Below, in pieces: positions 1 through 64,000 of a DNA stretch of 64,000 nt; the stretch's first letter is position 1, and the number at the start of each line of letters is the position of its first letter. Below the pieces are notes generated by a model that saw only the letters and a program-made list of their open reading frames with translations, did not search any database and was not told the DNA's origin. The DNA is from Epilithonimonas xixisoli (lineage in GTDB: Bacteria; Bacteroidota; Bacteroidia; Flavobacteriales; Weeksellaceae). Location of the stretch: NCBI RefSeq assembly GCF_004365655.1, contig NZ_SOEO01000003.1, forward strand, positions 310,001 through 374,000, written 5' to 3'. Position numbers and translations under genes: made by a program.

Positions 1-338
1 GCAATTCTTTTTTGATACGCTTTGTAATCTTGCTTGTAAGTTCCTGCAATCTTTGAAGCTGAAGCATTGTCAGTCGGAATATTTCCTTCGCCATAAATAT
101 CAGCGATGAAAGCGATGTAACCTTGCTTTTCTAATTCTATTGCCGAATTTTTCGCTTCGTCGTCGATGCCTTTCCAAGCTGGAAGAATCAAAACGCCGGG
201 AAGTTTTTTTCCTGCGTTGGAAGTGACTAAACCATTCAATTTTTGAGAGCCGTCTTGGTAAGCGACTGGTTTTAATTTTTGTGCTAATGTGAGTTGCATT
301 CCGAGGTACACAGCGAATAATGTGAGTGAGAGTTTCAT
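1..338 (-). CDS. Dienelactone hydrolase family protein, 3' part outside window
   Basis: This is the N-terminal 112 residues of a secreted alpha/beta hydrolase; the C-terminal part lies beyond base 1. The start ATG is at 338. Residues 1-20 form a signal peptide (MKLSLTLFAVYLGMQLTLAQ). The following strand-turn LPGVLILPAWKGIDDEAK and the later FIADIYGEG are the usual first beta strands of dienelactone hydrolase-like proteins; the catalytic Cys/Ser would lie in the missing part. The gene starts 2 nt after the stop of the MFS gene upstream, so it is the last visible member of a run of four minus-strand genes. The substrate cannot be inferred. Confidence 0.8.
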   Translation of the reverse strand, partial: MKLSLTLFAVYLGMQLTLAQKLKPVAYQDGSQKLNGLVTSNAGKKLPGVLILPAWKGIDDEAKNSAIELEKQGYIAFIADIYGEGNIPTDNASASKIAGTYKQDYKAYQKRI

Positions 339-340
339 AT

Positions 341-1534
341 TTAAGATTTTGTTTGATTAATTTTCTTCTGCTTAATGACGTTCATTAGATTCATTAAAAG
401 TACAACTAAACTGAATACCACGAGCTGAATTCCAACATAATGCCAACCGCCAAGTTCCCAGCATTTGAGACCGATGAAAGTTCCCAAAGCGCCACCAACA
501 AAATATGAAGTCATATAAATCGTGTTGATTCTGCTGTTCGCTTTTTCATCAAGTCTATAAATCAATGCAACATTCGTGAATTGAATAGACTGAACGCCAA
601 CATCAATGAAAATCACGGCGAGAATAATTGAAATTAAATAACTTGGAAAAAGAAAAATAACGACCGAACCTGCCAACAGAATCACACTTGCAATCAATTG
701 TGTGTATCTGGAATCACCTTTGTCAGAAGCTTTTCCAATCAATGGCGCAACCAAAGCACCTGCAATTCCCAATATTCCGAAAAGTCCAATTGTGTCTGAA
801 CTGTAGTTGTAAGGTTTTTCAACCAACAAAAATGTCAAAGTTGTCCAAAACGAGCAAAACACCGCAAATGCAATTCCGCCAAGCAAAGCCATAAACCGCA
901 ATTGTGGAAATCTCTTTAACTGATAAAATGACGATGAAATCAATTTAAAATAAGATTGTTTGAACGTCGGTTTTACACTCGGCAATTTGAAATAGACAAA
1001 AGCCAAAGAGAAAACCGTGAATCCAGCCGAAAGATAATACACTATTTTCCAACTGCTCCATTCCGAAATATATCCGCTGAAAACCCTTGCCATTAGTATT
1101 CCGACAAGAATTCCGGTAAAAATAATTCCAACATTTTTTCCTTTTTCATTCCCTGATAATTCCGCTGCCATTGGTAAAATAACCTGAGCCGCGACCGCCG
1201 TCAATCCCAATAATAAACTGAATAAAAAGATAAAATAATAATTGGAAACCAACCCAATCGCTATCAAGACAAGGAATAAAGTTCCCAGTAAAGTCAGAAT
1301 CAATTTCTTGCGGTCAACTTTGTCACCTAACGGAACTAATGTCAAAAGTCCAGCGCCATAACCGACTTGTCCGAGTCCGACCATAATTCCCATTTTACTT
1401 TCAGGAACTCGGAAACTTTCGGCAATTTGATGGAGAATTGGCTGCGCAAAATAAATATTCGAAACACTGATTCCTGCGACAACAGCCATTCCCAAAACCT
1501 GACCTTTGCTCAGTTGTGATTGTACTTCTGACAT
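341..1534 (-). CDS. MFS transporter (drug-efflux-like)
   Basis: A 397-residue inner-membrane transporter of the major facilitator superfamily with about 12 hydrophobic segments. The loop between helices 2 and 3 carries motif A (G70-D-K-V-D74-R75-K-K) and helix 1 contains NIYFAQPIL, a pattern typical of the proton-driven efflux branch. It starts 3 nt downstream of the aldo/keto reductase stop and ends 2 nt before the dienelactone hydrolase start, so it is almost certainly cotranscribed with both. Pairing with a reductase and hydrolases suggests detoxification or export of a small organic compound, but the substrate is unknown. Confidence 0.9.
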   Translation of the reverse strand: MSEVQSQLSKGQVLGMAVVAGISVSNIYFAQPILHQIAESFRVPESKMGIMVGLGQVGYGAGLLTLVPLGDKVDRKKLILTLLGTLFLVLIAIGLVSNYYFIFLFSLLLGLTAVAAQVILPMAAELSGNEKGKNVGIIFTGILVGILMARVFSGYISEWSSWKIVYYLSAGFTVFSLAFVYFKLPSVKPTFKQSYFKLISSSFYQLKRFPQLRFMALLGGIAFAVFCSFWTTLTFLLVEKPYNYSSDTIGLFGILGIAGALVAPLIGKASDKGDSRYTQLIASVILLAGSVVIFLFPSYLISIILAVIFIDVGVQSIQFTNVALIYRLDEKANSRINTIYMTSYFVGGALGTFIGLKCWELGGWHYVGIQLVVFSLVVLLMNLMNVIKQKKINQTKS

Positions 1535-1537
1535 CGC

Positions 1538-2482
1538 TTATTTCGAAGCTTGATTAAGGATTTCCAAATCTTCAGAATCCAAGTTTAATTTCGGCGCATC
1601 AAATATCGTTTGTAATTGTCTTTCGCTCGTCGCACTTACGATTGGCGCTGTGATTAATGGATTTGCCAACAACCAAGCCAACGCAACAGTTGCAGGTTGG
1701 GATTGGTGTTTTTCTGAAACTTTGTCAAGTGCACTCAAAACTGCTTTCCCTTTATTATCAAAATATTTCTTGATGCCGGCGCCTCGGGTTGTTTTTTCAA
1801 AATCTGCTTCTGTTCTGTACTTTCCGGTTAAAAATCCCGCTGCTAAAGACCAATATGGGAAAGCGCTCAATCCGTATTTTTCAACTAATGATGCATATTC
1901 TGTCTCGAATTTTTCTCTTTCCACCAAATTATAATGAGGCTGAAGCGCAACATATTTTGGCAAATTATTTTTCTCAGCGACTTCAAAAGATTCAATCAAT
2001 CTTTCTGGCGAAATGTTTGAAGCGGCGATGTATCGAACTTTTCCGGCTTTGATGATTTCGTCGTATGCAGATAGCGTTTCCTCAACAGGCGTTACTTTGT
2101 CATCAAAATGCGTGTAATACAAATCGATATGGTCAGTTCCAAGACGTTTCAAAGATTCATCCACCGATTTCAGAATGTGTTTTTTGCTGATGTCGAAGCC
2201 GTGTTCTTTAGTTTCGGAGCCAACTTTTGTGGCGAGAACAATGTCTTGTCGGTTCTTTTTCTCCTTCATCCATTTTCCGATAATTTCCTCAGATTGTCCA
2301 CCTTTTCCGTTTACCCACCAAGAATAAGTGTCGGCTGTATCGATGAAATTAAATCCACCTTCTTCGAATTTGTTCAGAATATCGAACGATTCTTTCTCGT
2401 CCAAAGTCCATCCGAAAACGTTTCCTCCAAAGTTGATAGGCGCGATTTCTAAGTCTGTATTTTTAATAGTTACTTTTTTCAT
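1538..2482 (-). CDS. Aldo/keto reductase
   Basis: A 314-residue cytosolic NADPH-dependent oxidoreductase with the AKR (beta/alpha)8 fold. The catalytic tetrad is readable: Asp48 (in FIDTADTYS), Tyr53, Lys86 (LATKVG) and His125 (LYYTHFDD). The C-terminal half carries the usual nucleotide-binding region (PIVSATSERQL). Its length is normal for the family, and the arrangement resembles the bacterial YajO/Tas-like branch. It follows the alpha/beta hydrolase gene by 20 nt and precedes the MFS gene by 3 nt. The substrate cannot be told from sequence. Confidence 0.92.
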   Translation of the reverse strand: MKKVTIKNTDLEIAPINFGGNVFGWTLDEKESFDILNKFEEGGFNFIDTADTYSWWVNGKGGQSEEIIGKWMKEKKNRQDIVLATKVGSETKEHGFDISKKHILKSVDESLKRLGTDHIDLYYTHFDDKVTPVEETLSAYDEIIKAGKVRYIAASNISPERLIESFEVAEKNNLPKYVALQPHYNLVEREKFETEYASLVEKYGLSAFPYWSLAAGFLTGKYRTEADFEKTTRGAGIKKYFDNKGKAVLSALDKVSEKHQSQPATVALAWLLANPLITAPIVSATSERQLQTIFDAPKLNLDSEDLEILNQASK

Positions 2483-2502
2483 TTTGATAATTTATTAATA
2501 AT

Positions 2503-3498
2503 TTAAGGTTTTAAAAATTCTTTAACTGGTTTGATGAATTGGTCAAAAACCTCGATGTGCGGAAGATGTCCCACATTATCAAGTTCCACCAATTTTGAAC
2601 CTTTGATTTTTTGTTGAGTAGCTTTTCCTAATAAGTCGTATCGTCCCATCGTTTCAGCTATTTTCGGATCTTTTACGTTGGCTTTTCCGATGGCTGTTCT
2701 ATCTCTTGTTCCGATAATTAATAAAGTGGGAACATTCAAATTTTGAAATTCATAAACGACTGGCTGCGTGAAAATCATATCCGAAGTTTTGGCATTTACC
2801 AAAGCGACTTTTGCATAATCTGGCGCTTTTGTCCAACCTGTCAAAAGATAAACCCACTCGTCATATTCCGGTTTCCATTTGTTGTCGTAATAGAATCCGT
2901 TTTGATATTTTTTTGTGGATTCATAATCGGCTTTCAGTTCTGTTTCGTAATTTTTATCGATTGAATTGTAAGGCGCAACCAGCTTCCAATCTTCCAGTCC
3001 TATTGGATTTTCTAGGATTAATTTCTCAACGGTTTCGGGATACATCAATGAAAATCTTGTCGCCACCATTCCGCCCATCGAATGTCCGAGCAAATAGATT
3101 TTGTCAATTTTCAAATCATCCAAAATGGCTTTTGTATTCTGAGCCAATTGCTGAAAAGTAAATTGATAGTCAGTTGGTTTTGATGACTTTCCAAATCCAA
3201 TCTGGTCAGGAACTATCACTCGAAATCCTTCTTTTGTCAAAGCATCAATTGTCGTTTTCCAGTAAGCGCCGTTGAAGTTTTTGCCGTGAAGCAGAACCAC
3301 AGTTTTTCCATTCGCTTTATTGGGTTTGATGTCCATATAGGCCATCTTCAAATCCTGATTTTGGCTTTTGAAATTCAGGAAATCGACTTTGTACGGATAT
3401 TCATAATTTGTCAACATAATATCCAAAATCGGACGATTTTCTTGACTAAAAAATAAGGTCGAAATAATAAGGAACGCAAGTGCAAAAATCTTTTTCAT
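2503..3498 (-). CDS. Secreted alpha/beta hydrolase
   Basis: A 331-residue serine hydrolase with an N-terminal signal peptide (residues 1-19, MKKIFALAFLIISTLFFSQ), so it probably acts in the periplasm or is lipid-layer associated. The oxyanion-hole motif HGKNFNG is at about 71-77. The nucleophile elbow GHSMG places the catalytic Ser at 140. The C-terminal GHLPH supplies the catalytic His at 311 and IIGTRDRT the acid. It resembles epoxide hydrolase / haloperoxidase-type hydrolases. It is the promoter-proximal gene of the four-gene minus-strand run. Confidence 0.9.
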   Translation of the reverse strand: MKKIFALAFLIISTLFFSQENRPILDIMLTNYEYPYKVDFLNFKSQNQDLKMAYMDIKPNKANGKTVVLLHGKNFNGAYWKTTIDALTKEGFRVIVPDQIGFGKSSKPTDYQFTFQQLAQNTKAILDDLKIDKIYLLGHSMGGMVATRFSLMYPETVEKLILENPIGLEDWKLVAPYNSIDKNYETELKADYESTKKYQNGFYYDNKWKPEYDEWVYLLTGWTKAPDYAKVALVNAKTSDMIFTQPVVYEFQNLNVPTLLIIGTRDRTAIGKANVKDPKIAETMGRYDLLGKATQQKIKGSKLVELDNVGHLPHIEVFDQFIKPVKEFLKP

Positions 3499-3575
3499 AG
3501 AACAATGATAAAGCTTTTCCGCAACAATAATGGTGCCTGCGCATTGATTAAATCAATAATTGTATATGAACAAAT

Positions 3576-4142
3576 CTAAGACAAATGCGCGATGCATAGC
3601 TCACGGATGTCCCATATTTTTTCAAGTGAGTAGGGGATTTGAGGATTTTCAATAAGCCATTTTTTCAAATAACTTCTATGAAATTCAATTTTGAATTGGT
3701 TGATTTGATGAGGTTGGATTTCTATTTCATCCAAAAGGTCAGTGATAAAATCATTTTTCGAAGAATTCCTTTTTGTGAAATCTAAGATTTGATTTTTGAA
3801 TTTCAGATAATTATGCGCTTCGGGAATATAATCGAGATTGTAAGTTTCTAAAACTGATTTGATTTTCGGTGTATTGACGCCATTCATTCGGAAAATCCCG
3901 AGAATCAATTTAAAATCAGATTGGTTGTTTTCTTCTGTTAGTGTTTTCAGAAGAGCGTGTTTCGTACTGCAAGTTCCGCATTCATCAATGAAAACGGTCG
4001 CAAGATTATCTTTGTTGAGGTTTCTTCGATAAGGTAAATTCTGGACAAATTCCGAAGCCGAATGAAAATCAGAACAATTATTTTGTTTGAAAAGCTGAGA
4101 GATTTCTTGGTCAAAAGTGATATTGAAATTGAATGATTCCAT
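3576..4142 (-). CDS. Unknown protein, possibly transglutaminase-like
   Basis: A 188-residue soluble protein with no signal peptide; I do not recognise a named family. Residues 54-69 (ECGTCSTKHALLKTLT), followed by EAH111NYLKF and ILD122F, have the Cys...His...Asp order and local context of the transglutaminase-like cysteine protease fold, with Cys55 or Cys58 as possible nucleophile. This is inference from motif order only. The start ATG shares one base with the stop of the DUF6157 gene (TAATG), so translation is coupled. It is the last gene of the run beginning with the sodium:solute symporter. Confidence 0.75.
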   Translation of the reverse strand: MESFNFNITFDQEISQLFKQNNCSDFHSASEFVQNLPYRRNLNKDNLATVFIDECGTCSTKHALLKTLTEENNQSDFKLILGIFRMNGVNTPKIKSVLETYNLDYIPEAHNYLKFKNQILDFTKRNSSKNDFITDLLDEIEIQPHQINQFKIEFHRSYLKKWLIENPQIPYSLEKIWDIRELCIAHLS

Positions 4143-4555
4143 TACTTTTTAGATTTCATTGCTTTTACTTTTTTGATAGAATCATCAGCCAACAATTTTT
4201 GATAATCATCAGATTCTGCCGGAACCAATTGGATTTTAGAATCTTCATTATGAAAAATCCCAAATCCATTTTTCTTTGCCAAAGGTGACGTTCGCAAACA
4301 AGCCTGACCTTTTGAAAAGAACTTCTGTTTCTCTCCTTCAAACTCCGAGGGCGAAATATCATTTCGTTCCGCAAAAATTTCAAACAGCAATTCGTCGGAA
4401 GTATATTTCAAAGGCTTTTTCGACAACTTTTCGAATTGATAATTGGCAATCGTTTTCTTCTCATTTTTCATAACAGGAATCACTGCTTTGGAAACCGGAG
4501 AATCTTCTGCGATTTCTATTAAAGTGTTTGTGTAATTGGTGGTATGGATTTTCAC
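4142..4555 (-). CDS. DUF6157 family protein
   Basis: A 137-residue soluble protein that I recognise as the DUF6157 type: an N-terminal MKIHTTNYTNTLIEIAEDSP segment, a central SSDELLFE-like helix (here TSDELLFEIFAERN) and a GQACLRTSPLAKKNGFGI motif. Its function is unknown. The start codon is GTG: the last G of the preceding gene's TAG stop is the G of GTG (TAGTG). Its own stop overlaps the next ATG by one base. This chain of one-base overlaps points to translational coupling and a shared role or stoichiometry with its neighbours. Confidence 0.8.
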   Translation of the reverse strand: MKIHTTNYTNTLIEIAEDSPVSKAVIPVMKNEKKTIANYQFEKLSKKPLKYTSDELLFEIFAERNDISPSEFEGEKQKFFSKGQACLRTSPLAKKNGFGIFHNEDSKIQLVPAESDDYQKLLADDSIKKVKAMKSKK

Positions 4556-4923
4556 TATTTAATTACTTTTTGAATAATTAGTACACTTAAAGCAGAAGTT
4601 AAAATTGCAATGTAATTCCAAAAGGTTAATTCTATATGAGGAGCTTGTAGTTCATTACTAAAAGGATTTGCTTTAAAATAGAATATTAAAATTGAAAAAC
4701 AAATTCCAACAAAAATTAAAATATTCCAATCGTATTTATACTCAAGCTTTTTTCTGAAAATATAAATAACCAAAACACTTATTATAAATCCAAATATATT
4801 TGTCAGAATAATAAATATCGGAGCCATTCCTGCTTCTCCTCCAGAAAATTGAGATGATTTTAAAATATAAATTATAGTAGATGCTATAATTATTAAAACA
4901 AAATTTCTAACATTCTTATACAT
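4555..4923 (-). CDS. Small four-helix membrane protein, unknown
   Basis: A 122-residue protein made almost entirely of four hydrophobic segments (about residues 7-24, 32-55, 66-84 and 98-118) with short polar loops. It has no recognised family. The base composition is more A+T-rich than that of its neighbours. It begins 9 nt after the symporter stop and its TAG stop provides the first base of the GTG start of the next gene, so it belongs to the same transcript. It could be an accessory membrane subunit, but nothing shows this directly. Confidence 0.7.
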   Translation of the reverse strand: MYKNVRNFVLIIIASTIIYILKSSQFSGGEAGMAPIFIILTNIFGFIISVLVIYIFRKKLEYKYDWNILIFVGICFSILIFYFKANPFSNELQAPHIELTFWNYIAILTSALSVLIIQKVIK

Positions 4924-4932
4924 TTTTGAAAA

Positions 4933-6471
4933 TTATGTCGTTGCAACAATTTTACCTTTCGACCGCACCAACCACAATCCCAAAAACGTCAAAAACCCAT
5001 TCAAAATAATCAGTTCCACCCCAATTCTGTAATCCGTATTATTGGTAACATAGAGATTTATCAAATAAGTCAAAACCGGCGCAGTTAGCGTCACAGCCAA
5101 TATCGAATACTTTTTAACAATCGTAAATTTCGTCAAAATCCCAAAAGCAAACAATCCCAAAAGTGGGCCGTAAGTGTAACCTGCAATTTCCATAATCAAA
5201 TAAACAATCGACTTCTCATTGATAGCTTTGAAAACCATAATCAACGCGAAAAATATGACTGTGAAAGCCAAATGAACTCTCATTCTCAATCTTTTCTTTT
5301 GCTTCTCGGTTTTTTGTTGGTCTTCATTCAAGCCCAAAAGATCAACGCAATAAGAACTCGTCACCGCCGTCAAAGCACCATCAGCAGAAGGAAACAAAGC
5401 CGAAATCAATCCGATGATGAAAATCACAGAAATAGCAATAGGAAAATGTCCGAGTGACAAAGCTGGGAAAAGGTCGTCGCCCATTATGTTGTTGATTTGT
5501 CCATCGGCACCTTTAAATCCGAAAACGCCAGCGCCATAAACTGCCCCATTTTGTATCGCAAAAAGATAAAGCAAACCACCCAAAAACAAGAACGCCAGAT
5601 TCACAAAAAGCAAAGTTCCCGCAAACGTCAGCATATTCTTTTTCGAGTTTTTCAGGTTGTCCACCGAGATGTTTTTCTGCATCATTTCCTGGTCAAGACC
5701 CGTCATCGCAATTGTGATGAACATCCCGCCCAGAATGGTTTTCAGGAAAAAAGTTTTTGAATTGATGTCAGTATTAATGAAATGCGTGTACTTCTTTTGC
5801 TCCAAAATCGAGTAAGCTTCACCGAACGACAGATTCAAATTTGATAAAATATAAACGATGCACGCAATCAAACTCAAAATCATAAACGAAGTCTGCAACG
5901 TATCCGTAATCACAATCGTTTTCACGCCACCTTCAAAAGTATAAAGCAAAATCATCAGCAATAGCACAAAAGCCGTTACCCAAAACGGAACGCCAAGATT
6001 CTCCAAAAGGAAAATCTGAAGAATATTCACCACCAAATACAGTCTCGCCGTCGCCCCAATCGCTCTCGAAATAATGAAAAACAAAGACCCGATTTTGTGC
6101 GCCTCCACATTAAATCTTCGTCCCAAATAAGTGTAAATCGAAGTCAGATTCATCCGGTAATAAAGTGGAAGCAGAACGCCCGCCACAATGAAATAACCGA
6201 TGAAAAACCCAATCACCATCATATAATATTCGAAACCGCCAAACGCATAATCGCCCGCCGTCATCTTGCCGACCGTGCCCGGAACGGAGATAAACGTCAC
6301 GCCCGAAAGCGACGTCCCAATCATCCCAAACGCCACCAGCCACCACTTGCTTTTCTTGTTTCCAATGAAAAAAGACTGGTTGTCCGAGTTACGGCTTGTA
6401 AAATAAGAGATGACCAAAAGCCCGATAAAATAGGCAAAAACGAATAATAATAAAATAGTTCCCGGATTCAT
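4933..6471 (-). CDS. Sodium:solute symporter (SSS family)
   Basis: A 512-residue integral membrane transporter of the SSS/SLC5 family with about 13 transmembrane segments. The first helix pair includes the family-typical region GNKKSKWWLVAFGMIGTSLS (residues 38-57), and the SADGALTAVTSS segment in the second half matches the region lining the sodium site. It would import a small organic solute or sugar with Na+; the substrate is not determinable. It heads a minus-strand run with three small coupled genes. A repeat-rich gap lies upstream. Confidence 0.93.
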   Translation of the reverse strand: MNPGTILLLFVFAYFIGLLVISYFTSRNSDNQSFFIGNKKSKWWLVAFGMIGTSLSGVTFISVPGTVGKMTAGDYAFGGFEYYMMVIGFFIGYFIVAGVLLPLYYRMNLTSIYTYLGRRFNVEAHKIGSLFFIISRAIGATARLYLVVNILQIFLLENLGVPFWVTAFVLLLMILLYTFEGGVKTIVITDTLQTSFMILSLIACIVYILSNLNLSFGEAYSILEQKKYTHFINTDINSKTFFLKTILGGMFITIAMTGLDQEMMQKNISVDNLKNSKKNMLTFAGTLLFVNLAFLFLGGLLYLFAIQNGAVYGAGVFGFKGADGQINNIMGDDLFPALSLGHFPIAISVIFIIGLISALFPSADGALTAVTSSYCVDLLGLNEDQQKTEKQKKRLRMRVHLAFTVIFFALIMVFKAINEKSIVYLIMEIAGYTYGPLLGLFAFGILTKFTIVKKYSILAVTLTAPVLTYLINLYVTNNTDYRIGVELIILNGFLTFLGLWLVRSKGKIVATT

Positions 6472-6523
6472 TGTTCAAATTTGAGTTGAACAAAAATAGT
6501 TTTTTTATCGCATTGGTGTGAAA

Positions 6524-6667
6524 ATAATTATTTGGGCAACTATTCCGCCTTCCGTTCCCGCTTTTTTGCCATTGCGAACGACGTGAAGCAATCATTAGAA
6601 CCATTGTACAATCGCAATGACAAAAAGAGCTCCACTCAAGTCGGGTTGCAGATTTCTCATCCAAACA
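6524..6667 (+). repeat. Interspersed repeat family A, copy 1
   Basis: This shares its start (ATAATTATTTGGGCA, then TCCGYCTTCC) with copy 2 at about 30134 and its end (TTTCTCATCCAAACAA) with copy 3 at about 42703. The middle matches both: CTTTTTTGCC, then CAAAAAGAGCTCCACTCAAG followed by TCGGGTTGC. Between the two halves sits an extra block bounded by CATTGCGA and TCGCAATG, which looks like a second repeat inserted in it. No open frame is conserved between copies. Confidence 0.7.
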
Positions 6668-6870
6668 AAAGAAGTTTATCATAACAACGCTTATCATTCC
6701 ATAGAAAACCCAAAGAAGTCGTTATACAAAACAAGTAGCTCCTCAATTAAAATTAAACCAAAATTTGTCATTCCGAAGGAATCTCAACAAAGTAGATACG
6801 GTTTTAAATGAAAAATAAATCTGTACCTAGCTTCAAACCTACTACGCAAACTACATTAAATATAATTTTT

Positions 6871-6945
6871 AGGTCGCTCCTACGGAACTTGATTAGCCGA
6901 TATTCGAATTCTATTAACAGAGCGCTCCGCTGGAGCTGATGGATT
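6871..6945 (-). repeat. GCTCCGTAGGAG element, two minus copies
   Basis: AGGTCGCTCCTACGGAAC (6871-6888) and CTATTAACAGAGCGCTCCGC (6911-6930) are the reverse complements, with a few changes, of the plus-strand copies at 7276-7352 (GCTCCGTAGGAG...CCTGTTAATAGAA). Each copy contains a short hairpin core, CTCCG-TA-GGAG. They lie left of the 21-bp array in opposite orientation to those on the right. Confidence 0.7.
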
Positions 6946-6985
6946 TAGCTAATAGATAAAAGTAATTTTCACAAACTCGAATTTC

Positions 6986-7271
6986 CAATATTCTCGCATC
7001 CTGAAACAATATTCTTGCATCCGTAAATTATATTCTTGTTCCTGCAAACAATATTCTCGCTCCTGTAACTTCTATTTTTGCTCCTGTGAACTATATTCTT
7101 GCTCCTGTAAGTTATATTCTTGTTCCTGCAAACAATATTCTTGCTCCTGCAAATTATATTATTGTTCCTGTAACTTCTATTTTTGCTCCTGCGTACTATA
7201 TTCTTGCTCCTGTAAGTTATATTCTTGTTCCTGCAAACAATATTCGCGCTCCTGCAAATTATATTCTCTTG
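6986..7271. repeat. 21-bp tandem repeat array, 13 full units
   Basis: Thirteen consecutive units, each exactly 21 bp, plus a 13-bp partial unit. The consensus is close to YWATATTCTTGCTCCTGYAAR. Units fall into types A-E by their ends. The order from the third unit is A, B/C hybrid, D, E | A, B, C, D, E | A, B, so there is also a 105-bp higher-order period, with one unit apparently lost by recombination in the first block. The core TTCTTGCTCCTG is the best conserved part. Because 21 is a multiple of 3, short reading frames arise in register on both strands, but they lack a plausible start or are closed by stops. Confidence 0.9.
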
Positions 7272-7275
7272 AAAT

Positions 7276-7352
7276 TCGCTCCGTAGGAGTACCCTGTTAA
7301 TAGAATAGCAAAAACCAATAGAATCTCAGCTCGGTAGGAGCGACCTGTTAAT
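7276..7352 (+). repeat. GCTCCGTAGGAG element, two plus copies
   Basis: GCTCCGTAGGAG (7279-7290) followed by CCTGTTAATAGAA, and GCTCGGTAGGAGCGACCTG (7329-7347) followed by TTAATG, form a direct repeat about 51 bp apart. Both match the inverted copies at 6871-6945. The function is unknown; the small inverted core and intergenic location fit a REP-like or miniature element. Confidence 0.7.
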
Positions 7353-7392
7353 GACAACAACAAACAAAATCATTGATTAAAACACCAATAGA

Positions 7393-8610
7393 TTACCGCG
7401 TCGGAATCATCTTCTTCACCACAATATAAATCAAAACCGCAGACAACGCCAACACGGCAAACGACCCAATCCACAAACTGTTAAACCCAAATTGACTCAC
7501 CACATAAGTTCCCAAAAACGGAGTGAAGATAAACGAGAAGGAGAATGCAATCCCATTTAGTCCCATATACGCACCTTTGTTTCCCCGCTCAGCGCGCAAA
7601 GCGGTCACAGTGGAGATAAACGGAAGTACCCAAATCTCAGCCACGGACAAAATCGTCATCGAAAGCAAAAGCAACGCAACATTACTTCCCAAAAGCAAAA
7701 TCAAATAAGACAATCCAGCCATCACAATTCCAATTAATAAGATTTGCGGAATCTTCAAAGTTCTTTCAGCAATACTTACCAAAGGCATTTCCAACAACAC
7801 AATGATAAATCCGCTGTATCCCAAAATAAACCCAATCGTACTTTGACTCAGTTTCGCAACGTCTTTATAAAACAATGGAATCGTATTAAAAAACTGAAAG
7901 AAACAAACCGCAAAGACAGCACACAAAATACTATAAATCAAAAATGGGAAATCTTTGTAAGGTGATTTCGTGGCGACGTTCTCAACCTTTTTTTCAGGTT
8001 CCAATCTTTTTTTCTCCCGGAAGATTTGATTTCTCTTTCTGAAAAACACAACGTAAATAATGCCTGCAACCAAGGCTCCGATTGCATTCACAACAAATAA
8101 AAAATTATAAGAAATCCCGCTCAAGATTCCACCCAAAGCTGGCCCAATCGAGAATCCAAGATTGATTGCCATTCGGTTCAATGAAAAAGCTTTCGTCAGA
8201 TTTTCTGGTCTTGCGTATTTGGTAATCGCTACAGAATTCGCTGGACGGAATGTGTCGCTAATCGTACTTTGAAGGAAAATCAAAAATGCCATCATCTCAA
8301 TACTCGGAAAAAATGGAATGATGAGAAATATTGGTGCACTCAAAAACAAACTCCAGGATTGAACATAATATTCACCAAACTTATCCGTTAAAAATCCACC
8401 TAAATAAGAACCCAACACAGAACCAATCCCGTAAAAACTCAAAACAATTCCTGCATTTTCCAAACTGAACTTCAAATGGTCTGTCATATAAACACCCAAA
8501 AATGGCAAAACCATCGAACCAGAACGGTTGATGAGCATTACGATAGACAACATCCAGGCTTCCCTTGAAAGCCCTTTGAAAGTTTTAATGTAAGAATTGA
8601 AAAGTTTCAT
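7393..8610 (-). CDS. MFS transporter (MdtH-like)
   Basis: A 405-residue inner-membrane transporter with about 12 hydrophobic segments. Motif A appears as GGFLTDKFGE (71-80), and a central basic cytoplasmic loop (about 190-215, RKRNQIFREKKRLEPEKK) separates the two six-helix halves. NRSGSMVLPFLGVYMT at the first helix is typical of the MdtH/YfcJ-like efflux group. It is a single gene on the minus strand between the repeat-rich gap and the protease gene. The substrate is unknown. Confidence 0.9.
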   Translation of the reverse strand: MKLFNSYIKTFKGLSREAWMLSIVMLINRSGSMVLPFLGVYMTDHLKFSLENAGIVLSFYGIGSVLGSYLGGFLTDKFGEYYVQSWSLFLSAPIFLIIPFFPSIEMMAFLIFLQSTISDTFRPANSVAITKYARPENLTKAFSLNRMAINLGFSIGPALGGILSGISYNFLFVVNAIGALVAGIIYVVFFRKRNQIFREKKRLEPEKKVENVATKSPYKDFPFLIYSILCAVFAVCFFQFFNTIPLFYKDVAKLSQSTIGFILGYSGFIIVLLEMPLVSIAERTLKIPQILLIGIVMAGLSYLILLLGSNVALLLLSMTILSVAEIWVLPFISTVTALRAERGNKGAYMGLNGIAFSFSFIFTPFLGTYVVSQFGFNSLWIGSFAVLALSAVLIYIVVKKMIPTR

Positions 8611-8706
8611 TCTGATTTTCGAACCGCAAATTTACCCAAAAAAGAAAGCCATCCGTAAAGAATGGCTTTCAAAATTTATCATTTAGAATTAATCTAACAT
8701 CTAATC

Positions 8707-10236
8707 TTACTGTAATTTAAATCCTCTCGTCGTGATTCTTCCGTAAGCGTCCACATATTTCACTTGCACGTTTCCTTTATAACCATTCAGGATTTTCTCA
8801 ACATCTTTCTGAGAATTAACTGGTTTTCCGTTGATTTCCATCACGATGTAATTATCAACGACACCAATTTTATCCATCTCGCTTCCTTCTGTCACATTTT
8901 TCGCGATAACACCGCTTTCGAGACCGTAATCAGTTTTCACTCTTTCGCTTAATGGCTCGAACTCAGAGCCGATTTTTTCAGTCACTGTCAGGTCATCTTT
9001 GCTTCTGGATGAGGTTCCGCCTTTCAAATCTTTCAGGGTCACATTCACGTTATTAACTTTACCATTTCTGGTGTAAGTTACCGCTACTTTGTCACCTGGT
9101 CTTCTGCTTCCAATCGCTAAAGAAAGGTCAGAGAATCCGGAAATGTCTGTGTTGTCGATTTTTGTGATGATGTCGCCTGGTTGGATTCCTGCATCTTCAG
9201 CACCACTTTTTTTCGTGATTTCTGTAACGTAGATTCCGTCGCCGGCTTTTACATTTTTCTTTTCTCTTTGGTTGTAGGCCGCAACTTGCATTTCATTAGA
9301 CAAATCTAAACTTCCGACTCCAAGGAAACCTCTTTGTACCAAACCAAACTTCTTGATATCTTCAACGATTTTTCTGGCAAGATTCGAAGGAACTGCAAAT
9401 CCATAACCTTCATAATATCCCGTTTTAGATTGAATCGCTGTATTAATTCCAATCAAATCTCCATTCACGTTGACCAATGCGCCACCACTGTTTCCAGGGT
9501 TGATCGCTGCATCGGTTTGAATGAAACTTTCAATTGGTGTTCTGGATTGCTGACTTAAAATATCGATGCTTCTTCCTTTCGCAGAAATAATTCCCGCCGT
9601 TACAGTGGAATTAAGTCCAAGTGGATTTCCAACTGCCAAAACCCATTGTCCAACTTCTGTCAAATCAGAATTGGCGAAATTAAGATAAGGCAAACCTTTC
9701 TCCTCAATTTTCAAAAGGGCAATATCTGTATTTGGATCTGTACCGATTAGATTGGCGATGTAGGTTTTTTTGTTGCTAAGAACCACTTCCAGTTTATTAG
9801 CACCTGCAATCACGTGATTGTTTGAGATGATGTACCCGTCTGGGGAAATGATCACACCAGATCCCATTCCAGAAGGCATATTTTTAGGTGTTTGCCTTTG
9901 CTGAGGTCTTTGCTGATTTCCGCCTTGTGGACCAAAGAAAAAATCAAACATATCTGTTTCTGGCATTCTTTGAGAAGCCGCTCGGTCTTGGTAATTTTTG
10001 ATTGTAACAACAGCTGGAACTGTTGTTTTAGAGGCTTTTACAAAATCATCTCCAACCGTAGAACCCATTCCTACGAAAGCTGATTTTTTGGAAGCAGTTG
10101 TGAAATATGAGAAATCTTCACCATTGTTGTTTGAGCTAAGATATTGACTTGCTCCGAAAACCGTAGCTCCGGAGATAACGCCGGTCAATGCAAAAGGCAT
10201 TAGTTTTTTTAAAGTATTCTTCATCTTAATATTCAT
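8707..10236 (-). CDS. HtrA/DegP-type periplasmic serine protease
   Basis: A 509-residue trypsin-like protease and chaperone of the Do/HtrA family, exported by an N-terminal hydrophobic signal (MKNTLKKLMPFALTGVISG). The catalytic triad in this numbering is His141 (SNNHVI), Asp171 (NTDIALL) and Ser250 (GNSGGAL). Two PDZ domains follow (roughly 290-390 and 410-500). A Q/R-rich low-complexity linker precedes the protease domain. A longer frame begins with TTG at 10263, but that TTG is the end of a TAAATTTG promoter element, so I chose ATG 10236; ATG 10224 is equally possible. Role: removal of misfolded envelope proteins. Confidence 0.93.
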   Translation of the reverse strand: MNIKMKNTLKKLMPFALTGVISGATVFGASQYLSSNNNGEDFSYFTTASKKSAFVGMGSTVGDDFVKASKTTVPAVVTIKNYQDRAASQRMPETDMFDFFFGPQGGNQQRPQQRQTPKNMPSGMGSGVIISPDGYIISNNHVIAGANKLEVVLSNKKTYIANLIGTDPNTDIALLKIEEKGLPYLNFANSDLTEVGQWVLAVGNPLGLNSTVTAGIISAKGRSIDILSQQSRTPIESFIQTDAAINPGNSGGALVNVNGDLIGINTAIQSKTGYYEGYGFAVPSNLARKIVEDIKKFGLVQRGFLGVGSLDLSNEMQVAAYNQREKKNVKAGDGIYVTEITKKSGAEDAGIQPGDIITKIDNTDISGFSDLSLAIGSRRPGDKVAVTYTRNGKVNNVNVTLKDLKGGTSSRSKDDLTVTEKIGSEFEPLSERVKTDYGLESGVIAKNVTEGSEMDKIGVVDNYIVMEINGKPVNSQKDVEKILNGYKGNVQVKYVDAYGRITTRGFKLQ

Positions 10237-10260
10237 TTCTTTTTTGAGATTATTGATACA

Positions 10261-10268
10261 CAAATTTA
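10261..10268 (-). promoter_or_regulatory. Probable -7 element of the HtrA gene promoter
   Basis: On the minus strand this reads TAAATTTG, an exact match to the Bacteroidota -7 element TAnnTTTG, 24 nt upstream of the ATG at 10236. No clear TTG is seen at the -33 spacing. Its position rules out the upstream TTG as translation start. Confidence 0.55.
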
Positions 10269-10534
10269 ATGCTAAATTAGTATGAACTAAAAACTTAGTG
10301 TTACAGTTTTAACGAAGTTTAACCAATTTTAAAAATTCCTTAATAAATTCTCTTCTATTTTAAGTCAAATTGGCAGTTTTAACAATTGTAAACTTATATC
10401 AAATTAAATTTAATCGTAATTTTTTTGTCAAAGTTTCCATAAAATTTAAGTTTCAAATCTGAATTTTAAAACTTAAGAAATTCGTGAATCCACTTTTGGC
10501 AGAACTTTTGTTTTTAAGCTTGTAAATAAATTAT

Positions 10535-10858
10535 ATGAAAAATACGATAAAAGTTGCGTTGGGATTTGCTGCAGGAGGAGCTTTGATTTTACTAAATCAA
10601 TTGAGAAAGAAGAAGAAAAAGGAAAACGAAAAATTTACAGCACCAGATGGTCACAAGTACATCAAAAATGAAATGTACAGAAATTCGGAAGGTGAGATTT
10701 TCAAAAATGGCAAAAAAGTGAATTTCGAAACGCCGCAACATTTGACAGATGCGAACAACAAAATCGATTCTCGTATTAATCAAAACCTTAGCCCGAAAAA
10801 TCAAAATCCTGTGAACAGAAATGTAACTTATCACAAAACAGGGACAAGACACAGATAA
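10535..10858 (+). CDS. Small membrane-anchored basic protein, unknown
   Basis: A 107-residue protein with one N-terminal transmembrane helix (about 6-23, KVALGFAAGGALILLNQL), immediately followed by the basic run RKKKKKENEK. The polar remainder (DGHKYIKNEMYRNSEGEIFKNGKK) looks cytosolic or periplasmic and weakly resembles a short beta-hairpin repeat. No family is recognised; the layout recalls YtxH-type small stress proteins, but the similarity is only in general shape. It is followed by another unknown gene after 36 nt. Confidence 0.7.
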   Translation: MKNTIKVALGFAAGGALILLNQLRKKKKKENEKFTAPDGHKYIKNEMYRNSEGEIFKNGKKVNFETPQHLTDANNKIDSRINQNLSPKNQNPVNRNVTYHKTGTRHR

Positions 10859-10894
10859 TAGTTCAGAAAATAATAATCACAAAAAAAATAAATT

Positions 10895-11374
10895 ATGGAA
10901 TCAGAAAATATAGTTGAAAGACTCAACAAGTACGAGTACAACAATAGCAACGTTTACACAGGTTTTAGGTCTGTAGGAGAAGCCAGAAAATTTGCCGAAG
11001 ATAGAAATGGAACTTTGGTAGAAGTGGGCTTCCTGGATGGAAATGATAATCCAGTCGAAGATTCTTCGCAAAATCTGATCAACGAAAATAAATATTATAA
11101 AGCTTTTGCCGGACCAGATTACAAGATCTTACATTCTTCGGACGATGGTTTTCAGGAAATGGCAGAGAAGCTGAAAGAAAGACAAAATGCTGTGACTGAG
11201 AAAAGTCCGGACGAAAAATACTTCTCTGATGCGGACTGGCAGATTGAAGAGGATGCGGTAATTGTCCTTTTCAAAGGGGAAATTGAAAATGTGACATCTA
11301 GAGAAAGATCAAAATACTTGATGCATACGAAGGTTTACGAAGTCGCAGTAAGTGTTCCAAAATCATCAGATTAA
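10895..11374 (+). CDS. Unknown acidic cytosolic protein
   Basis: A 159-residue soluble protein with no signal peptide or membrane segment, rich in Glu and Asp. No known motif was recognised. It lies 36 nt downstream of the small membrane protein in the same orientation and is followed by a hairpin terminator at 11402-11428, so the two are likely cotranscribed. The N-terminal part (ERLNKYEYNNSNVYTGFRSVGEARKFAEDRNG is one continuous helix-strand region) suggests a compact globular domain. Confidence 0.7.
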   Translation: MESENIVERLNKYEYNNSNVYTGFRSVGEARKFAEDRNGTLVEVGFLDGNDNPVEDSSQNLINENKYYKAFAGPDYKILHSSDDGFQEMAEKLKERQNAVTEKSPDEKYFSDADWQIEEDAVIVLFKGEIENVTSRERSKYLMHTKVYEVAVSVPKSSD

Positions 11375-11401
11375 AAATATTCAAATCACTATTTTATAAG
11401 T

Positions 11402-11428
11402 AAATCCGGATTCAATTCGGATTTTTTT
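11402..11428 (+). terminator. Rho-independent terminator
   Basis: AAATCCG / CGGATTT stem with a 9-nt loop followed by a T run (about 7 T), 27 nt after the stop of the 159-residue gene. Confidence 0.75.
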
Positions 11429-11468
11429 GGTTTAAAAACTGTTTAGATTTATAATGTCAAGTTTTTTC

Positions 11469-11584
11469 AACCACATAGACACATAGTTGTTGTAAAGATT
11501 TTAAGACAAAATAGTATAGCATTTCGTTCTATTTTGTCTTTTTTTGATGGAATTTATTGCGCTTTTCTATGTGTCTATGTGGTT
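11469..11584. repeat. Nested inverted-repeat element (116 bp)
   Basis: The outer arms AACCACATAGACACATAG (11469-11486) and CTATGTGTCTATGTGGTT (11567-11584) are perfect 18-bp inverted copies. Inside, AAGACAAAATAG (11503-11514) and CTATTTTGTCTT (11529-11540) form a second perfect 12-bp inverted pair with a 14-nt loop. No open frame is present. Together with the terminator upstream, this fills the 303-bp gap before mtaB. It has the look of a miniature inverted-repeat element. Confidence 0.85.
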
Positions 11585-11677
11585 TAATTTTTTTCTAATA
11601 GACTCTTAATAACTTAAGGATTTCAAACAAATCTGCATTTGGATGGATTTGGATTTTATTAATAACTTTGCAGACTT

Positions 11678-13036
11678 ATGTCAGATGTAATTTCTCAACC
11701 GAAAACCGTTGCGTTTCACACACTTGGATGCAAATTGAATTTTGCAGAAACTTCCACTATCGCCAGACAGTTGACGGATGCTGGCTATCAGAAAGTCAAT
11801 TTTGATGAGCCTGCAAAAGTTTATATTATCAACACTTGTTCTGTAACGGAAAATGCAGATAAAGAATGCAAACTCCACGTGAAGCGCGCTGCGAAAGCAA
11901 ATCCAGACGGATTGGTAGCAATCATCGGTTGTTACGCGCAATTGAAACCTGAGGAGATTTCTGCAATTACAGGCGTTGATTTGGTTTTAGGTGCCAAAGA
12001 GAAATTCAATATTCTAAGTTATCTTGATGATTTGGAAAAATCTGAAAGTCGCGCTGAGATTCATTCTTGTGAGATTGACGAAGCTGATTTTTTCGTTGGC
12101 TCATATTCAATTGGTGATAGAACGAGAGCTTTTTTGAAGGTTCAAGATGGTTGCGATTACAAATGTACCTATTGCACAATTCCTTTGGCGAGAGGAATTT
12201 CGCGCTCTGATACCATCGATAATGTAGTTGCTAATGCAAAAGAGATTGCAGGTAGAAATATCAAAGAAATTGTCTTGACCGGCGTTAATATCGGAGATTA
12301 CGGAAAAGGCGAATTCGGTAATAAAAAACACGAACATACTTTTCTAGACCTAATTTCTGAATTGGACAACGTAGAAGGTATCGAAAGAATAAGAATTTCA
12401 TCCATAGAACCAAATCTTTTGAAAGACGAAAGTATAGAATTGGTTTCCAAAAGCAGAAGTTTTGTGCCACATTTTCATATTCCACTTCAGTCTGGAAGTG
12501 ATGAATTACTGAAGAAAATGAAGCGTCGTTATTTAACGAATTTATATTATAATCGAGTTAATAAAATCCGTGAAGTGATGCCAGAAGCTGCGATTGGTGT
12601 AGATGTGATTGTTGGTTTTCCGGGCGAGACAGAAGAATTGTTTATGGAAACTTATAATTTCTTGAATGATTTGCCTATCAGTTATTTGCACGTTTTTACC
12701 TATTCAGAAAGAGAAAATACGGAGGCTGCAGAAATGTTTGGCGCAGTTCCAATTCCGGAAAGAAAAAGGCGAAACAAAATGCTAAGAATCCTGTCTGAGA
12801 AAAAGAAAATGGAATTCTACAGAAATCAATTAGGTAGAAAACTAAGCGTTCTTTGGGAGCACGAAAATAGAAATGGATTGATGTTTGGCTTTACAGAAAA
12901 TTATGTCAGAGTTTCAAAAGCATTCGATGAGAAATCTATCAATCAAACAGAATTTATCATCCTTGATAAGATTTTGGAAGACGGAAGCGTATCTATCATA
13001 GAAACTCAGTTTGAAGATTTCTTAGCTAAGATTTAA
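11678..13036 (+). CDS. mtaB: tRNA t6A37 methylthiotransferase MtaB
   Basis: A 452-residue radical-SAM enzyme that adds a methylthio group to N6-threonylcarbamoyladenosine at position 37 of tRNAs reading ANN codons. The N-terminal MTTase domain supplies three cluster ligands, Cys18 (TLGCKLN), Cys54 (NTCSVT) and Cys85 (IGCYAQ). The radical-SAM CxxxCxxC motif is Cys159, Cys163, Cys166 (DGCDYKCTYCTIP). The C-terminal 60 residues fit a TRAM RNA-binding domain. The length and the TLGCKLNFAE signature match MtaB better than MiaB or RimO. Confidence 0.95.
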   Translation: MSDVISQPKTVAFHTLGCKLNFAETSTIARQLTDAGYQKVNFDEPAKVYIINTCSVTENADKECKLHVKRAAKANPDGLVAIIGCYAQLKPEEISAITGVDLVLGAKEKFNILSYLDDLEKSESRAEIHSCEIDEADFFVGSYSIGDRTRAFLKVQDGCDYKCTYCTIPLARGISRSDTIDNVVANAKEIAGRNIKEIVLTGVNIGDYGKGEFGNKKHEHTFLDLISELDNVEGIERIRISSIEPNLLKDESIELVSKSRSFVPHFHIPLQSGSDELLKKMKRRYLTNLYYNRVNKIREVMPEAAIGVDVIVGFPGETEELFMETYNFLNDLPISYLHVFTYSERENTEAAEMFGAVPIPERKRRNKMLRILSEKKKMEFYRNQLGRKLSVLWEHENRNGLMFGFTENYVRVSKAFDEKSINQTEFIILDKILEDGSVSIIETQFEDFLAKI

Positions 13037-13054
13037 AAATTTAGATTTAAATAT

Positions 13055-13090
13055 AAAAAAGCGACTTATTAAAAATAGGTCGCTTTTTTA
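13055..13090. terminator. Bidirectional terminator
   Basis: AAAAAAGCGAC (13055-13065) and GTCGCTTTTTT (13079-13089) form an 11-bp stem with A and T runs on either side, so it can stop mtaB (plus) and the lipoprotein gene (minus). Confidence 0.88.
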
Positions 13091-13109
13091 TTTTATTGAA
13101 AGAAGACGA

Positions 13110-13844
13110 TTAATCTTCAGTTTGCATATTTCTAGTCTTCGCGTTATAAAGCTGGAAATTGAAAACAAAACTTCTATTGGTGTAATTGAAAACATTGGCA
13201 TCTCTAGCATAAGCTGCCCTAGATGGTACAATGATGACCCCTTGCATATTGTAATCTGCAGAAGGCTCTAAATCAAAAGCTTTAAAATATTTCAAACCCT
13301 CTTGCAGACCTTCCATTTCGTAAAAACTTCTGCCGTGGGTTGTATTATAAGTTGTATTGTAATTTTTAAGAACTGAACTTTTTACATAATAATAAGCAGG
13401 ATCATCAGTTGGTACGCCGCTTCCTTCAATATTATTACTAAAAACAGTAGAACTAGCAAATATAATCTGCTCATTTACTTTTGCAGAAACGTAACTTGTT
13501 GTTACCTGCATCAAGCTTAAAACATCTGTTGTAGCTAATTCTTTCCCCACAGTAGGCTGTGCTCCCGGTCTTACTATGTAAATAACACCAGAAGGTAATT
13601 TCACGGGGCTGTATGACGACAGTTTTGGATTGTTGTCATCCGTATCTACTTTATCATCAAAAGCAACTATAAGGCCTTTGCTGTCAAAATAGTGCGAGTC
13701 CAAGAACTTGGTTGCAGCAGCATCATCATAGGCGTTTTGCTCTTCTATTGTAAGGGCTACAACTTCTTCCTCATCATCACCATCCTTCTTGCATCCTTGT
13801 AGCGCGACCACAGATAGAGCAATTCCTAAAAGTATTTTCTTCAT
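13110..13844 (-). CDS. Lipoprotein, FKBP-type isomerase-related
   Basis: A 244-residue exported lipoprotein: the signal ends in the lipobox ALQGC, giving Cys18, followed by an acidic stretch (KKDGDDEEE). The C-terminal half (LQEGLKYFKAFDL ... GVIIVPSRAAYARDANVF) resembles the substrate-binding part of FKBP-type peptidyl-prolyl isomerases such as GldI of Flavobacterium, in which many active-site aromatic residues are often lost. I infer an envelope protein-folding role or a degenerate FKBP; the assignment is moderate. It is the sole gene between the mtaB terminator and the divergent S4 gene. Confidence 0.75.
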   Translation of the reverse strand: MKKILLGIALSVVALQGCKKDGDDEEEVVALTIEEQNAYDDAAATKFLDSHYFDSKGLIVAFDDKVDTDDNNPKLSSYSPVKLPSGVIYIVRPGAQPTVGKELATTDVLSLMQVTTSYVSAKVNEQIIFASSTVFSNNIEGSGVPTDDPAYYYVKSSVLKNYNTTYNTTHGRSFYEMEGLQEGLKYFKAFDLEPSADYNMQGVIIVPSRAAYARDANVFNYTNRSFVFNFQLYNAKTRNMQTED

Positions 13845-13902
13845 TTTTTTTATTTAATGTTAAATTGCGATTAATTTTAACGTGACAAAAGTATAAAAAA
13901 TT

Positions 13903-14337
13903 ATGAGAATAGATAAATATTTGTGGAGTGTAAGATTTTATAAAACAAGAACTATCGCTACAGATGAGATCAAAAAGAACAGAGTTAGTATTGGCGAAAA
14001 TACGGTAAAGTCCTCAAAAGAAGTAAAAGCGGGTGACATAATCAAAATCAGAAAAAATCAAATTGATTATAAAATTAAGGTCATTGATATTCCCAAAAGT
14101 AGAGTAGGAGCCAAGTTGGTGGCTTTGTACGTGGTGGATATGACGGAGAAAGATCAATACGAAATCCTGCAGATGAGAAAGTCTTCCCAAGAATATTACC
14201 GCCAAAAAGGTGTGGGCAGACCAACCAAAAAAGACAGAAGAGATATGGATGATTATTCCGCGGATGGCTCTACCGAAGATATGGATGGCGATGATTGGGA
14301 TGCTTTTTTCAAAGAAAATCCAGAATCGGAAGATTAG
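13903..14337 (+). CDS. S4-domain RNA-binding protein (Hsp15-like)
   Basis: A 144-residue cytosolic protein whose first 60 residues are an S4 RNA-binding domain (MRIDKYLWSVRFYKTRT, then RVSIGENTVKSSKEVKAGD). The order and length match HslR/Hsp15, which rescues 50S subunits carrying stalled peptidyl-tRNA. The C-terminal part is polar and highly acidic (DDYSADGSTEDMDGDDWD). Its stop overlaps the stop of the convergent shikimate kinase gene in the four bases TTAG. Confidence 0.88.
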   Translation: MRIDKYLWSVRFYKTRTIATDEIKKNRVSIGENTVKSSKEVKAGDIIKIRKNQIDYKIKVIDIPKSRVGAKLVALYVVDMTEKDQYEILQMRKSSQEYYRQKGVGRPTKKDRRDMDDYSADGSTEDMDGDDWDAFFKENPESED

Positions 14338-14849
14338 AATTCTAATTTTTTGATGATTTCCTCAGAGATTTCTGATGCCGTTTTAGAATCTGTATCGATG
14401 CTGAAGTGCGCTTGGGAATAATAGGGATTTCTCTCAAATAAATGTTTTGCGATGAACTCCGGAATGTCAGAATCTTCTAATTTCGAAATCAAAGGACGCG
14501 AGTTTTTTTGTAATAAGACTCGATTGGTAAGAGTGTTTACGGAAGCTCGTAGAAAGATACTTTTGGATTTTTCGTTGATAATATTCATATTATCATAGTA
14601 AACGGGCGTTCCACCGCCAAGACTGAGAATAAGATTTTCCTCGGAGTTTAATAGTTGTTCTAAAATTCTTTTTTCTTCCTTTCTGAAATAGATTTCGCCT
14701 CTTGTTTGGAAAATTTCGGGGATGCTGATTCCGTGTTGCTCAGAAATTTTTTGATCGAGGTCAATTAATTTAAAATTTATTTTCTGGCTCAAGTTTTTGG
14801 AAATGTGAGATTTACCACTACCCATGTAGCCTAAGAGGGAAATAATCAT
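14334..14849 (-). CDS. aroK: Shikimate kinase
   Basis: A 171-residue cytosolic kinase that phosphorylates shikimate at O3 in the aromatic amino-acid pathway. The P-loop GYMGSGKS is at residues 7-14, the shikimate-binding Asp lies in KLIDLDQK, Arg in GEIYFRKEE, and the GGG loop at 78-80. Its length is normal. It overlaps the convergent S4-domain gene by 4 nt at the stops and diverges from the tRNA-Lys cluster. Confidence 0.95.
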   Translation of the reverse strand: MIISLLGYMGSGKSHISKNLSQKINFKLIDLDQKISEQHGISIPEIFQTRGEIYFRKEEKRILEQLLNSEENLILSLGGGTPVYYDNMNIINEKSKSIFLRASVNTLTNRVLLQKNSRPLISKLEDSDIPEFIAKHLFERNPYYSQAHFSIDTDSKTASEISEEIIKKLEF

Positions 14850-14881
14850 AATTTTATTTTAAACAAAGTTCGAAAAAAATT

Positions 14882-14910
14882 TTGAGATTTTAAAAAAAGA
14901 CCTATCTTTG
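14882..14910 (+). promoter_or_regulatory. Promoter of the tRNA-Lys/Leu/Lys cluster
   Basis: TTG (14882-14884), an 18-nt spacer, then TATCTTTG (14903-14910), an exact TAnnTTTG element, 46 nt before the mature 5' end of the first tRNA. Confidence 0.75.
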
Positions 14911-14956
14911 CACCACTTTAAAACGAAATAGTAATATTGAAATTTTAAATGTGGCC

Positions 14957-15029
14957 GACTCGGTAGCTCAGCTGGTAGAGCAATACACTTTTAATGTATG
15001 GGTCCTGGGTTCGAATCCCAGCCGGGTCA
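14957..15029 (+). tRNA. tRNA-Lys (TTT)
   Basis: A 73-nt cloverleaf: acceptor GACTCGG / CCGGGTC with discriminator A, D arm TAGCTCAGCTGGTAGAGC, anticodon loop CTTTTAA with anticodon TTT at 14990-14992, and T arm CTGGGTTCGAATCCCAG. CCA is not encoded. It is identical in sequence to the copy at 15235. Confidence 0.97.
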
Positions 15030-15064
15030 CAAGCAAAAAATCCGTAGCGATACGGTTTTTTTTT

Positions 15065-15147
15065 GCCTGCGTGGTGAAATTGGTAGACACGCCATCTTGA
15101 GGGGGTGGTTTCCTAAGGATGTGCTGGTTCGAGTCCAGTCGCAGGCA
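15065..15147 (+). tRNA. tRNA-Leu (GAG)
   Basis: An 83-nt class II tRNA: acceptor GCCTGCG / CGCAGGC, anticodon stem CCATC / GGTGG with loop TTGAGGG (anticodon GAG), variable arm TTTCCTAAGGAT and T arm CTGGTTCGAGTCCAG. It sits between the two tRNA-Lys genes. Confidence 0.95.
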
Positions 15148-15234
15148 CTGCAAAAATAATCGATAAAAGATAGTCGATAATTGATTTATTACGGAATCAT
15201 TTATTTCTCATCAATTATCATTCATCAAATGGCC

Positions 15235-15307
15235 GACTCGGTAGCTCAGCTGGTAGAGCAATACACTTTTAATGTATGGGTCCTGGGTTCGAATCCCAGC
15301 CGGGTCA
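15235..15307 (+). tRNA. tRNA-Lys (TTT), second copy
   Basis: Identical over all 73 nt to the gene at 14957, including the flanking GGCC before it and CA after it, indicating a recent duplication or gene conversion. The anticodon TTT is at 15268-15270. Confidence 0.97.
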
Positions 15308-15357
15308 CAATTTACGCAAGTAAATTTTTTTCATATTAATATTTTGTGATTTGGTGT

Positions 15358-15389
15358 AGAAGCTTCTTGTAAAAGAAGCTTCTTTTTTT
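15358..15389 (+). terminator. Terminator after the tRNA-Lys/Leu/Lys cluster
   Basis: AGAAGCTTCTT / AAGAAGCTTCT, an 11-bp stem with loop GTAA, then a T run. It also lies 30 bp past the stop of panC on the other strand. Confidence 0.85.
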
Positions 15390-15419
15390 GTTTGTATCTC
15401 ACGGATTAAGAAAATTATT

Positions 15420-16271
15420 TTAATCCAAATGTAGATTGTCAATCAGTCTAACATTTCCTACATTCACGACGATGAAGGCGCGGAAATCGTCATCCGCAGA
15501 AAAGAAATCCACTTCTTTCAAAGTCGATTCTTCAGCAATCATAAAATATTCCAAATCCATTTCTTCATTATCAAAAATCTCCTCAACTCGGGTTTTGATT
15601 TCCGGAACAGAAATCACGCGGAACCAGTCATTCACTTTTTTCAAAGTTTTGTAAATGAGTGCCGATGTTTCTTTTTCTATTTTAGAAAGTCGCATATTTC
15701 TGGAACTCATGGCTAGTCCATTTTCTTCTCGATGGATTTTCACACCGTGAATTTTGATATTCAAATCAAGACCTTCTACCAATTTTTCAATGATTTTAAG
15801 CTGTTGAAAATCTTTCTCCCCAAAGTATGCATTGTCTGGCTGGACTTGTAAGAACAATTCTTCCACCACAGTTCCGACGCCGTCAAAATGTCCTGGTCTT
15901 GCTGCGCCTTCCATCTCATTTTCGATTCCTCCGAAGTCATAGTGTTTTCGATCCATTCCATTTGGGTAGATATCTTCAACTCTCGGGACGTAAACGGCGT
16001 CCACAAGATTTGAATCTTCCAATTTTTTAATGTCATCTTCCACAGTTCGTGGATACTTTTCCAGATCTTCCGGATTGTTGAATTGGGTTGGATTGACGAA
16101 AATTGAGGAAATTACGACGTCATTTTCTTTCCTTGCTTCGGCATAGAGAGAAATGTGTCCTGCGTGCAACGCGCCCATTGTAGGAGCCAATCCAATGGTT
16201 TTATTAAGCTGTTTTTGACTGGTGATGTAATCTGCGAATGAGTTTTTGTCATAAAAGACCTGCATGTTCAT
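15420..16271 (-). CDS. panC: Pantothenate synthetase
   Basis: A 283-residue cytosolic ligase that joins pantoate and beta-alanine using ATP, the last step of vitamin B5 synthesis. The nucleotide-binding PTMGALHAGH motif is at 30-39, the second signature FVNPTQFNNPEDLEKYPR and the GEKDFQQL helix follow, and LAMSSRNMRLS is the KMSKS-like loop. The length is typical. M1 or M3 (6 nt later) may be the start. It is divergent from the glycogen-synthase-like gene across a 286-bp gap. Confidence 0.96.
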   Translation of the reverse strand: MNMQVFYDKNSFADYITSQKQLNKTIGLAPTMGALHAGHISLYAEARKENDVVISSIFVNPTQFNNPEDLEKYPRTVEDDIKKLEDSNLVDAVYVPRVEDIYPNGMDRKHYDFGGIENEMEGAARPGHFDGVGTVVEELFLQVQPDNAYFGEKDFQQLKIIEKLVEGLDLNIKIHGVKIHREENGLAMSSRNMRLSKIEKETSALIYKTLKKVNDWFRVISVPEIKTRVEEIFDNEEMDLEYFMIAEESTLKEVDFFSADDDFRAFIVVNVGNVRLIDNLHLD

Positions 16272-16511
16272 TGTATTTAATTAGATCAAAGGTAATGGTT
16301 TTTGTAAATTCTGTGATAGATTAATTGTCAATATTCAGGATTTTGAGGGCAATGTGGCTTAGTGTAATATTTTGATGAAATATAGATGGGTTAAAAAAAA
16401 TCATATTCAGTGAAAATTAACATATTTAGATTCTTAACTTGTTGATATTTAGATTATTTTGAATAATAGTATTAATGTTAATGAAAATAAATAATTTGAT
16501 TTAATTTTTTG

Positions 16512-16519
16512 TAATTTTG
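16512..16519 (+). promoter_or_regulatory. Probable -7 element for the 16558 gene
   Basis: TAATTTTG matches TAnnTTTG exactly, 38 nt before the ATG. The best upstream TTG (16496) is too close, so the -33 element is unclear. Confidence 0.5.
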
Positions 16520-16557
16520 CAAAATGAAGATTTTATACTTCATCTAAAGTAAATTTT

Positions 16558-17328
16558 ATGCCTAATCAAAAGATTTTATACGTTACTACAGAGATGTTTC
16601 CGTACCAAGAGGAAACCAATATGGGAAGTTTGGTACACAAAATGGCGCTGAAAATGCACGGAAGTGGTAACGATGTCAGGGTTTTTATGCCTAGATTCGG
16701 ACAAATAAGTGAAAGAAAATTCCAACTTCACGAGGTAATCAGACTTTCCGGGATGAACATTATTATTAATGACTTGGACCAGCCTCTAATTATCAAAGTA
16801 GCCTCTTTGCCAGGTGAGCGTTTGCAGGTTTATTTTATCGATAACGAAGAGTACTTCAAAAGAAAACAATACTATCACGACGACGAGGGAAAAGCTTTTG
16901 AGGATAATAATGAGAGAGCTATTTTCTTCGCAAGAGGTGTGATAGAAACCATCAAAAAACTAAACTGGGTTCCAGATGTGATTCACCTCAATGGCTGGAT
17001 GTCTGCTTTGATTCCGATTTACTTGAAGACTTATTACAAAGATGATACTTACTTCAATGATACCAAGATTGTACTTTCGGTTTACAATGAAGATGATGTA
17101 GAACTCAATAATAATACAAAAGAAATTTTGGCTTTTGATAATATTTCCGATTTGGAATCGTTAGATAATCCTAGCTTTTTGAATTTTGTGAATGATAGCA
17201 TGCAGTATGTAGATGTCATCGTAAAAGGAAATGAATTTTTGGAAGAAAAGCTGGATCAAGCGTATGGAAAGGCAGAAACCGAGAAATCGGATTACTTGAA
17301 TGCAGATTCGATAGCTAAAGTTTATTAA
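16558..17328 (+). CDS. Glycogen/starch synthase-like protein, N-terminal domain only
   Basis: A 256-residue protein that aligns by eye with the N-terminal Rossmann half of GT5 glycogen synthases: ILYVTTEMFPYQEETNMGSL (about 6-25), then RVFMPRFGQI and PDVIHLNGWMSALIPIYLK. True synthases are about 480 residues; the whole C-terminal nucleotide-sugar domain is missing. The substrate-binding KTGGL near the N-terminus is replaced by TNMGSL. It is therefore probably not a working polymerase. It is followed by a DUF4270 lipoprotein (16 nt later) and glmS, suggesting a role tied to cell-envelope sugar supply; that is inference. Confidence 0.8.
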   Translation: MPNQKILYVTTEMFPYQEETNMGSLVHKMALKMHGSGNDVRVFMPRFGQISERKFQLHEVIRLSGMNIIINDLDQPLIIKVASLPGERLQVYFIDNEEYFKRKQYYHDDEGKAFEDNNERAIFFARGVIETIKKLNWVPDVIHLNGWMSALIPIYLKTYYKDDTYFNDTKIVLSVYNEDDVELNNNTKEILAFDNISDLESLDNPSFLNFVNDSMQYVDVIVKGNEFLEEKLDQAYGKAETEKSDYLNADSIAKVY

Positions 17329-17344
17329 TTACGATTTTTTTATA

Positions 17345-18922
17345 ATGATAAAGATAAAAACTTTGATGAAGATGATCCCGTTTTTGGTAATGGGAATGGT
17401 GGTTTTAAATTCTTGTGAAGGAGAGCTGGATGATCTAGGTTCACAGCTTGTAGAGGCAGGCGCATCGGAAGGTGTGGATAAAATGTTTGGAATTGTAGCT
17501 TATAATATCAATAATAATGATACAATTCAAACAGATGCTTCGAGAATTGACAGTGTAAGAATTGGTGCTTTTGATGAGCCTGTTTTTGGGAGTCAGAAAG
17601 TATCTTACATTACACAGTTGAGACTCAATACTTATAATCCAGATTTTGGTGTAAACCCTGTGGTAGATTCTGTTGTTCTTACTTTGAAGCCAAGGTATGC
17701 AACAGCTACAGACTCTATTACAACTACAACAAATGAAGATTATATCTATCCGGAAGGATCTGTGGCTGCAAAAAAAGTAGTTACGACTTATCCAGTAAGC
17801 AAGTATGGTAAATACAAAATAGGCGGTCAAAAAACACCATTGACTATCAAGGTTAATGAAGTAAATGACTTTTTAGGTGCATCTACAGACAAGGTAATTT
17901 CTAACAAAGCGATTGCAGTCGGAGCAGAAATAGGATCTAAAAATTTCAACGGGACAATCAATTCTGTCAAAATCACAAAAGATTCTGATAACAGTGATAT
18001 AATTCCTGAGATCACGCCATCTTTAAGAGTGAACCTCGACAAAGATTTCTTCCAAAACAAAATTATTGCTAAAAAAGGAGATCAAGTATTGAAAGATGCT
18101 GCTTCTTTCATTAGATATTTCAAAGGAATTAGTATATCTGTGTCGGATTCCGACGGTTATCTTTTTTCTATGAGACCAAATGATGCAGCCATTACGATTT
18201 ATTATAAAAATGATGTTACGGCAAATAATGTAGTCACTCGTACAAAAGCAGAAACAGCTCTTAGCTTAGGTTCAGGTAATGCCCATATCAGCAAAATTGT
18301 TTACAATAGGCCTGCTTCTTACGTGGCGGCAATGTCTGCTGCAGGAACTCCAAATGATGTAAGCGGAGATCAACTTCTCTACACACAAGGAATGGGAGGT
18401 GCTGGTTTTGGGATTAAGATTCCTGCATCAATAATCGTACAATTGAAAAATCAATATAAGAACGAAAAAATCGGAATTGTATCTGCAAAAATCAGAGTTT
18501 ACAATGATGATGTTACTTGGAACAATTCTTATAGAAAGCCTACCAGTATGCTTGTCATCGAAAAAGGAGAAAAAGGATTTTTACCAGATATGAGTGAGTT
18601 GAATGGAACAGGATATTCTCTTATCAGAACTGCAAATCTATCAACTAAAGATGCTTATTATGATATAGGAATTACAGCTTCTCTTAAGAAAATCATTCAA
18701 GATGAAACTTATGATGTAACGAAGGCGAAAGAATTTTTTGTGAATCTGGGAACTTATTCTTCTGATGCTTCTACAGGACTTTTGCTAGGACAGAATTATA
18801 ATAACAGGGCTTATACGCCAAATCGTATCGTTCTGAAAGGAACAGATCAAACCAAAATTGGCCAAGAGTTGAATGCAACTTCAAAGGCTGCTCAATTAAG
18901 ATTAATATACACCAAAAAATAA
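17345..18922 (+). CDS. DUF4270 family lipoprotein
   Basis: A 525-residue exported lipoprotein. The N-terminus has a basic start, a hydrophobic core and a lipobox-like VLNSC (Cys24), followed by the acidic EGELDDLG. The body is beta-rich with the DUF4270 pattern: an early GAFDEPVFGSQKVSY segment, where this family is typically well conserved, and a late NSYRKPTSMLVIEK region. Family function is unknown and it is confined to Bacteroidota. It lies between the glycogen-synthase-like gene (16 nt upstream) and glmS (18 nt downstream), so all three likely share a transcript. Confidence 0.85.
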   Translation: MIKIKTLMKMIPFLVMGMVVLNSCEGELDDLGSQLVEAGASEGVDKMFGIVAYNINNNDTIQTDASRIDSVRIGAFDEPVFGSQKVSYITQLRLNTYNPDFGVNPVVDSVVLTLKPRYATATDSITTTTNEDYIYPEGSVAAKKVVTTYPVSKYGKYKIGGQKTPLTIKVNEVNDFLGASTDKVISNKAIAVGAEIGSKNFNGTINSVKITKDSDNSDIIPEITPSLRVNLDKDFFQNKIIAKKGDQVLKDAASFIRYFKGISISVSDSDGYLFSMRPNDAAITIYYKNDVTANNVVTRTKAETALSLGSGNAHISKIVYNRPASYVAAMSAAGTPNDVSGDQLLYTQGMGGAGFGIKIPASIIVQLKNQYKNEKIGIVSAKIRVYNDDVTWNNSYRKPTSMLVIEKGEKGFLPDMSELNGTGYSLIRTANLSTKDAYYDIGITASLKKIIQDETYDVTKAKEFFVNLGTYSSDASTGLLLGQNYNNRAYTPNRIVLKGTDQTKIGQELNATSKAAQLRLIYTKK

Positions 18923-18940
18923 TTAAAAACTGATAAAAAA

Positions 18941-20794
18941 ATGTGTGGAATTGTTGGATATACAGGTTTTCGTGACGCTTATGATATTGTAATCAATGGA
19001 TTGCGTCGTCTGGAATATCGTGGTTACGATAGTGCCGGAGTTGTGCTTGAAACCGAGAATGGAAACTTCGAAGTTAAAAAGACGAAAGGTAAAGTGGATG
19101 ACCTAGTTGCTATTTCTAATGGATTGAAAAATACTTCAAAAATTGGAATGGGACACACGAGATGGGCTACGCACGGCGTACCAAGTGATAAAAATTCTCA
19201 CCCTCACGTTTCTAATAACGGAAAAATTGCATTGGTTCACAATGGTATCATCGAAAATTATGATACAATCAAAACCATGCTTATCAATAAAAATTTCGAA
19301 TTTCACTCTGAAACAGATACTGAAGTTTTGGCAAATCTTATCCAGTATTTTATGGACAAAGAGCCAACTTTGGAATTTTCTGAAGCTGTAAGATATGCTT
19401 TGAACGAAGTTTATGGAGCTTATGCTATCTCTGTAATGCACGAAGATTTCCCTGGTCAGCTGATTGTAGCGAGATTAGGATCACCTTTAGCGGTAGGTAT
19501 TGGCGAGAACGAATATTTCGTGGCTTCTGATGCTTCTCCGTTTGTAGAATTTACAAAAGAAGCTGTCTATTTGGAAGAAGGTCACATGGCAACTATTTCT
19601 TTAGAGTCTGGAATTGACATCAGAACAATTAAAGAAAATGCTAAAATAGAACCAGCAATTCAGGAATTAAAACTAAATCTTGAGCAAATAGAAAAAGGAG
19701 GTTACGAGCATTTTATGTTAAAAGAAATCTTCGAACAACCAAAATCTATTCTTGATACAATGAGAGGTAGATTACTTGCTGATGAAGGAATCATCAAAAT
19801 GGCGGGTATCTGGGATCACTTGGAAAGATTGACAAATGCAGAAAGAATTGTTATTATTGCTTGTGGTACATCTTGGCATGCAGGTCTTATTGGAGAATAT
19901 CTAATAGAAGAATTTGCCAGAGTACCTGTAGAAGTAGAATATGCATCAGAATTTAGATACAGAAATCCAATCATAGGACCAAAAGATGTTGTGATTGCAA
20001 TTTCACAATCTGGAGAAACTGCCGATACAATGGCAGCAATCAAATTGGCTAAAGAAAAAGGAGCTTTCGTATTCGGAATTTGCAACGTTGTAGATTCTTC
20101 TATTGCTAGATACACAGATGCAGGTGCTTACACGCACGCAGGACCTGAGATTGGAGTGGCTTCTACAAAAGCTTTCACAGCTCAGTTGACGATTTTGTCA
20201 TTAATTGCAATTAAGTTAGGAAATCACAATGGAAATCTTGGTAAAGCAGATTTCATGAGATTGATTACCGAATTGGAATCTATTCCTAAAAAAGTAGAAG
20301 ATGTACTGAATTCTGTGGATAGTAATGTAAAAGAGATTGCTAAACACTTTGCAGATGCTACCAACTTCTTATATCTAGGTAGAGGATATAATTTCCCTGC
20401 CGCTTTGGAAGGTGCTTTGAAATTGAAAGAAATTTCTTACATCCACGCAGAAGGTTATCCAGCTGCTGAAATGAAACACGGACCAATTGCTTTGATAGAT
20501 GAAAATATGCCAATCGTAATCATCGCACCAAAAATTGGACATTATGATAAAATTGTAAGCAACGTTCAGGAAATCAAAGCAAGAAAAGGAAAAGTAATTG
20601 CGGTTATCAATAAAGGAGATACTCAAGTTGCAGCTATGGCAGACTATATTATTGAGATTCCTGAAACCTCAGAATGTTTCTCTCCAATCTTGGCTTCTGT
20701 TCCATTGCAACTTCTATCTTACTACATTGCAGTAGAAAGAGGAGCAAATGTTGACCAACCGAGAAACCTTGCAAAATCAGTAACTGTAGAATAA
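18941..20794 (+). CDS. glmS: Glutamine--fructose-6-phosphate aminotransferase
   Basis: A 617-residue cytosolic enzyme making glucosamine-6-phosphate from fructose-6-phosphate and glutamine, the first step towards UDP-GlcNAc. Cys2 after the initiator Met is the glutaminase nucleophile (MCGIVGYTG), with GHTRWATHG and the RLGSPLAVG region completing the N-terminal domain. Two SIS domains follow (ACGTSWHAG at about 306, then GRGYNFPAALEGALKLKE) and the end is PRNLAKSVTVE, as in other GlmS proteins. No glmS ribozyme-like structure is visible in the 18-nt gap upstream. Confidence 0.97.
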   Translation: MCGIVGYTGFRDAYDIVINGLRRLEYRGYDSAGVVLETENGNFEVKKTKGKVDDLVAISNGLKNTSKIGMGHTRWATHGVPSDKNSHPHVSNNGKIALVHNGIIENYDTIKTMLINKNFEFHSETDTEVLANLIQYFMDKEPTLEFSEAVRYALNEVYGAYAISVMHEDFPGQLIVARLGSPLAVGIGENEYFVASDASPFVEFTKEAVYLEEGHMATISLESGIDIRTIKENAKIEPAIQELKLNLEQIEKGGYEHFMLKEIFEQPKSILDTMRGRLLADEGIIKMAGIWDHLERLTNAERIVIIACGTSWHAGLIGEYLIEEFARVPVEVEYASEFRYRNPIIGPKDVVIAISQSGETADTMAAIKLAKEKGAFVFGICNVVDSSIARYTDAGAYTHAGPEIGVASTKAFTAQLTILSLIAIKLGNHNGNLGKADFMRLITELESIPKKVEDVLNSVDSNVKEIAKHFADATNFLYLGRGYNFPAALEGALKLKEISYIHAEGYPAAEMKHGPIALIDENMPIVIIAPKIGHYDKIVSNVQEIKARKGKVIAVINKGDTQVAAMADYIIEIPETSECFSPILASVPLQLLSYYIAVERGANVDQPRNLAKSVTVE

Positions 20795-20900
20795 TTTCAT
20801 GGTTTGTGAAATATTCTTTAACAATTTACGTTTTGAATAAAAATTAATAATTATTCATAAAAAAAATTATATATTTACCGCTTAATTTCTTTAAAATAGG

Positions 20901-22325
20901 ATGAAAAGGATATTACTAATATTATTATCAACGTCGGTTATTGTTTCTTGTTCCAAAGGGAGCAAGGGAAGTGCTGGTAAGCCCGGTATGAAGGGAGAAC
21001 TTGTTCCGAGAGGATCAGCCAAATCATTTATTGCAGAAAGACCTTATGGGATGGTTTCTATTCCCGGTGGATCTTTCGTAATGGGTATGGCAGACCAAGA
21101 TTTTGCCGCTACTCCAGAAAAAGCGATGCCAAAAACGGTTACCGTGAATTCCTTTTTTATGGATGAAACAGAAATTACCAATGCAGAATACCGCGTATTC
21201 ATTAATGCTGTGAGAGATTCTATCGCAAGAGGTTTGCTAGCGGAAGCTGCTGGTGAAGGCGGTGGAGAAGAAGGCGGTGATGGAGGATCTATCGGCGATT
21301 ATGCTTATGCTGGTAAGAAAACTGGAGATGAAGAAGCTAATGCTTATCAAAAATTCATGGAGTCTCAAGGTGGTAGAGATGGTTACAACGAATCTAAAAA
21401 ATTGGATTGGAAAGTGCCATTGCAATATAATACATCAGCTTATCCAGATGAGAAATACGCAGAGATCTTAGAGTCTATGTATTTGCCTGCTGAAAAGAGA
21501 ATCAACAACGAGAGAATTATCGACTGGTCTAAAATTAAATACAATTACCAATGGGAAGATGTTCTTTCTGCTGTTAAAGATAAAGACAGAAGTGCAAACT
21601 ATCTGAAAAAAGAAAGTATTGCAGTTTATCCGGATACAACCGTTTGGATCAGAGATTTTAATTATGCTTACAACGAGCCACTGTTCGATCAGTATTTCTG
21701 GCATAATGCTTATAAGGAATATCCTGTAGTAGGTGTTACTTGGGATCAGGCAAGAGCGTTCTGTGATTTCAAAACTAAATTGAAAACCGATCACAACAAT
21801 AGTCTTAAAAAGAAGAAACAAAAAGCAATGAGATTCCGTCTTCCAACAGAAGCAGAATGGGAATATGCTGCAAAAGGAGGAATTGAAAATGCTTCTTATC
21901 CTTGGGGAGGTCCTAACTTGCAAGACTCAAGAGGATGTTACCTTGCTAACTTCAAACCAAAAAGAGGTTCTTATATAGAGGATGAGAAAAAAGGAAATTA
22001 CACCTACACAGCGCCTGTAAGAAAATTCCCTAAAAACGGTTACGGATTGTATGACATGGCCGGAAACGTTGCAGAATGGACAGAGTCGCCATACAGCAAT
22101 TCTACTTACGAATTCTCTTCAACATTGAATCCTTATTTGTCAAATCAAGCTTACAGAGAAGCGAAGAAAACCGTAAGAGGTGGATCTTGGAAAGATGTAG
22201 GATATTTACTAATGACTGGTTACAGAGACTGGGAGAGAAAGGATTCTGCAAGAAGTTTCATTGGTTTCAGAACCATCCAGGATATTCCTTCCGGAGCAGG
22301 TAAATTTAAAAGAACAACTAAATAA
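20901..22325 (+). CDS. gldK: Gliding motility / T9SS lipoprotein GldK
   Basis: A 474-residue outer-membrane lipoprotein of the type IX secretion system that forms, with GldN, the periplasmic ring under the outer membrane. The signal ends at the lipobox IVSC, Cys17. From about residue 48 it has a formylglycine-generating-enzyme-like (FGE-sulfatase) fold (MVSIPGGSFVMG, RLPTEAEWEYAA, GLYDMAGNVAEWT, RGGSW). A Gly/Glu-rich insertion occupies residues 117-130. It is the first gene of gldKLMN, 106 nt after glmS. Confidence 0.96.
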   Translation: MKRILLILLSTSVIVSCSKGSKGSAGKPGMKGELVPRGSAKSFIAERPYGMVSIPGGSFVMGMADQDFAATPEKAMPKTVTVNSFFMDETEITNAEYRVFINAVRDSIARGLLAEAAGEGGGEEGGDGGSIGDYAYAGKKTGDEEANAYQKFMESQGGRDGYNESKKLDWKVPLQYNTSAYPDEKYAEILESMYLPAEKRINNERIIDWSKIKYNYQWEDVLSAVKDKDRSANYLKKESIAVYPDTTVWIRDFNYAYNEPLFDQYFWHNAYKEYPVVGVTWDQARAFCDFKTKLKTDHNNSLKKKKQKAMRFRLPTEAEWEYAAKGGIENASYPWGGPNLQDSRGCYLANFKPKRGSYIEDEKKGNYTYTAPVRKFPKNGYGLYDMAGNVAEWTESPYSNSTYEFSSTLNPYLSNQAYREAKKTVRGGSWKDVGYLLMTGYRDWERKDSARSFIGFRTIQDIPSGAGKFKRTTK

Positions 22326-22362
22326 TTAACTAACTATTACTAACTAACTAAAAACTAAAAAA

Positions 22363-23040
22363 ATGTTTAAAACTAAAGATTCTATCACGAATTTTGTCTA
22401 TTCGTTTGGTGCAGCTATCGTAATCCTTGGAGCTCTATTCAAAATGACACACTGGAGCCTTGGTCCTATTACTGGTAACGTAGCGCTTGCAGCTGGTTTG
22501 ATTACAGAAGCATTAATCTTCTTATTCTTTGCCTTCGATCCACCAAAATCTGAAGAGAATTATGCTTGGGAAAATGTTTACCCAGAATTGCTAGATGAAA
22601 CTGCTGAGAGACAATCAAGAAAAGCTGTAGCTAAAGTTGAAAATAAAGAACTAGAAGTATCTTTGTCCGACAAACTTGATAAAATGTTGGCAGATGCTAA
22701 ATTGGATGTTTCATTGTTCGAAAGACTGAGAGGAGGAATAGATAAATTCTCTTCTTCAGTAGATCAAATCAACCAAACTGTTGATGTTTCTGCTTCTACT
22801 CACAAATATAACGAGCAACTTAATATGGCTGCTTCTCATTTGGAAAGTATGAATGCTTTGTATGCACTTCAATTGGAGCAAGGACAAAAGCAATCAGAAT
22901 TCAGTAAAAAATATGTTGAAGATATTCAAAAATCTGCTGCACATTCTGAGAAATTCAACGAAGAGCTACAAGGACTTACAGGTAATCTAAATAATCTTAA
23001 TAGAGTTTACGGTGGCATGCTTAGCGCAATGAAGTCTTAA
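22363..23040 (+). CDS. gldL: T9SS motor protein GldL
   Basis: A 225-residue inner-membrane protein with two N-terminal transmembrane helices (about 12-28 and 37-57) and a long cytoplasmic coiled-coil-like tail. With GldM it forms the proton-driven motor powering gliding and type IX secretion. Residues Lys27, His30 and Glu49 lie in the helices; the glutamate in helix 2 is known in Flavobacterium GldL to be needed for motor function. It lies 37 nt after gldK. Confidence 0.96.
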   Translation: MFKTKDSITNFVYSFGAAIVILGALFKMTHWSLGPITGNVALAAGLITEALIFLFFAFDPPKSEENYAWENVYPELLDETAERQSRKAVAKVENKELEVSLSDKLDKMLADAKLDVSLFERLRGGIDKFSSSVDQINQTVDVSASTHKYNEQLNMAASHLESMNALYALQLEQGQKQSEFSKKYVEDIQKSAAHSEKFNEELQGLTGNLNNLNRVYGGMLSAMKS

Positions 23041-23088
23041 TTCACTATCATTTTAATTTTTGTTTAACAATTAATTTAATTTATTAAA

Positions 23089-24663
23089 ATGGCAGGAGGC
23101 AAACAGACACCACGTCAGAAGATGATTAACCTGATGTACTTGGTTTTCATTGCGATGTTAGCAATGCAGATCGATCAGGAAATCATCAGATCATATAAGG
23201 ATACCAATGATTCTCTTACTAATACAAGAACAAACATTGTAGAAGAGAAAAATAAAATTTTCTATACCACGTTAAAAGCTAAGGCAGCTACATCTCCAGA
23301 AATTTATGGTCCTTTACAGGGTCAGTATGAGGAATTGTCTGGTAAAACTGATGCTTTGGTTGGTTTGATAGAAAAGTATAAACAAGAAATGTCAGCACAA
23401 GCTGAATATAATGCAGGATTACAAGTTGAAGAAAGCTTTACCGCTCTTAACAATACGGAGCCCGCGACGGTTTTGTTTTTTACAGATGGAGATGAAAAGA
23501 AAATATCCCCAAAGTCAACAGAGTTGAAGAGCAAAGTTGATGATTTGAGAAATTTCATTGTGACTTCTTTTTCGAATAATCAACAATTGAAATCTGTAGC
23601 AGATAGAGCAACCAACAACCTTTTGGCAGATTTTCCTAAAGGTGATAAAAGAGCAAATAGTGGTAAGAACTGGTTTCAATACAAGTTTTATAACCAACCT
23701 TTGATTGCAGCTTTATCTAATCTTGAATTAATTCAGTCAGAAGCTAGAAACTTGCAGGCAGATGCTGTTGCGGCAATGCTACAGGAAAAAGTGGATGCAG
23801 ATATCAAGTTTGATGCTTACGAAGCTTTGGTTTCTGGACCTAGTTCAGTAATGAAAGGAGAACCAGCTCAGATTAAAGTAGCGATTGGAACTTTCGCAAG
23901 TTCTGTTCCAGGTTTAGCGATTACAGGTGCTAAAGTTGTAAATGGTCAAGGAATCATTACTCCAGCAACTGGCGCAGTTGGAACTCAAGAATTGAAAGGA
24001 ACTGTTTCATTTACAGATAAAAATGGAAAAGTTCATTCTCTTCCTTACGCACATACACTTAATGTAGTTTCTGGTGCAGAAGCATTGAAAGAGCAAAGTG
24101 GTGCAATCTTAGCAGCAGACAAAATGAACGTTTTGTACAGAGGCTTATCCAACCCAGTTTCTGGTTCTATTTTAGGTGCTAATCTTGAAGCGACTACATT
24201 GTCTGCAGCAGGAGCATCTGTAAGTGGAGGAAAAGGAAAATGGAATGTAACTCCTAGTGGAGCAAATGAAGTAACACTTACAATTGCGGGTAAATCTCCA
24301 AGTGGGAAAACTATTTCTCAACCTTTCAAATTTAGAGTTAAAAATATTCCGCCACCAAGAGGAGAAATCAGAGGTAAGAGTTATGACATTATGCCTGCAA
24401 ATATGATTTCGAAACAAACTTTGACAGCAACTCTTAAGGATTTTGATTTCCCAGTTAGCTTCAATGTTGTAAGTTTTAAAGTCAAAGTACCAGGAAAAGC
24501 AGTTATGTCAGTTAATGGTAATTCATTGGCACCAGTAGAATCTTTGACAAAAGGACTTAGATCTGGCGACAATATTGCGATTTTCGATGTTCAAGCGACA
24601 GCCCAAGGATTAAGTGGCGTTGTACTTCCTAATATTGGTGGAGTAGTTATCAGCGTACTTTAA
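23089..24663 (+). CDS. gldM: T9SS motor protein GldM
   Basis: A 524-residue protein with a short cytoplasmic N-terminus (MAGGKQTPRQ), one transmembrane helix (about 13-32) and a long periplasmic part built of four domains that reaches the GldKN ring. Arg9, which is thought to pair with the helix-2 glutamate of GldL, is conserved. The periplasmic repeats are seen as YEALVSGPSSVMKGEPAQIK (about 244-263) and later Gly/Ser-rich beta domains. It follows gldL by 48 nt. Confidence 0.96.
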   Translation: MAGGKQTPRQKMINLMYLVFIAMLAMQIDQEIIRSYKDTNDSLTNTRTNIVEEKNKIFYTTLKAKAATSPEIYGPLQGQYEELSGKTDALVGLIEKYKQEMSAQAEYNAGLQVEESFTALNNTEPATVLFFTDGDEKKISPKSTELKSKVDDLRNFIVTSFSNNQQLKSVADRATNNLLADFPKGDKRANSGKNWFQYKFYNQPLIAALSNLELIQSEARNLQADAVAAMLQEKVDADIKFDAYEALVSGPSSVMKGEPAQIKVAIGTFASSVPGLAITGAKVVNGQGIITPATGAVGTQELKGTVSFTDKNGKVHSLPYAHTLNVVSGAEALKEQSGAILAADKMNVLYRGLSNPVSGSILGANLEATTLSAAGASVSGGKGKWNVTPSGANEVTLTIAGKSPSGKTISQPFKFRVKNIPPPRGEIRGKSYDIMPANMISKQTLTATLKDFDFPVSFNVVSFKVKVPGKAVMSVNGNSLAPVESLTKGLRSGDNIAIFDVQATAQGLSGVVLPNIGGVVISVL

Positions 24664-24717
24664 TTTATTAAAAAAAAGTTATTATCAACTTATTGATTTT
24701 ATATTTCAATATTTATT

Positions 24718-25938
24718 ATGAAAAAGATTTTATATAGTTTAATTTGTCTTTCCTCAACTATGGCTTTTGGTCAAAGTAGCATTCTTAATGCTAATTCACC
24801 ACAGACATTTAGAGAAGATCGTGAGATCAAGAAAGATAGTATTACACCTCTTAAGTATGGGTTTATCGAAGATAAGGACATTTTAAGAAGTATGGTGGTG
24901 TGGGAAATTATTGATATGAATGATAAGATTAATCAACCTTTTTATCATAACAGTGATGGGCTGGTAACACAAAATAAATCTCTTTATCAAATTTTATTGG
25001 AATCAGTTAATTCCGGTAAAGTAAAAGAAGTTTATTCTGATGATAGTTTTACTACAAGATTGACTCCTGAAGGTATTGCTGCCGCAACATCTGTTCCAAT
25101 GGTTGATGATTACTTTACTGAAAAATTAAACGAAGGTAAGATAGAAGATGCAGAAGCTCAGAGAATTTTAAAATATTTTACGTCTCTTAAAGGGTCGGAT
25201 AATAAACAGATCACTGGTTTGTTTATTAAATATTCTACTAGATTGTCTGATGTTTTGGAATTTAATGGTTCGGCTCAACCTGCAGCTACAGAAGAAACTG
25301 TAACTACCGGAAAGGGAAAGAAAAAGAAAACTGTTAAAAAACAATCCAAAGCTCCTACAATTGAACCTGGCACTGTACTCGTGAATTTAGACGGATCTTG
25401 GTACAAAATCAAAAAATCGGATATTGATGCCAATGTTGGTTTTGCTGAAACAAATAGTGAGAAAGTTAAAGCACTTAAGTTGATGGGAATGTGGTATATC
25501 GATAAAAGAGATACACAATTGAGATACAGATTGCTTGGAATTGCAGCCATGGGCGAAGATCCAAATTCTGCCATTCTTAAGAAAGAAAGAATGCAACAAA
25601 TGCAAGATTCTGGTGCTCCTGTAGATCCTTCAGCAATGCAGGATATTGGAGCGGATTTGATCGATCTTTTCTGGATTTATTATCCAGATGCGAGACAGGT
25701 TTTATCTAGCAACTATATCTTCAATGCCAAGAACTCTACTTCTGATATTACTTTTGATGATGTCTTGAATGCAAGAAGATTCTCAGCGGTAATCTACAAA
25801 TCCGATAATGGAATGGGAAGAGGCGGAAGTGGTATCATCGACGAGTACATCCCAGCTGATGCAGACGGACAACTAGATGAAAGCGATAGAATCAAAGCAC
25901 AGATTCTTCAAATGGAAAACGATATGTGGAATTACTAA
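24718..25938 (+). CDS. gldN: T9SS ring protein GldN
   Basis: A 406-residue periplasmic protein with a signal peptide (MKKILYSLICLSSTMAFGQ) that forms the secretion-system ring with GldK. The N-terminal region EIKKDSITPLKYGFIEDKD and the DILRSMVVWEIIDMNDKIN segment are typical of GldN. A Lys-rich linker (KGKKKKTVKK, about 200-209) and a C-terminal region with FDDVLNARRFSAVIYK complete it. It is followed by a clear terminator, closing the gldKLMN unit. Confidence 0.95.
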   Translation: MKKILYSLICLSSTMAFGQSSILNANSPQTFREDREIKKDSITPLKYGFIEDKDILRSMVVWEIIDMNDKINQPFYHNSDGLVTQNKSLYQILLESVNSGKVKEVYSDDSFTTRLTPEGIAAATSVPMVDDYFTEKLNEGKIEDAEAQRILKYFTSLKGSDNKQITGLFIKYSTRLSDVLEFNGSAQPAATEETVTTGKGKKKKTVKKQSKAPTIEPGTVLVNLDGSWYKIKKSDIDANVGFAETNSEKVKALKLMGMWYIDKRDTQLRYRLLGIAAMGEDPNSAILKKERMQQMQDSGAPVDPSAMQDIGADLIDLFWIYYPDARQVLSSNYIFNAKNSTSDITFDDVLNARRFSAVIYKSDNGMGRGGSGIIDEYIPADADGQLDESDRIKAQILQMENDMWNY

Positions 25939-25960
25939 TATTTCTCATATTCCAAATAGA

Positions 25961-25990
25961 AAAACCTGAGTATCTTTACTCAGGTTTTTT
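25961..25990 (+). terminator. Terminator after gldN
   Basis: AACCTGAGTA / TACTCAGGTT stem with a short TCTT loop and a T run, 22 nt past the gldN stop. Confidence 0.9.
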
Positions 25991-25996
25991 ATTTTT

Positions 25997-27028
25997 ATGA
26001 ATCAAGTTGATTATATCATTGTCGGAGGTGGATTTGCAGGTTTTTTTCTTGCCCATCAGTTGAAGAAGAGCAACGCTTCTTTTGTCATTTTCAATGGAAG
26101 TCAGATTTCTGGTTCACATATCTCGGCAGGCGTTTGTAATCCGGTTATTCTAAAGCGATTCAGTACTTTCTGGAAGTCCAAAGTTCAAATGGATTATTTG
26201 GATACTATTTTTTCCGAAATTGAAACCTACACCCGCAAAAACTACCTTATAAAAGAGCCAGTTGCCAGAATATTTCATGACCAAGCTGAGAAAGTACAAT
26301 GGTTGAGAAACTCTGATAAAGACGATTTAAAACCTTTCTTAAGTCAGGATTTCGTAACATTAGAAAGCGTCGAAAATCCATTGGAATCGGGAATTGTGAG
26401 TGGGTCTTGCCGTATAGATGTCGAAGGTTTTTTTAATGATATGAGAACATATTTTGAAAGTCAAGGCCATATCATTAATGACAATTTCGATTATGATTCC
26501 ATCGACTTAAGCAACTCGGTCTATAAAAATTTCACTTTTAAGAATATCATCTTCTGTGAAGGAATTCATGTCAATCAAAATCCATTTTTCAGTACGCTTC
26601 CCGTTGTGCCGAACAAAGGACATTGTTTGGAAGTGGAAATCAACCAAGAGATAGATCCTTTTATCATCAAGAAAAAACACTTCCTTTTTTCGCTTTCGAA
26701 GAATCGTTTTTATTATGGCGGAACTTACGGACGGCTAGATAATTCGGAAGAGATTGACCCGGAATTTGTAGAGGAATTGGAAAATGGACTAAAAGCGTTT
26801 TATAAAAATCAATATGAAATTGTCAAAGTCAAAACCGCATTTCGTGCAACGGTAGATGACAGAAGACCGATTTTGGGGACGCATCCTGAATATGACAATT
26901 TGAAAATTTTCAATGGTCTTGGGGCGAGAGGTGTGCTCAATGGAAGTTATTTTTCCAATGTTATGTGCGATTATCTGCAACACAAAACCGAGCTGGATCC
27001 AGAGATAGATGTGAAAAGGTTTTATTAA
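25997..27028 (+). CDS. FAD-dependent oxidoreductase (DAO family)
   Basis: A 343-residue flavoprotein with the N-terminal dinucleotide-binding motif VGGGFAG (Gly10-x-Gly12-x-x-Gly15) and the D-amino-acid-oxidase-like layout, ending in the conserved NGLGARGVLNGSYFS segment that closes over the FAD. It starts only 7 nt after the gldN terminator. The substrate is unknown; similar genes often act on amines or amino acids. Its stop TAA abuts the stop of the convergent VOC gene. Confidence 0.85.
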   Translation: MNQVDYIIVGGGFAGFFLAHQLKKSNASFVIFNGSQISGSHISAGVCNPVILKRFSTFWKSKVQMDYLDTIFSEIETYTRKNYLIKEPVARIFHDQAEKVQWLRNSDKDDLKPFLSQDFVTLESVENPLESGIVSGSCRIDVEGFFNDMRTYFESQGHIINDNFDYDSIDLSNSVYKNFTFKNIIFCEGIHVNQNPFFSTLPVVPNKGHCLEVEINQEIDPFIIKKKHFLFSLSKNRFYYGGTYGRLDNSEEIDPEFVEELENGLKAFYKNQYEIVKVKTAFRATVDDRRPILGTHPEYDNLKIFNGLGARGVLNGSYFSNVMCDYLQHKTELDPEIDVKRFY

Positions 27029-27394
27029 TTATGACCTGATTTCCTGTCCAAATTGTAGGATAAAACCATTGTTGTCATAGATCGCAAATTCGCGCATTCC
27101 CCATTCAAACGTTTCCAATCCGTAGCAAATCTGAGTTGCAGATTTTAGACTTTCCCAGATTTTATCTACGTTTTGAACATTGATGTAAAAACTTCCTGTA
27201 AAATTAGGTTTAATGAAAACCGACTGATGGTTTGGCTTGGCAAACATCAGTTCCACATTGTCTCGGAAAACAGTCGCCCAGCCCCAGTCATCATTCTTTT
27301 CGCTAAGTTCAAAACCAAGTGTTACTGTGTAGAATTCTATTGTTTCTTCAAATTTATCGGTCCAGAGAATAGGTCTTAAAGAGTTAAATTTCAT
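27029..27394 (-). CDS. VOC/glyoxalase-like protein
   Basis: A 121-residue protein of the vicinal oxygen chelate superfamily with two beta-alpha-beta-beta-beta halves: LRPILWTDKFEETIEFYTVT opens the first and FYINVQNVDKIWESLK the second. A bleomycin-resistance- or glyoxalase-like protein is the nearest general description; the usual metal ligands are not all evident. The start is ATG 27394, one base after the upstream stop (TAAGATG); an in-frame TTG at 27403 is less likely. It is coupled to the PepSY gene. Confidence 0.82.
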   Translation of the reverse strand: MKFNSLRPILWTDKFEETIEFYTVTLGFELSEKNDDWGWATVFRDNVELMFAKPNHQSVFIKPNFTGSFYINVQNVDKIWESLKSATQICYGLETFEWGMREFAIYDNNGFILQFGQEIRS

Positions 27395-27395
27395 C

Positions 27396-27911
27396 TTATA
27401 CAAAGGTTAAAAGCAATGCCAATACAAATCCGATAGCTGCGAAAATCATTCCTCTTCGGAAAACTTTGGACTTTGGCGGAAACATCCAAAAACTGGATAT
27501 GACGAAGAAAAGAAGACAAACTCCAAAAAATGTATTGAGTGGAGAAAGAGCCTGCGCTGATTTTGCTTTGTGAAGTTTCGTCATTTTGTCCCAAACAAAA
27601 GGCAGTTCTTTCTTCGTATAATCTGCTTTTCCGGTTAGAGAGTTATAAGTTCCTTCTTTGAAATATGCTATGCCGTTATCAATTTTGGTGATTTCAAAAT
27701 TCTTGATTTTCGTTTCTTCGCCTAATTGCTTTTCGGTCAGATTTTTATCAAAGATTTTTTCGTAATGATTTTCTCTTTTCAAGAAATCAGTATCACGATA
27801 AACCAAGATTACACCGCTAATGGAATAGACCGCCATAATTCCTGCCATCAAATAGCCCAGATAACGGTGAACGATTCTCATAAAACTTCTCGTATCTTTG
27901 ATTCTATCCAT
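27396..27911 (-). CDS. PepSY-type membrane protein
   Basis: A 171-residue inner-membrane protein with one N-terminal helix (about 17-38, YLGYLMAGIMAVYSISGVIL), a periplasmic part of about 80 residues, and two C-terminal helices (123-140 and 150-170). The N-terminal RIVHRYLGY start resembles the PepSY-associated transmembrane (iron-regulated) family, but the protein is shorter than the usual multi-pass reductase-like members. It may serve in metal or redox handling; this is inference. Confidence 0.75.
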   Translation of the reverse strand: MDRIKDTRSFMRIVHRYLGYLMAGIMAVYSISGVILVYRDTDFLKRENHYEKIFDKNLTEKQLGEETKIKNFEITKIDNGIAYFKEGTYNSLTGKADYTKKELPFVWDKMTKLHKAKSAQALSPLNTFFGVCLLFFVISSFWMFPPKSKVFRRGMIFAAIGFVLALLLTFV

Positions 27912-27994
27912 AGTTTGTTTTTAAATTGTTTGATATTTATTTCAATCCAGTAACGTTTGCTAAGCTTTAACTACTTATTATTAAATTAAGTGTT

Positions 27995-28162
27995 ATGAAA
28001 AAAAGAAAATCAACAAGCTTCACAGTTATTGGATTATTGTTCGTTGTTTCCGGCTCTTTTCTATTTGAAGATAATGAGATTTTGCGATACAGTTTTTTGA
28101 TTCTCGGAATCCTAATGCTTTTAACCAGTATCTATCTAATGGTAACTTCAAGCAAAGATTAA
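27995..28162 (+). CDS. 55-residue two-helix membrane protein
   Basis: A short gene not obvious at first sight: ATG at 27995, basic start (MKKRKS), two hydrophobic helices (about 9-24 and 33-50) and a polar end (TSSKD). It is divergent from the PepSY gene, and its TAA shares bases with the stop of the convergent ABC-F gene (TTAA at 28159-28162). The clean start, membrane topology and exact abutment to its neighbours support it being real. Function unknown. Confidence 0.65.
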   Translation: MKKRKSTSFTVIGLLFVVSGSFLFEDNEILRYSFLILGILMLLTSIYLMVTSSKD

Positions 28163-30048
28163 TCCTGAAGCTCCAACCAACGCATTTCGAAGTTTTCCAA
28201 TTTTTCCGAAATCACCTCCAATTCCGCAGAGAATTTTGCAATCTTCTCGTAATCGGTTTCGTTATTCAGTTCATCAAGGATTTTGCTTCGTTGAGCTTCT
28301 AATTTTGGCATTTCCTTTTCAATGGTTTCCAGCTCGTGTTGCTCTTTGAAAGATAATTTTTTCTTAGCTGGTTGATTTGTCACAATTGGCGCAAGCGTTT
28401 CTTTCGGAGCCTCAACCTTTTCAACTTTCGGAGCTTCAACCTTTGGGTTTTTCTCCTCGTTTTTAAGATTCTCACGATATTCTGAGAAATTCCCTACAAA
28501 CTCTTTGATTTTCCCTTCGCCTTCAAAAGCCAAAACGTGATCCACAATTCTGTCCATAAAATAACGGTCGTGAGAAACGATAATCAAACTTCCTTGGAAA
28601 TTCTGAAGGAAGTTCTCAAGAACCGTCAAAGTCGGCAAATCCAAATCATTCGTAGGCTCATCAAAAATTAAAAAATTCGGGTTCTGATAAAGAATATACA
28701 TCAAATGCAGACGGCGTTTTTCTCCTCCCGAAAGTTTCGAAATCGGCGAATACTGTGTTTGGTCATCAAACAAAAACAATCTCAAGAACTGAGAAGCCGA
28801 GATGGTTTTTCCATTAGCCAAAGGGAAATTTTCTCCAATTTCTTTGATGAAATCAATCACACGTTCGTCTTCTTTATATTGAAGTCCTTTCTGCGCAAAA
28901 TATCCGAATTTAATTGTTTCTCCGGTTTCTATCTCTCCTGAATCTTTCGGTTCAAAACCTTGAATAATATTCAGTAAAGTTGATTTTCCAGCCCCATTTT
29001 TTCCAACAATTCCCACTTTTTCACCTCTTTGAAATTGATAAGAGAAATCTTTAAATAATACTTTTTCGTCGTAACTTTTATTAATGTTTTTAAGTTCAAG
29101 AATTTTATTCCCCAATCTTTTCATCTCGAAATCAAGCGCCAACGTTTCTTTTCTCGTGTCGGTTTTCGCTACTTTTTCAGTTTCGTAGAAGTCATCCTGA
29201 CGGGATTTTGACTTCGTGGTTCTCGCTTTCGGCTGTCTTCGCATCCATTCCAATTCCTTTCTGTAAAGGTTTTGCGCTTTATCAATCGTCGAATTCAAAT
29301 TGTCCTCACGAATCATTTTATTCTCAAGATAAGTCGCGTAACTTCCGTTGTGGAGATAGAGGTTTCCGTCTTCCATTTCCCAAATCTTGTCACAAACTGC
29401 ATCCAGGAAATAACGGTCGTGCGTCACCAAAAGCAAAGTTATTTTTGCCTTACTCAAATAATTTTCCAGCCATTCTACCATTTCCACGTCCAAGTGGTTG
29501 GTCGGCTCATCCATTATCAGAAGCGTATGACGATGTTCCGCTCTGGTTTCTGTTAAGAGTTTTGCCAATGCAATTCTTTTAATTTGACCTCCGGAAAGTG
29601 TTCCCATTTTCGCTGATAAATCTGTGATTTTCAACTGAGAAAGAATTTGTTCCATCTCATTTTCCAAATCCCACGCTTTATGGATTTCCATCTCAGCCAA
29701 AGCCGTTTCCATATCATCCGGATTTTCTGAAGTCAAAGCGTGATGATACTTTTTCAAAGCCAAAATTGGTGCAGAATCCAAAGTCATCATAAATTCCTCC
29801 ACAGAAAGTTTCGGGTCAAAATCTATTTCCTGGTCAAACAAAACAACTTGAATGTCTTTGTTAATGACCACTTCACCGCCGTCCGCAATTTCTTTTCCCA
29901 TTAGGATTTTCAAAAGTGTAGATTTTCCGCTTCCATTTTTGGCAACGATGGCAATTTTGTCGCCTTCGTTCACGTGGAAGGTAATATTTTTGAACAGAAC
30001 TTTGACGCCGTAAGATTTGCTAAGATTTTCTGCAGAAACGTAATTCAT
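28159..30048 (-). CDS. ABC-F family ATPase (Uup-like)
   Basis: A 629-residue soluble protein with two ABC ATPase domains and no membrane part. Domain 1 has Walker A AKNGSGKST (36-44), signature LSGGQIKRIALAK and Walker B LLIMDEPTNHLD; domain 2 has GKNGAGKST, LSGGEKRRLHLM and FLIFDEPTNDLD. A linker with arginines (WMRRQPKARTTKSKSR) joins them, and a C-terminal coiled coil (about 560-629) is typical of Uup. ABC-F proteins act on the ribosome or DNA; I see no reason to call it a resistance factor. Confidence 0.93.
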   Translation of the reverse strand: MNYVSAENLSKSYGVKVLFKNITFHVNEGDKIAIVAKNGSGKSTLLKILMGKEIADGGEVVINKDIQVVLFDQEIDFDPKLSVEEFMMTLDSAPILALKKYHHALTSENPDDMETALAEMEIHKAWDLENEMEQILSQLKITDLSAKMGTLSGGQIKRIALAKLLTETRAEHRHTLLIMDEPTNHLDVEMVEWLENYLSKAKITLLLVTHDRYFLDAVCDKIWEMEDGNLYLHNGSYATYLENKMIREDNLNSTIDKAQNLYRKELEWMRRQPKARTTKSKSRQDDFYETEKVAKTDTRKETLALDFEMKRLGNKILELKNINKSYDEKVLFKDFSYQFQRGEKVGIVGKNGAGKSTLLNIIQGFEPKDSGEIETGETIKFGYFAQKGLQYKEDERVIDFIKEIGENFPLANGKTISASQFLRLFLFDDQTQYSPISKLSGGEKRRLHLMYILYQNPNFLIFDEPTNDLDLPTLTVLENFLQNFQGSLIIVSHDRYFMDRIVDHVLAFEGEGKIKEFVGNFSEYRENLKNEEKNPKVEAPKVEKVEAPKETLAPIVTNQPAKKKLSFKEQHELETIEKEMPKLEAQRSKILDELNNETDYEKIAKFSAELEVISEKLENFEMRWLELQD

Positions 30049-30346
30049 TTTAGGTTGGATGATGGAGGTTAGATGTTGGAAGTTTTTCCAGCTGCGAAAG
30101 TACGAAAATGAAATTTTAAAATTCAGATAATCATAATTATTTGGGCAGCTTTATCCGTCTTCCACTCCCAATCTTTTTGCCAACGCTTTTCCCACGCAAA
30201 AAAGGATTTCCGCTCAAGCCGGGCTGCGGAGATTCTACGTTTCATAGGCATCTTTAGGAAAGTTTAACAAAAAACAAAATTGATTTAACCTTTCATTGAG
30301 ATAATTGAAATGGAAAATTTCAGAAGTTTGCTGAAAATTAATTTCA
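30049..30346. other. 298-bp gap with interspersed repeat
   Basis: Apart from copy 2 of repeat family A (about 30134-30247), nothing recognisable is present; the last 90 bp probably hold the promoter of the plus-strand gene at 30347. Confidence 0.5.
30134..30247 (+). repeat. Interspersed repeat family A, copy 2
   Basis: ATAATTATTTGGGCAGCTTT, then TCCGTCTTCCACTCCCAATC, CTTTTTGCCAACGC, CACGCAAAAAAGGATTTCCG and CTCAAGCCGGGCTGCGG. It shares these blocks with copies at about 6524 and 42703, and is the most compact of the three. Confidence 0.75.
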
Positions 30347-31171
30347 ATGAAAAAAATCAACTTTATCTTTGCATTATTCGCATTTCTAACCCTTGAAGCT
30401 CAAGTTATTTCTGGAATAGTTGTTTCTAAAGATGACAACCAACCTGTTCCTTTTGCCAAGATTGGAATCATTAATAGCGATTATGGAATTCAGGCTGGCG
30501 AAGATGGGAAATTCCAAATTAAGCTTGATAATGTAGCGAAGGATAAAGTAGTTATTGTAGATGTTCCTGGATACAAACAGTTCAGAAGTTCTGTGGAAGA
30601 TTTTGTAAAACAGAATCCTCACAATATCTATTTGTACGAAAAAGTGACCAATATCCAAGAAGTTGTAATCGCTCCAAAAAATTATAAAGAGAAGAATCTG
30701 GGTGTGAACAGTAAGTCAAAATCGATAATGTTTACGCCAAATATGGAGAAAGGAAATGCGGTAGTGGAGGAGACTGCGGTAGAATTCAGTTCTAATAAAA
30801 AGTTGAAAATCAATAAAATCAATATCAATTTTTCCAGATTCGAATCTACCACGCCAATCAAAGTTCGTTACACAATTTACGACGAAAAAGATGGCAAACC
30901 GAATAATTTGATTTTGCAGAATGACATCATTGCGACCATTAGTAAAGATGAATTGCAGGATTCAACATTCTCTTTGGATCTTAAAAAAGAAAAAATCTGG
31001 TTGGAGGGTAAATTTTTTGTTGGCATTCAGTTCATTGGCGAGTCCGATGGGAAAGTTGCTTTGAGTGGTGCGCTTTTCAGATCCGGTTATTACAGATCTT
31101 TTTATGGTGCTTGGCAAAAAATTGGAATGGTTGCGCCCGCGATTAATATTGATGTGACTGTGAAAAAGTGA
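30347..31171 (+). CDS. Exported protein with carboxypeptidase-regulatory-like domain
   Basis: A 274-residue secreted protein: signal peptide of about 18 residues (MKKINFIFALFAFLTLEAQ), then a CarboxypepD_reg-like beta-sandwich (SGIVVSKDDNQPVPFAKIGI, about 22-41) that continues to about 100. The remaining 170 residues carry a second beta-rich domain of unknown type. Such proteins in Bacteroidota sit in the envelope, often with TonB-type receptors, but none is adjacent here. It ends just before a secreted hydrolase gene. Confidence 0.8.
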   Translation: MKKINFIFALFAFLTLEAQVISGIVVSKDDNQPVPFAKIGIINSDYGIQAGEDGKFQIKLDNVAKDKVVIVDVPGYKQFRSSVEDFVKQNPHNIYLYEKVTNIQEVVIAPKNYKEKNLGVNSKSKSIMFTPNMEKGNAVVEETAVEFSSNKKLKINKININFSRFESTTPIKVRYTIYDEKDGKPNNLILQNDIIATISKDELQDSTFSLDLKKEKIWLEGKFFVGIQFIGESDGKVALSGALFRSGYYRSFYGAWQKIGMVAPAINIDVTVKK

Positions 31172-31209
31172 TTCAATTTATTTTTAAATTTGATAATCAA
31201 TCACTTGAA

Positions 31210-31989
31210 ATGAAAAAAATATTAGCCCTAATCACTCTGTTTGTTTTTGCATTTTCTTTTGCCCAAGTTATAGACTTTGGTAAAAATCGGAAAGCTGGAA
31301 AAATTCTTAATTTGAAAGATGCGGATATCTATTATGAAGTTTACGGAAAAGGCGAACCGTTATTTTTGCTCCACGGAAACGGAGGAAGTATTGATGCTTT
31401 TTCTAAAGAAATTCCTGAACTTTCTAAATATTTTAAAGTCATTGCGATGGATACGCGAGCACAAGGAAAAAGCACAGATACTTCAAAAGAGCCTTTGACT
31501 TACATAAAATTTGCGGACGATATGAAAGCTTTAGCTGATGAATTAAAATTAAAGAAAATCAATATTCTCGGCTGGAGTGACGGAGGAAATACAGGAATTG
31601 AATTTGCTATCAAATATCCAAAAATGGCAAATAAAATCATCACAAGTGGTGCTAATGTTTTTCCAAATGGTGTTGGTGAAAATGAAGTGGAGAATATGAA
31701 AAAAGATGCTGAGAAAATGCGTACTGAAAATAAACCAGAGCGTGATATCAGATTACTCCAATTGATGATTGATGAACCGAAAATTACCCAAGAACAACTC
31801 AATAACATCAAAGCAAAAGTCTTTGTACTTGCTGGCGAAAATGACTTGATTCTTCGTTCTCATACAGAATACATCGCAAAAGAAATCCCAAATTCTAAAA
31901 TGAAAATTTATAAAGGCGCATCACACGGCGTTCCGATTGAAAGAGCAGAAGAGTTGAGTAAAGATGTGATTGAGTTTATAAAGAATTAA
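31210..31989 (+). CDS. Secreted alpha/beta hydrolase
   Basis: A 259-residue serine hydrolase with an N-terminal signal peptide (MKKILALITLFVFAFSFAQ). The oxyanion motif is HGNGGS (55-60), the nucleophile elbow GWSDG gives Ser123, the acid is in AGENDLIL and the His in GASHGVP. A longer frame begins at 31168 inside the end of the preceding gene, but it would put 14 residues before a perfect signal peptide, so I chose ATG 31210. The stop overlaps the convergent GH25 gene in TTAA. Confidence 0.9.
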   Translation: MKKILALITLFVFAFSFAQVIDFGKNRKAGKILNLKDADIYYEVYGKGEPLFLLHGNGGSIDAFSKEIPELSKYFKVIAMDTRAQGKSTDTSKEPLTYIKFADDMKALADELKLKKINILGWSDGGNTGIEFAIKYPKMANKIITSGANVFPNGVGENEVENMKKDAEKMRTENKPERDIRLLQLMIDEPKITQEQLNNIKAKVFVLAGENDLILRSHTEYIAKEIPNSKMKIYKGASHGVPIERAEELSKDVIEFIKN

Positions 31990-32846
31990 TCAATCGTCAA
32001 CATTTTCAAACTCCAAAGATTACCATTATAAATATCCAAATCAACTTTTGTGTTGATGCCGTAAACAATGCCGTTTTCTGAGAATTGCCAAAACTGCCAT
32101 TCGTCGTCGGGAGAAGGTGTGGGAACATCATTGTAATTGGCGAGCCAAAGCGGATAATCGTCAAATTCTCCCTTCAAATAATCTTTGTAAAAGTGATAAT
32201 AAGTGTAGATGATTGGCTTCTCGCCGTAGGTTTCTTCCATTATTTTGATCCAGATTTTGAGGTCAGAAATCAATTGCTCTTTTGATTTTTTTCTTGGCGC
32301 TTTTTCGATGTCGAGGATAGGAGGCAAATCGCCGGATTCCAACTTTGCCACAGAAAGAAAAGAATTCGCCTGCATCACAGGATCTTCGTCTGGTCTGTAA
32401 AAATGGTAAGCACCACGAATCAGTTGGTGTTGTTTCGCCGTTTCCCAAAAATGGTCAAAGTTTTTGTCTAATTTTCGGTTTCCCATACTTGCCCGCAGAA
32501 CCACAAATTTCAAAGGAATTGTACGGTTTCCGATGCTGAGACTGTCCCATTGGATGTCTTCTTTTCTTTGATAATGAGAAATATCGAAGCCAAAAGTCTG
32601 GTTGGAATATAGTGCGGTGATTTTCTCGATTCTTTCTTTTTCCTTTTCAGAATTGGAAAGTTTTTTATGTTCGAATTCTTTTCCGAAGTAGAATGTAATA
32701 TAATAATTGATTTTTTGGCGCAGATAAAATCCTGTTCCTAATAGCGAAAGACAAAGAATTATCAACAGAATCCAACGCTTTTTCATAAAAACGTTTTTTC
32801 TTTTTTGATGGATTTTTCTTTTTGCAGTCGGATTGATCTTCGCCAT
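31986..32846 (-). CDS. GH25 lysozyme-like muramidase
   Basis: A 286-residue protein with a basic cytoplasmic start, one transmembrane helix (about 24-41) and an extracytoplasmic glycoside hydrolase family 25 domain. The acidic active-site residues are readable: Asp88 (FGFDISHYQ), Asp179 and Glu181 (PPILDIEKAP), and the family's closing strands WQFWQFSENG and KVDLDIYNG. It would cleave the N-acetylmuramyl-GlcNAc bond of peptidoglycan. ATG 32846 or Met21 may be the true start. Confidence 0.9.
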   Translation of the reverse strand: MAKINPTAKRKIHQKRKNVFMKKRWILLIILCLSLLGTGFYLRQKINYYITFYFGKEFEHKKLSNSEKEKERIEKITALYSNQTFGFDISHYQRKEDIQWDSLSIGNRTIPLKFVVLRASMGNRKLDKNFDHFWETAKQHQLIRGAYHFYRPDEDPVMQANSFLSVAKLESGDLPPILDIEKAPRKKSKEQLISDLKIWIKIMEETYGEKPIIYTYYHFYKDYLKGEFDDYPLWLANYNDVPTPSPDDEWQFWQFSENGIVYGINTKVDLDIYNGNLWSLKMLTID

Positions 32847-32979
32847 AAGTTTTGCAAAAATATATTTTTTATCGATTTGAAAAACGCGAAAATTTATTTT
32901 TTGTTAATTAAAATATTAATGAAAAAATTTGGCTTACTTTATGCTAATATTGTAAAATTAATTTTAAAATCAAAAAACG

Positions 32980-33360
32980 ATGAAAAAGAAATTATTATCA
33001 TTATCCGCAGTTGTGATTTTTGCAATTGGAATGAGCGCTCAAACCGTAAAAGAGCAAGTGAAAAAAGATGCTAAAGCTGTTGGAACTGCAGTCGAAAAAG
33101 GTGCAAAAGCCACAGGCGAAGGCGTGAAAGATGGCGCAGAATGGGTTGGAGACAAAACTAAGAAAGGCACAAAAGCCACCAAAAAAGGCGTAAAAAAAGG
33201 AGCGAAATGGACTGGCAAAACGGTTAAAAAAGGAGCAAATGCGACAGAAGAAGGTGTAAAAGACGGTGCAAAGTGGACTGAAAAGACAGCGAAAAAAGGA
33301 GCCAATGCAGTAAGCGAAACTTACAAAGATGTGAAAGATGACATCAAGAAAAAAGATTAA
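32980..33360 (+). CDS. Exported 22-residue-repeat protein, LEA-like
   Basis: A 126-residue protein with a signal peptide (to about residue 21, ending MSAQ). The mature part is Lys/Gly/Ala/Thr-rich and consists of 22-residue repeats: K40-K61, K62-K83, K84-K105 and a degenerate fourth, with pattern KKGAxATxxGVKxGAKWTxK. A 22-residue period made of two 11-mers is the pattern of LEA-type and apolipoprotein-like amphipathic helices. Function unknown; a protective or surface-binding role is inference. The opposite strand is open only because of the repeat's composition. Confidence 0.8.
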   Translation: MKKKLLSLSAVVIFAIGMSAQTVKEQVKKDAKAVGTAVEKGAKATGEGVKDGAEWVGDKTKKGTKATKKGVKKGAKWTGKTVKKGANATEEGVKDGAKWTEKTAKKGANAVSETYKDVKDDIKKKD

Positions 33361-33381
33361 TATTTTATAAAAATAATTAAG

Positions 33382-33409
33382 CAACTTCAGTTTTTGAAGT
33401 TGTTTTTTT
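33382..33409 (+). terminator. Terminator after the repeat-protein gene
   Basis: CAACTTCA / TGAAGTTG stem, loop GTTTT, then seven T, 21 nt past the stop. Confidence 0.85.
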
Positions 33410-33496
33410 GTAACAAAAACAAACTTAACTAAACTAATGAGGAAAGTTATTCTTTGGAAAATAACTATCTTCGTTCACATAACTAAAAAAAATATA

Positions 33497-34135
33497 ATGA
33501 AAAAATTAGTATTGACATTTGCTCTTTCTGTAGTTTCAGTAGCAAATATTTCGGCTCAAACAGCAAAGCAAGTGATTGATAATTATGTAATTGCCTTAGG
33601 TGGAAAGCAAAAATTGGAATCTGTAAAAACACTTTCTATGAAAAATACCATCAGCGTGATGGGAATGGAAATGGAAGGAAAAACAGTGAAAAAAGATAAC
33701 AAATTCAAGTCTAGTCAGTCTATGATGGGACAAGAAATGGTACAAGTTTTTGACGGAGAAAAAGGTTATGCAGATCAAATGGGACAAAGAATGGATTTCC
33801 CGGCAGATCAAGTGGCGAAGCTAAAATCTGCAAAATTGATGGATGCTCTTGGAATGAATCCTGAAAAAATGAAAACTGTTGAAAAGAAAAACGTGGATGG
33901 AAAAGATTTCGTGGTTCTTTCTTCTGATGACAGCAAGTATTATTTCGATGCAAAAACCAATCTGCTTGCTAAAACGGAAGGCGATAAAGGAACGATGGTT
34001 ATTTCAAAATATACAGATGTTGACGGAATCAAATTCGTGGAGGAAATGTCTATCGATGCCGCAGGACAGCAAGTCACTGTGAAAAATTCTGACATCAAAA
34101 TCAATCAACCAGTTTCTGATGATGAGTTCAAATAA
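33497..34135 (+). CDS. Exported LolA-like / outer-membrane lipoprotein-sorting-like protein
   Basis: A 212-residue secreted protein with a signal peptide (MKKLVLTFALSVVSVANISAQ). The mature part resembles Bacteroidota proteins annotated as outer-membrane lipoprotein-sorting proteins: KQVIDNYVIALGGKQKLESV start, Met/Lys-rich beta strands, and DAKTNLLAKTEGDKG near the end. I regard the LolA-like fold as likely but not certain. A frame from 33437 would add 20 residues upstream; the A-rich stretch before ATG 33497 and the signal peptide favour the later start. Confidence 0.8.
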   Translation: MKKLVLTFALSVVSVANISAQTAKQVIDNYVIALGGKQKLESVKTLSMKNTISVMGMEMEGKTVKKDNKFKSSQSMMGQEMVQVFDGEKGYADQMGQRMDFPADQVAKLKSAKLMDALGMNPEKMKTVEKKNVDGKDFVVLSSDDSKYYFDAKTNLLAKTEGDKGTMVISKYTDVDGIKFVEEMSIDAAGQQVTVKNSDIKINQPVSDDEFK

Positions 34136-34154
34136 TTGAACTTAGTAATAAAAT

Positions 34155-34188
34155 AAAAAAGGATTCAAATCATTTTGAATCCTTTTTT
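34155..34188. terminator. Bidirectional terminator
   Basis: AAAAAAGGATTCAAA (34155-34169) and TTTGAATCCTTTTTT (34174-34188) form a 15-bp stem with loop TCAT, between convergent genes. Confidence 0.9.
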
Positions 34189-34210
34189 ATGTCTAATATC
34201 TCGAGTCTTC

Positions 34211-34795
34211 TCAAGAATTATATTCCTTTTCCCATTCCTCAGCGGCTTCGCAAAGTGTTTTGTAGAAAGCTTCGCCATATTTTCGGATAAGAGGTTCTTT
34301 CAGAAATTGATAGATTCTGACTTGCAATTCTTTCCCCAAAGTACAGGCGTCATTGCAGATTTCCCATTCGTGATAATTCAGCGCCACGAAAGTTTTATAG
34401 TCATTCACGCGGATTGGATACAAATGACAAGAAATTGGTTTTTTCCAATCTACAACGCCATCTTCATAGGCTTTTTCGATGCCACATTTTGTGGTGCCTT
34501 TCTCATCAAAAATAACATAGGCACATTCGCTTCCGTTCACCAAAGTCGTCACATATCCGCCGTCATAAGGATCAACAACCCAAGTTCCCTGTTCCTCTAT
34601 GGCTTTCACACCTTCTGGTCTTAGGTAAGATTTTATTTTTGGGAAAATTTCTTCAAGAATTGGCAATTCGTCCTTGTCAAGTGGTGCGCCTGTATCGCCA
34701 TCTACGCAACAAACGCCTTTGCATTTGCTAAGATTGCAGACAAAACTCTCTGCGAAAACATCTTCTGAAATTAATTTATCATCTATCTGAATCAT
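34211..34795 (-). CDS. DUF3109 family Cys-rich protein
   Basis: A 194-residue cytosolic protein with a YkgJ-like cysteine cluster near the N-terminus (C20, C25, C29, C30 in CNLSKCKGVCC) and further Cys in GSECAYV, TTKCGIE, PISCHLYP and ICNDACTLG. These would bind a metal, zinc or an iron-sulfur cluster. This pattern is the DUF3109 family, widespread in Bacteroidota; function unknown. It is followed (upstream on the genome) by the DUF6427 membrane gene with a 23-nt gap. Confidence 0.85.
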   Translation of the reverse strand: MIQIDDKLISEDVFAESFVCNLSKCKGVCCVDGDTGAPLDKDELPILEEIFPKIKSYLRPEGVKAIEEQGTWVVDPYDGGYVTTLVNGSECAYVIFDEKGTTKCGIEKAYEDGVVDWKKPISCHLYPIRVNDYKTFVALNYHEWEICNDACTLGKELQVRIYQFLKEPLIRKYGEAFYKTLCEAAEEWEKEYNS

Positions 34796-34818
34796 ACAGC
34801 ATCAATATTTTTTAAATT

Positions 34819-35718
34819 TTATACAAAATTAACTATTTTAAAAACGACCAGCGTAAAAACAATGATCCAAAGTCCCAATTCCTGCATCCAATATTTGGGT
34901 AAGAAACGCAACATTCTACTGATAATAATGCTGGCGGGCAACGCCAGAAGCAATAGATATTCGTAATGGTAACCCATATAAAAAATGATCGTAATCAGCT
35001 GGGCAAGAGAAAACACTAGAACAAAAGTATATTTGTACCGGCTGATCGGGCTTTTCTCATTGTAATGTTTGAAATGATCTGTAATGGAGAAGATCAACAT
35101 GATTGCAACTGGAGCCAAAACGTACAACGGAAAGTAAGAATTTAGCATTTCGAATTTCCCGTAAAAAGGCAAATAATGTTTGTCCCAAGTCGTGTAGTGG
35201 ATTAGATACATCACGCCAAAATAACTTAAAACCACCAAAATAATCCCAAATATCAAACGAAAAATATTAAGACCAACCCTTCCGGAAGTTCCAATAATAT
35301 GGAAAATCACAAACACACCAAGTGGCCAACTTGCAGGGAAAACCAGAAAATTAAATGCTAAAATGGCGCCCACAAGCATAAAAGAACTTTTGCGCAATTG
35401 GTCATTTTGACTGGTCAATATCAAAAGAATAATAGAGCTGGAAAGAAAGGTAAATGCCAATCCTAAATCCAGATTCCCGGGATAAAAACAAATTACAAAA
35501 ATGGTGTACAGAAAAAGTGGAAGATGTGAAAACTGATTCAGTGCAATCTTATTGAATAAAAAATATCCCAAACTGATTCCCATAAAGGTAATTCCTGTAG
35601 AAAAATAATCTATATCTCTGATATCTAATATATTAAGAGAAATGATGATTAGAAACAAAAAACCAATGTAAGCCGGGACAGAAAAAATATTGCTTTCTTT
35701 TGAAAGTAATCGAAACAT
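34819..35718 (-). CDS. DUF6427 family membrane protein
   Basis: A 299-residue integral membrane protein with about eight to nine hydrophobic segments, beginning MFRLLSKESNIFSVPAYIG, which I recognise as the DUF6427 start. The role is unknown. It is divergent from the DUF6341 gene, from which it is separated by 42 bp only; the plus-strand promoter would overlap this gene's first codons. The two families occur together in flavobacteria, which suggests a functional link. Confidence 0.8.
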   Translation of the reverse strand: MFRLLSKESNIFSVPAYIGFLFLIIISLNILDIRDIDYFSTGITFMGISLGYFLFNKIALNQFSHLPLFLYTIFVICFYPGNLDLGLAFTFLSSSIILLILTSQNDQLRKSSFMLVGAILAFNFLVFPASWPLGVFVIFHIIGTSGRVGLNIFRLIFGIILVVLSYFGVMYLIHYTTWDKHYLPFYGKFEMLNSYFPLYVLAPVAIMLIFSITDHFKHYNEKSPISRYKYTFVLVFSLAQLITIIFYMGYHYEYLLLLALPASIIISRMLRFLPKYWMQELGLWIIVFTLVVFKIVNFV

Positions 35719-35760
35719 TTTTTATAAATTTGTGCAAAGTTAATTTAAAAAAAGAAAAAT

Positions 35761-35994
35761 ATGACATCTTTCTGGTTAGCATTAAGTGCAGCTTTCAAAT
35801 GGTCTTTCGGATTTTTTAATCTTACAGGCAACGTACTGAACTGGGTTTTGTTCCTTGTAGCTACAGGATTTTTCTGCTACTGGTGCTATATTTTGGTAGT
35901 AACTTTGGGAGGGCAAAAGGATAAAGATTACTTCTCACCAACAGAAGGGCATCATCCATATTACGACCCAAAAATTTATAAAAACGAAGGTTAA
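35761..35994 (+). CDS. DUF6341 family small membrane protein
   Basis: A 77-residue protein with one or two transmembrane segments (about 9-20 and 25-48, ending WCYILVVTLGG) and a polar C-terminus, HHPYYDPKIYKNEG. I recognise it as DUF6341. The promoter -7 element TAAATTTG (35725-35732) with TTG at 35700 lies inside the divergent gene's start. Function unknown. A terminator follows. Confidence 0.8.
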   Translation: MTSFWLALSAAFKWSFGFFNLTGNVLNWVLFLVATGFFCYWCYILVVTLGGQKDKDYFSPTEGHHPYYDPKIYKNEG

Positions 35995-36013
35995 ATAAAT
36001 TGATTATATAATA

Positions 36014-36053
36014 AAAAACCCGTCTTGTTGCTAAAACGAGACGGGTTCTTTTA
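36014..36053 (+). terminator. Terminator after the DUF6341 gene
   Basis: AACCCGTCTTGTT (36017-36029) pairs with AACGAGACGGGTT (36035-36047), one G-T wobble, followed by a T-rich stretch. Confidence 0.88.
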
Positions 36054-36110
36054 TTTTAATCTTGACGTCTAAGTCTTGATTCTTATATCTTGACTCTTGT
36101 TTCTTCAAAA

Positions 36111-36554
36111 TTATTCTTCATCGTGACAAGGAACAACCAGAACTGGAATCTTTGATTTCTTAGTAATTTCCTTAGTCAAACTTCCGATGAAAACGTCATA
36201 AACACCGCTTCTTCCGTGCGAGCCAACTACGATGTAATCTGCAGTTTGTTCATCAGCGAATTCCAATATAGTGTCGCCAGCGATGCCTTGTTTTAAAATA
36301 TGATTGCACGTTACGCCTTGCGCAACAACTCTTTCTTGAAGTTTATTCAGTTCTTTTAATTCATATTTGATTTCGTTTTCCTCCACTTCCGGAAAATATT
36401 GGAATCCCATATCGCCAATTACAAAACCAATATCTGTCGCCGCAACGTGAATCAAATGGATTTCAGCGTTAACATCTTTTGCAAAACCGATGGCATAATC
36501 TACCAATTTATTAGAACTGTCGGAAAAATCTACGGGTAAAATAATCTTTTTCAT
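36111..36554 (-). CDS. Universal stress protein (UspA family)
   Basis: A 147-residue cytosolic protein with a single Usp domain. It has the ATP-binding type end GSHGRSGVYDVFIGSLTKEI (about 113-132), close to the G-x2-G-x9-G-S/T pattern, and the opening strand KIILPVDFSD. Usp proteins respond to growth arrest and stress. It is a single gene between the DUF6341 terminator and the FAH gene. Confidence 0.92.
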   Translation of the reverse strand: MKKIILPVDFSDSSNKLVDYAIGFAKDVNAEIHLIHVAATDIGFVIGDMGFQYFPEVEENEIKYELKELNKLQERVVAQGVTCNHILKQGIAGDTILEFADEQTADYIVVGSHGRSGVYDVFIGSLTKEITKKSKIPVLVVPCHDEE

Positions 36555-36656
36555 AATCTAAGTTTATAACCAACAAAGTACAAAAATTTAGCCATTTTAA
36601 AAAATTAAGAATTAATAACCGTCAATTTTTAACCAATAATCATCGATCAAATCTGA

Positions 36657-37265
36657 CTATTGAATCTTCAAACTGAACAGTTTCTTATCTTCCAAATAAG
36701 CTTCCAACAAATCATTCTCAGAAATTTTCCCAACACCTTTTGGCGTTCCTGTGAAAATCAAATCGCCGACTCGCAAAGTGAAATATTGAGAAGCAAAAGC
36801 AATGATTTCATCAGGACTGAAAATCATTTCCCTCGTGTTTCCGTCTTGAACTTTTTCATTGTTTTTGATTAATGAAAAACCAAGATTATTCAAATCAAAA
36901 TTCTCTTTCGATACAAAATCCGAAACCACCGCAGAACCATCAAAACCTTTCGCCAATTCCCAAGGCAAACCTTTATTTTTTAGTTTTGTTTGAAGGTCTC
37001 TCGCTGTGAAATCCAATCCCAATCCAATTTCGGAATAATGATTTCCGGCATTTTCTTTTTGGATATATTTTCCGCCTTTCGAAATTTTCAAAACAACTTC
37101 CAATTCATAATGGATGTCGTCAGAAAATTCTGGAATATAAAAATCTGAACCTTTTTTCAAAATGGCTGTGTCAGGTTTCATAAAGATCACTGGATCTTCA
37201 GGGATTTCGTTTCCTAATTCTTTAGCGTGTTCGCCGTAATTTCTTCCTACGCAGATTATTTTCAT
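36657..37265 (-). CDS. Fumarylacetoacetate hydrolase family protein
   Basis: A 202-residue cytosolic enzyme of the FAH superfamily, whose members hydrolyse or decarboxylate 2,4-diketo acids using Mg2+ or Mn2+. The metal ligands are Glu54, Glu56 (HYELEVV) and Asp85 (GLDFTARD). LIFTGTPKGVG is the conserved C-terminal loop. Its length is that of the shorter YcgM/acylpyruvase-like group. It starts 16 nt after the exonuclease gene's stop and may be cotranscribed with it. Confidence 0.92.
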   Translation of the reverse strand: MKIICVGRNYGEHAKELGNEIPEDPVIFMKPDTAILKKGSDFYIPEFSDDIHYELEVVLKISKGGKYIQKENAGNHYSEIGLGLDFTARDLQTKLKNKGLPWELAKGFDGSAVVSDFVSKENFDLNNLGFSLIKNNEKVQDGNTREMIFSPDEIIAFASQYFTLRVGDLIFTGTPKGVGKISENDLLEAYLEDKKLFSLKIQ

Positions 37266-37281
37266 TTGGTTAAATTTAATT

Positions 37282-38046
37282 TTAAAACCTAGATTTCAAC
37301 TGAATCTTAGTGAAAATCTTCTTAGTATAAAGCGGAAAATCAGCGCTTTGAAGCCATCCGTAATAACCAATATCTTTCTGGAAAACCTCTTTCACAACTT
37401 GCCCTTTATATTTTCCAAAAGCAAAAATCTCTTGGTCTTTGTCATTGAAATGAATCATCCCGGCCAAATCCGCAAACTTGCTGTGGAAAGAGAATTCGCT
37501 CAAACCTGCGATTTCTTTTGGAAGATCTTCGTAATGTCCAACTTGCGCATCCAAAACTTCGAAAGTCGCCAAAACATCGGCTTCTGCAGAGTGTGCATTT
37601 TCCAAAGTTTTTTGACAATAAAAATTGTATGCAGCAGAAAGATTTCTAGGTTCCATTTTGTGATAAATCGTCTGCGCATCTACCAATTTGAATTTACTCA
37701 AATCGAAATCCAAACCTGCACGCAAAAGTTCTTCGGCCAAAAGAGGCACATCAAATCGGTTGGAGTTGAAACCTCCCAAATCTGTCCCAGTAATCATTTC
37801 AAGAATTTTCGGCGCAATGTCTTTGAAAGTTGGCGCTTCTGCAACATCAGCATCATAAATCCCGTGGATTGCGGAGGATTCTTTTGGAATTGGCATTTCA
37901 GGATTCACTTTCCAGGTTTTGCTTTCTCTGGAAGCATCAGGATTTACTTTCAGGATGCAGATTTCCACGATTCTGTCTTTCCCAACGTTGGTTCCCGTCG
38001 TTTCCAAATCGAAAACGCAAAGTGGTTTATATAGTTTGAGATTCAT
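37282..38046 (-). CDS. 3'-5' exonuclease (DnaQ-like) with C-terminal extension
   Basis: A 254-residue DEDD exonuclease: motif I is FDLETTGTN (Asp13, Glu15), motif II includes GFNSNRFDVPLL, motif III HSAEADVLAT. This matches DNA polymerase III epsilon-like proofreading or exonuclease X-type enzymes. The C-terminal 60 residues (FAFGKYKGQVVKEVFQKD ... YYGWL) match the DUF3820-type tail found in RNase T/ExoX relatives. It probably trims DNA ends; a replication role is not shown. Confidence 0.88.
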   Translation of the reverse strand: MNLKLYKPLCVFDLETTGTNVGKDRIVEICILKVNPDASRESKTWKVNPEMPIPKESSAIHGIYDADVAEAPTFKDIAPKILEMITGTDLGGFNSNRFDVPLLAEELLRAGLDFDLSKFKLVDAQTIYHKMEPRNLSAAYNFYCQKTLENAHSAEADVLATFEVLDAQVGHYEDLPKEIAGLSEFSFHSKFADLAGMIHFNDKDQEIFAFGKYKGQVVKEVFQKDIGYYGWLQSADFPLYTKKIFTKIQLKSRF

Positions 38047-38083
38047 AAATGATTGTTGATAAATGATGATTGATGAATTTTAA

Positions 38084-38147
38084 TTCTCGCAGATTAGGCA
38101 AATTTTGCAGATTTAAATCTGCTTAATCCGCAAAATCTGCGAGAAAA
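38084..38147. repeat. Large intergenic inverted repeat
   Basis: TTCTCGCAGATT (38084-38095) pairs with AATCTGCGAGAA (38134-38145); the centre is the perfect palindrome GCAGATTTAAATCTGC (38107-38122). The words CAGATTTTGCGGATTAAG read like an interspersed family; a shorter relative is AATCTGCAAAATTTGC at about 42918. It lies between convergently ending and starting minus-strand genes and could stop transcription. Confidence 0.65.
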
Positions 38148-38212
38148 ATATTTTTATGAATATTATAATTTAAAATTTTAAAAACTTCGGACATCCGACT
38201 TCCATCTTCCAA

Positions 38213-38923
38213 CTATTTCAATTGTTTTTGAAATATCAATGAAATTAAAATGTAATAGATGATAATTAAAGAAATTCCGACTGCTTTGAATATTAATAAA
38301 ATCAAAATTCCGCCAATTAATAAAGCTAATTTCGGATAATTATCTTCTAATTTTTTTGATTTGAATTTCATTGCAATCATCTTGATTGGACTGATTAAAA
38401 GCCAAGAAGAAACAACGGTTAAAATTAATAAGTAGATCTCATTGTCAAATAGAAAACTGAAAGCGCCAGTTTCTTTGAAAGCGTAAAACATGCCGAAAAT
38501 CAAAATCGTGTTACTTGGCGTATTCAAACCTTTGAAATAATATTTTTGGTCATCATCCAAATTGAAAATCGCCAATCTTAGGCAGGAGAAAAGTGTGATA
38601 ATGAAACCTAAATATTTTATCCACGGCATAAATTCGGGAAGACCAGAAAGTGTCAAGTTTTCCAATGCAACAAACATTGTGATCCCAGGCAAAAATCCAA
38701 AACTTACCATATCTGCCAAAGAATCCAATTGTCCACCCAAATTACTGCTGGAATTCATAGCTCTGGCAATAAAACCATCGAAAAAATCGAGAACCAATGA
38801 GATAATAATGCAAATCGCTGTCGTTTGATAATCGCCGGAAATGAGATGAACAATCCCAACGCAACCCGAGAAAAGATTCCCCAAAGTAAATGCATTGGCA
38901 AGGTTGTTTTTGATGAAATTCAT
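38213..38923 (-). CDS. pssA: CDP-diacylglycerol--serine O-phosphatidyltransferase
   Basis: A 236-residue inner-membrane enzyme making phosphatidylserine, the precursor of phosphatidylethanolamine. The CDP-alcohol phosphotransferase signature is complete: D46-x2-D49-G-x2-A-R-x8-G-x3-D67-x3-D71 (LDFFDGFIAR ... GGQLDSLAD). About six transmembrane segments follow. The frame stays open another 180 codons upstream, but that part is Lys/Arg-rich junk inside the divergent region, so ATG 38923 (MNFIKNN) is the start. Confidence 0.92.
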   Translation of the reverse strand: MNFIKNNLANAFTLGNLFSGCVGIVHLISGDYQTTAICIIISLVLDFFDGFIARAMNSSSNLGGQLDSLADMVSFGFLPGITMFVALENLTLSGLPEFMPWIKYLGFIITLFSCLRLAIFNLDDDQKYYFKGLNTPSNTILIFGMFYAFKETGAFSFLFDNEIYLLILTVVSSWLLISPIKMIAMKFKSKKLEDNYPKLALLIGGILILLIFKAVGISLIIIYYILISLIFQKQLK

Positions 38924-39040
38924 ATCACAAAAATAGGAAATTTGTTGGAGGATGGAAGTTTGAAGATGGAAGTTTTTAAGGAGCGTAGAAAAACTTCCAT
39001 CTTCCGTCTTCTGACTACCAACTTTTCTTAATTTTGCAGA

Positions 39041-40960
39041 ATGAAGAATTTTAGAGGGCAAGAAGTTTTTGCTTTGGTTTACAGACTGTTTTTGGTGTTT
39101 TTCTTTTATCAGATAGCGAGATTCCTGTTTTGGTTTTTCAATCAGGAATTGGTAAAAGTGGATGGGATTTCGGAATATTTCAAGCTTTCCTATTACGGAA
39201 CTGCATTTGACACGACTGCAATTTTGTACGTGAACTCGGTTTTTATTCTGTTGAGCATCATCCCGATTGTCATTAATACAAAAAAGAATTATCAGAAATT
39301 CTTGTTCTTCTGGTATTTCATCACGAATGGAATTACCTACTCGTTCAACTTTGGTGATATGATTTATTACAGATTTAGCCAAGCGCGATTGACGTCTGCG
39401 GCTTTTTCTGTAGCGAAAAATGAAAGTAACATTGGGAAAGTCTTTTTCAATGCGGTTTTGCAAAATCCATTTGTGATTGTTTCTCTTATCTTAATAATTC
39501 TTTTGTGGATTTTCCTTTATAAAAAAGTAAAAGTTACGGAAGAAAAACCGAAAAATTTAATCAAATATTTTGTTTCGTCCGTTGTGATTTTGTGTGTGAC
39601 CGCACTTTTGGTGGTTGGAGGAATCCGTGGTGATTTCAAACATTCAACAAGACCAATCAATTTGGTTGATGCCAACAAACACGTCAGCAATCCTTTGCAG
39701 GGAAATCTTGTTTTGAACAGCGTTTTCTCGTTTTTCAGAACCATTAATACCAATAATTTTAAGCTCGTTCATTTTGTTGATGAGAAATTCATTAACCAAG
39801 AAATTAAACCTTATAAATTATACGAAAGGGAAGTGGAAGACAAGCCAAATGTTGTCATTTTCATTATGGAAAGTTTCGGGAAAGAATATTCTGGAGCGTT
39901 CAATAAAGATACAAAAATCAAAGATTTTGTTTCCTACACGCCATTTCTCGACAGCTTGGCAAAAGAAAGTCTGATTTTCACCAATGCGTTTGCGAACGGA
40001 AGACAATCCATCCACGGAATGAGTTCTGTGCTTGCGGGAATTCCGAGTTTGACGGATGCTTTCACGAGTTCGCCTTATTCCAATCAAAAAATCCAATCGA
40101 TTGTTTCGGTTTGTAGTGATTTGGGTTATGACACGAGTTTCTACCACGGCGCGCCAAATGGCTCGATGGGTTTTCAAGGTTTTGGAAATATTTTGGGTTT
40201 CAAAAATTATTTCGGGAAAAATGAATACAATAATGACAAGGACTTCGACGGAATGTGGGCGATTTGGGACGAACCATTTTTTCAATATTTTGCTAGGAAC
40301 ATTGGGAAAAAGAAACCTTTTATGTCCACAATGTTTTCCGCTTCGTCTCACGACCCGTTCAAAGTTCCGGAGAAATATCAGAATAAATTCAAATCTGGGC
40401 CATTGCAGATCCACGTTCCAATCCAATACACAGATTATGCGTTAAAGAAATTCTTCGAAACGGCGAGCAAGCAACCTTGGTATCAGAACACGATTTTTGT
40501 GATAACAGCCGACCACACAAATCAGATTCATTATGAGGAATACCAAAAAGCGATGAATAGATTTGCTATTCCACTTTTGTTTTTTTCTCCAAATCCTAGT
40601 TATAATTTGAAAGGAATCGATGACCGTTTCGCCCAACAAATCGACATCTATCCAACTTTGGCTGACCTGCTTGGTTATAACAAAAAAATCAGAAGTTGGG
40701 GCAGAAGTTTGGTTTCGGACAATAATGAAGATCATATGATCATCCACTCCGATTCCATCAATGAGCAAATTGTAATTGGAAACTACGTCTACATTTTTGA
40801 TGGAAAAGACGTGACGGGAATCTATGATAAAACAGATCTGGCCTTATCCAAAAATCTCTTCAGCAAAAACCTTAATCCAGAACAAAAACTTGGGATCCTG
40901 AAAACAAAGGCGTGGTATCAGGATTATATGGATCGCGTCATCAACAGGAAATTGTATTAA
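39041..40960 (+). CDS. LtaS-like sulfatase-family membrane transferase
   Basis: A 639-residue protein with five N-terminal transmembrane helices (within residues 10-200) and a periplasmic sulfatase/alkaline-phosphatase domain. Metal-ligand motifs are FIMESFGKEY (Glu277) and TADHTN, and the nucleophile position is Ser323 in GRQSIHGMSS, where lipoteichoic acid synthase uses Thr. The family transfers phosphoglycerol or phosphoethanolamine from phospholipids. Gram-negatives lack lipoteichoic acid, so the acceptor is probably a periplasmic glycan or lipid A. It is divergent from pssA, which supplies the lipid precursor. Confidence 0.88.
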   Translation: MKNFRGQEVFALVYRLFLVFFFYQIARFLFWFFNQELVKVDGISEYFKLSYYGTAFDTTAILYVNSVFILLSIIPIVINTKKNYQKFLFFWYFITNGITYSFNFGDMIYYRFSQARLTSAAFSVAKNESNIGKVFFNAVLQNPFVIVSLILIILLWIFLYKKVKVTEEKPKNLIKYFVSSVVILCVTALLVVGGIRGDFKHSTRPINLVDANKHVSNPLQGNLVLNSVFSFFRTINTNNFKLVHFVDEKFINQEIKPYKLYEREVEDKPNVVIFIMESFGKEYSGAFNKDTKIKDFVSYTPFLDSLAKESLIFTNAFANGRQSIHGMSSVLAGIPSLTDAFTSSPYSNQKIQSIVSVCSDLGYDTSFYHGAPNGSMGFQGFGNILGFKNYFGKNEYNNDKDFDGMWAIWDEPFFQYFARNIGKKKPFMSTMFSASSHDPFKVPEKYQNKFKSGPLQIHVPIQYTDYALKKFFETASKQPWYQNTIFVITADHTNQIHYEEYQKAMNRFAIPLLFFSPNPSYNLKGIDDRFAQQIDIYPTLADLLGYNKKIRSWGRSLVSDNNEDHMIIHSDSINEQIVIGNYVYIFDGKDVTGIYDKTDLALSKNLFSKNLNPEQKLGILKTKAWYQDYMDRVINRKLY

Positions 40961-41124
40961 AATAAAGGTGTTTAAGATTAGAAAAATCTGTCAATTGGCT
41001 TTATTTATGCTTTGGATAGCAAATAATTCTTGTTTGTTTAAAATTAATTTATATTTTTATCAATATTAATTTAACGTTAACAAGTTAATCACATCAAACA
41101 ACAAACAAACTTAAAATAAAGACA

Positions 41125-41541
41125 ATGAAAAAGTTATTATTATCATTTGCCTTATCATTCATCGGCATTCTTTCATTCGCTCAAATCGAAGGAAAATGGA
41201 AAACCATCGATGACGAAACCGGAAAACCAAAATCCATCGTAGAGATTTTCAAAGATTCCAAAGGGAAGTACAACGGGAAGATCGTACAACTATTGATCAA
41301 ACCAGAAAATGCGAACTGCGTAAAATGTAAAGATGACCGCAAAAACAAACCATTGATCGGATTAGAGATCATCCGTGGTCTTTCAAAAGATGGGAATGAA
41401 TTCTCTGGCGGAACCATCACCAATCCAAAAGACGGAAAATCTTACAAAACTGAGCTTGTACGTGAAGGTGATGTCCTGAAAGTAAAAGCCATTGTATTGG
41501 GAATTGCCGTTAAAACGCAAACTTGGCACAAAGTGAACTAA
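41125..41541 (+). CDS. DUF2147 family exported protein
   Basis: A 138-residue periplasmic protein with a signal peptide (MKKLLLSFALSFIGILSFAQ). The mature part begins IEGKWKTIDDETGKPKSIVE, the DUF2147 signature, a lipocalin-like beta-barrel, and contains a CVKCKD Cys pair and GLSKDGNEFSGGTI. Function unknown. A hairpin terminator follows. Confidence 0.87.
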   Translation: MKKLLLSFALSFIGILSFAQIEGKWKTIDDETGKPKSIVEIFKDSKGKYNGKIVQLLIKPENANCVKCKDDRKNKPLIGLEIIRGLSKDGNEFSGGTITNPKDGKSYKTELVREGDVLKVKAIVLGIAVKTQTWHKVN

Positions 41542-41561
41542 CAATCTTTATGATAATTGAC

Positions 41562-41588
41562 AGGCTTCCAGATGGGAGCCTTTTTTGT
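41562..41588 (+). terminator. Terminator after the DUF2147 gene
   Basis: AGGCTTCC / GGGAGCCT stem with a four-base loop, then a run of seven T. Confidence 0.8.
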
Positions 41589-41668
41589 TATGCAGATAAT
41601 AAAAAAATTAATACTTTTGTATTTCGAAATTTAACAAAGAACATTTTCATAATCAATATTACATTATA

Positions 41669-42652
41669 ATGAAGGAATATACATTTCGTGAAGTAATTGC
41701 TCAGGCTATGAGCGAAGAAATGCGTAAAGACGAATCCATTTTTCTGGTAGGAGAAGAAGTTGCAGAGTACAATGGTGCTTACAAAGCGTCCAAAGGTATG
41801 CTGGCTGAATTCGGAGAAAAAAGAATCATAGATGCACCAATTGCGGAACTTGGTTTTACAGGGATCGCTGTAGGCGCAGCAATGAACGGGAATCGTCCGA
41901 TCGTAGAATATATGACTTTCAACTTCTCTTTGGTTGCGATCGATCAGATCATCAACAACGCTGCGAAAATGTACCAGATGACTGGTGGACAATGGAATAT
42001 TCCAATCGTTTTCCGTGGTCCTACAGGTTCAGCAGGTCAGTTGGGAGCAACACACTCACAGGCTTTCGAAAGCTGGTACGCCAACTGTCCAGGTCTCAAA
42101 GTGATCATTCCTTCCAATCCTTACGATGCAAAAGGCCTTTTGAAATCTGCGATTCAAGACAACGATCCAGTGATCTTTATGGAATCTGAGCAGATGTATG
42201 GTGACAAAATGGAAATCCCAGAAGAGGAATATTACATCCCGATCGGAAAAGCAGACATCAAGAAAGAAGGAAAAGATGTGACTTTGGTTTCTTGGGGTAA
42301 GATTATGAAAGTAGCTTTGCAAGCTGCAGAAGACTTGGAAAAAGAAGGGATCTCTGTAGAAGTGATTGACCTTAGAACGATCCGTCCTTTGGATTACGAC
42401 ACAATTCTGGAGTCCGTAAAGAAAACAAACAGATTGGTAGTTCTGGAAGAATCTTGGCCATTTGCAAGCATCTCTACCGAGATTACTTATATGGTTCAGC
42501 AGAAAGCATTCGACTATTTGGATGCGCCAATCAAGAGAATTACCACGCCAGATGCATCAGCGCCATATTCAGCGCCATTGTTTGCGGAGTGGTTCCCGAA
42601 AGTGGAAAAAGTGAAAGAAGAGATCAAAAACGCTCTTTACATCAAAGCATAA
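41669..42652 (+). CDS. pdhB: Pyruvate dehydrogenase E1 component, beta subunit
   Basis: A 327-residue subunit of the alpha2beta2 type E1 of a 2-oxo-acid dehydrogenase complex, binding thiamine diphosphate at the interface with the alpha subunit. Typical stretches are MTFNFSLVAIDQIINNAAKM, FRGPTGSAGQLGATHSQ, WSLEE-like RLVVLEESWPFAS and the C-terminal DAPIKRITTPDASAPYS. It could also be the branched-chain 2-oxo-acid E1 beta, but the sequence is closest to PdhB. No alpha subunit is adjacent. A -7-like TACTTTTG is at 41612-41619. Confidence 0.93.
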   Translation: MKEYTFREVIAQAMSEEMRKDESIFLVGEEVAEYNGAYKASKGMLAEFGEKRIIDAPIAELGFTGIAVGAAMNGNRPIVEYMTFNFSLVAIDQIINNAAKMYQMTGGQWNIPIVFRGPTGSAGQLGATHSQAFESWYANCPGLKVIIPSNPYDAKGLLKSAIQDNDPVIFMESEQMYGDKMEIPEEEYYIPIGKADIKKEGKDVTLVSWGKIMKVALQAAEDLEKEGISVEVIDLRTIRPLDYDTILESVKKTNRLVVLEESWPFASISTEITYMVQQKAFDYLDAPIKRITTPDASAPYSAPLFAEWFPKVEKVKEEIKNALYIKA

Positions 42653-42660
42653 AACTTAGA

Positions 42661-42690
42661 AACTCCCGAACTTATTCGGGAGTTTTTATT
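42661..42690 (+). terminator. Terminator after pdhB
   Basis: AACTCCCGAA / TTCGGGAGTT stem with loop CTTA and a T run, 9 nt after the stop. Confidence 0.9.
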
Positions 42691-42702
42691 TTGTAGAAGC
42701 TT

Positions 42703-42831
42703 TTAGGAGCTGTTTCCCGCTTTCCGTTGCAATCTTTTTGCCCGACGATTTCTTTCTAAATAGAACCTTTAGTCAACGCAAAAAAGGATTTCCACTGCAA
42801 TCGGGGCTAGGGGATTTCTCATCCAAACAAC
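42703..42831 (+). repeat. Interspersed repeat family A, copy 3
   Basis: AGGAGCTGTTTCCCGCTTTC, CGTTGCAATCTTTTTGCCC, CAACGCAAAAAAGGATTTCC and ACTGCAATCGGGGCTAG, ending TTTCTCATCCAAACAA. The second half is nearly identical to copy 2, and the end to copy 1. It contains an extra block (about 42742-42776) absent from copy 2. Confidence 0.75.
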
Positions 42832-43090
42832 ATTCAATATTAAAAACACTATTTGTCTTTTTACAGTAATCCTAACTATTGAGATTCCTCCGCAATGACA
42901 AATAGCATATTGTTTTAATCTGCAAAATTTGCTAAATCTTCGATATGTTTTTAAAACCTTTGATGAGCCAAGCGCCTTTGCGAACCTTAAAAATATTTTC
43001 AATAATATCAAAAAATCTTCGCGGTCTTTGCGTTAAAATAATTCAAAAGTAAATAACTCAAGATAATTTTAAAAATAACACTTTAAAAAT

Positions 43091-43120
43091 TTGTGGATTA
43101 ATAAATAATTCATATTTTTG
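43091..43120 (+). promoter_or_regulatory. rpsU promoter
   Basis: TTG (43091-43093), 19-nt spacer, TATTTTTG (43113-43120), an exact TAnnTTTG, 23 nt before the rpsU ATG. Confidence 0.75.
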
Positions 43121-43143
43121 CAATCCAAAATGAGATGTAAATT

Positions 43144-43341
43144 ATGTTAATAATACCAGTAAAAGACGGAGAGTCTATCGACAGAGCTTTAAAAAAGTAC
43201 AAAAGAAAATTTGATAAAACTAGAGTAGTAAGAGAACTAAGATCTAGACAACAATTTATTAAGCCTTCTGTAACTTTGAGACAAGCAAAACTTAAAGCAG
43301 CTCACAAGCAAAGAAATCTTAGCAAAGAAGAACAAGCATAA
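43144..43341 (+). CDS. rpsU: 30S ribosomal protein S21
   Basis: A 65-residue basic protein with the bS21 pattern: a short N-terminal strand (MLIIPVKDGESIDRALKKYKRK), then RELRSRQQFIKPSVTLRQAK. In Bacteroidota S21 lies near the anti-Shine-Dalgarno of 16S rRNA, in line with the scarcity of Shine-Dalgarno sequences here. Promoter at 43091-43120; a hairpin (AAAATCACTT / AAGTGATTTT, 43365-43402) follows without a T run. Confidence 0.97.
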   Translation: MLIIPVKDGESIDRALKKYKRKFDKTRVVRELRSRQQFIKPSVTLRQAKLKAAHKQRNLSKEEQA

Positions 43342-43364
43342 GTTCTTTTTAGCAAAACATAACA

Positions 43365-43402
43365 AAAATCACTTTCAAATTTCTATATTTGGAAGTGATT
43401 TT
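43365..43402 (+). promoter_or_regulatory. Hairpin between rpsU and the Xer gene
   Basis: A 10-bp stem AAAATCACTT / AAGTGATTTT, with further pairing CAAAT / ATTTG, not followed by a strong T run. It may be a weak terminator or an mRNA processing or stability element between rpsU and the recombinase gene. Confidence 0.5.
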
Positions 43403-43416
43403 GCATTTATAGACCT

Positions 43417-44304
43417 ATGATAGAAAGATTCCTGGATTACATTGCGGTAGAAAAACGATATTCTCCACACACACTTACCAATTACAAAAAGGATTTGTCG
43501 GACTTTTCAGCTTTCGTTTTAGAAACAGAGGCTACGGAAGATGTGGTTCATGTTCATAAAAAAGTCATTAAGAATTTTATCGTCAATCTAAGCAATTCTG
43601 GGCTCAGCAAAAGGAGTATCAATAGAAAGTTGTCTTCGCTCCGCAGTTTTTATGTTTTTATGCTGAAACTAGAGGAGATAAAAGTTTCACCAATGGAAAC
43701 CATTGATTCTCTAAAATTCTATGCAGAAAAGAGAATTCCATTTTCTGTGGAAGAAATGGATCAGATGAAAACAGAAGTAGAGGAGAAAGGAAATATGAGT
43801 CTTCTGGAAAAAATGATTATAGAAACCCTCTACCAAACCGGAATCCGAAAAGCGGAGTTGTGTAATCTTTTATTAGAAAATGTGGATTTCTCTAAGAAAG
43901 AAATTTTGATAATAGGTAAGGGAAACAAAGCCCGTGTGATTCCTTTGGCGGATGATTTGTTGTCAGATTTGCAATTATATGTCAATATCCGTAAACCCGA
44001 TTCCGAAAACCAACATTATTTTTTCGTTAATAAAAAAGGAAAAAAACTAGGTGAAAAGTTTGTGTACTTAATAGTTAATAAGTACTTTAGTGTAGTCACT
44101 TCTAAGCAGAAAAGGAGTCCGCATATTTTGAGACATACTTTTGCTACCCACGTCTTAAATGGCGGAGCGGAGATATCAAAAGTTCAGAAAATTTTGGGGC
44201 ACGCCAGTTTAGCAAGTACACAAGTTTATACCAGCGCCAATATAGAGCAGTTGAAAGAAGTTTACAGGAATGCGCATCCAAGGGAAATTAAAAAAGAAAA
44301 CTAA
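43417..44304 (+). CDS. xerC: Tyrosine recombinase XerC/XerD-type
   Basis: A 295-residue DNA recombinase that resolves chromosome dimers at dif. It has an N-terminal SAM-like core-binding domain (1-90) and a catalytic domain with all active residues: Arg144 (TGIRKAEL), Lys168 (GKGNKARV), His236 and Arg239 (HILRHTFATH), His262 (LGHASL) and Tyr271 (TQVYT). The length and context (rpsU, hibernation factor) match the housekeeping Xer of flavobacteria, not a mobile integrase; whether it is XerC or XerD is not certain. Confidence 0.9.
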   Translation: MIERFLDYIAVEKRYSPHTLTNYKKDLSDFSAFVLETEATEDVVHVHKKVIKNFIVNLSNSGLSKRSINRKLSSLRSFYVFMLKLEEIKVSPMETIDSLKFYAEKRIPFSVEEMDQMKTEVEEKGNMSLLEKMIIETLYQTGIRKAELCNLLLENVDFSKKEILIIGKGNKARVIPLADDLLSDLQLYVNIRKPDSENQHYFFVNKKGKKLGEKFVYLIVNKYFSVVTSKQKRSPHILRHTFATHVLNGGAEISKVQKILGHASLASTQVYTSANIEQLKEVYRNAHPREIKKEN

Positions 44305-44356
44305 TATGAAGTAAAAATTTACATTTTTATTGTTTAACCATTTAAAAATAGACGTT

Positions 44357-44647
44357 ATGAAGATTACAATTCAGACTGCAGGTGTTACACCGCACGAACC
44401 ATTAAAAGAAAGAATTGAAAAAAAATTAGCTAAACTTGAGACCTTCTACGACAAGATTGTGGAGACAGCAGTTTATCTTAAAATCGAAAATACATCAGAA
44501 AAAGAAAATAAAACGACAGAGCTTGTTGTGAAGATTCCGGGCAATGATATCGTAGTAAAGAAGACTTGTGCTACTTTTGAAGAAAGTTTGGACGATTGTG
44601 CAGAAACTGCTAAGAAACTGTTAATCAAGAAAAAAGAATTAGCTTAA
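44357..44647 (+). CDS. hpf: Short ribosome hibernation-promoting factor
   Basis: A 96-residue protein of the short HPF/YfiA type that binds the 30S A and P sites and silences or dimerises ribosomes in stationary phase. It has the opening KITIQTAGVTPHEPLKERIE and a basic central helix region, with conserved VKKTCATFEESLDDC at the end. The C-terminal domain of long HPF is absent. An upstream in-frame start at 44330 gives 9 extra residues; ATG 44357 matches the family's start. Confidence 0.92.
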   Translation: MKITIQTAGVTPHEPLKERIEKKLAKLETFYDKIVETAVYLKIENTSEKENKTTELVVKIPGNDIVVKKTCATFEESLDDCAETAKKLLIKKKELA

Positions 44648-44677
44648 TCGAAAAATACGTTTTTTGTAAAAAAACAT

Positions 44678-44708
44678 TTGTAGGTTTCAAAAAAGAGTCT
44701 CATATTTG
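44678..44708 (+). promoter_or_regulatory. Tandem promoter 1 of the tRNA-Thr/Tyr cluster
   Basis: TTG (44678-44680), 20-nt spacer, CATATTTG (44701-44708; one mismatch to TAnnTTTG). The block TCTCATATTTGCACTCGCAA is repeated 154 bp downstream in promoter 2. Confidence 0.65.
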
Positions 44709-44830
44709 CACTCGCAAAACGGAATTATCCACGATGCGGAAATATGATCTTTACTTTGAAACCTACTTTTATTTAAACTGATTGAAATTTCAGATTAGAT
44801 AAAAAAAACAAAAAATTTTTAAAAAAAGAT

Positions 44831-44862
44831 TTGCAGGTTTAAATAAAAAATTCTCATATTTG
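44831..44862 (+). promoter_or_regulatory. Tandem promoter 2 of the tRNA-Thr/Tyr cluster
   Basis: TTG (44831-44833), 21-nt spacer, CATATTTG (44855-44862), followed by the same CACTCGCAAAACGGAA as promoter 1. The mature tRNA-Thr begins 60 nt later. Confidence 0.7.
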
Positions 44863-44921
44863 CACTCGCAAAACGGAAGTAACCGCAACGCAGAAACAGA
44901 GTTCTTTTTTGAAATCTATTT

Positions 44922-44995
44922 GCCTCCATAGCTCAGTTGGCTAGAGCAGCTGATTTGTAATCAGCAGGTCGTGGGTTCGAGTCCCTCTGGAGGCT
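44922..44995 (+). tRNA. tRNA-Thr (TGT)
   Basis: A 74-nt cloverleaf: acceptor GCCTCCA / TGGAGGC, anticodon stem GCTGA / TCAGC with loop TTTGTAA (anticodon TGT), T arm GTGGGTTCGAGTCCCTC. Confidence 0.97.
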
Positions 44996-45012
44996 CATTT
45001 ATAAAAAATACT

Positions 45013-45093
45013 GGGGAGATACCAGAGCGGTCAAATGGGGCTGACTGTAACTCAGCTGCTTCGGCTACGTAGGTTCGAATCCTGCTCTCCCCA
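45013..45093 (+). tRNA. tRNA-Tyr (GTA)
   Basis: An 81-nt class II tRNA: acceptor GGGGAGA / TCTCCCC, anticodon loop CTGTAAC (anticodon GTA) on stem GCTGA / TCAGC, variable arm CTGCTTCGGCTAC, T arm with GGTTCGAATCC. Confidence 0.96.
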
Positions 45094-45113
45094 CTTTTTA
45101 TGAAAAAAAACAT

Positions 45114-45144
45114 TTGCAAATTATAAGATTTATTTTTAGATTTG
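45114..45144 (+). promoter_or_regulatory. Promoter of tRNA-Gly/Thr
   Basis: TTG (45114-45116), 20-nt spacer, TAGATTTG (45137-45144), an exact TAnnTTTG, 33 nt before tRNA-Gly, so this pair can be transcribed apart from the first pair. Confidence 0.7.
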
Positions 45145-45177
45145 CAGACCGTTAACCAACCTTTTTGGAAACAAAAT

Positions 45178-45250
45178 GCGAAAGTAGCTCAGTTGGTAGA
45201 GCGTCAGCCTTCCAAGCTGAATGTCGCGGGTTCGACCCCCGTCTTTCGCT
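45178..45250 (+). tRNA. tRNA-Gly (TCC)
   Basis: A 73-nt cloverleaf: acceptor GCGAAAG / CTTTCGC, anticodon stem TCAGC / GCTGA with loop CTTCCAA (anticodon TCC), T arm GCGGGTTCGACCCCCGT. Confidence 0.97.
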
Positions 45251-45288
45251 CAAAATCACAAACCTCACGGAATGTGATTTTTTTTTAG

Positions 45289-45360
45289 GCCGACTTAGCT
45301 CAGGGGTAGAGTGCTTCCTTGGTAAGGAAGAGGTCACGGGTTCAAATCCCGTAGTTGGCT
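45289..45360 (+). tRNA. tRNA-Thr (GGT)
   Basis: A 72-nt cloverleaf: acceptor GCCGACT / AGTTGGC, anticodon stem CTTCC / GGAAG with loop TTGGTAA (anticodon GGT), T arm ACGGGTTCAAATCCCGT. It is the last of the Thr-Tyr-Gly-Thr series that in many bacteria lies directly before tuf. Confidence 0.97.
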
Positions 45361-45367
45361 CAAAAGG

Positions 45368-45393
45368 TCCCGAATCTGTTTCGGGATTTTTTT
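45368..45393 (+). terminator. Terminator after the tRNA-Thr-Tyr-Gly-Thr cluster
   Basis: TCCCGAA / TTCGGGA stem, short loop TCTG(T), then seven T. Confidence 0.88.
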
Positions 45394-45422
45394 ATGTTTG
45401 AATTAGAACTGTTGTTAAAACA

Positions 45423-45459
45423 AGAAGCCCAGAATAGATTTCTATTCTGGGCTTCTTTA
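45423..45459. terminator. Second hairpin, terminator of the DUF4394 gene
   Basis: AGAAGCCCAGAATAG (45423-45437) and CTATTCTGGGCTTCT (45442-45456), a perfect 15-bp stem with loop ATTT, 20 bp beyond the stop of the minus-strand gene. It can act in either direction. Confidence 0.82.
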
Positions 45460-45479
45460 TGAAAAATTAAAGACTATTT

Positions 45480-46991
45480 TTAAAATCCTAAACCTACCGT
45501 AAATCCTTTTACCATATTTGGGTAATTTGAAACAGCGGTTGCTGCTCCGTTTGCGATATTCACGGTATAGATTTTTGTGTCAGTTCCAACAGTAGCTACC
45601 AAATAGGCTTTCTGGCTTGTACTTCCAATATCAAATCCGTTGTTAGAAGTAATATTGATTCCCAAAGCACCTCTTTCAACTAATGTTCCAGCGTTTGGTG
45701 GATTTTGAAGATATAACTTATCGGTATTATGATCGATTACAAATAACGATGTAGTTGTGGCTCCAGCAAAGTTGTCTGTGTAAGCCGCAGAGCTCAATGT
45801 AGGTGTTCCAGGATTGATTACGCCATCAACTGAGGAAACAGATCCATCAATTGGATTTAAACGTAGATTTTGTCCCAAATCACTCACGACTCGGATTCTG
45901 TCAACTGTGGGGTTGAAGTCAAAACCAAAATCCGTTCCGATAAGTGGTGTAGAAAATGTTCCTGATCCAACTTGAGTAGCGGCACCTGTTCCTAAGTTGA
46001 TTGTATAGATTCTGCTAGAACTTCCCAAAGCGTAAAGCTGTCCATTCAAAGGTCTGAAATCAATGCCTAAGATTCCTTCACCATTTTGCAATCCTGTGAT
46101 GGTTTTTGAAACTGGCTCGGGTTTGCCTGGATTAAAGATTTGAAGCATATTTGAAGCATCTATAGCATAAGCAACAGCATCGGTAGGAATAGCAATATCA
46201 ATTAACTTTTGAGATAGTGTCCCAATGTTGGTTGCTTTACCATTAGTTAGATCCAATGTGTAAAGATTATTTTTAGAATCACTTGTAGTTGCGATTAATG
46301 CAATGTTGTTATCTGGATTGATGTCAAACGCGGCTTGCCCAGTAAAATTAATTCCCAGACTTCCAACTTCAACCAATGTTCCGTTGTTTGGAGGATCTTG
46401 TTTGAATAATTTTCCTGATGTAGCATCGAGATCATACAAAGTTGTGGACATTGCTCCAGATTTGCTATTAGTGTAAGCAATGCCAGTGATTGATGAAGAT
46501 GTAGCAATACTTCCATCTGTTGCAGCTACAGCTCCAGTTTCAGGATTGAGACGTAAGTTTTGTCCCGTATTGGTCACCAATCTGATACGATCTACAGTAG
46601 GATTGAAATCAATAGAAGCGATTGTTCCAGTAATTGCCGGCGTAAAGGCGGTCGTACTTACCAACCTGGAAGTTGCGGTCGTGGTATTGATGATGTAAAA
46701 TTTACTTGCGTTAGACAGTGCGTAAAGTTCACCAGTGGCTGGTCGAAAATCAATACTGACAAGTTTTTCTCCGGAAGTAATTCCTGCAATTGCAGTTTTA
46801 GAATTGAAAGTAGAGGGGCTACTAGCGTTGAAAACTACAAGTTCATTATTTTCCGTAAGAGCATAAGCTATTTGGTTTGGTCCAACAGCACTAGGTTCTT
46901 CTGGCACTTGATTCATATCGTCATCATTGTTACAAGACATTGCCGAGACGATTACAAAAGCAGCAATGAAAAAGTTGAATAATTTTTTCAT
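45480..46991 (-). CDS. DUF4394 lipoprotein with two tandem domains
   Basis: A 503-residue exported lipoprotein; the signal ends at the lipobox SAMSC, Cys20, followed by NNDDDMNQ. It then has two DUF4394 copies (about 38-270 and 275-503), each with the same words: NGEGILGIDFRPLNGQLYAL-type and DFNPTVDRIR(L/V)V, GQNLRLNP, SVDG. DUF4394 is predicted to be a beta-propeller-like surface domain of unknown function. It sits alone on the minus strand between the tRNA cluster and tuf, an unusual site, flanked by a strong hairpin. Confidence 0.88.
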   Translation of the reverse strand: MKKLFNFFIAAFVIVSAMSCNNDDDMNQVPEEPSAVGPNQIAYALTENNELVVFNASSPSTFNSKTAIAGITSGEKLVSIDFRPATGELYALSNASKFYIINTTTATSRLVSTTAFTPAITGTIASIDFNPTVDRIRLVTNTGQNLRLNPETGAVAATDGSIATSSSITGIAYTNSKSGAMSTTLYDLDATSGKLFKQDPPNNGTLVEVGSLGINFTGQAAFDINPDNNIALIATTSDSKNNLYTLDLTNGKATNIGTLSQKLIDIAIPTDAVAYAIDASNMLQIFNPGKPEPVSKTITGLQNGEGILGIDFRPLNGQLYALGSSSRIYTINLGTGAATQVGSGTFSTPLIGTDFGFDFNPTVDRIRVVSDLGQNLRLNPIDGSVSSVDGVINPGTPTLSSAAYTDNFAGATTTSLFVIDHNTDKLYLQNPPNAGTLVERGALGINITSNNGFDIGSTSQKAYLVATVGTDTKIYTVNIANGAATAVSNYPNMVKGFTVGLGF

Positions 46992-47163
46992 AAATATTAT
47001 TTTTTTATAGTTTCATAATTATATACGAGACAAAAGTAATCTTGGTTTTAGAAGGTGCTTTTTTTAATTGATTTTTTTATGTAAATTTGCCCAGTCTAAA
47101 AACAAAACTTTACGTGTTTGCAGTTTTTGATTTTGAATATTGAAATTTTTAAGAAAAATATTT

Positions 47164-47190
47164 TTGATATTCAAAAAATCGCTATATTTG
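47164..47190 (+). promoter_or_regulatory. tuf promoter
   Basis: TATATTTG (47183-47190) is an exact TAnnTTTG; TTG at 47164-47166 gives a 16-nt spacer (a little short). The leader is about 37 nt. Confidence 0.6.
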
Positions 47191-47233
47191 CAAACCGAAA
47201 AAAGATAAATAATTAATTAATAAATATTAAATC

Positions 47234-48445
47234 ATGGCAAAGGAAACGTTTAATCGTAACAAACCCCACTTGAACATTGGTACTATTGGTCACGTTGACC
47301 ATGGTAAAACTACACTTACAGCTGCTATTTCTGCTGTACTAGCGAGCAAAGGTCTTGCTGAGAAAAAAGATTTCTCTGCTATTGACTCTGCTCCAGAAGA
47401 AAAAGAAAGAGGTATTACTATCAATACTGCTCACATCGAGTACGAAACTGAAAAAAGACATTACGCTCACGTTGACTGTCCAGGTCACGCGGATTACGTA
47501 AAGAACATGGTAACTGGTGCTGCTCAGATGGATGGTGCTATCGTTGTATGTGCTGCTACAGATGGTCCTATGCCTCAAACTAGAGAGCACATCCTACTTT
47601 GCCGTCAGGTAAACGTACCTAGAATCGTTGTTTTCATGAACAAAGTGGATATGGTAGATGATCCAGAATTGTTAGAGCTTGTTGAAATGGAATTGAGAGA
47701 CCTATTGTCTACTTATGATTTCGACGGTGATAACTCTCCAGTAATCCAAGGTTCTGCATTAGGAGCTCTTACTGCTGCTACTGCTGCTACAGTTGATACT
47801 GAAGATAAATGGTTCAAATCTGTTGAAGAATTGATGGATGCTGTTGATACTTGGATCGAGCAACCACCAAGAGATACTGATAAGCCTTTCTTGATGCCAA
47901 TCGAAGACGTATTCTCTATTACAGGTAGAGGTACTGTTGCAACTGGTAGAATCGAGGCTGGTGTTATCAACACTGGAGATCCAGTTGATATCGTTGGTAT
48001 GGGTGATGAGAAATTGACTTCTACTATTACAGGAGTTGAGATGTTCAGAAAAATCCTTGATAGAGGTGAAGCTGGAGATAACGTAGGTCTATTGTTGAGA
48101 GGTATTGAAAAAACTGACATCAAGAGAGGTATGGTAATCGCTAAGAAAGACTCTGTGAAGCCACACAAAAAATTCAAAGCATCTGTTTATATCCTTTCTA
48201 AGGAAGAAGGTGGACGTCACACTCCATTCCACAACAAGTACCGTCCTCAGTTCTACGTAAGAACTACTGACGTTACAGGTGAGATCTTCTTGCCAGAAGG
48301 TGTAGAAATGGTAATGCCTGGTGATAACTTAGAGATCACTGTAGAATTGTTACAACCAATCGCTCTTAACGTAGGTCTTAGATTTGCAATCAGAGAAGGA
48401 GGTAGAACAGTTGGTTCAGGTCAGGTTACTGAAATCCTAGACTAA
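47234..48445 (+). CDS. tuf: Elongation factor Tu
   Basis: A 403-residue translation GTPase delivering aminoacyl-tRNA to the ribosome. G1 is GHVDHGKT (19-26), G3 DCPGHADY, G4 NKVD and G5 SAL. It is about eight residues longer than many EF-Tu proteins; the extra residues lie near the end of the G domain ([14 protein letters not shown]). Domains 2 and 3 follow normally, ending [14 protein letters not shown]. It has its own promoter and a terminator between it and the tRNA-Trp gene. Confidence 0.98.
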
Positions 48446-48460
48446 TCATCTTAATATAAT

Positions 48461-48494
48461 AAAAGTTCCGTAAGGAAACTTACGGAACTTTTTT
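48461..48494 (+). terminator. Terminator after tuf
   Basis: AAAAGTTCCGTAAG (48461-48474) and CTTACGGAACTTTT (48479-48492) form a 14-bp stem with loop GAAA and a T run. tRNA-Trp starts 6 nt later, so read-through or an unseen promoter within the stem must feed the downstream genes. Confidence 0.88.
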
Positions 48495-48499
48495 AATCT

Positions 48500-48570
48500 A
48501 CGGGCATCGTCCAATGGTAGGATACCGGTCTCCAACACCGTTGATCAGGGTTCGAATCCTTGTGCCCGTG
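48500..48570 (+). tRNA. tRNA-Trp (CCA)
   Basis: A 71-nt cloverleaf: acceptor ACGGGCA / TGCCCGT, D arm TCGTCCAATGGTAGGA, anticodon loop CTCCAAC (anticodon CCA) with one mismatched base at the bottom of the anticodon stem, T arm CAGGGTTCGAATCCTTG. Confidence 0.95.
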
Positions 48571-48583
48571 CAAATAAAAAATA

Positions 48584-48790
48584 ATGAGCTCACTAGTTGA
48601 TTTTTTAAAAGGTTCTTATACAGAATTTAAAGATAAAGTAGAGTGGCCGAAGTGGCCAGATTTGCAGTCTTCTACAATTGTTGTAGCAGTAACTACAGTT
48701 ATACTTGCTTTATTTACATTTGGAGTAGATTCTTTGTTTAGTGTTACTATCAAGAATTTTATTGCAACGTTTATCAATCTATTTAATTAA
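48584..48790 (+). CDS. secE: Preprotein translocase subunit SecE
   Basis: A 68-residue inner-membrane protein of the short, single-helix SecE type: amphipathic start with EFKDKVEWPKWPDLQSSTIVV and one transmembrane helix (about 30-50). It stabilises SecY in the Sec channel. It starts 13 nt after tRNA-Trp and precedes nusG by 18 nt, the standard order. Confidence 0.95.
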   Translation: MSSLVDFLKGSYTEFKDKVEWPKWPDLQSSTIVVAVTTVILALFTFGVDSLFSVTIKNFIATFINLFN

Positions 48791-48808
48791 TCCTAAATTA
48801 CTTTCCTT

Positions 48809-49354
48809 ATGAGCGAATCGAAATGGTATGTGCTGAAAGCTATTAGCGGACAGGAAAATAAAGTAAAGAATTACATTGAGAACGAAATCCAAAGATTAGG
48901 AATGGATGCTTATGTTACTCAAGTAGTAATTCCTATGGAGAAAGTTATCCAGATCAGAAATGGAAAAAAAGTTCCTAAAGAAAAGCCTTATTATCCTGGT
49001 TATCTAATGGTAGAAGCTGATTTGGTTGGGGAAGTTCCTCACGTAATCAAAAATATTCCAGGCGTTATTTCTTTCTTAAGTTTAACTAAAGGGGGTGAGC
49101 CAGTTCCAATGAGAAAATCTGAAGTCAACAGAATGCTCGGAAGAATGGATGAACTATCAGAATTTGCTACAGATGTAGAAATTCCTTTCATCGTAGGAGA
49201 AAACGTAAAAGTGATCGATGGTCCTTTCAACGGATTCAACGGAACGATAGAAAAAATTCTTGAAGATAAAAAGAAAATTGAAGTTTCAGTTCTTATTTTT
49301 GGAAGAAAGACTCCAATGGAATTAAGCTTTATGCAAGTAGAAAAAGTTGTATAA
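48809..49354 (+). CDS. nusG: Transcription termination/antitermination protein NusG
   Basis: A 181-residue protein with an N-terminal NGN domain (KWYVLKAISGQENKVKNYIE, then YPGYLMVEADL) that binds the RNA polymerase clamp, and a C-terminal KOW domain (GENVKVIDGPFNGFNGTIE) that binds Rho or ribosomal protein S10. Length and motifs are normal. Confidence 0.97.
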   Translation: MSESKWYVLKAISGQENKVKNYIENEIQRLGMDAYVTQVVIPMEKVIQIRNGKKVPKEKPYYPGYLMVEADLVGEVPHVIKNIPGVISFLSLTKGGEPVPMRKSEVNRMLGRMDELSEFATDVEIPFIVGENVKVIDGPFNGFNGTIEKILEDKKKIEVSVLIFGRKTPMELSFMQVEKVV

Positions 49355-49378
49355 ATTCAATTTAAAAATAAATCAAAG

Positions 49379-49408
49379 ACCATCCGTAATTTACGCGATG
49401 GTTTTTTT
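49379..49408 (+). terminator. Terminator after nusG
   Basis: ACCATC / GATGGT stem with inner CGTAA / TTACG partial pairing, then seven T, 25 nt past the nusG stop. Confidence 0.82.
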
Positions 49409-49565
49409 ATGAAATATCATTATTGAATTAAGTGTAATTTTGAAGATTTACTTAAAAATTAGATTTTAATTGTTTTAATAATCTTAAGCGATGTTGTAAA
49501 TCACTATTGACGTGAGCAAATTTTTTCTTAGAATATTAAATCTTTTAAAAATCAACACATTCCAT

Positions 49566-49595
49566 TTGCTATTTCAAAAATATTTTATACTTTTG
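49566..49595 (+). promoter_or_regulatory. rplKAJL promoter
   Basis: TTG (49566-49568), 19-nt spacer, TACTTTTG (49588-49595), an exact TAnnTTTG, 99 nt before the rplK ATG. Confidence 0.75.
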
Positions 49596-49693
49596 CAATC
49601 CGAAATATAGGTCTTCTTTTATGCGAAGTGACTTATATTGAATAATTAATGCTTCCACATTCAATTATTTATTAATCAAATCAAAACATTAAA

Positions 49694-50137
49694 ATGGCTA
49701 AAAAAGTCTTTAAAATGGTAAAACTTCAGGTGAAAGGTGGCGCTGCCAACCCTTCTCCACCAGTAGGTCCAGCATTGGGTTCTGCAGGTGTGAACATCAT
49801 GGAGTTTTGTAAACAATTCAACGGTAGAACTCAGGATAAACCTGGTCAAGTTCTTCCGGTAGTTATTACGGTTTTCGAAGATAAATCTTTCGAATTCATC
49901 ATTAAAACACCTCCAGTTGCAATCCAATTATTGGAAGCTGCAAAGTTGAAAAGTGGTTCTGGAGAACCTAACAGAAACAAAGTAGGTGCTGTATCTTGGG
50001 CTCAAGTTCAGAAAATTGCTGAGGACAAAATGGGAGACTTAAACTGTTTCACTGTTGAACCTGCACTTTCTATGGTAGCTGGTACTGCTAGATCTATGGG
50101 ATTGAGAGTAACAGGAACTAAACCAACTAACGCTTAA
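49694..50137 (+). CDS. rplK: 50S ribosomal protein L11
   Basis: A 147-residue uL11 that binds 23S rRNA at the GTPase-associated centre. The N-terminal [19 protein letters not shown] (about 11-29, proline-rich) and C-terminal [14 protein letters not shown] are diagnostic. The first gene of an L11-L1-L10-L7/L12 run; L1 follows after 11 nt. Confidence 0.98.
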
Positions 50138-50148
50138 AACTTAAAGAA

Positions 50149-50841
50149 ATGGCAAAATTGACAAAAAAGCAAAAAGAAGCTTTAAGCAAAGTGGAAAAAA
50201 ATAAAATTTACAATCTTGACGAAGCTTCTGCTTTGGTAAAAGAAGTAAATTTTGCAAAATTTGACGCATCTGTAGATATCGCTGTTAGATTGGGTGTAGA
50301 TCCAAGAAAAGCAAACCAAATGGTAAGAGGTGTTGTATCTCTTCCTCACGGGACTGGTAAAGATATCAAAGTTTTGGCTTTGGTAACTCCAGACAAAGAA
50401 GCAGAAGCTAAAGAAGCTGGTGCAGACTATGTTGGTCTTGATGACTATTTAGCTCAAATCAAAAACGGTTGGACAGATGTTGACGTTATCGTTACTATGC
50501 CAGCTGTAATGGGTAAATTAGGACCATTGGGTAGAATCTTAGGACCAAGAGGTCTTATGCCAAACCCAAAATCTGGTACTGTAACTATGGAAATCGGAAA
50601 AGCTGTAGCTGAGGTGAAAGCTGGTAAAATCGATTTCAAAGTAGATAAATATGGTATTATCCACGCAGGTATTGGTAAAGTATCTTTCGATGCTTCTAAA
50701 CTTAAAGAAAATGCTCAGGAATTAATCTCGACATTGATCAAGTTGAAACCAACTGCTGCAAAAGGAACTTATGTAAAAAGCATCTATTTGTCTTCTACAA
50801 TGAGTCCTGGAATTGCAATTGATACTAAATCTGTTAACTAA
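50149..50841 (+). CDS. rplA: 50S ribosomal protein L1
   Basis: A 230-residue uL1 forming the mobile L1 stalk and, in many bacteria, repressing its own operon by binding the mRNA. Typical words are [38 protein letters not shown] and [15 protein letters not shown] (here [12 protein letters not shown]). Normal length. It lies between rplK and rplJ, with 17 nt to the latter. Confidence 0.98.
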
Positions 50842-50858
50842 TTATAATCCTTAAGACA

Positions 50859-51455
50859 ATGACAAAAGACCAAAAAGTTGTAGCAATACAAGAGATCAAA
50901 GACTTGCTTCAGGATGCAAAAGTAGTTTATGTAGCAGATCTACAAGGTTTGAACGCTGCAAAATCTTCTGACTTCAGAAGACAAGCTTTCAAACAAAATA
51001 TCAAAATTAAAGTTGTGAAGAACACATTGCTTCAAAAAGCAATGGAACAAATCGAAGGTGTAGATTATGCTGAGATGTTCGAAACTTTCAAAGGAAACTC
51101 CGCATTGATGATTGCTGATACGGCTAACGCTCCAGCAAAATTAATCAAGGATTTCAGAAAGAAAGAAGAGAAACCAGCTCTTAAATCTGCTTTCGTTCAA
51201 GAAACTTTCTATGTTGGTGATGAGAATCTAGACGCATTAGTAAGCATCAAGTCTAGAGAAGAAATGATCGGTGAAATCATCGGATTGCTTCAGTCTCCAA
51301 TCCAAAGAGTTGTTTCTGCTCTTCAAAACAAATCTGAAGCTGTAGAAGCTAGCGCTGAAGAAGTTGCTGCTCCTGCTGTAGAAGAAACTCCTGCTGAGGC
51401 GGCTCCAGAAGCTCCAACTGCAGAAAGCACTGAGGAAACTCCAGCTGCTGAATAA
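50859..51455 (+). CDS. rplJ: 50S ribosomal protein L10 with acidic tail
   Basis: A 198-residue uL10, the base of the L7/L12 stalk. The N-terminal 165 residues match L10 (VYVADLQGLNAAKSSDFRRQ, IKVVKNTLLQKAM). The last 35-40 residues are a low-complexity tail of Ala, Glu, Pro and Thr, after the helix where L7/L12 binds, which makes the protein longer than usual (about 165-175). The tail resembles tails in other flavobacterial L10 proteins. Confidence 0.96.
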   Translation: MTKDQKVVAIQEIKDLLQDAKVVYVADLQGLNAAKSSDFRRQAFKQNIKIKVVKNTLLQKAMEQIEGVDYAEMFETFKGNSALMIADTANAPAKLIKDFRKKEEKPALKSAFVQETFYVGDENLDALVSIKSREEMIGEIIGLLQSPIQRVVSALQNKSEAVEASAEEVAAPAVEETPAEAAPEAPTAESTEETPAAE

Positions 51456-51503
51456 TTAGAACTCAAAAAAATCAATCAATAATCAACAAAAAACATTACA
51501 ACA

Positions 51504-51872
51504 ATGTCAGATTTAAAAAATTTAGCTGAAACGCTAGTAAACTTAACAGTAAAAGACGTAAACGAATTAGCTACTATCCTTAAGGATGAGTACGGAATTG
51601 AGCCAGCTGCTGCTGCTGTAGTAGTATCAGGAGGTGGTGCAGGTGAAGCTGCTGAAGAAAAAACAGAATTCGACGTAATTCTTAAATCAGCTGGTGCTTC
51701 TAAATTAGCTGTTGTTAAATTGGTAAAAGATTTAACTGGTGCTGGTCTTAAAGAAGCTAAAGACATCGTAGATGGTGCTCCTGCTCCAATCAAGCAAGGT
51801 GTTTCTAAAGACGAGGCTGAAGCTTTGAAAAAACAATTAGAAGAAGCTGGTGCTGAAGTAGAATTGAAATAA
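51504..51872 (+). CDS. rplL: 50S ribosomal protein L7/L12
   Basis: A 122-residue bL12 with an N-terminal dimerisation domain ([20 protein letters not shown]), an Ala/Gly-rich hinge and the C-terminal domain with [20 protein letters not shown] and [11 protein letters not shown]. It is present in four or more copies per ribosome and recruits translation factors. A strong terminator follows it. Confidence 0.98.
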
Positions 51873-51893
51873 TTCTGGTTTACATCCAAGTAT

Positions 51894-51926
51894 AAACTCC
51901 CAAGCCTAGGTTTGGGAGTTTTTTTG
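51894..51926 (+). terminator. Terminator after rplL
   Basis: AAACTCCCAA (51894-51903) and TTTGGGAGTTT (51911-51921) form a 10-bp stem with loop GCCTAGG, followed by T. It separates the ribosomal-protein unit from rpoBC. Confidence 0.9.
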
Positions 51927-51941
51927 TGATATGATTCTGAT

Positions 51942-51973
51942 TTGCAAGATTTAAATATTAATTTGTATATTTG
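51942..51973 (+). promoter_or_regulatory. rpoBC promoter
   Basis: TTG (51942-51944), 21-nt spacer, TATATTTG (51966-51973), an exact TAnnTTTG. The predicted start is 5-7 nt downstream (about 51978-51980), which is exactly where the leader's 5' stem strand begins. Confidence 0.8.
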
Positions 51974-51979
51974 CAAATC

Positions 51980-52185
51980 TTTTGGCGCGACTTAATAATA
52001 TACTTTAAATAACTGATACTCTTTCATTTCTAAATGAAGGGGATTTTGTGTTTATTGATATAATGAAATCAATCCTTAAGAATTAAAATATTTTGCACTA
52101 CGCCGTGAAAAGATATACCGGTGTTGCTCTTAGGAAGAGCCAAGAATAAAGTAAAAAGAGCCAAGGTCTCACGTGCGCGCCAAAA
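51980..52185 (+). ncRNA. Structured leader RNA of rpoBC (candidate)
   Basis: TTTTGGCGCG (51980-51989) is perfectly complementary to CGCGCCAAAA (52176-52185), closing a loop of about 186 nt. Inside are a hairpin at 52021-52040 (TTCATT / AATGAA), a bulged stem CGCCGTGA (52101-52108) with TCACGTGCG (52169-52177), and a 6-bp hairpin GCTCTT / AAGAGC (52126-52140). AAGAGCCAAG occurs twice (52135-52144 and 52156-52165), so GCTCTT can pair with either copy. It may be a regulatory leader, e.g. for attenuation or a protein or ligand switch. I cannot assign it to a known family. Confidence 0.55.
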
Positions 52186-52280
52186 CACTTTTTCCTTTTG
52201 CCTTTTATCTTGTTTCTTAAGTTTTTCCTGATATTTTTTGTGAATCAAAATATTTTTTAACCCATTTTTCTTATAATTTT

Positions 52281-55200
52281 ATGAGTAAAACACAGGCAAC
52301 TCCAAAAGTAAAAGGAACAGAAAGAATCAACTTTTCCACTGCGAAAGGTAGAATCGATACTCCTGACTTTTTGGATATCCAAATCCAGTCTTTCAAGGAA
52401 TTTTTCCAGCTAGACACGCTTCCTGAGCAACGTTTGAATGAATCACTTTACAAAACGTTCCAGGAAAATTTCCCAATTACAGATTCTAGAAACCAATTCG
52501 TTTTGGAATTCCTAGATTATCTGGTAGATTCTCCACGTTACTCTATAGATGAGTGCGTTGAGAGAGGTTTAACGTATAACGTTCCTCTAAAAGCTAGACT
52601 TAAATTATACTGTACAGATCCGGAACACGAAGATTTCCAGACTGTTGTGCAAGATGTGTATTTAGGTCCGGTTCCTTATATGACACCTTCTGGCTCATTC
52701 ATCATCAATGGTGCAGAGCGTGTTATCGTAACTCAGTTACACAGATCCCCGGGTGTGTTTTTCGGACAGACTTACCACGCCAACGGAACTAAACTTTACT
52801 ATTCAAGAATTATCCCTTTCAAAGGATCTTGGATGGAGTTTACTACGGATATCAATAACGTAATGTATGCGTATATCGACCGTAAGAAAAAATTACCTTT
52901 AACTACATTGCTAAGAGCAATCGGTTATGAGTCTGATAAAGAAATTCTTCAGATCTTTGACCTTGCAGAGGAAGTGAAAGTTTCTAAAGCAGCGCTTAAA
53001 AAAGTAGAAGGTAGAACTTTGGCTGCGAGAGTTTTGAACACTTGGTTTGAAGATTTCGTGGACGAAGATACAGGTGAGGTAGTTTCTATCGAAAGAAACG
53101 AAATCATCTTGGATAGAGAAACTATTCTTGAAAAAGAACACCTAGATGTTATTTTGGATTCTGGCGTTAAGTCAATCTTGATCCACAAAGAAAATAGCAG
53201 TGAGTTCTCTATCATTCAGAATACTTTACAAAAAGATCCAACCAACTCCGAAAAAGAAGCGGTTGAATATATCTACCGTCAGTTGAGAAATGCTGATGCA
53301 CCAGATGAGGAAACTGCAAGAGGAATTATCGAAAAATTATTCTTCTCAGAGCAGAGATATTCATTAGGTGAAGTAGGTCGTTACAGATTGAATAAAAAAT
53401 TAGGACTTAATATCTCTCAAGAAAATCAAGTATTGACAAGAGAAGATATTATCTCTATCGTAAAGCACTTGATCGAGCTAGTTAACTCAAAAGCTGAGGT
53501 AGATGATATCGATCACTTGTCAAACAGAAGAATCAAGACTGTTGGAGAGCAATTGTCTGGACAATTCGGCGTAGGTCTTTCTAGAATTGCTAGAACGATC
53601 AAAGAAAGAATGAACGTTAGAGATAACGAGATTTTTACACCGGTTGACTTGGTAAATGCTAAGACTTTGACATCTGTTATTAATTCATTCTTTGGTACCA
53701 ACCAGCTTTCTCAGTTTATGGACCAGACCAATCCTCTATCAGAAATCACGCACAAGCGTCGTCTTTCTGCCCTAGGACCTGGTGGTTTATCAAGAGAAAG
53801 AGCAGGTTTCGAGGTTCGTGACGTTCACCATACGCACTATGGTCGTATCTGTCCAATCGAAACTCCTGAGGGACCAAACATTGGTTTGATTTCTTCTTTA
53901 GGTATGTTTGCGAAAATCAACAGCCTTGGATTTATCGAGACGCCTTACAGAAAAGTTGAAGACGGTAAAGTTGATTTACAAGCGGCGCCAACTTATCTTA
54001 ATGCTGAGGATGAGGAATACAAAGTAATTGCTCAGGCAAACGTTGATATGAACGATGATGGTACCATCAAAACAGACAGAGTTATTGCTCGTCTAGATGG
54101 AGATTATCCAGTAGTTGAGCCTCAACAAGTGGACTTGATTGATGTGGCACCAAACCAGATTTCTGGTATTTCTGCTTCATTGATTCCGTTCCTAGAGCAC
54201 GATGATGCGAATAGAGCATTGATGGGATCGAATATGATGCGTCAGGCTGTTCCATTATTGAAACCTCAGGCACCAGTTGTAGGTACAGGTTTGGAAAAAC
54301 AAGTAGCTAGAGACTCTAGAGTTTTGATCAATGCAGAAGGAACTGGAGTTGTAGAATATGTGGATGCTGAGAAAATTGTGATCAAATACGAAAGAAGTGA
54401 AGAAGACGATTTGGTTAACTTCGATTCTGCAACTAAAACTTATAAACTGACCAAGTTCAGAAAAACCAACCAGAGTACAACTATTACATTGAGACCAAAC
54501 GTAAGAGTAGGTGATGTAGTAGAAAAAGGACAAGTGCTTTGCGACGGTTATGCAACTGAAAATGGAGAGTTAGCTCTTGGTAGAAACTTAGTAGTTGCGT
54601 TTATGCCTTGGAAAGGATACAACTTTGAGGATGCGATTGTAATCAATGAAAAAGTCGTTCGTGAGGACTGGTTTACATCAATTCACGTGGATGAATATTC
54701 TCTTGAGGTTAGAGATACCAAATTAGGTATGGAAGAATTGACAGCAGATATTCCTAACGTTTCTGAAGAAGCTACCAAAGATCTTGATGAGAATGGTATG
54801 ATCAGAATCGGAGCAGAAGTGAAGCCTGGTGATATCCTTATCGGAAAAATCACACCAAAAGGTGAATCTGATCCTACACCGGAGGAAAAACTTCTTAGAG
54901 CGATCTTCGGAGACAAAGCTGGTGATGTGAAAGATGCTTCATTGAAAGCAGATTCTTCTCTTAGAGGAGTTGTGATCAACAAAAAATTGTTCTCTAGAAA
55001 TATCAAGGACAAAAAGAAAAGAAGCGAAGAGAAAATCAAATTGGAAGAGATCGAAAATACTTACAAAGCTAAGTTCGACGGTCTAAGAAATACTTTGATT
55101 GACAAATTAAATACATTGGTTTCTGGGAAAACTTCTCAAGGTGTACAAAATGACCTTGAAGAAGAAGTGATCAGCAAAGGAACTAAATTTACATTGAGAT

Positions 55201-56108
55201 TACTTCAAAATGTTGAAGATTATAACAATATCAGCGGTGCAGATTGGACAGTTGATGCCGACAAGAATGAATTGATCAAGCAATTGGTTCACAACTATAA
55301 GATCAAATACAACGATCTTGCAGGTGTAAAAAACCGTGAGAAATTTGCATTGTCTATCGGAGATGAGCTTCCTGCAGGTATTATCAAACTAGCTAAAGTT
55401 TACATCGCTAAGAAACGTAAATTGAATGTTGGAGATAAAATGGCTGGTCGTCACGGTAACAAAGGTATCGTTTCAAGAATCGTTCGTGAAGAAGATATGC
55501 CGTTCCTGGAAGATGGAACACCAGTAGATATCGTATTGAATCCACTTGGGGTACCTTCTCGTATGAACATCGGTCAGATCTACGAAACTGTTCTTGGATG
55601 GGCTGGTACTAAACTAGGATTGAAATTTGCAACACCGATTTTCGACGGAGCAGAATTAGATCAAATCACTGAATATACTGACAAAGCTGGTCTTCCTAAA
55701 TTTGGTCATACACATCTTTACGATGGTGGTACTGGAGAGAGATTTACGCAAGCAGCTACAGTTGGTGTAATCTATATGTTGAAACTAGGACACATGGTAG
55801 ATGACAAAATGCACGCACGTTCTATCGGACCATACTCATTGATTACGCAACAGCCGTTAGGAGGTAAAGCGCAATTTGGAGGTCAGAGATTTGGAGAGAT
55901 GGAGGTTTGGGCTCTAGAAGCATTTGGAGCATCCAATATCTTGAGAGAGATTTTGACTGTGAAGTCAGATGACGTGATTGGTAGAGCAAAAACTTATGAA
56001 GCGATTGCGAAAGGAGAAGCAATGCCTGAACCAGGTATTCCGGAATCTTTCAACGTATTACTTCACGAGTTACAGGGTCTTGGACTTGATGTAAGATTGG
56101 AAGAGTAA
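52281..56108 (+). CDS. rpoB: RNA polymerase subunit beta
   Basis: A 1275-residue core RNA polymerase subunit. The rifampicin-binding region is unmodified at the positions most often altered in resistant mutants ([20 protein letters not shown], then LSALGPGG, near residue 474). Other landmarks are [29 protein letters not shown] and the C-terminal ALEAFGA, then [12 protein letters not shown]. It is a little shorter than the E. coli protein, as usual for this phylum. It is preceded by its own promoter and leader and followed by rpoC after 123 nt. Confidence 0.98.
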
Positions 56109-56231
56109 TTTAAATTAAATTATCAAAAAATTTAAAATTAAATTATTAACCAATGGTTGAAAAAAATGATTTCTAAAAGTAATTTTTTAATCATTTAATG
56201 TTTCAATCTTTTAATCAAATACATAAAACAA

Positions 56232-59200
56232 ATGTCAAATAAAAATAAAACAAGTAGATTTAATAAAATCACTATTGGTTTAGCTTCACCAGAATCCATT
56301 CTTCAGGAATCGAGAGGAGAGGTCTTAAAACCAGAAACGATTAACTATCGTACACACAAGCCGGAAAGAGATGGATTGTTCTGCGAGAAGATCTTTGGTC
56401 CTGTAAAGGATTACGAGTGTGCTTGTGGAAAATACAAACGTATCCGTTACAAAGGAATTGTTTGTGATAGATGTGGGGTGGAAGTAACAGAGAAAAAAGT
56501 ACGTAGAGAAAGAATCGGACACATCGGTCTGGTTGTTCCTGTGGCTCACATCTGGTATTTCCGTTCTTTGCCAAACAAAATCGGTTATCTATTAGGTATT
56601 CCATCCAAGAAATTGGATATGATCATCTATTACGAGAGATACGTTGTGATCCAGCAAGGTATTGCTAAGAAAGCAGACGGTTCTGACTTTGATGACAAAG
56701 AATTCCTTACAGAAGAAGAATATCTGGACGTTCTAGAGACGCTTCCTGTAGAAAATCAATATCTTGATGATTCTGATCCTAACAAATTCATTGCGAAAAT
56801 GGGAGCAGAAGCGGTTGAAGAATTGTTGAAGAGAATCGACTTAGATTCTTTATCATTCGATCTTCGTCACAAAGCGCACAACGAATCTTCTAAACAAAGA
56901 AGAACTGAGGCTCTTAAAAGATTAAATGTTGTAGAAGCATTGAGAGGTGCTAATACAAGAATGATCAACAAGCCTGAGTGGATGATTATGCGTGTACTTC
57001 CAGTTATACCACCGGAATTGAGACCATTGGTTCCATTGGATGGAGGACGTTTCGCAACTTCTGATTTGAATGACCTTTACAGAAGAGTTATCATCAGAAA
57101 CAATCGTTTGAAAAGACTATTGGAGATCAAAGCTCCGGAAGTGATCTTGAGAAATGAGAAGCGTATGCTTCAGGAATCTGTAGATTCATTATTCGATAAT
57201 ACAAGAAAATCTTCTGCTGTAAAATCTGAATCAAACAGACCATTGAAATCCCTTTCTGATTCATTGAAAGGTAAGCAAGGTCGTTTCCGTCAGAACTTAC
57301 TTGGTAAGAGGGTAGATTACTCCGCTCGTTCCGTAATTGTTGTAGGACCTAGTCTTCAACTTCACGAGTGTGGTATCCCGAAAGATATGGCTGCTGAGCT
57401 TTACAAACCATTCATCATCAGAAAATTGATTGAGAGAGGAATTGTAAAAACTGTAAAATCAGCTAAAAGAATCATCGATAGAAAAGAGCCTGTAGTTTAT
57501 GATATTTTGGAAGGCGTAATGAAAGGTCACCCTGTACTTTTGAACAGAGCACCTACTTTGCACAGACTTGGTATCCAAGCGTTCCAGCCGAAGATGATCG
57601 AAGGTAAAGCAATCCAACTTCACCCATTGGTAACAACGGCTTTCAACGCCGATTTCGATGGGGATCAGATGGCGGTGCATTTACCTCTAGGTCCAGAAGC
57701 TATTTTGGAAGCGCAACTATTGATGTTGGGTTCTCAGAATATCCTTAACCCTGCAAATGGTTCTCCTATTACGGTACCATCTCAGGATATGGTTTTGGGT
57801 CTATATTTTATGACCAAACAATTGGATTCTACAGATGAGATGAAAGTAAAAGGCGAAGGTCTTGCTTTCTATTCTCCGGAAGAAGTAGAGATCGCTTATG
57901 CTGAGGGACAAGTTTCTCTTAATGCAAAAGTAAGATGTCGTCTTCCAATCAAAGAGAATGGTGTGATCACTACGAAGTTATTCCCTACGACAGTTGGTAG
58001 AATTTTATTCAACCAAATCGTACCGAAAGAATCTGGCTATATCGATGAGTTATTGACTAAGAAATCTCTTAGAAACGTCATTGGTCAGGTATTGGCAGAC
58101 ACAGATTTCCCAACTACCGTGAAGTTCTTGGATGATATGAAAGATCTTGGATATGCAAACGCATTCAAAGGTGGACTTTCATTCTCATTAGGAGACATCG
58201 TGATCCCAGTTGAGAAAAAGAAAATGATTGCTACTTCTATCGAAACTGTAGATGAGATCAAGGCTAACTATAACATGGGTCTGATCACAGATACTGAGCG
58301 TTATAATCAGGTAATTGACGTTTGGACTAATACCAACGCCAGCCTTACCGAAATGATTATGAGCAGAATGAAAGTAGATCAAGGTGGATTCAATTCTGTA
58401 TATATGATGCTTGATTCTGGTGCGAGGGGTTCTAAGGAGCAGATCCGTCAGTTATCTGGTATGAGAGGATTGATGGCAAAACCACAAAAAGCTGGTTCTG
58501 TTGGAGCTGAGATTATTGAAAACCCGATTCTTGCAAACTTTAAAGAAGGTTTGTCGATTTTGGAATACTTTATCTCTACCCACGGTGCTCGTAAGGGTCT
58601 TGCAGATACCGCTCTTAAAACTGCCGATGCTGGTTACTTGACCAGAAGATTGGTAGATGTTGCACAGGATGTTATCATTACAGAACAAGACTGTGGAACA
58701 CTTAGAGGTACAGAAATCACTGCACTTAAGAAAAACGATGATATCGTAGAAAAAATCGCTGAGAGAATTCTTGGTAGAGTTTCTCTTCATAATATTTACC
58801 ATCCGGAAACTGATGAGTTAATTGCTAATGCAGACGAGTTGATCGTAGAAGCAGTTGCAAAACAAATCGAGGAAGCAGGAATCGAAGCTGTTGAAGTTCG
58901 TTCTCCATTGACTTGTGAGGCTCAGAAAGGTATCTGTGCAAAATGTTACGGTCGTAACCTTGCAACAGGTAAAGGAATCCATATGGGAGAAGCTGTTGGT
59001 GTAATTGCAGCACAATCAATTGGTGAGCCGGGAACTCAGTTAACATTGAGAACTTTCCACCAAGGGGGTACTGCGGGTAACATCTCAGAAAATCCAAGTA
59101 TCGTTGCAAAACGTGATGGTATTGTGGAGATGGATGAGGTTAGAACGATTAAATCTGAAGGCGAAGAAGGACAATCAGCGGATATAGTTGTTTCCCGTTC

Positions 59201-60497
59201 AACTGAATTTAGATTGGTTGCAGACAACGAAGCTAGAACACCAATCATGATAGCAAACGTTCCTTATGGTTCTGAGCTATTCGTGAAACCAGGTGATAAA
59301 GTGAAGAAAGGTGATCTTGTTGCAAAATGGGATCCGTACAACGCGGTTATCATTGCAGAGACTTCTGGTAAGGTAGAGTATGAGGATATTATCCAAGGTA
59401 TCTCTTTCGTATTGGAAATCGATGAGCAAACAGGTTTCGAAGAGAAAGTAATCTCCGAATCCAGAAATAAGAAAGCTGTACCTACGTTGAAAGTGGTAGA
59501 TTCTAAAGGCGTTGAGCAAAAAGCATACAACTTACCTGTAGGAGCCCACCTTATGGTAAACGACGGTGAGAAAATTAAGGCTGGTAAAGTCCTAATCAAA
59601 ATCCCAAGAAAATCTGCAAAAGCAGGGGATATCACCGGAGGTCTTCCGAGAGTTACCGAGTTATTCGAAGCTAGAAATCCTTCCAACCCAGCGGTTGTGA
59701 CAGAGATTGATGGTGTAGTTTCTTACGGTAAAATCAAAAGAGGTAACCGTGAGCTAATCGTGGAAGCTAAAACTGGTGAAATCAAGAAATATTTGGTTAA
59801 ATTATCAAATCAAATCTTGGTTCAGGAAAATGACTTCGTGTATGCTGGAGGACCACTTTCCGACGGCTCTGTAACGCCAGACGATATCTTGAAAATCAAA
59901 GGTCCAACGGCGGTTCAGGAATATTTGGTTAATGAGATTCAGGAAGTTTACCGTCTTCAAGGGGTGAAGATCGATGACAAACACTTCGAAATTATTGTTC
60001 GTCAGATGATGACAAAAGTATCGATTGTGGATGGAGGAGATACGCAGTTCCTAGAAGGTGCTTTGGAACACAAATATGACTTCTTGTTGGAGAACAACAG
60101 AGTATTTGGTCTTAAAGTAGTAATGGAAGCGGGAGATTCTAAAGAATTCAAACCAGGTCAGATGATTACAGCTAGAGAACTTAGAGATGAGAACTCGAAA
60201 CTGAAACGTGAAGATCAAGCGTTGGTAGAAGTAAGAGATGCTCTTCCTGCAACGGCTACGCCAGTATTGCAAGGGATTACAAGAGCAGCATTGCAGACCA
60301 AATCATTTATGTCTGCGGCATCGTTCCAGGAAACAACTAAGGTTCTGAACGAAGCAGCTGTTTCAGGTAAAATCGACTTCTTGACAGGTCTGAAAGAAAA
60401 TGTAATTGTAGGACACAGAATTCCTGCAGGTACAGGTCTTAAAGATTATCAAAACGTAATCGTTGGTTCTAGAAAAGAATTCGAAGACATCAACTAA
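56232..60497 (+). CDS. rpoC: RNA polymerase subunit beta'
   Basis: A 1421-residue catalytic subunit. The N-terminal zinc ligands are Cys63, Cys65, Cys78 and Cys81 ([10 protein letters not shown] ... [10 protein letters not shown]). The Mg2+-binding catalytic motif [12 protein letters not shown] is near residue 473. The second zinc site ([16 protein letters not shown]) and the [16 protein letters not shown] trigger-loop region follow. The end [13 protein letters not shown] is typical. DUF3467 follows 86 nt later. Confidence 0.98.
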
Positions 60498-60582
60498 AAT
60501 TAATCAAAATGAAATTTGAGGTTTGGAATTATTTTTTATACTTTCACAACCTCAAATTTTAATAAAAAAATAACAAAACAAA

Positions 60583-60888
60583 ATGGACAATAATCAAAAC
60601 CAAGATCCAAACAACATCAACATCAATCTAAACGAAATGGTAGCTGCAGGAGCATATTGCAACCTTGCTTTGGTAAACCATTCGCCATCAGAATTCGTAG
60701 TAGATTTCATCCAATTGATGCCAGGTGTACAGCAAGCTAACGTGCGTTCAAGAGTAATTCTTGCACCACTTCACGCTAAGAGAGTTTTAGCAGCATTGCA
60801 ACAAAACATCACAAACTATGAGCAACAATTCGGAGAGATCAAAGAATTGGAGCCTTTCGTAGTTGGAGGAAACAACGTTCAAGCTTAA
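60583..60888 (+). CDS. DUF3467 family protein
   Basis: A 101-residue acidic cytosolic protein starting with an Asn/Gln-rich tail (MDNNQNQDPNNININLNEMV), then AAGAYCNLALVNHSPSEFV and FIQLMPGVQQANVRSRVILA, the DUF3467 core. Function unknown. Its place directly behind rpoC is conserved in Bacteroidota and points to a link with transcription, but nothing shows the mechanism. A terminator follows at 60907-60945. Confidence 0.9.
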   Translation: MDNNQNQDPNNININLNEMVAAGAYCNLALVNHSPSEFVVDFIQLMPGVQQANVRSRVILAPLHAKRVLAALQQNITNYEQQFGEIKELEPFVVGGNNVQA

Positions 60889-60906
60889 GATTTTTTCTTA
60901 ACATAA

Positions 60907-60945
60907 ACAATCCCGATTCTTTGTAAGAGTCGGGATTTTTTTGTT
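60907..60945 (+). terminator. Terminator after the DUF3467 gene
   Basis: AATCCCGATTCTT and AAGAGTCGGGATT form a 13-bp stem with one mismatch and loop TGT, followed by a T run. Confidence 0.9.
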
Positions 60946-61039
60946 TTAATATCCATCTTTTTTTAGGATTAATGTTTTATTAACCCAAATTTCTTTCATC
61001 TGGAAAATCCAGCGATTACCTTTGCCAAAATGTTTTTAA

Positions 61040-62323
61040 ATGAAGAAGCTACTTGCAGCTTTTCTGCTGCTTTTTTCTGTATTAATCTTTGCCCAGAGAG
61101 TTCCTGTAGATACCACTCAAATTGCAATACCAAACAGATTGAATAGCGAAGAAGCAAAGTCGAAACCCTATGTAATCCTTATTTCTGCAGATGGTTTCCG
61201 ATATGATTATGCTAAAAAATACAACGCCAAAAATCTCTTAAACTATTCAAATCAAGGCGTACAGGCAAAAGCAATGATTCCAAGTTATCCAAGTATTACT
61301 TTTCCCAATCACTGGAGTTTGATTACAGGTTTATATCCTTCTCATCACGGTTTGATCGATAATTTTTTCTACGATTACAATAAGAAAAAAGCCTATGCAA
61401 TGAGCAATCGGGAAAATGCCGAAGACGGAACTTGGTACGGCGGAATTCCACTTTGGAGCTTGGCAGAAAAGCAAAATGTAATCTCCGCTTCTTTGCAATG
61501 GGTAGGTTCTGCGAGTGATGCAGGAGGGATGAGACCAACTTATTATTATCATTATCACGAGAAATTTTCCCCTTCGGAAAAAGTGAATAAAGTTGTCAAT
61601 TGGCTGAAACTTCCCGAAGACAGAAGACCGCATTTTATCAGTTTGTATTTTCCGGAAGTGGACGGCGCGGGACATCACTTCGGACCAGATGCAAAGGAAA
61701 CAGAAAAGGCCATTCATTTGGTTGATAATGCCATTGGAGAATTGGTTCAGAAAGTCAATGATTTGGGATTGAAAAATGTCAACTTCATTTTCGTTTCAGA
61801 CCACGGGATGATTCAGGTTGATGGAGGAAATCCACTTGAGATTCCAGAAATTTTGTTCGATAAAAATAGATTTGATTACTTTAATTCTCAGACGTTGCTA
61901 AGGGTTTATGTGAAAAATCCGGATGAGGTGAAGACTGTTTTTAAAGAACTGAAAGCCAATCGGACAGACGATTACGAAGTTTATCTGGATAAGAAATTAC
62001 CAAAATATCTTCATTTTGCCACAAGAGATGACAAATACAATAGAATAGGACAGATTTTATTAATTCCAAAAGCTCCGAAAATATTTTTAGAGACAGGAAG
62101 AAAAACCTCTGTTGGAAAACACGGCTACGATCCGAAAGTGGTACCGGAAATGAAGTCCACATTTTTCGCTTGGGGAACAGAATTTAAGAATAATCTTAAG
62201 ATTGATGAATTCGAAAACGTGAATGTTTATCCTTTGGTCACAGAAATTCTTGGTTTGAAAATCGATGAAAAAATTGATGGGAATTTCAAAATTTTAAAAC
62301 CCATCTTGAAACGGGAAAAATAA
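61040..62323 (+). CDS. Secreted nucleotide pyrophosphatase/phosphodiesterase-like protein
   Basis: A 427-residue exported enzyme of the alkaline-phosphatase superfamily, NPP type; signal peptide of about 19 residues (ending LIFAQR). The two-metal site includes Asp51 (ILISADGFRYD) and the nucleophile Thr87 (SYPSITFPNHWS). Later ligands lie in PEVDGAGHHFGP and VSDHGM. It likely cleaves phosphodiester or pyrophosphate bonds of nucleotides in the periplasm; the exact substrate is unknown. Confidence 0.9.
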   Translation: MKKLLAAFLLLFSVLIFAQRVPVDTTQIAIPNRLNSEEAKSKPYVILISADGFRYDYAKKYNAKNLLNYSNQGVQAKAMIPSYPSITFPNHWSLITGLYPSHHGLIDNFFYDYNKKKAYAMSNRENAEDGTWYGGIPLWSLAEKQNVISASLQWVGSASDAGGMRPTYYYHYHEKFSPSEKVNKVVNWLKLPEDRRPHFISLYFPEVDGAGHHFGPDAKETEKAIHLVDNAIGELVQKVNDLGLKNVNFIFVSDHGMIQVDGGNPLEIPEILFDKNRFDYFNSQTLLRVYVKNPDEVKTVFKELKANRTDDYEVYLDKKLPKYLHFATRDDKYNRIGQILLIPKAPKIFLETGRKTSVGKHGYDPKVVPEMKSTFFAWGTEFKNNLKIDEFENVNVYPLVTEILGLKIDEKIDGNFKILKPILKREK

Positions 62324-62342
62324 TTTTGGAATTAAAAAAAAT

Positions 62343-62370
62343 CCCCTAAAACCAGAATAGTTTTAAGGGG
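62343..62370 (+). terminator. Terminator after the phosphodiesterase gene
   Basis: CCCCTAAAAC / GTTTTAAGGGG stem with one bulged base and loop CAGAATA; only a weak T stretch (AGATTT) follows. Confidence 0.6.
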
Positions 62371-62633
62371 AGATTTCGGAAGGTTTTAACACACAAATTA
62401 CTTCCAATATTTCCAGTTTACAAATGATGAAAACAAACTGGATTTCTTTCTGTCAATCTTGAACTCAGTGCTCAAAATCAATTGTAATTAACACGAGGCA
62501 AAGAAATAGATAATTGGTTTTTTATGCTAAAAAAAAGATGCCCAATGCGTACCCACAAACTGTAAATTATTGATTTTAAGTCCTAAATTTTTGAATAAAA
62601 AATCCTGTAAATAGTTGCTAATCAAAAAAATAA

Positions 62634-62665
62634 AAAAGGGAAACACAATTTTGTATTTCCCTTTT
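62634..62665 (-). terminator. Terminator of the alcohol dehydrogenase gene
   Basis: AAAAGGGAAA (62634-62643) and TTTCCCTTTT (62656-62665) form a 10-bp stem; on the minus strand it is followed by a T-rich stretch (TTTATTTTTTT). It lies 20 bp past the minus-strand gene's stop. Confidence 0.8.
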
Positions 62666-62684
62666 ATTTTTTTGAGAATTAATT

Positions 62685-63746
62685 TTAATCTTTTAAACTC
62701 TTCATGTCAATCACAAATCTGTACTTCACATCACTTTTCAGCATTCTTTCATAAGCTTCATTGATGTCCTGCATTTTGATAATTTCGATGTCTGAAACAA
62801 TATTTTTCTCGCCGCAAAAATCCAGCATTTCCTGAGTTTCTTTGATTCCGCCTATTAGCGAACCTGCGACAGAACGTCTTTTGTATATCATTGGCTTTGT
62901 ACTCACGGCACTTTCAAAATCTCCGATAAATCCTACAAGAACCAAAGTTCCGTTCACCGTCAAGGTATTCATATAAGGATTGATGTCGTGCTCGTACGGA
63001 ACTGTATCGATTATCAAATCGAATTTGTTCAGAACCGATTTCATTTGGTCTTCATCCGTTGAGATAATCACATGATCTGTTCCTAAGGCTTTTGCATCTT
63101 CAGTTTTTCCTGGAGTCCTAGAAAACAATGTCACTTCTGCGCCCAAACCTTTTGCCAGCTTGATGGCCATATGCCCCAATCCGCCAAGTCCTACAACCGC
63201 TACTTTTGAGTTTTCTGTCACATTCCAATGTTTCAAAGGTGACCAAGTTGTGATTCCCGCACAAAGAAGTGGTGCCGCCGCAGCCATATCCAGATTTTCT
63301 GGTAGCCTTAGAACAAAATGCTCATCCACAATCACAGATTCTGCATAGCCACCAAATGTTCTCGTGTCCTCAAAATATTTATCTTTTCCGTTATAAGTTC
63401 CTGTAAAGCCGTTTTCGCAGAACTGTTCCAAGTCTTGCTCGCAACTGTTGCAAGTTCTGCAAGAATCTACCATACAACCTACAGCAACCAAATCGCCCAC
63501 TTTGAATGTGGAGACTTCATTCCCAACTTTCAAAATTTTCCCTACAATCTCGTGTCCAGGAACTGCTGGGTACACTGTTCCGCCCCAATCATTTCGTGCC
63601 GTGTGAAGATCCGAATGGCAAACACCACAGTAATAAATATCGATTTCAATATCCTTTGCCTGAACTTCTCTTCTCTCGATTGTTAATAGTTCCAAATCAT
63701 TTTCTGCTGCTTGCGTTCCGAAAGCTTTTATTTTTGTTGTATTCAT
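62685..63746 (-). CDS. NAD(P)-dependent zinc alcohol dehydrogenase
   Basis: A 353-residue medium-chain dehydrogenase of the cinnamyl-alcohol / YahK type that reduces aldehydes or oxidises alcohols. The catalytic zinc site uses Cys43 (GVCHSDLH) and His65-Glu66 (GHE). The structural zinc is held by Cys96, Cys99, Cys102 and Cys110 (SCRTCNSCEQDLEQFC). The Rossmann motif is GLGGLGHMA; a Ser-Arg after the second strand (LFSRTP) suggests NADPH. It is the only full gene in the last 1.6 kb and has a terminator behind it. Confidence 0.94.
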   Translation of the reverse strand: MNTTKIKAFGTQAAENDLELLTIERREVQAKDIEIDIYYCGVCHSDLHTARNDWGGTVYPAVPGHEIVGKILKVGNEVSTFKVGDLVAVGCMVDSCRTCNSCEQDLEQFCENGFTGTYNGKDKYFEDTRTFGGYAESVIVDEHFVLRLPENLDMAAAAPLLCAGITTWSPLKHWNVTENSKVAVVGLGGLGHMAIKLAKGLGAEVTLFSRTPGKTEDAKALGTDHVIISTDEDQMKSVLNKFDLIIDTVPYEHDINPYMNTLTVNGTLVLVGFIGDFESAVSTKPMIYKRRSVAGSLIGGIKETQEMLDFCGEKNIVSDIEIIKMQDINEAYERMLKSDVKYRFVIDMKSLKD

Positions 63747-63796
63747 TTTTTAATTAAATTATTTTTATTGATTTTTGTACTTAATTGTTTTAATAG

Positions 63797-64000
63797 ATGC
63801 TGAAAAAATTCCTGAATCTCTACTATCCGCCACTTATCAATATATATACCATTTGGATATTGTATATGATGTTTTTTGCATACGGTAGAGATAGTATTGA
63901 CAGTAATCATTATTTTATAAATTCAATACCTTTCGAAACTATTTATCAATTAATAGTTTTTTCGGGAGAATATCCATATGAAAATTTAAGTAATATATTT
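63797..64000 (+). CDS. VanZ-like membrane protein, 3' part outside window
   Basis: The first 68 codons of a gene running off the window. The N-terminus has a transmembrane helix (about 13-29, LINIYTIWILYMMFFAY), then FINSIPFETIYQLIVF, which matches the NxIPFxTI motif of VanZ family proteins. VanZ-like proteins are membrane proteins of unclear function, some linked to glycopeptide resistance; nothing here indicates resistance. It is divergent from the alcohol dehydrogenase gene, 50 bp away. Confidence 0.6.
   Translation, partial: MLKKFLNLYYPPLINIYTIWILYMMFFAYGRDSIDSNHYFINSIPFETIYQLIVFSGEYPYENLSNIF

Follow-up and report, generated by a model that had tools for sequence, protein, structure and literature searches.

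In Escherichia coli, rpoBC is read through from rplJL. To our knowledge, the control of the amount of core RNA polymerase in bacteria is poorly understood beyond a few models. An attenuator before rpoBC in E. coli, with possible autogenous control, is recorded in a table entry and a reference title in PMC2659441 (Steward and Linn 1992). Among the Lactobacillales, the Lacto-rpoB RNA (RF01709) is tabulated in PMC2864571 with 'Y' for RNA, 'y' for cis-reg and 'n' for switch, and a passage of PMC7724050 places it among the cis-regulatory 5'-UTR elements of Enterococcus faecium. Passages of PMC7247131 treat ribosomal-protein leaders (S4, S15, S16 and L13) of Flavobacteria and Bacteroidia.

The leader that we describe here precedes rpoBC in Epilithonimonas xixisoli, in a stretch of 64,000 nucleotides (the window), and in most of the Weeksellaceae. 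It resembles Lacto-rpoB in being a lineage-specific conserved RNA in the rpoB 5' leader, but the two occur in different phyla, and no relation was detected in a comparison made by the Rfam model alone rather than by structure; that model matches neither the window nor any of 18 related loci at the gathering score, nor the leader at E up to 10. As with the E. coli attenuator, attenuation is proposed just upstream of rpoBC; unlike that of E. coli, the Weeksellaceae rpoB has its own predicted promoter and structured leader and often lies apart from rplL. With the ribosomal-protein leaders of PMC7247131 it shares the phylum, lineage specificity and a place before genes of the expression machinery, the difference being that the genes regulated would here encode polymerase; rpoB does not figure in the passages concerned.

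Leader control of rpoB is therefore known in kind (Lacto-rpoB and the E. coli attenuator), and the Weeksellaceae leader matches no catalogued RNA family. No family in Rfam 15 matches it, whether in the window and 18 related loci at the gathering score or in the leader itself at E up to 10, and such a match to a described element would have counted against the proposal made in an earlier note on this DNA. The L10 leader model (RF00557) reaches only 18.2 bits, at the rplL terminator, against a gathering score of 44. Neither 6S-Flavo nor Flavo-1 matches the leader at E up to 10; of these two, only a Flavo-1 RNA (RF01705, 66.6 bits) on the minus strand at 42709-42812 passes the gathering score in the window. 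A literature search, thin on subscription journals, returned no rpoB leader described for Weeksellaceae, and a term count of the main text of PMC11109978 found mention of neither rpoB nor the genera searched for.

The window carries, in this order, genes named from their protein sequences as tuf, secE, nusG, rplK, rplA, rplJ, rplL, rpoB and rpoC. A terminator-like hairpin (51894-51921) follows rplL and sets it apart from rpoB. Between this hairpin and rpoB lies a predicted promoter of the Bacteroidota type, the consensus of which is given in PMC7366714, and the earlier claim that rpoB has a promoter and leader of its own is borne out. From the promoter position, rpoB transcription is predicted to start at about 51978-51981, with some 300 nt of leader between promoter and gene. 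The features of the leader are collected in Table 1.

Table 1. Positions in the window of the predicted leader features and of the flanking genes.
Feature	Position	Strand	Basis
rplL	51504..51872	+	name read from protein sequence
Predicted rpoB promoter, TTTG / TAnnTTTG type: TTTG (51941-51944) and TATATTTG (51966-51973)	51941..51973	+	sequence
P1 5' strand, TTTTGGCGCG, at the predicted transcript 5' end	51980..51989	+	sequence; swap test; 91.2% of cells paired in genus
P2 hairpin, CUCUUUCA...	52019..52042	+	fold; by eye in 23 folds
A site, AAAATATTTTGC, adjoining P3 on its 5' side; complement of C	52085..52096	+	leader comparison; swap test
P3 core hairpin, GC-ACU-ACGCCG, loop UGAAAAGAUAUAC (52106-52118), CGGUGU-U-GC	52095..52127	+	alignment; pair changes; same-genus pairing
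Candidate alternative helix T, part of the P3 3' strand; may pair with AACACU (52184-52189), followed by UUUU	52120..52125	+	by eye
P5, weak purine/pyrimidine hairpin with the P1 3' strand in its apical loop	52154..52207	+	swap test
P1 3' strand, CGCGCCAAAA, within the P5 loop	52176..52185	+	sequence; P1 and P5 swap tests
B (GATATTTT, 52230-52237) and C (CAAAATATTTTTT, 52246-52258), the two sides of P4, a short AU hairpin close upstream of rpoB	52230..52258	+	leader comparison; swap test
rpoB, gene downstream of the leader	52281..56108	+	name read from protein sequence; rpoC next, at 56232

The most strongly conserved part of the leader is its core, a near-invariant 50-nt stretch (52085-52137; alignment of 23 loci) that holds the hairpin P3, whose 13-nt loop is itself almost invariant. 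A covariance model of the core, run with stricter filters at which weak matches are lost, matches 158 of 197 genomes of the family and 25 of its 33 genera, with two matches each in genomes G021 and G004 and one in each of the rest. Eight genera gave no match, and the region upstream of rpoB was inspected in one genome of each: the core of G069 is cut by a contig end, only an rpoB fragment was matched in G048, and in the remaining six the spacer between rplL and rpoB is short, lacks the core and contains another hairpin. We note that most of the spacers listed for loci L113-L124 (e.g. from G054, G065, G024, G026 and G037), which come from members that lack the core and from other Flavobacteriales, have between rplL and rpoB a GGTTTAGRYC...GRYCTAAACC hairpin with T-rich sequence after it. 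In an order-wide sample, under such filters too, the core matched 31 of 196 genomes, and the three matches outside the family (G231, G274 and G331) were all marginal (E 0.03-0.05) and lay far from rpoB in the first two and on another contig in the third, so that we take them as chance. In a sample of the phylum, again with stricter filters, there were matches in 4 of 247 genomes, all inside the family. The genome of the window contains a single mismatch-free copy of the 15-nt motif GTGAAAAGATATACC.

Among the matches listed, the named core loci, at least 80 in number, come from Chryseobacterium, Kaistella, Elizabethkingia, Riemerella, Bergeyella, Halpernia, Moheibacter, Soonwooa, Epilithonimonas, Frigoriflavimonas and metagenome-assembled genomes, the last labelled Weeksellaceae, Flavobacteriaceae, Flavobacteriia, Flavobacteriales or Cloacibacterium. 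The core stands upstream of rpoB in all 76 of the listed named loci in which rpoB was found, the other four being cut near the match, as it does in all 40 loci retrieved by the position of the core, some from genomes that are also in the named set. Across the 145 leaders (123 distinct), 105-227 nt separate the core from the ATG. A TAnnTTTG element precedes the core by 110-185 nt, its expected position, in 115 of the 123 distinct leaders, compared with 10.6% of letter shuffles; in G046, G074 and G055 the core is kept and no promoter of its own is visible. Taken together, the comparison of sequences supports the presence of a cis-acting rpoBC leader RNA in most genera of the Weeksellaceae, with rpoB usually transcribed from its own predicted promoter.

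The separation of rpoB from rplL varies. In the genus of the window, 19 genomes have fetched stretches that contain both genes, and in 13 of these the gap is 2.1-14 kb; two more genomes, G003 and G009, have no rplL within 10 kb of rpoB. Among the matches listed, rplL lies no more than 700 nt from rpoB in 21 of 76 named loci and farther away in 13; the remaining 42 have no rplL in the available stretch, and 34 of these have at least 1500 nt of upstream sequence. The frequent separation of rpoB from the ribosomal operon fits a self-sufficient leader.

In loci L031, L033-L035 and L037-L045, one to several variable genes are inserted between rplL and the rpoB promoter. They encode mostly large predicted secreted proteins that differ by species and have, by eye, signal-peptide-like starts; eight of the proteins were tested, of which one contains a Por secretion-system sorting domain and the other seven gave no Pfam match at E 0.01. 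A second, decayed copy of the leader is found in each of two loci, at L040:9090-9800 (G021), where a broken rpoB 5' fragment accompanies it, and at L045:8990-9150 (G004). In both genomes the intact leader downstream of the relic is of another sequence type, GGGCU/AGCCC, as in genus g47, and it is possible that the leader and the start of rpoB were replaced there by recombination. The occurrence of the leader sequence twice in these genomes led us to consider a mobile element with the leader as its attachment site, an idea that we rejected, the inserted genes being mostly secreted-protein-like and the extra copies having the appearance of decayed relics.

The pairing of P3 is well preserved in the genus of the window (98.3% of cells paired, 22 distinct leaders). 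Over 67 distinct rows from 80 loci, one pair is UA in 34, CG in 30 and GC in 1 and another is CG in 62 and UA in 3. In an alignment that was itself fitted to the model, the covariation score is 0.189, compared with 0.110 on shuffling, and none of 500 shuffles scored as high; the number of pairs changed on both sides, two, is no greater than in shuffles (1.6; 290 of 500), and columns 28/48 do not pair in 25 of 66. Each of the 40 loci retrieved through model matches contains GTGAAAAGATAT. The 80 named loci give no evidence on the invariance of the loop, since the pattern used to search for them included most of it. P3 is kept in G040 and G050, in which the 45-53 nt between promoter and core leave these leaders without P1 and P2. 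Elsewhere P2 appears as a hairpin that keeps its position while its sequence differs between genera (23 folds, by eye). The near-invariant P3 loop is likely to be a recognition site, and its partner would more probably be a transcription-machinery protein (RNA polymerase itself or a factor that associates with it) than a metabolite.

The two strands of P1 form a ten-base complement 186 nt apart, which the earlier note had pointed out; the match is exact and neither strand has another exact copy in the window. If one mismatch is tolerated, the P1 word has seven matches in the window, a number reached in 9 of 100 shuffles, and the enrichment is not clear. The strands had been expected to covary in relatives, and they do. 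When the strands of 20 genus representatives were swapped, none of 10,000 re-pairings was as good as the real one (mean -16.1 kcal/mol for own duplexes, -12.5 when swapped), and 17 of the 20 reach -14.0 kcal/mol or better. Across genera the strand pairs include GGCGC/GCGCC, GGGCU/AGCCC, GUUAUCCGUU/AACGGAUAAC, GGCGUU/AACGCC, GGCACA/UGUGCC, GGUGC/GCACC and GUUUGAAGCC/GGCUUCAAAC; within the genus of the window, P1 is fully paired in 10 of 22 distinct leaders. The swap test was drawn from the leaders with TAnnTTTG at 110-185 nt (133 of 145), which leaves out G046, G074 and G055, and, like the other permutation statistics given here, it is uncorrected for relatedness. A convincing P1 is absent from G023 (-7.3), G089 (-9.8) and G053 (-10.6 kcal/mol). 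P1 was also considered as a terminator and rejected, the sequence after its 3' strand not being U-rich in many members.

The hairpin P5 pairs GUG (52173-52175) with CAC (52186-52188) and AAGG (52163-52166) with CCUU (52194-52197). In a swap test on 24 leaders its own pairings average -8.6, compared with -6.2 when swapped, and none of 20,000 swaps was as good; it is weak in G010 and G002. The leaders used here, and the 27 used for helix T below, are those in which we could place by eye the P1 3' strand, or what is likely to be its counterpart, and the sets include five from the genus of the window and two each from two other groups. As the P1 3' strand sits in the P5 loop, the 5' end would dock as a pseudoknot. 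The comparisons thus support a predicted leader with a docked 5' end (P1 into the P5 loop), the hairpin P2 and the core hairpin P3.

In thermodynamic folding, which the earlier note had recommended, none of 200 dinucleotide shuffles does as well as the 211-nt leader (z -2.79). The inner part alone (52095-52190) gives z -0.52, with 56 of 200 shuffles folding as well. Several elements that the note had placed within this region are present in the window and not conserved. In 22 leaders of the same genus, the bulged stem 52101-52108/52169-52177 has 65.9% of cells paired and the 6-bp GCTCTT/AAGAGC hairpin 68.3%, each being complete only in the window's own leader, while the second AAGAGC partner for GCTCTT has 62.1% of cells paired and is complete in one leader; all three were dropped. 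That account left out P2, the P3 hairpin and its near-invariant loop, P5 and the pairing between AAAATATTTT sites. Of its central proposal, that a structured leader serves as a switch or autoregulatory site, the rpoB-linked structured RNA is strongly supported by conservation throughout the family and by compensatory change in P1, P5 and P3; the role as a switch or autoregulatory site is an inference.

A docked end and hairpins might do no more than protect or insulate the rpoBC mRNA, with no sensing, and so offset the lost cotranscription with rplJL. Such a constitutive structure would fit the start of P1 at the predicted 5' end and the position of rpoB apart from rplL in many members, but it leaves unexplained both the near-invariant 13-nt loop with its flanks and the retention of the core in the three members without a visible promoter of their own, and we regard it as improbable. 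We think it still less probable that the P3 loop and the docked 5' end form the pocket of a metabolite riboswitch that would bind a nucleotide, an alarmone or another small molecule. A pseudoknotted architecture with a near-invariant loop would suit this function, and the rpoB product consumes nucleotides, but there is essentially one copy per genome, found wherever checked only before rpoB and not before genes of nucleotide metabolism, P3 persists in G040 and G050 without P1 and P2, and no Rfam riboswitch matches.

The remaining paired elements are the AU-rich sites A, B and C. We found the string CAAAATATTTTT in 131 of 145 leaders (duplicates counted). C pairs with B to form P4, or alternatively with A. 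The A:C complementarity extends over about 12 bp (mean -9.3 kcal/mol; 6 of 20,000 swaps as good) and B:C is a weak hairpin (mean -3.6 kcal/mol; 83 of 20,000), both measured on 27 leaders in a test from which G050 and G053, with no recognisable A and C, are absent. These pairings raise the question of translational or mRNA-stability control, in which C would pair with B or A and set ribosome access or the decay of rpoB mRNA, with no terminator. The C site lies about 30 nt before the rpoB ATG, both pairings beat swaps, A and C have both changed yet still pair in G051 (-6.3) and more weakly in G040 (-3.2), and in L185 and L204 a GC-rich insertion lengthens the B:C hairpin P4, as though its loop had taken in a repeat. 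On the other hand, the three sites are low-complexity AU palindromes, the swap signal is probably due to a few divergent genera, G050 and G053 do without A and C, and C falls mostly outside what we take to be the expected ribosome footprint. We consider this explanation somewhat unlikely, and place it next after attenuation.

A and C are also near-palindromic and highly conserved, and the AAAATATTTT palindromes could be operators bound by a DNA-binding regulator, with RNA folding incidental. This seems to us hardly tenable. The compensatory change in P1, P3 and P5 indicates that RNA pairing is needed, the spacing of core and ATG varies over the whole range of 105-227 nt, and most changes in the A site put G for A, which keeps G-U pairing.

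The explanation that we prefer, tentatively and at something less than an even chance, is that the leader works as an rpoBC attenuator. With P3 folded and the 5' end docked, transcription would go on into rpoB. In the alternative fold the P3 3' strand would pair with sequence overlapping the P1 3' strand (helix T), and where a U-tract follows, as in some lineages, transcription would terminate. Recognition of the P3 loop by a protein of the transcription machinery would then give feedback on polymerase synthesis, replacing cotranscription with rplJL.

The strongest hint for attenuation comes from locus L237 (the same sequence as G050), in which the P3 3' strand is also the 5' arm of a perfect terminator, a hairpin of -27.0 kcal/mol followed by U8. 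The terminator region has z -7.32 and lies between the sole TAnnTTTG seen and rpoB, the order being promoter, core, terminator and rpoB, with an ABC-F-like gene (our naming) upstream in place of rplL. By eye, the 53 nt from terminator to ATG contain no other TAnnTTTG, so that rpoB expression should need read-through. A conserved hairpin that shares a strand with a terminator is the arrangement of Rho-independent attenuators and riboswitches; unlike these, many members of the rpoB leader have no clear terminator following. Strong T helices on the same strand are found in G040 (-12.1) and G023 (-15.9), both near U-rich sequence and both suggestive of a similar shared-strand terminator, and in G058 (-15.0). 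Many T helices have no U-tract after them, and in G053 the U-tract comes after P3 itself.

Across leaders, the results for helix T are mixed. When partners for the P3 3' strand were sought downstream, the best one fell in the region of the P1 3' strand in 25 of 27 leaders, with a mean z of -1.78. T is unremarkable (z above -1) in nine of the 27: the window, where the best T-type pairing has z -0.54 and does not rise above shuffles, G043, G056, G059, G061, G066, G068, G010 and G072, the last of which has by eye a terminator sharing the P3 strand, but one not above shuffles. Against the whole downstream segment, 70 of 20,000 swaps of the P3 3' strand were as good, or 67 of 20,000 without four divergent genera. 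A narrower test gave 35 of 20,000, rising to 1545 of 20,000 without G050, G040 and G023. Among the controls, the P3 5' strand against the same segment gave 136 of 20,000 and two others 17926 and 8539. At the variable base of the P3 3' strand, AACAC occurs downstream in 23 of 58 leaders with U, 7 of 57 with C, 1 of 5 with A and 0 of 1 with G (121 distinct leaders, relatedness uncorrected), an association on which we build nothing. Competition between P3 and a partner overlapping the P1 3' strand may be said to have partial support in these sequences. In view of the nine unremarkable leaders, the 1545 swaps without three genera and the control at 136, we hold attenuation as the best single explanation only at the tentative strength given above. 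A more specific proposal, that RNA polymerase or a polymerase-bound factor binds the P3 loop of a leader with its 5' end docked into P5, making it a sensor of free polymerase that would decide, during the transcription of rpoB, on the making of more polymerase, is in our view doubtful.

In most of the family, including Chryseobacterium, Elizabethkingia, Riemerella and Kaistella, rpoBC stands behind a leader with a core conserved nearly to the letter. As the leader has a single apparent target, its function can be tested directly with one reporter. It probably tunes the amount of polymerase that these bacteria make.
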